10,993 bases of DNA from Clostridia bacterium (GTDB lineage: Bacteria > Bacillota > Clostridia > Saccharofermentanales > UBA5734), in NCBI GenBank assembly GCA_009929975.1, contig RZZF01000031.1, positions 1 to 10,993 on the forward strand, in the 5' to 3' direction. The stretch's first letter is position 1. Each line of letters starts with the position of its first letter. The position numbers and the translations under genes are program-made. The notes beneath the pieces were generated by a model. That model was given only the letters and a program-made list of their open reading frames with translations, made no database searches and was not told the origin of the DNA. Below are positions 1 through 10,993 of this stretch, one piece after another.

Positions 1-830
1 ATCAATTCCCGGGCTCTTTGCAGATCCCGGTGCATGGCTTGGATCAATTCATCCGTATTGGCAAACATCTTTTCCTCCCGCAGATATTTGATCAGTTCCA
101 CCTGCATTCCTTCGCCATAGAGATCGCCTGCAAAATCGATCAGGAAAGTTTCGATCTCAATGATTCCTGTGTGTTTCACCGTGGGAGATTTGCCGATATT
201 CGTCAAGCCAAAAAAGCCCTTATGGCCCAAATGTACTTTGCTGAGGTAGATACCCTCTTTGGGAATTAATTGATGTGGATTGCTCAGCATCAGATTTGCC
301 GTGGGAAATCCAAACTCCCGCCCCCGCGCGATGCCCCGGCTTACAGAGCCCAAAAGCCGATAGGGGCGTCCCAAAAGCTGATTTGCCTGGGCTAGTTCAC
401 CGCTTTCCAGCAATTCTTTGGCTTTGCGGTACAACGGATTCGTCCGCTGGTTGAACATCAGGGCGAAATAGCGGTCAGACTGATCCGCCGCTTTGATCAT
501 GGCTTCAGCCTGCCGGGTTGTGACCGCGACCGGTTTCTCACATAAGACATGCAGATTGTTTTCCAGGGCCGCGATCGTCAGCGGTGCGTGGCTGTAGTGA
601 GGGACCGCCACCAGAACCGCGTCAATTTCAGCGTTTTCGATCAGTTCGCCGCCCGTCTCATAGACGGTGACGTCAGCGGGCAGTTGATCAGCCGCCCAGC
701 GTCTGCGGGCCGGGTCAAGATCTGCGATCGCGGCCAGTTTCATGCCGTCTATCTCGTTATTCGCGATCATTTTCGCGTGAGCTGAGCCCATATTGCCGAT
801 TCCGATAATTCCGATTCTGACCTGTTCCAT
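1..830 (-). CDS. Chimeric frame: Gfo/Idh/MocA oxidoreductase N-terminus joined to RibF riboflavin kinase domain (partial at window edge)
   Basis: The frame is open from an ATG at 830 (good GGAG site about 8 bases upstream) to the window edge, 276 codons without a stop. Residues 1-138 are the Rossmann NAD(P)-binding domain of Gfo/Idh/MocA dehydrogenases: a GIGNMG dinucleotide loop at 10-15 and the family CEKP motif at 97-100. From about residue 147 the protein is instead the riboflavin kinase half of bifunctional RibF (flavokinase/FAD synthetase): LLGRPY, REFGFPTANL (FPT at 175-177), TNIGKSPT (211-217) and a catalytic-type ExE followed by IDFAGDLYGE (231-240). The substrate domain of the oxidoreductase and the FAD synthetase half of RibF are both absent. 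The isomerase genes upstream fit an oxidoreductase, so that half looks native to this locus. Leucine codons change from mostly CTG (8 of 11) to mixed TTG/CTG (6 each of 17) across the join. Each domain call is firm; whether the fused protein exists is uncertain. Confidence 0.85.
   Translation of the reverse strand, partial: MEQVRIGIIGIGNMGSAHAKMIANNEIDGMKLAAIADLDPARRRWAADQLPADVTVYETGGELIENAEIDAVLVAVPHYSHAPLTIAALENNLHVLCEKPVAVTTRQAEAMIKAADQSDRYFALMFNQRTNPLYRKAKELLESGELAQANQLLGRPYRLLGSVSRGIARGREFGFPTANLMLSNPHQLIPKEGIYLSKVHLGHKGFFGLTNIGKSPTVKHTGIIEIETFLIDFAGDLYGEGMQVELIKYLREEKMFANTDELIQAMHRDLQRAREL
393..419 (-). other. Fusion junction between the oxidoreductase and RibF parts
   Basis: These nine codons read KELLESGEL. 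The block suits both parents: Gfo/Idh proteins commonly have RKAKELxxSGELG after the dinucleotide domain, and RibF proteins commonly have an IRxLLxxGxL helix before LLGRPY. The frame is uninterrupted across it. A crossover or assembly join inside such shared sequence would explain a seamless in-frame fusion. The exact breakpoint cannot be fixed without the two parent sequences. Confidence 0.65.
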
Positions 831-852
831 CTGTTGGTCTCCTTTTTCAGTT

Positions 853-1611
853 TCAGTGGTAGCCCAGTCCGGCCAGATTGCGATAGCTTTCAGCCAGGCA
901 GTCGATCGGTTCTCCGTCGCAGGTATCCTGTTCAACCATCAGCCACTCGGTCCCTGCCACGGAACAGGCGTCCAGAATGGCCTTGAAGTTCATATTGCCG
1001 GACAAGACCGGTGTCATGATCTGGTCATGCCCCCGCATCGCCATATCCTTGAGATGAATCACCGAAACCCGTCCGGCCAGCTGCCGGATCATCAGCGCCG
1101 GGTCTGCCCCGCCGGCCTGCAGCCAGTAGGTATCCAGAATGAAACCGAGAAGTTCAGGCGGCATGCCGTCAATCAGGCGCTGCATCAGTGTTTGTCCATC
1201 AAAAATCGCGAACTCGAAATTATGATTGTGATAGTGCAGCTGCATACCGGCTGCGGCGATTTTCTCGGCTGCCGGCCGGTAATCACTGAGAAACCGGTCA
1301 ATTCCGTCAGGATTTCTTTCATAGTGGCCCGGCATGGAGCCAATTCCGATATGGCGTGCTCCGTAAATCCGGTGATCCTCTATCACCTGCTCTGTATCAT
1401 TGAGAATGCGGTCCTGTGCCGTATGCGTCACGACAATCCCGAGATTCAGGCGATCGCAGATCTGACGGACACGGGTCGGCGCGACAGGGCCGATTCCGGA
1501 CACCTGAACCGTCGTATAGCCGATATCAGCGACTTGCGCGAGTGTCGCCTCCAGGTCTGATTCTGTCTGACACTGTTCCCTTACCGTGTAAAGCTGTGCT
1601 CCAATGATCAT
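853..1611 (-). CDS. Sugar phosphate isomerase/epimerase (xylose-isomerase-like TIM barrel), B
   Basis: This 252-residue protein has the size and motifs of the AP-endonuclease-2/xylose-isomerase-like TIM barrel family, metal-dependent enzymes that isomerise or epimerise sugars and sugar acids. Candidate metal and substrate residues are in the HYHNHNFEF segment (126-134, with E133), D160 in ILDTYW, H186 in VIHLKDM and E227 in MVEQD. The LDTYWLQAGG segment is typical of members that sit beside Gfo/Idh/MocA oxidoreductases. The ATG overlaps the stop of the preceding gene in an ATGA, so translation is probably coupled. The oxidoreductase frame begins 22 bases after its stop. There is no signal peptide, so it should act in the cytoplasm. 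The substrate cannot be told from sequence; inositol-type and keto-sugar pathways are possible. Confidence 0.88.
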   Translation of the reverse strand: MIIGAQLYTVREQCQTESDLEATLAQVADIGYTTVQVSGIGPVAPTRVRQICDRLNLGIVVTHTAQDRILNDTEQVIEDHRIYGARHIGIGSMPGHYERNPDGIDRFLSDYRPAAEKIAAAGMQLHYHNHNFEFAIFDGQTLMQRLIDGMPPELLGFILDTYWLQAGGADPALMIRQLAGRVSVIHLKDMAMRGHDQIMTPVLSGNMNFKAILDACSVAGTEWLMVEQDTCDGEPIDCLAESYRNLAGLGYH

Positions 1612-2489
1612 GATGTTGCCTCCGCTTCAATTGTTTCTGACAGGGTCCGGCACGCATTGACTGCGGTGAGAAAAGCTGTCAAGCCATCAGGATAGGTATA
1701 GTCACCGTCATCTTCACGCGTCTGGCTGCTGTCTTTCTCCAGCTGGTCGCGTCCGGAAAAATGGGTCAGATGAGGTTCAACCGACAAAAAGCGATCGCCC
1801 GGTTTATTCCGCATGACCCGCATGAGCGCCGCCAGAGAACCATCACCGGCTCCTGCCGGGACAATCCGCTGGTCTGAACGCCGGACATCCTTGACATGCA
1901 GATAATCAATCCAGGGCTCCAGAGACTGCATGGCCTGCCAGGGATCCGCATCAACCAGAAGGTAATTAGCCGGATCCAGTATGCCGCGCAGACGGGTCCC
2001 GAAAGTCCGATGCAGGTCAAGACAGCGGTCCGGGATATCACCGTAGATATCCCGCTCGTTTTCATGCAGCAGGACACAGCCCTCCGATTCAGCCAGCTCA
2101 AGCAGCCGGCCAAGCTGATCAATCACCTTGCCGCGGTAATCGGCCGGATCTTTACCCTGGGGTATGAAAAAACTGAACACGCGTATCCGGTCGGTCTCCA
2201 GTTGATGAGCGGTCTGGCATAACCGTTTCATCACGTCAAGATGGGGCCCGATCGGATCAAGAACGCTGATCTTGCCAATCGGTGATCCAAGGCAAGAGAC
2301 TTCAATTCGTGCTGCCTCCAGCGTCTGATGGACCTGCTGAGCCATGGCATGATCAAAATCCGCGACACTGATTCCGTCAACCATCCGCAGCTCAACATGA
2401 CTCAGGCCAGCCGTCCGCAATGCCTGTACCTGCTCTTTCAATCCGATCGCGGCTTCATCCGCGAAGCCTGTTAATACCAGTCGTCCCAT
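1608..2489 (-). CDS. Sugar phosphate isomerase/epimerase (TIM barrel), A
   Basis: A 293-residue protein of the same TIM-barrel superfamily as its downstream neighbour but clearly divergent from it. Metal-site candidates are the HENE segment (142-145), D172 in ILDPAN, H198 in YLHVKD and E238 in SVEPH. The ILDPAN and LHVKD motifs are standard for the sugar isomerase/epimerase family. I chose ATG at 2489: it follows GGAGGTGA with an 8-base spacer. The longer alternative begins with the GTG that forms part of that ribosome binding site and would add four residues. It lies 28 bases after apt and overlaps the next gene by four bases (ATGA). Two tandem isomerases followed by a Gfo/Idh-type domain suggest a small sugar or polyol catabolic pathway; the substrate is unknown. 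Confidence 0.87.
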   Translation of the reverse strand: MGRLVLTGFADEAAIGLKEQVQALRTAGLSHVELRMVDGISVADFDHAMAQQVHQTLEAARIEVSCLGSPIGKISVLDPIGPHLDVMKRLCQTAHQLETDRIRVFSFFIPQGKDPADYRGKVIDQLGRLLELAESEGCVLLHENERDIYGDIPDRCLDLHRTFGTRLRGILDPANYLLVDADPWQAMQSLEPWIDYLHVKDVRRSDQRIVPAGAGDGSLAALMRVMRNKPGDRFLSVEPHLTHFSGRDQLEKDSSQTREDDGDYTYPDGLTAFLTAVNACRTLSETIEAEATS

Positions 2490-2517
2490 ACTTGCAGTCA
2501 CCTCCGCTGCCTATTGC

Positions 2518-3048
2518 TCAATCGGGTATATTCTCTCTGACGGACACCAGAGAATAGACGGGGTAGCCGTTCAGTCTCGACCGTCCGCCGAGATCCTCAA
2601 TTTCGATAAAGAAAAGAACGCCGGCCACAATTCCACCGAGCTGCTCAATCAGCTGGCAGGTGGCTCTTGCCGTTCCACCCGTCGCCAGCAGGTCATCAAC
2701 CACCAGCACGCGCGTTCCCGGGGTAAAGGCATCAACATGCATTTCAAGGATGTCTTTGCCGTACTCCAGTTCGTACTCGGCACTGACCGTCTGCCATGGC
2801 AGCTTACCTTTTTTCCGTACCGGGATGAAGCCGCGCTTCATCGCATACGCCAGCGGCGCACCGAGAATAAAGCCACGCGACTCAGAACCGACAATCTGGG
2901 AAAAAGGAACATCCCTGACTTTGTCAGCCATCTGATCGACAGTCGCCTGAAACGCGTCCGCATTCTGCAGAACGGTGGTGATGTCGATGAAGTCAATACC
3001 CTGTTTGGGAAAATTGGGGATATGACGTAAAACTTTCGCTAAATCCAT
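2518..3048 (-). CDS. apt: Adenine phosphoribosyltransferase
   Basis: A 176-residue enzyme that converts adenine and PRPP to AMP plus pyrophosphate in cytoplasmic purine salvage. The length is typical for bacterial Apt. Visible motifs are FPKQGIDFIDIT near the N-terminus (13-24), GSESRGF (54-60), the flexible-loop segment RKKGKLPW (78-85) with YELEYGKD (92-99), and the PRPP-binding signature VLVVDDLLATGGTA (114-127). The ATG at 3048 follows GGAGGC with a 6-base spacer. It is the first gene of an apparent operon with two sugar isomerases and the oxidoreductase frame, an unusual partnership that may only reflect shared transcription. It has its own TATAAT promoter embedded in the terminator of the upstream gene. 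Confidence 0.96.
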   Translation of the reverse strand: MDLAKVLRHIPNFPKQGIDFIDITTVLQNADAFQATVDQMADKVRDVPFSQIVGSESRGFILGAPLAYAMKRGFIPVRKKGKLPWQTVSAEYELEYGKDILEMHVDAFTPGTRVLVVDDLLATGGTARATCQLIEQLGGIVAGVLFFIEIEDLGGRSRLNGYPVYSLVSVRENIPD

Positions 3049-3062
3049 TGAAATGCCTCCAT

Positions 3063-3094
3063 AAAAAATGATCAGGCAAAACCCTGCCTGACCA
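3063..3094 (-). terminator. Intrinsic terminator after the SGNH hydrolase gene
   Basis: In minus-strand RNA, positions 3094-3085 and 3078-3069 pair as a 10-base stem (core UCAGGCA/UGCCUGA with one G-U pair) around a 6-base loop, followed at once by six U residues (3068-3063). It stops RNA from the SGNH hydrolase gene just before the apt ribosome binding site. Confidence 0.75.
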
Positions 3095-3123
3095 TTATAG
3101 CGCTTTTCGATGAAGATCGTCGA
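3069..3123 (-). promoter_or_regulatory. apt promoter overlapping the upstream terminator
   Basis: On the minus strand a perfect TATAAT (3094-3099) is preceded, 18 bases upstream, by TCGACG (3118-3123), a 4/6 match to the -35 consensus. The predicted start is a G near 3087, inside the 5' arm of the terminator hairpin at 3069-3094. RNA starting there would lack most of that arm, so it should not form the terminator. Confidence 0.6.
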
Positions 3124-3148
3124 CGGATCTGCAGTTTATTTACCAGTC

Positions 3149-3163
3149 GCCTGACAATCAGGC
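3149..3163 (-). repeat. Small hairpin at the stop codon of the SGNH hydrolase gene
   Basis: GCCTGA and TCAGGC flank a 3-base loop, and the arm contains the TGA stop of the hydrolase gene. No T-run follows, so it is not a terminator by itself. Its arm (3158-3165) can also pair over 8 bases with the 5' arm of the downstream terminator (3084-3091). Confidence 0.5.
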
Positions 3164-3853
3164 AGCGTTTACTCTGATAAAATCTGCCATGACATCGCTC
3201 ATCAGCGCATGTCCTTTCGCATTGGGATGGATACCGTCACTGCAGATCAGTTCCGGCATGCGTCGTGAGGCCAGAAAAGCTTCACGTATGGGAATGTAAA
3301 GGCTGCCGGTCTCCACCGCCAACCCGGTGATCGCCAGCGAATAGGCTTCGTGATGGCGATAGATCGCCTGAACATCACCAAGAAAGGTCATCAGCCCCTG
3401 ACGATCAATCCCTCTTGCAACCAGAAAATTAAAATAGCGCTCTCCATCCAGCGGCGGCAGTGACATGAGCACCGGAGCCGCCCCCGCTTCTTTTACTTTT
3501 CCGGTCATCTCTTTCAATGTGCTGATAAAGCGGGCCAAAGGAGTCAGCGGCTGATGGTCGTCATGCGGCGCGGCAGCCACGGCCTCCCAGTCAAAATCAC
3601 AGTCATTCCCGCCGTATTCAAGCAGAACAGCATCACAGAACAATCCGTCCTTCAATGACTTTTCCAGCTGGATCAGGCCACGGTCAATGGTCCAGCCGAA
3701 GCGGGATTTATTGAGAACCTGAAGCCCCTGCGGCTCAACCATCCGGTCAGCACAGCTGCCGGTGAGACGCCGATAAGTTCCCCGGACTTCGTCAAGAATG
3801 ACACCCCGCATGATCGAGTCGCCCAGAATTGTCAGTTTCTTCCCAAGATTCAT
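3158..3853 (-). CDS. SGNH/GDSL-family hydrolase
   Basis: A 231-residue single-domain serine esterase or acyl-hydrolase of the SGNH/GDSL fold. Block I is LTILGDSIMRG with nucleophile S13. The block II glycine is probably G53 (SRFGWTI). Block III is YGGND with N83. Block V is SDGIHPNAKGH with D206 and H209 completing the triad. There is no signal peptide or membrane segment, so the protein is expected in the cytoplasm, where relatives often deacylate or deacetylate small molecules or glycans. ATG at 3853 follows an AAAGGGGA purine stretch. The gene stands alone between a terminator and its own promoter region, which carries two operator-like sequences. The substrate cannot be predicted. Confidence 0.9.
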   Translation of the reverse strand: MNLGKKLTILGDSIMRGVILDEVRGTYRRLTGSCADRMVEPQGLQVLNKSRFGWTIDRGLIQLEKSLKDGLFCDAVLLEYGGNDCDFDWEAVAAAPHDDHQPLTPLARFISTLKEMTGKVKEAGAAPVLMSLPPLDGERYFNFLVARGIDRQGLMTFLGDVQAIYRHHEAYSLAITGLAVETGSLYIPIREAFLASRRMPELICSDGIHPNAKGHALMSDVMADFIRVNAA

Positions 3854-3869
3854 CGTTATATCCCCTTTG

Positions 3870-3888
3870 TGTAAAGATTATCATTATC
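3870..3888 (-). promoter_or_regulatory. Fur-box-like sequence in the SGNH hydrolase leader
   Basis: The minus strand reads GATAATGATAATC followed by TTTACA. Against the classic 19-base Fur box (GATAATGATAATCATTATC) this is 16 of 19 matches, perfect over the first 13 and weak in the last hexamer. It sits between the predicted transcription start and the ATG. It could serve a Fur-family regulator, but the weak half makes chance AT-rich similarity possible. Confidence 0.35.
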
Positions 3889-3895
3889 GTTTCAC

Positions 3896-3912
3896 ATAGT
3901 ATTTAATACTAT
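3896..3912. promoter_or_regulatory. Perfect palindrome at the predicted transcription start (candidate operator)
   Basis: ATAGTAT-TTA-ATACTAT is a perfect inverted repeat with 7-base arms and a 3-base centre. It covers the predicted start of the SGNH hydrolase transcript, the usual place for a repressor to bind. The binding protein is not identifiable. Confidence 0.5.
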
Positions 3913-3917
3913 ATATT

Positions 3918-3945
3918 ATTGTATCTTATTCCAACAGAAGTGCAA
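3918..3945 (-). promoter_or_regulatory. Promoter of the SGNH hydrolase gene
   Basis: On the minus strand TTGCAC (3940-3945) and TACAAT (3918-3923) are separated by 16 bases. The match is 4/6 for the -35 box and 5/6 for the -10 box. The predicted start is near 3911, giving a leader of about 58 bases. Confidence 0.6.
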
Positions 3946-3992
3946 GGGGTTCTGATAAAAAAGTGATTGATCCCGCACAGAACATTTTCCGC

Positions 3993-4037
3993 CGGACTGG
4001 CGCAGGGCAGTCCGTCCGGTTGGCCGTCCGGGCGGCC
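3993..4037. repeat. Pair of GC-rich stem-loops between divergent genes
   Basis: CGGACTG (3993-3999) and CAGTCCG (4008-4014) form a 7-base stem with an 8-base loop. GGCCG (4022-4026) and CGGCC (4033-4037) form a second stem with a 6-base loop. Neither is followed by a T-run. Both are much richer in GC than the AT-rich promoter DNA on the left. They resemble a REP-like or structural element; function is unknown. Confidence 0.45.
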
Positions 4038-4057
4038 GGAATGCCATTTATACACTA

Positions 4058-4086
4058 TTGACCCGAACGATTGTCAACGTTAAACT
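4058..4086 (+). promoter_or_regulatory. Promoter of the HPr-like gene
   Basis: TTGACC (4058-4063, 5/6) and TAAACT (4081-4086, 4/6) are spaced 17 bases apart. The -35 box forms part of an inverted repeat, TTGAC (4058-4062) with GTCAA (4073-4077), a possible operator. A leader of about 44 bases follows, holding a near-repeat (ATCAGGC at 4102 and 4117) and a small CCTGA/TCAGG hairpin (4109-4122) just before the ribosome binding site. Confidence 0.55.
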
Positions 4087-4136
4087 GTTCAGTGTATTTC
4101 TATCAGGCCCTGAGTCATCAGGCTGAGGAGGATATC

Positions 4137-4364
4137 ATGAGTTTCGAACATGTCAATATCGCTGAGCTGGCAACAGCCATACGATCATGTAAAGGGCGGG
4201 TCTGCCTGCTGACCGCTGAGGGCGATTGCCTGAACGCGAACAGTATTCTCAGTGCGATCGTCGGTCTTTCCAGAATCGTTGAGCTGGCGGACCGGCAGCC
4301 GATCCGCATCTCATGTGAGAATCCTGAGGATCAGGCGATCATCGATCGTTGTCTCAGCCAGTAG
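4137..4364 (+). CDS. HPr-like protein lacking the phosphorylatable histidine
   Basis: A 75-residue protein starting at ATG 4137, five bases after AGGAGG. Residues 20-60 follow the pattern of the PTS phosphocarrier HPr: strand RVCLLTAEGDCLNANSIL, helix IVGLSRIVE, strand PIRISCENPEDQ, then a C-terminal helix. The NANSIL segment matches the NAKSIMG region of HPr, and Ser36 takes the place of regulatory Ser46. The GIHARP histidine motif and the first strand that carries it are missing, and the only histidine is H5. It therefore cannot act as a usual PTS phosphocarrier. By analogy with Crh of Bacillus, which keeps Ser46 but lacks His15, it could have a regulatory role; this is inference. An upstream in-frame TTG (4071) would add 22 residues unlike HPr and would lie in the promoter, so I reject it. 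A shared terminator follows. Confidence 0.7.
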   Translation: MSFEHVNIAELATAIRSCKGRVCLLTAEGDCLNANSILSAIVGLSRIVELADRQPIRISCENPEDQAIIDRCLSQ

Positions 4365-4401
4365 CCGCATGACTCAGCTGACAGCGTACTGACGGGCGTG
4401 C

Positions 4402-4438
4402 AAAAAGCACGATGCCTGGAAAGAAGGCACCGTGCTTT
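4402..4438. terminator. Bidirectional terminator between convergent genes
   Basis: AAAGCACG-A-TGCCT (4404-4417) pairs with AGGCA-C-CGTGCTTT (4425-4438) around a 7-base loop. On the minus strand the internal mismatch becomes a G-U pair, giving a 14-base stem followed by TTTTT, so it is strong for the beta-galactosidase gene. It can also stop the HPr-like transcript from the other side. Confidence 0.8.
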
Positions 4439-4461
4439 CATACTGATGCTCACGGATGGTG

Positions 4462-6522
4462 TCAGACGACTTTCAGAACCACAATCCCATAAGGATCAAG
4501 TGTCACCGTTCCGGTCAGATGCTGCTGCGAAAGAAGATCCATACCGGCCAGTTCACTCAGATGAACAGATCGGCTTTCGCCGTGATAATTCTGAATGAAC
4601 AGGTAGTCAGCCTCTCCGTCTGTTCTGCTGCTCACGGTCACACCGTCCGGCAGATCTGCCAGCACCCGGTCCAGACCGCGGCGTGACCCGAGCCAGCTGT
4701 AAAAGTCATTGAGAAATGCCGGCTCTGTACGGGCGGCGACATAATACACCTCACCGTCACCCACATGGTTCACGGTCAGTGCCGGTCTTCCCTTGTAGAA
4801 ATCATTTCCATAAACAGCCAGAACTTCCGCTGTTTCAGCATGAATCAAGTCACAAACAGTATCAATCCGGTAGCTGCCGCGCAGATCGGCGAGACTCGCT
4901 GCCGTTATGGCCAGTGTGTTATGCTCATCCGCATACAGCGAGTCGGTCTCTTCCGCCCAGACCCCGGTCAGACCACGCAGCGGTCCGGGGAATCCACCAA
5001 GAAAACAAAGATCAGACTCGTCAACCAGCCCGCTGAAATACGTCACCACCAGGGTGCCTCCGCGCCGGACAAACTGTTCCAGCCGTTCAGCCGTACCGGG
5101 GCGGATCATATACAGCATCGGCGCGATGATCAGATCATAGCCGTCAATCTCACTGTCCATGTCAATCAGATCGACCGGAATCCCCTGGCGCCAGAACGCC
5201 TGGTGATGCTGCATGCAGGTTTCCACATACTGGCGCCGGTCACGGGTCAGGCCCTGCATATGCTCAATCGCCCAGCGGTTTTCCCAGTCAAAGAAAATCG
5301 CAGTTCTGGCCGGGACTGATGTGTTGCAGACATCGCTCAGCGCGGCAAGGTCTCTGCCGACCTGGCTGACCTCTTTGAAGACCCGTGTCTGCTCATGTCC
5401 GGCATGATCAACCACGGCTCCGTGGAACTTTTCGGATGAGCCGCGGCTTTTCCGCCACTGGAAATACTGAACAGTATCTGAGCCATGGGCTATCGCCTGA
5501 AGCGCGGCAAGTCGGTGCATGCCTGGTTTTATCAGTTTGCAGACCGGCTGCCAGTTGACCTGGCTGGGTGTGCTTTCCATCAGCATGAACGGGCGCCCCT
5601 GCTTGAGTGAACGGAAAAGATCATGGTTGAAAGCCGTCGCGGCGGCAATATCCGCCGGATTTTCAGCGTCACGATGCCAGGTCGGATAACTGTCCCAGCT
5701 GATGATATCAACATCACGGGCCAGTTTAAAATAATCGAGCCCGCCATAGGTTTCCATGAAATTCGCGGTCAGCGGTACATGGGGAGTCAGGCGGCGCAGC
5801 GGCTCCGTCTCTGCCGCCATGAAATCGCGCGTCTGGTGGGTCGTAAAACGCATCCAGTCCAGATACAGGCCATGGACACTGTTTTCACCATGAGGTGCCG
5901 GTGATTCGATCTGGGACCAGTCTGTATAGGTGTGGCTCCAGAAACGGGACCACCAGGCTTGATTCAGTTTTTCCAGATCATGATCATAACGCTCACGAAG
6001 GTAGTCGCGGAATGCTTCCTGGCACAGATCGCAATGGCATTCACCGCCATATTCATTTGAGACATGCCAGAGCAGCAGGCCCGGATGATCCGCGTAGCGC
6101 TCTGCCAGTTTCTCATTGATACGGACGGCGAAACGGCGATAGACCGGCGATGTGAGGCAGTGGTTATGGCGTCCGCTGTGCAGAATCCGCTTACGGTCGC
6201 CGCCGGTACGCAGTACTTCCGGATATTTCTGTGACATCCAGGCGGGACGGGCTGCCGTCGGTGTCGCCAGAATGGTATAGACACCATGGCTCCAAAGACG
6301 GTCGATTGTCTGGTCAAGCCAGTCAAAATCAAACCGGCCTTCTTCCGGCTCCAGTGCCGCCCAGGCAAAAATTCCGACCGACATCACATTGCATCCGGCC
6401 AGCTGCATCAGACGAACATCTTCATCCAGAATCGCGGGGTCATGCAGCCACTGATCAGGATTATAGTCGGCACCGTGCAGCAATTTCGTAAACTTCGGAC
6501 TGATCGGTTCAAAGCGGGTCAT
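4462..6522 (-). CDS. GH42 beta-galactosidase
   Basis: A 686-residue glycoside hydrolase family 42 enzyme that releases terminal beta-galactose from lactose or short galactosides. The N-terminal TIM barrel begins with LLHGADYNPDQW (14-25). The acid/base is E157 in WHVSNEYGGECHC and the nucleophile is E316 in FMLMESTPSQVNW. Cysteines 122, 162, 164 and 167 match the zinc site known in GH42 members. A trimerisation domain of class I glutamine-amidotransferase-like fold follows (about 385-600, with DLIIAPMLYM and RRGGTLVVTYFSG), then a small C-terminal beta domain ending in DPYGIVVLKV. Length is normal for the family. There is no signal peptide, so it is intracellular and needs imported sugar. ATG at 6522 follows GGGAGG with a 7-base spacer. 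It is monocistronic, with its own promoter and terminator. Confidence 0.95.
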   Translation of the reverse strand: MTRFEPISPKFTKLLHGADYNPDQWLHDPAILDEDVRLMQLAGCNVMSVGIFAWAALEPEEGRFDFDWLDQTIDRLWSHGVYTILATPTAARPAWMSQKYPEVLRTGGDRKRILHSGRHNHCLTSPVYRRFAVRINEKLAERYADHPGLLLWHVSNEYGGECHCDLCQEAFRDYLRERYDHDLEKLNQAWWSRFWSHTYTDWSQIESPAPHGENSVHGLYLDWMRFTTHQTRDFMAAETEPLRRLTPHVPLTANFMETYGGLDYFKLARDVDIISWDSYPTWHRDAENPADIAAATAFNHDLFRSLKQGRPFMLMESTPSQVNWQPVCKLIKPGMHRLAALQAIAHGSDTVQYFQWRKSRGSSEKFHGAVVDHAGHEQTRVFKEVSQVGRDLAALSDVCNTSVPARTAIFFDWENRWAIEHMQGLTRDRRQYVETCMQHHQAFWRQGIPVDLIDMDSEIDGYDLIIAPMLYMIRPGTAERLEQFVRRGGTLVVTYFSGLVDESDLCFLGGFPGPLRGLTGVWAEETDSLYADEHNTLAITAASLADLRGSYRIDTVCDLIHAETAEVLAVYGNDFYKGRPALTVNHVGDGEVYYVAARTEPAFLNDFYSWLGSRRGLDRVLADLPDGVTVSSRTDGEADYLFIQNYHGESRSVHLSELAGMDLLSQQHLTGTVTLDPYGIVVLKVV

Positions 6523-6550
6523 GTCAATACCTCCCTTTCCGTCTTCACTA

Positions 6551-6565
6551 TCAGTATAGAACTGA
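6551..6565. promoter_or_regulatory. Palindrome covering the -10 box (candidate operator)
   Basis: TCAGT-ATAGA-ACTGA is an inverted repeat with 5-base arms that contains the -10 box of the beta-galactosidase promoter. A repressor bound here would block the promoter. The arms are short, so chance is possible. Confidence 0.35.
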
Positions 6566-6581
6566 ATAAAGCTCCCGGCAA
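6553..6581 (-). promoter_or_regulatory. Promoter of the beta-galactosidase gene
   Basis: On the minus strand TTGCCG (6576-6581, 4/6) and TATACT (6553-6558, 5/6) are 17 bases apart. The -35 box lies in the loop of the terminator of the upstream gene. The predicted start is near 6546, just beyond that terminator. Confidence 0.55.
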
Positions 6582-6591
6582 TGAGAGCTTT
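6568..6591 (-). terminator. Probable terminator of the O-acetylhomoserine sulfhydrylase gene
   Basis: AAAGCTC (6568-6574) and GAGCTTT (6585-6591) form a 7-base stem with a 10-base loop. On the minus strand the U-tract is short and interrupted (UUUAUU); on the plus strand there are five T residues, but no plus-strand gene ends here. It lies about 40 bases after the minus-strand stop codon. Confidence 0.55.
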
Positions 6592-6630
6592 TTCAGGTCA
6601 ATATCATTATTTTAATGTAATGCAGGTTGA

Positions 6631-7911
6631 TCAGTTAAGTGTTTCCAGCGCTTGTTTCAGATCCGCGAGAATGTCATCGATATGTTCAATTCCAACAGAC
6701 AGCCGGATCATTTCCGGCCCGATCCCGGCGGCTTTGAGCTGTTCATCGCTCAGCTGGCGATGGGTGGTTCCCGCAGGGTGGAGAACACAGGTCCGGGTAT
6801 CGGCCACATGTGTGACAATCGCAGCGAGCCGCATCGCTTCCATCAGGCGGATGGCGGCTTCCCTGCCGTCCCTGACACCGAAGGAGATGACACCGCAGGT
6901 ACCATTCGGCATATATTTTTTTGCCAGTTCATATCCACGGTTGCCGGGCAGACCGGGGTATTCCACCCAGCTGATCCGGGGATCCTTCTCGAGGAATTCG
7001 GCCACAGCCTGCGCGTTGGCACAGTGGCGTTCCATTCTCAGAAACAAAGTCTCAATCCCCATATGGAGCAAAAACGCGTTCATCGGTGAGATGATCGCTC
7101 CTATGTCCCGCATCAAATGGGTTCTTGCCTTGGCGATATAGGCAGCAGGGCCGAACTGATCGACATAGACAATGCCATGATACGTTTCATCCGGTTCGGT
7201 CAGGCCGGGAAAATTTCCGCTGCGCCAGTCGAACCGTCCGCTGTCGATGATCACGCCGCCCATGCTGCGGGCATGTCCGTCAAGATATTTGGTCGTCGAA
7301 TGCGTGATGATATCCGCGCCGAACTCAAAAGGCCGGCAGTTGACCGGGGTCGGGAACGTATTATCGACAATCAACGGAATGTGATGAGCATGCGCGACCC
7401 GGGCGAACTTCTCAATGTCCAGTACGACCAGCGTCGGATTGGACAGCGTTTCTGCGAAAACCAGTTTGGTATCGGCCTGAATTGCCGCTTTCAGAGTCGC
7501 CTCATCACAATCTGCCTCAACAAAAGTAAAATCGATACCCATGTCACGCAATGTCTTGTTGAACAAATTATAGGTACCGCCATAGATTGATGATGTGCTG
7601 ACCACATGATCGCCGGACCGGCAGAGATTGAGCACCGCCAGCATTGAGGCAGCCTGGCCGGACGATGTCAGCACAGCGCCGATACCGCCCTCCAGCTCAG
7701 CCAGTTTCGCTTCCGCTGCCGCAAATGTCGGATTACCCAGACGGGTATAGAAATCTCCGCTGGCCTCGAGATCAAAAAGCTGGCCCATCTGCCCGGCTGA
7801 GTCGTACTTGAACGTTGTGCTCTGGCAGATCGCCGGTACACGTGGTTCACCATTTTCCGGCCGGTAGCCGCCCTGGACACATTTGGTGTTGATGTGATAA
7901 TCACTGTTCAC
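6631..7911 (-). CDS. metY: O-acetylhomoserine sulfhydrylase (PLP-dependent Cys/Met metabolism family)
   Basis: A 426-residue PLP enzyme that makes homocysteine (or a related thiol product) from O-acetylhomoserine and sulfide for methionine synthesis. Length fits O-acetylhomoserine sulfhydrylases, which are longer than cystathionine synthases. Visible features are YTRLGNPT (55-62, phosphate-binding Tyr/Arg of the neighbouring subunit), SSGQAA (83-88), Y110 in SIYGGTYNLF, the PLP aspartate D183 in VDNTF, and the Schiff-base lysine K208 in STTKYLDGH. The stretch after the lysine reads HARSMGG, not the more common HGTSIGG, and marks a subfamily variant. The start is GTG at 7911: AGGAGG sits seven bases upstream and the next in-frame Met is near residue 43. 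That ribosome binding site overlaps the stop of the LTA-synthase-family gene, so the two are probably cotranscribed. No S-box or T-box leader can fit between them. Confidence 0.93.
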   Translation of the reverse strand: MNSDYHINTKCVQGGYRPENGEPRVPAICQSTTFKYDSAGQMGQLFDLEASGDFYTRLGNPTFAAAEAKLAELEGGIGAVLTSSGQAASMLAVLNLCRSGDHVVSTSSIYGGTYNLFNKTLRDMGIDFTFVEADCDEATLKAAIQADTKLVFAETLSNPTLVVLDIEKFARVAHAHHIPLIVDNTFPTPVNCRPFEFGADIITHSTTKYLDGHARSMGGVIIDSGRFDWRSGNFPGLTEPDETYHGIVYVDQFGPAAYIAKARTHLMRDIGAIISPMNAFLLHMGIETLFLRMERHCANAQAVAEFLEKDPRISWVEYPGLPGNRGYELAKKYMPNGTCGVISFGVRDGREAAIRLMEAMRLAAIVTHVADTRTCVLHPAGTTHRQLSDEQLKAAGIGPEMIRLSVGIEHIDDILADLKQALETLN

Positions 7912-7922
7912 AAGAAATCCTC

Positions 7923-10373
7923 CTATGGTTCAATTGGTTTGACAATGTTGTCATACTGATACGCCCAGTATCGATCAAGCTGACGAACGATCGACTGCGG
8001 GATGCTCTCTCGGTCATAAACACGTCCGTTGCGCATCGTCACGGTGGTCGTACTGACCGCTTCGATGGTCTCGCTTAATGAATTGATATAGTCAAAATAG
8101 GGTGACCGTTCGACGCCCGCGGCACTCAGCATCATCTGGCTGAGAAAATTAGGGCTCAGGCGGCTGGCATCGGTCTCAATCTCCGGAAGTTCATAGTTGG
8201 CCCAGATCAGATAGGGTGTTTCATACAATTTCATCGTTTCCTCAATATTGAGATCCGACATCGGTTTGCCGAAATGAGCTTCGTAGAACGGCTCAAACAG
8301 TTTATTCCTGCCTGGCAGATGGTCACCGAAGAAGACCAGCATGGTCGGTTCATCCAATGCCTCAAGCTGCTCAATCAGATATTTCAAGGCGTCGTCAGAG
8401 TGGCGCAGCATGCTCAGGTACAGTTCAACTGACTCCGCGTCAGCATAGTCTGGCAAGGTGATATGATATTCCAGTTGTTCAAAGTTCTCGTCCGTTCCAT
8501 AGTAGGGAAAATGATTCTGCATGGTAACGGAAAAGATAAACAGGCGTTCTTCTTTCGTTTTGGACTGCAGTTGATCAACGATCATCTCATAATCAGCCTG
8601 ATCACTGATGAAGTTGATCATTGTCGCGTCCTCGGGAAAACTTTCCATGCTGATGAATTCATCAAAACCCATCGCCGGATAGACCACCTGCCGGTTCCAG
8701 AACGATCTCAGATAGGGGTGGATCGCGACGCTGCGATAGCCCTGCTGGCTGAGCAGGTCCGGGACACTGTGCACCGGTTTGCGGAAATAGGACATGTAGG
8801 GAATGCTGGAATCATGAAAGAAAATCATCGATCCGCCGGTCAAAAACTCAAATTCCGTATTGCAGGTGCCTCCGCCGAAGACCGGCGAAAGCATATAGCC
8901 GTCAATCGTCTGGTCTGAATTACGCAGCTGGTTGAAATAGGGCATCTCGGATTCACTGGCCTTGAGATCCTTGATATGGCCAAGATCCGAGAATGACTCG
9001 CTCATGATAACGATAATATTGGGCTGGTCTGGATCCGGTTCCGATTTCTGCTGTGGTGCCAGATAGAAATCTTCAGGGATCGGTTCTTTTGCGACCGGCG
9101 CTTTGATGAAAAGGTCGCGAATGCTGCCGACAAACGGAACAACAAATCCGTTCTGCCCGTAATTCATCATCTGATTCCAGGGATATTTCGCGACATTGAA
9201 CCGCGTGATCATCAGCGTGTCATTAAGAACAATCTGGCTGGCCAGCAGGAAAACGAGCAGAAGCACCGAGGCCGAGGCGGCAGCGCGGGATACAACCGTC
9301 TTGAAGAGGCCGCGGCTGCGGGCATAGGTCAGCAGAATCGCCAGAACCGCGACGAGCAGCATCGCGATCAGAAAACGGACACTCGGCTTGAACTGGAGCT
9401 GGGCAAGCCCGGTTGCCATCAGCATGGGCAGTGAAACAATGTCGCCGGCGAACAAAGGATCGCCGCGGAAAAACTGCTTGCTGTGATTGCCATAAGCCAG
9501 GCCGATCACGATGAAACTGCCGATATAAAGCGCGATCCGGTCATTGCGGATCATCGCGGCCAGCAGCATCTGCAGCAGGAGGATGAACAGAAAACTGAGA
9601 ATGACCAGGGTGAAGGGCAACTGCGCGTCCTTGTTCAGCGCGTTGAGCATCTCAACGATCACAACCAGAATTAATGACGTCAGCAGAACCGGAATGAACG
9701 GCAGCCGGTCAAACACCCGCTTGAGAAAACGCAGGGGGACGAAAAGCAGAAAGATGATCAGCGCCAGCAGCACAGACGCGATGATCATCCCGACCGTATC
9801 AAAACGGGTATAAGCAGTCAGAAGACCCAGGGACAATCCGCGGTTCATTCCGTTGAACTGCATCCGGTCCTCAACAGCGAAGACGGTATGAATCGACAGA
9901 AGATCCTGATCGGAAAGCTGATCGACCGTCAGGCGAAGCATGAGGGTTTGTCCGGGATACGTCCCTTTGACATCCATCGGGATCAGTGTACTGCTGTAAG
10001 GATTGATATCATGTCCGGTCAAATTGGTTTCATAGAGCGGGGTCAGGCTGCCGGCATCAAAAAAAGTCAGTGTCAGCAGCAGCTGGTCCGGCTGCTTGAG
10101 AGTAACCGGAGGATCAAACGATAACGACAGGTCTGACAGCCCTTCCGTGGTCACGTTGAACGGCTGGTCGATGACATCGCCCTGGGTCAGTTTCAAGGGG
10201 AGATAATCGCCGATTCCCATCGGTTCATCCCATTCCTCAACAAAGAAAGACGACCAGGCACGAATGATCACCGCGATGAGGAATATCAGAATAACGAGCC
10301 GGGCGGCCCAAAGACACCGCTTTGGTGTCAGGACGCGTTTTAGTGTGGTGATAATGGTCGAAGCTCGATTCAT
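7923..10373 (-). CDS. LTA-synthase-family membrane sulfatase-fold enzyme
   Basis: An 816-residue polytopic membrane protein with an outside sulfatase-fold catalytic domain, as in lipoteichoic acid synthase and related phosphoglycerol transferases. One helix (about 22-40) is followed by a beta-rich extracytoplasmic segment (about 45-190), then six more helices (about 193-213, 225-246, 252-275, 278-296, 333-350, 365-384). Positive loops agree with the N-terminus inside and the catalytic domain outside. Catalytic residues match LtaS: metal ligand E459 in IVIMSESF, nucleophile T503 in GGGTCNTEFEF, H621 in MQNHFPY, and D684/H685 in FFGDHLPG. It is larger than typical LtaS because of the segment after helix 1. 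ATG at 10373 follows GGAG with a 7-base spacer. The likely role is transfer of glycerol-phosphate or a similar group to an envelope polymer; the acceptor is unknown. Confidence 0.9.
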   Translation of the reverse strand: MNRASTIITTLKRVLTPKRCLWAARLVILIFLIAVIIRAWSSFFVEEWDEPMGIGDYLPLKLTQGDVIDQPFNVTTEGLSDLSLSFDPPVTLKQPDQLLLTLTFFDAGSLTPLYETNLTGHDINPYSSTLIPMDVKGTYPGQTLMLRLTVDQLSDQDLLSIHTVFAVEDRMQFNGMNRGLSLGLLTAYTRFDTVGMIIASVLLALIIFLLFVPLRFLKRVFDRLPFIPVLLTSLILVVIVEMLNALNKDAQLPFTLVILSFLFILLLQMLLAAMIRNDRIALYIGSFIVIGLAYGNHSKQFFRGDPLFAGDIVSLPMLMATGLAQLQFKPSVRFLIAMLLVAVLAILLTYARSRGLFKTVVSRAAASASVLLLVFLLASQIVLNDTLMITRFNVAKYPWNQMMNYGQNGFVVPFVGSIRDLFIKAPVAKEPIPEDFYLAPQQKSEPDPDQPNIIVIMSESFSDLGHIKDLKASESEMPYFNQLRNSDQTIDGYMLSPVFGGGTCNTEFEFLTGGSMIFFHDSSIPYMSYFRKPVHSVPDLLSQQGYRSVAIHPYLRSFWNRQVVYPAMGFDEFISMESFPEDATMINFISDQADYEMIVDQLQSKTKEERLFIFSVTMQNHFPYYGTDENFEQLEYHITLPDYADAESVELYLSMLRHSDDALKYLIEQLEALDEPTMLVFFGDHLPGRNKLFEPFYEAHFGKPMSDLNIEETMKLYETPYLIWANYELPEIETDASRLSPNFLSQMMLSAAGVERSPYFDYINSLSETIEAVSTTTVTMRNGRVYDRESIPQSIVRQLDRYWAYQYDNIVKPIEP

Positions 10374-10430
10374 GGTGAAACTCCATTCACAGTGTCCGAA
10401 AGACGCTTCTCAAAAACGCCAATCACCTGT

Positions 10431-10439
10431 ATTCTATCA
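10431..10439 (-). promoter_or_regulatory. Extended -10 promoter element for the LTA-synthase-family operon
   Basis: The minus strand has TGA-TAGAAT (the -10 box at 10431-10436): a 5/6 -10 match with an extended-10 TG. No convincing -35 box is seen 16-18 bases upstream. The expected leader is about 50 bases. Confidence 0.4.
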
Positions 10440-10491
10440 CGATTTAAGCCCGGATGAAACAGGGTGCCGAGAGTCCCCGGACCAGCATTTG

Positions 10492-10521
10492 TTGCAGGCT
10501 GAGATCTTAATATGTTACAAC
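10492..10521 (+). promoter_or_regulatory. Candidate promoter of the HTH regulator gene
   Basis: TTGCAG (10492-10497, 4/6) and TACAAC (10516-10521, 4/6) are 18 bases apart, a moderate match. It is divergent from the LTA-synthase-family promoter. Confidence 0.35.
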
Positions 10522-10541
10522 TATGACAGATAAATCTGTAA
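10515..10541. promoter_or_regulatory. Nested inverted repeats before the HTH gene (candidate autoregulatory operator)
   Basis: An inner palindrome ACAGAT-AA-ATCTGT (10526-10539) lies inside an outer inverted repeat, TTACA (10515-10519) with TGTAA (10537-10541). It covers the -10 and start region of the regulator gene and ends two bases before its ribosome binding site. Autorepression is a reasonable inference. Confidence 0.4.
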
Positions 10542-10555
10542 TGGAGGAATGCCGG

Positions 10556-10993
10556 ATGAACCAAACGACCAGCCGCCTCGCGCTCCTGATGCAGCTGCTT
10601 GGCGTTACAGGGCGCGAACTGGGGATCGCTCTTCATGTCGATCACTCACTTGTGAGCAAATGGAAAAATAATCACCGTCCGATTCCAGTCAGGTCCGGCA
10701 TGTTATCGAGAATCGCTGATTATCTGATCATGGTCGACACAAAAAACGGGCACCAGGTGATACAAAGTCTGCTGGTGCCACCCGATTTTGGATCCGATCC
10801 TCTTCCGGTCAATGATCTGCACGGCCTGCTGACACAATGGCTGCGCGATCCTGCGCAGGCTGGTCGGCAGCTTCCGGGAAATTCAGAGCAATACTGGCTC
10901 GATCGCGATCATTATGTCTGTCCGGTCGAGATTTTCCAGGGAGAATCAGGGCGCCGGCAGGCCGTTCTGCAGATTTTCCAAACCCTGCTCAGG
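10556..10993 (+). CDS. Helix-turn-helix transcriptional regulator (partial, runs off right edge)
   Basis: The frame is open from ATG 10556 to the window end, 146 codons. GGAGG (10543-10547) sits eight bases before the ATG. Residues 8-58 look like a Cro/C1- or XRE-type DNA-binding domain: helix 2 GRELGIALHV (19-28), turn, then recognition helix SLVSKWKNNHR (31-41). The SLVSKWKNxxRPI pattern is typical of this class. The rest (about 60-146) has no motif I recognise and may be part of a sensor or effector domain. It is divergent from the LTA-synthase-family operon across a 182-base region that holds both promoters and nested palindromes, so it may control itself and possibly that operon. Because the C-terminus is outside the window, its full class cannot be settled. 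Confidence 0.8.
   Translation, partial: MNQTTSRLALLMQLLGVTGRELGIALHVDHSLVSKWKNNHRPIPVRSGMLSRIADYLIMVDTKNGHQVIQSLLVPPDFGSDPLPVNDLHGLLTQWLRDPAQAGRQLPGNSEQYWLDRDHYVCPVEIFQGESGRRQAVLQIFQTLLR

Follow-up and report, generated by a model that had tools for sequence, protein, structure and literature searches.

The open reading frame at the left end of the window, which joins the N-terminal part of a Gfo/Idh/MocA dehydrogenase to the 3′-terminal part of a ribF gene, is very probably (at about 97%) a metagenome assembly error at a contig end and not a real gene. The window, i.e. the whole 10,993-base stretch of DNA analysed, is the entire contig C172 of a draft genome (G000; 2.18 Mb in 479 contigs; completeness 86%, contamination 1.8%). 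The chimeric frame lies on the minus strand and extends from an ATG at window position 830 to base 3 (276 codons), leaving the contig at its left end without a stop codon; upstream of the ATG it stays open as far as a TTG at 935. The junction between the two parts lies about 400 bases from the end of the contig.

An initial annotation of this DNA had described an in-frame dehydrogenase/RibF chimera in which each parent lacks its other half, an architecture for which it knew of no natural example. The frame is indeed present as a single open frame (window 3–830, minus strand). A Pfam scan assigned its residues 4–122 to GFO_IDH_MocA (PF01408; 4e-25) and its residues 153–275 to Flavokinase (PF01687; 5.5e-37, positions 1–122 of the 124 of the profile), and at E ≤ 0.001 detected neither a Gfo C-terminal domain nor the FAD synthetase domain (PF06574). 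The frame therefore contains the dinucleotide-binding Rossmann domain of a Gfo/Idh/MocA dehydrogenase but lacks the C-terminal alpha/beta substrate domain, and contains the flavokinase domain of RibF but lacks the N-terminal FAD synthetase domain. When about 5.8 billion proteins were searched with the chimeric frame, 5292 matched; of the 120 matches listed, both Pfam domains occurred solely in the protein of the window itself, a single-member cluster (P0001). Likewise, among the matches listed in 38 related genomes, none covered most of both halves. A functional bifunctional enzyme, namely a dehydrogenase provided with its own flavin kinase, might be imagined because both retained domains score well. 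That idea is nevertheless wholly improbable, since each domain is without its partner, no counterpart appeared among those matches in related genomes, and all 20 NCBIfam models listed stayed below their cut-offs (the best RibF model scored 133.4 bits, the cut-off being 295).

The two parts of the frame could be assigned to two distinct parents, both known as intact, ordinary proteins on other contigs. Residues 1–138 were identical at all 138 positions to P0002, a Gfo/Idh/MocA protein of 386 aa, while residues 140–276 matched P0003, a RibF of 298 aa, at 136 of 137 positions; the ribF part ends with the contig, six residues short of the end of P0003. Relative to these two proteins, the switch occurs within residues 139–147 (window 416–390). 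Of the block proposed for it by the initial annotation, KELLESGEL, the segment LLESGEL (residues 140–146; window 393–413, minus strand; codons TTG CTG GAA AGC GGT GAA CTA) is common to the chimeric frame, P0002 and P0003; E139 agrees with neither relative. This mismatch counts against an assembly chimera, as does the conservation of the reading frame across the junction, for which the odds by chance are about one in three. The parents having been compared as proteins, the LLESGEL codons are probably the word at which a false overlap was made. In some Gfo matches, weak local alignment extends to residues 157–188 of the frame. Those reaching residue 188 were rejected as longer matches, given that only nine of the 27 residues at 139–165 agree with P0002 and that seven of these nine are the LLESGEL block.

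The relatives of the two halves also differ. Among the 120 proteins listed, they formed two unmixed sets, one of Gfo/Idh/MocA proteins, most with about 385 residues, the other of RibF proteins, most with about 300. All the listed RibF matches bearing an organism name came from Cloacimonadota (or Cloacimonetes, or Cloacimonadaceae). When the RibF half was compared with reference genomes, the eight best of 59 loci were all from Cloacimonadota (61–77% identity); nothing was nearer than 77%, and no locus outside Cloacimonadota exceeded 49%. The nearest genome relatives of the Gfo half were in the same genus (G002, 64%; G001, 61%; over about 148 residues), and its listed matches with organism names were from Oscillospiraceae, Hungatella, Butyrivibrio and Clostridiales, which we take to be Bacillota. 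A comparison of the taxa of the two halves, suggested earlier as a check, thus places their named relatives in different groups, Cloacimonadota versus Bacillota-type names. The change in leucine codon choice noted across the junction does run in the direction claimed (CTG in 8 of 11 cases in residues 1–138; CTG and TTG each in 7 of 20 in residues 140–276), and the GC content falls from 0.564 to 0.496 between the same segments, but with so few codons and bases neither codon use nor GC was counted as evidence.

Judging from PF01408, the identity to P0002 and the neighbouring genes shared with G001, the dehydrogenase part (residues 1–139; window 414–830, minus strand) is genuine to contig C172. 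Window 3–392 (minus strand) appears to be foreign, the 3′ portion of a ribF of Cloacimonadota type, as suggested by PF01687, the identity to P0003 and the origin of the eight best loci. The earlier statement that, in the case of mis-assembly, everything left of about 393–419 belongs elsewhere agrees with the assignment of residues 140–276 to P0003, and this segment should almost certainly be treated as foreign. The ordinary form of Gfo/Idh/MocA oxidoreductase, of 384–386 aa, is represented by P0002 and the proteins encoded in G001:C260 and G002:C197; the chimeric frame leaves this family after residue 146.

The C-terminus that, in the case of mis-assembly, the initial annotation considered missing was found on another contig of the same draft genome. 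A search with P0002 located its residues 172–386 at the left end of contig C230 with 99% identity; from a WAGEGG block onward, C230 was identical to P0002 at 212 of 212 residues, and this part carries PF22725 and PF02894. Residues 147–174 of P0002 (28 codons) are absent from both C172 and C230. Consistent with this gap, no direct overlap was seen when words of 12, 15 and 20 bases were compared between the chimeric frame and the first 200 bases of C230. With C230 frames 3214–4389 and 6273–7589 set aside, five genes beyond the C-terminus matched, in order, the five that follow the intact 384-aa gene in G002:C197. They encode a second Gfo protein (46%), a 424-aa protein (48%), a 206-aa protein (46%), and two proteins that are presumably alcohol-dehydrogenase-like (72%) and phosphorylase-like (74%). 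The phosphorylase-like gene of C230 (6273–8653) is present as two overlapping frames, 6273–7589 and 7451–8653; the corresponding place in G002:C197 is occupied by a single open frame, at least 708 residues long.

On the window side, the gene just upstream of the dehydrogenase (853–1611, minus strand) shares 68% identity over 250 aa with its positional counterpart in G001:C260, and a second gene of the same run (1608–2501, minus strand) shares 61% over 284 aa with its match there. We assume these to be a sugar-phosphate isomerase/epimerase-like gene and a second isomerase-like gene, respectively. The comparison extended as far as the gene at 3158–3853, which is 49% identical to its counterpart; the gene at 2518–3048 had no counterpart in the G001:C260 gene set compared. 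The run beside the dehydrogenase (window 853–3853) is therefore partly kept in G001:C260, and the gene at 853–1611 marks the body of C172 as native. Since gene order is kept on both sides, C172 and C230 are the two sides of one locus.

The draft genome has a ribF gene of its own. One piece, containing the FAD synthetase domain and positions 1–68 of the flavokinase profile, lies at the right end of contig C53; a second, covering positions 71–123 of the flavokinase profile, lies near the right end of contig C20, on the opposite strand. The arrangement of the genes upstream of ribF on C53 (presumably DHH-type and TruB-type) and downstream on C20 is that of G030:C5. On C20 these are two frames, of 465 and 461 residues; Peptidase_M16_C was detected in the first, and the second we take to be M16-like. 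With just 36% identity to P0003, the C53 piece is distinct from the fragment present in the window. The proposed check for ribF elsewhere in the genome thus found a native gene, split over C53 and C20.

The left end of C230 carries a foreign extension as well. At positions 1–78, the first 20 residues of the frame are not Gfo and are joined to the dehydrogenase at WAGEGG. A 26-residue query (these 20 residues plus the WAGEGG block) gave 142 matches to phage records with an E cut-off of 10, the strongest being from the Myxococcus phages Mx9 and Mx8 (69%, 2e-5); others were annotated as RecA-like, AAA-ATPase or helicase. Two translated phage relatives read WMGKGG and WSGVGG at the place of WAGEGG, conserving only W, G, G and G, a point against the assembly reading; the true phage-type parent of this end was not found and would be expected to read WAGEGG. 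Two foreign extensions thus flank one gap inside one dehydrogenase gene, and each join falls where the foreign protein resembles the dehydrogenase, or probably does, across six or seven residues. Such a configuration is not predicted by a single natural recombination event, but would be expected if an assembler, at a gap with low coverage, passed through short words that the genomes have in common.

These observations bear on the possibility of a recent illegitimate recombination in a cell, in which the dehydrogenase gene was fused in frame, at a short sequence common to both, with the terminal 3′ segment of a ribF of Cloacimonadota type. The open frame across the junction, and the uncertainty of structures near contig ends in a draft genome, would be compatible with such an event. 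However, the dehydrogenase C-terminus lies in its expected neighbourhood on C230 with an unrelated foreign extension of its own, so a real event would have had to fall in the very gene in which two contigs also happen to break off; in addition, both halves are undiverged from intact proteins found elsewhere, and the 120 matches listed include no second copy of the fusion. We consider recombination very unlikely. The same low chance is given to the junction existing in living cells, which would imply a cross-phylum, microhomology-driven fusion caught so early that neither half had diverged. Of the two options left by the initial annotation, mis-assembly at a short shared sequence is the one favoured by the C-terminus on C230, the separate native ribF and the different groups to which the relatives of the halves belong; the real chimeric gene suggested by its title is not supported.

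Under mis-assembly, the dehydrogenase gene of the source organism would not stop at residue 146 but carry on into what is now the left end of C230. Contig C172 may have been extended through the LLESGEL codons, a word of about 20 bases that by chance also occurs in the ribF of a co-occurring bacterium of Cloacimonadota type; judging from the proteins, this word would be identical at the base level in both parents. The assembler would then have run on through about 390 bases of the foreign ribF. In a similar manner, the outward extension of C230 would have passed at WAGEGG into a gene for a phage-type ATPase, again through an exact shared word, low coverage at the gap probably having favoured both joins. 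Short-read metagenome assemblers are known to yield contigs of this kind. In a published benchmark, inter-genome chimeric contigs amounted to 22.15 per genome with megahit and 2.63 with SPAdes, and short-read assemblies contained more of them at lower coverage (PMC11261854). As in those contigs, C172 would combine two genomes in a fragmented draft; it differs from them in that its join keeps an open frame and so resembles a fusion protein.

A different, natural fusion involves RibF in many genomes of the same order, where its sequence continues into a C-terminal M16 peptidase-like domain. A flavokinase match was present in 142 of 148 genomes of the order and, by frame counts made by eye, lay inside an open frame of 608–875 residues in 30 of the 142. 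By family, these were 16 genomes of f1, 12 of f4, two of f3 (genus g25) and none of f2; every f4 genome in the table has the long frame. The other three f1 genomes with a flavokinase match are the draft genome (split), G002 (476 residues, cut by a contig end) and G004 (477 residues). Seven of the 30 long frames were scanned with Pfam (G005, G025, G028, G030, G041, G057 and G091), and all seven combined FAD synthetase, flavokinase and Peptidase_M16_C in one frame; G025 and G028 are single-contig genomes. The fusion is located on the stretches L126 (2307–4547), L144, L145, L146, L148, L149 and L150. In L147 (G023) the longest frame is not RibF, and the G002 frame contains the two RibF domains followed by the contig end, with no M16_C match in the part present. 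In the draft genome itself, C20 (L053; 2722–4221, minus strand) carries the end of the flavokinase domain and M16_C within a single frame, which suggests, as far as its pieces show, that this genome also carries the RibF–M16 fusion. A narrow literature search found no report of a RibF/M16 peptidase fusion. A study of gene fusions in metabolic pathways treats the kinase and adenylyltransferase halves of RibF, and M16 and peptidase do not occur in its main text (PMC4921024).

For the join in C172, the findings call for caution, since gene calling and domain annotation can both accept an in-frame join near the end of a contig, which can then mimic a new two-domain architecture and a cross-phylum transfer. 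The two foreign ends at one gap also indicate how such joins may be recognized, namely by seeking the missing half of the gene at another contig end.
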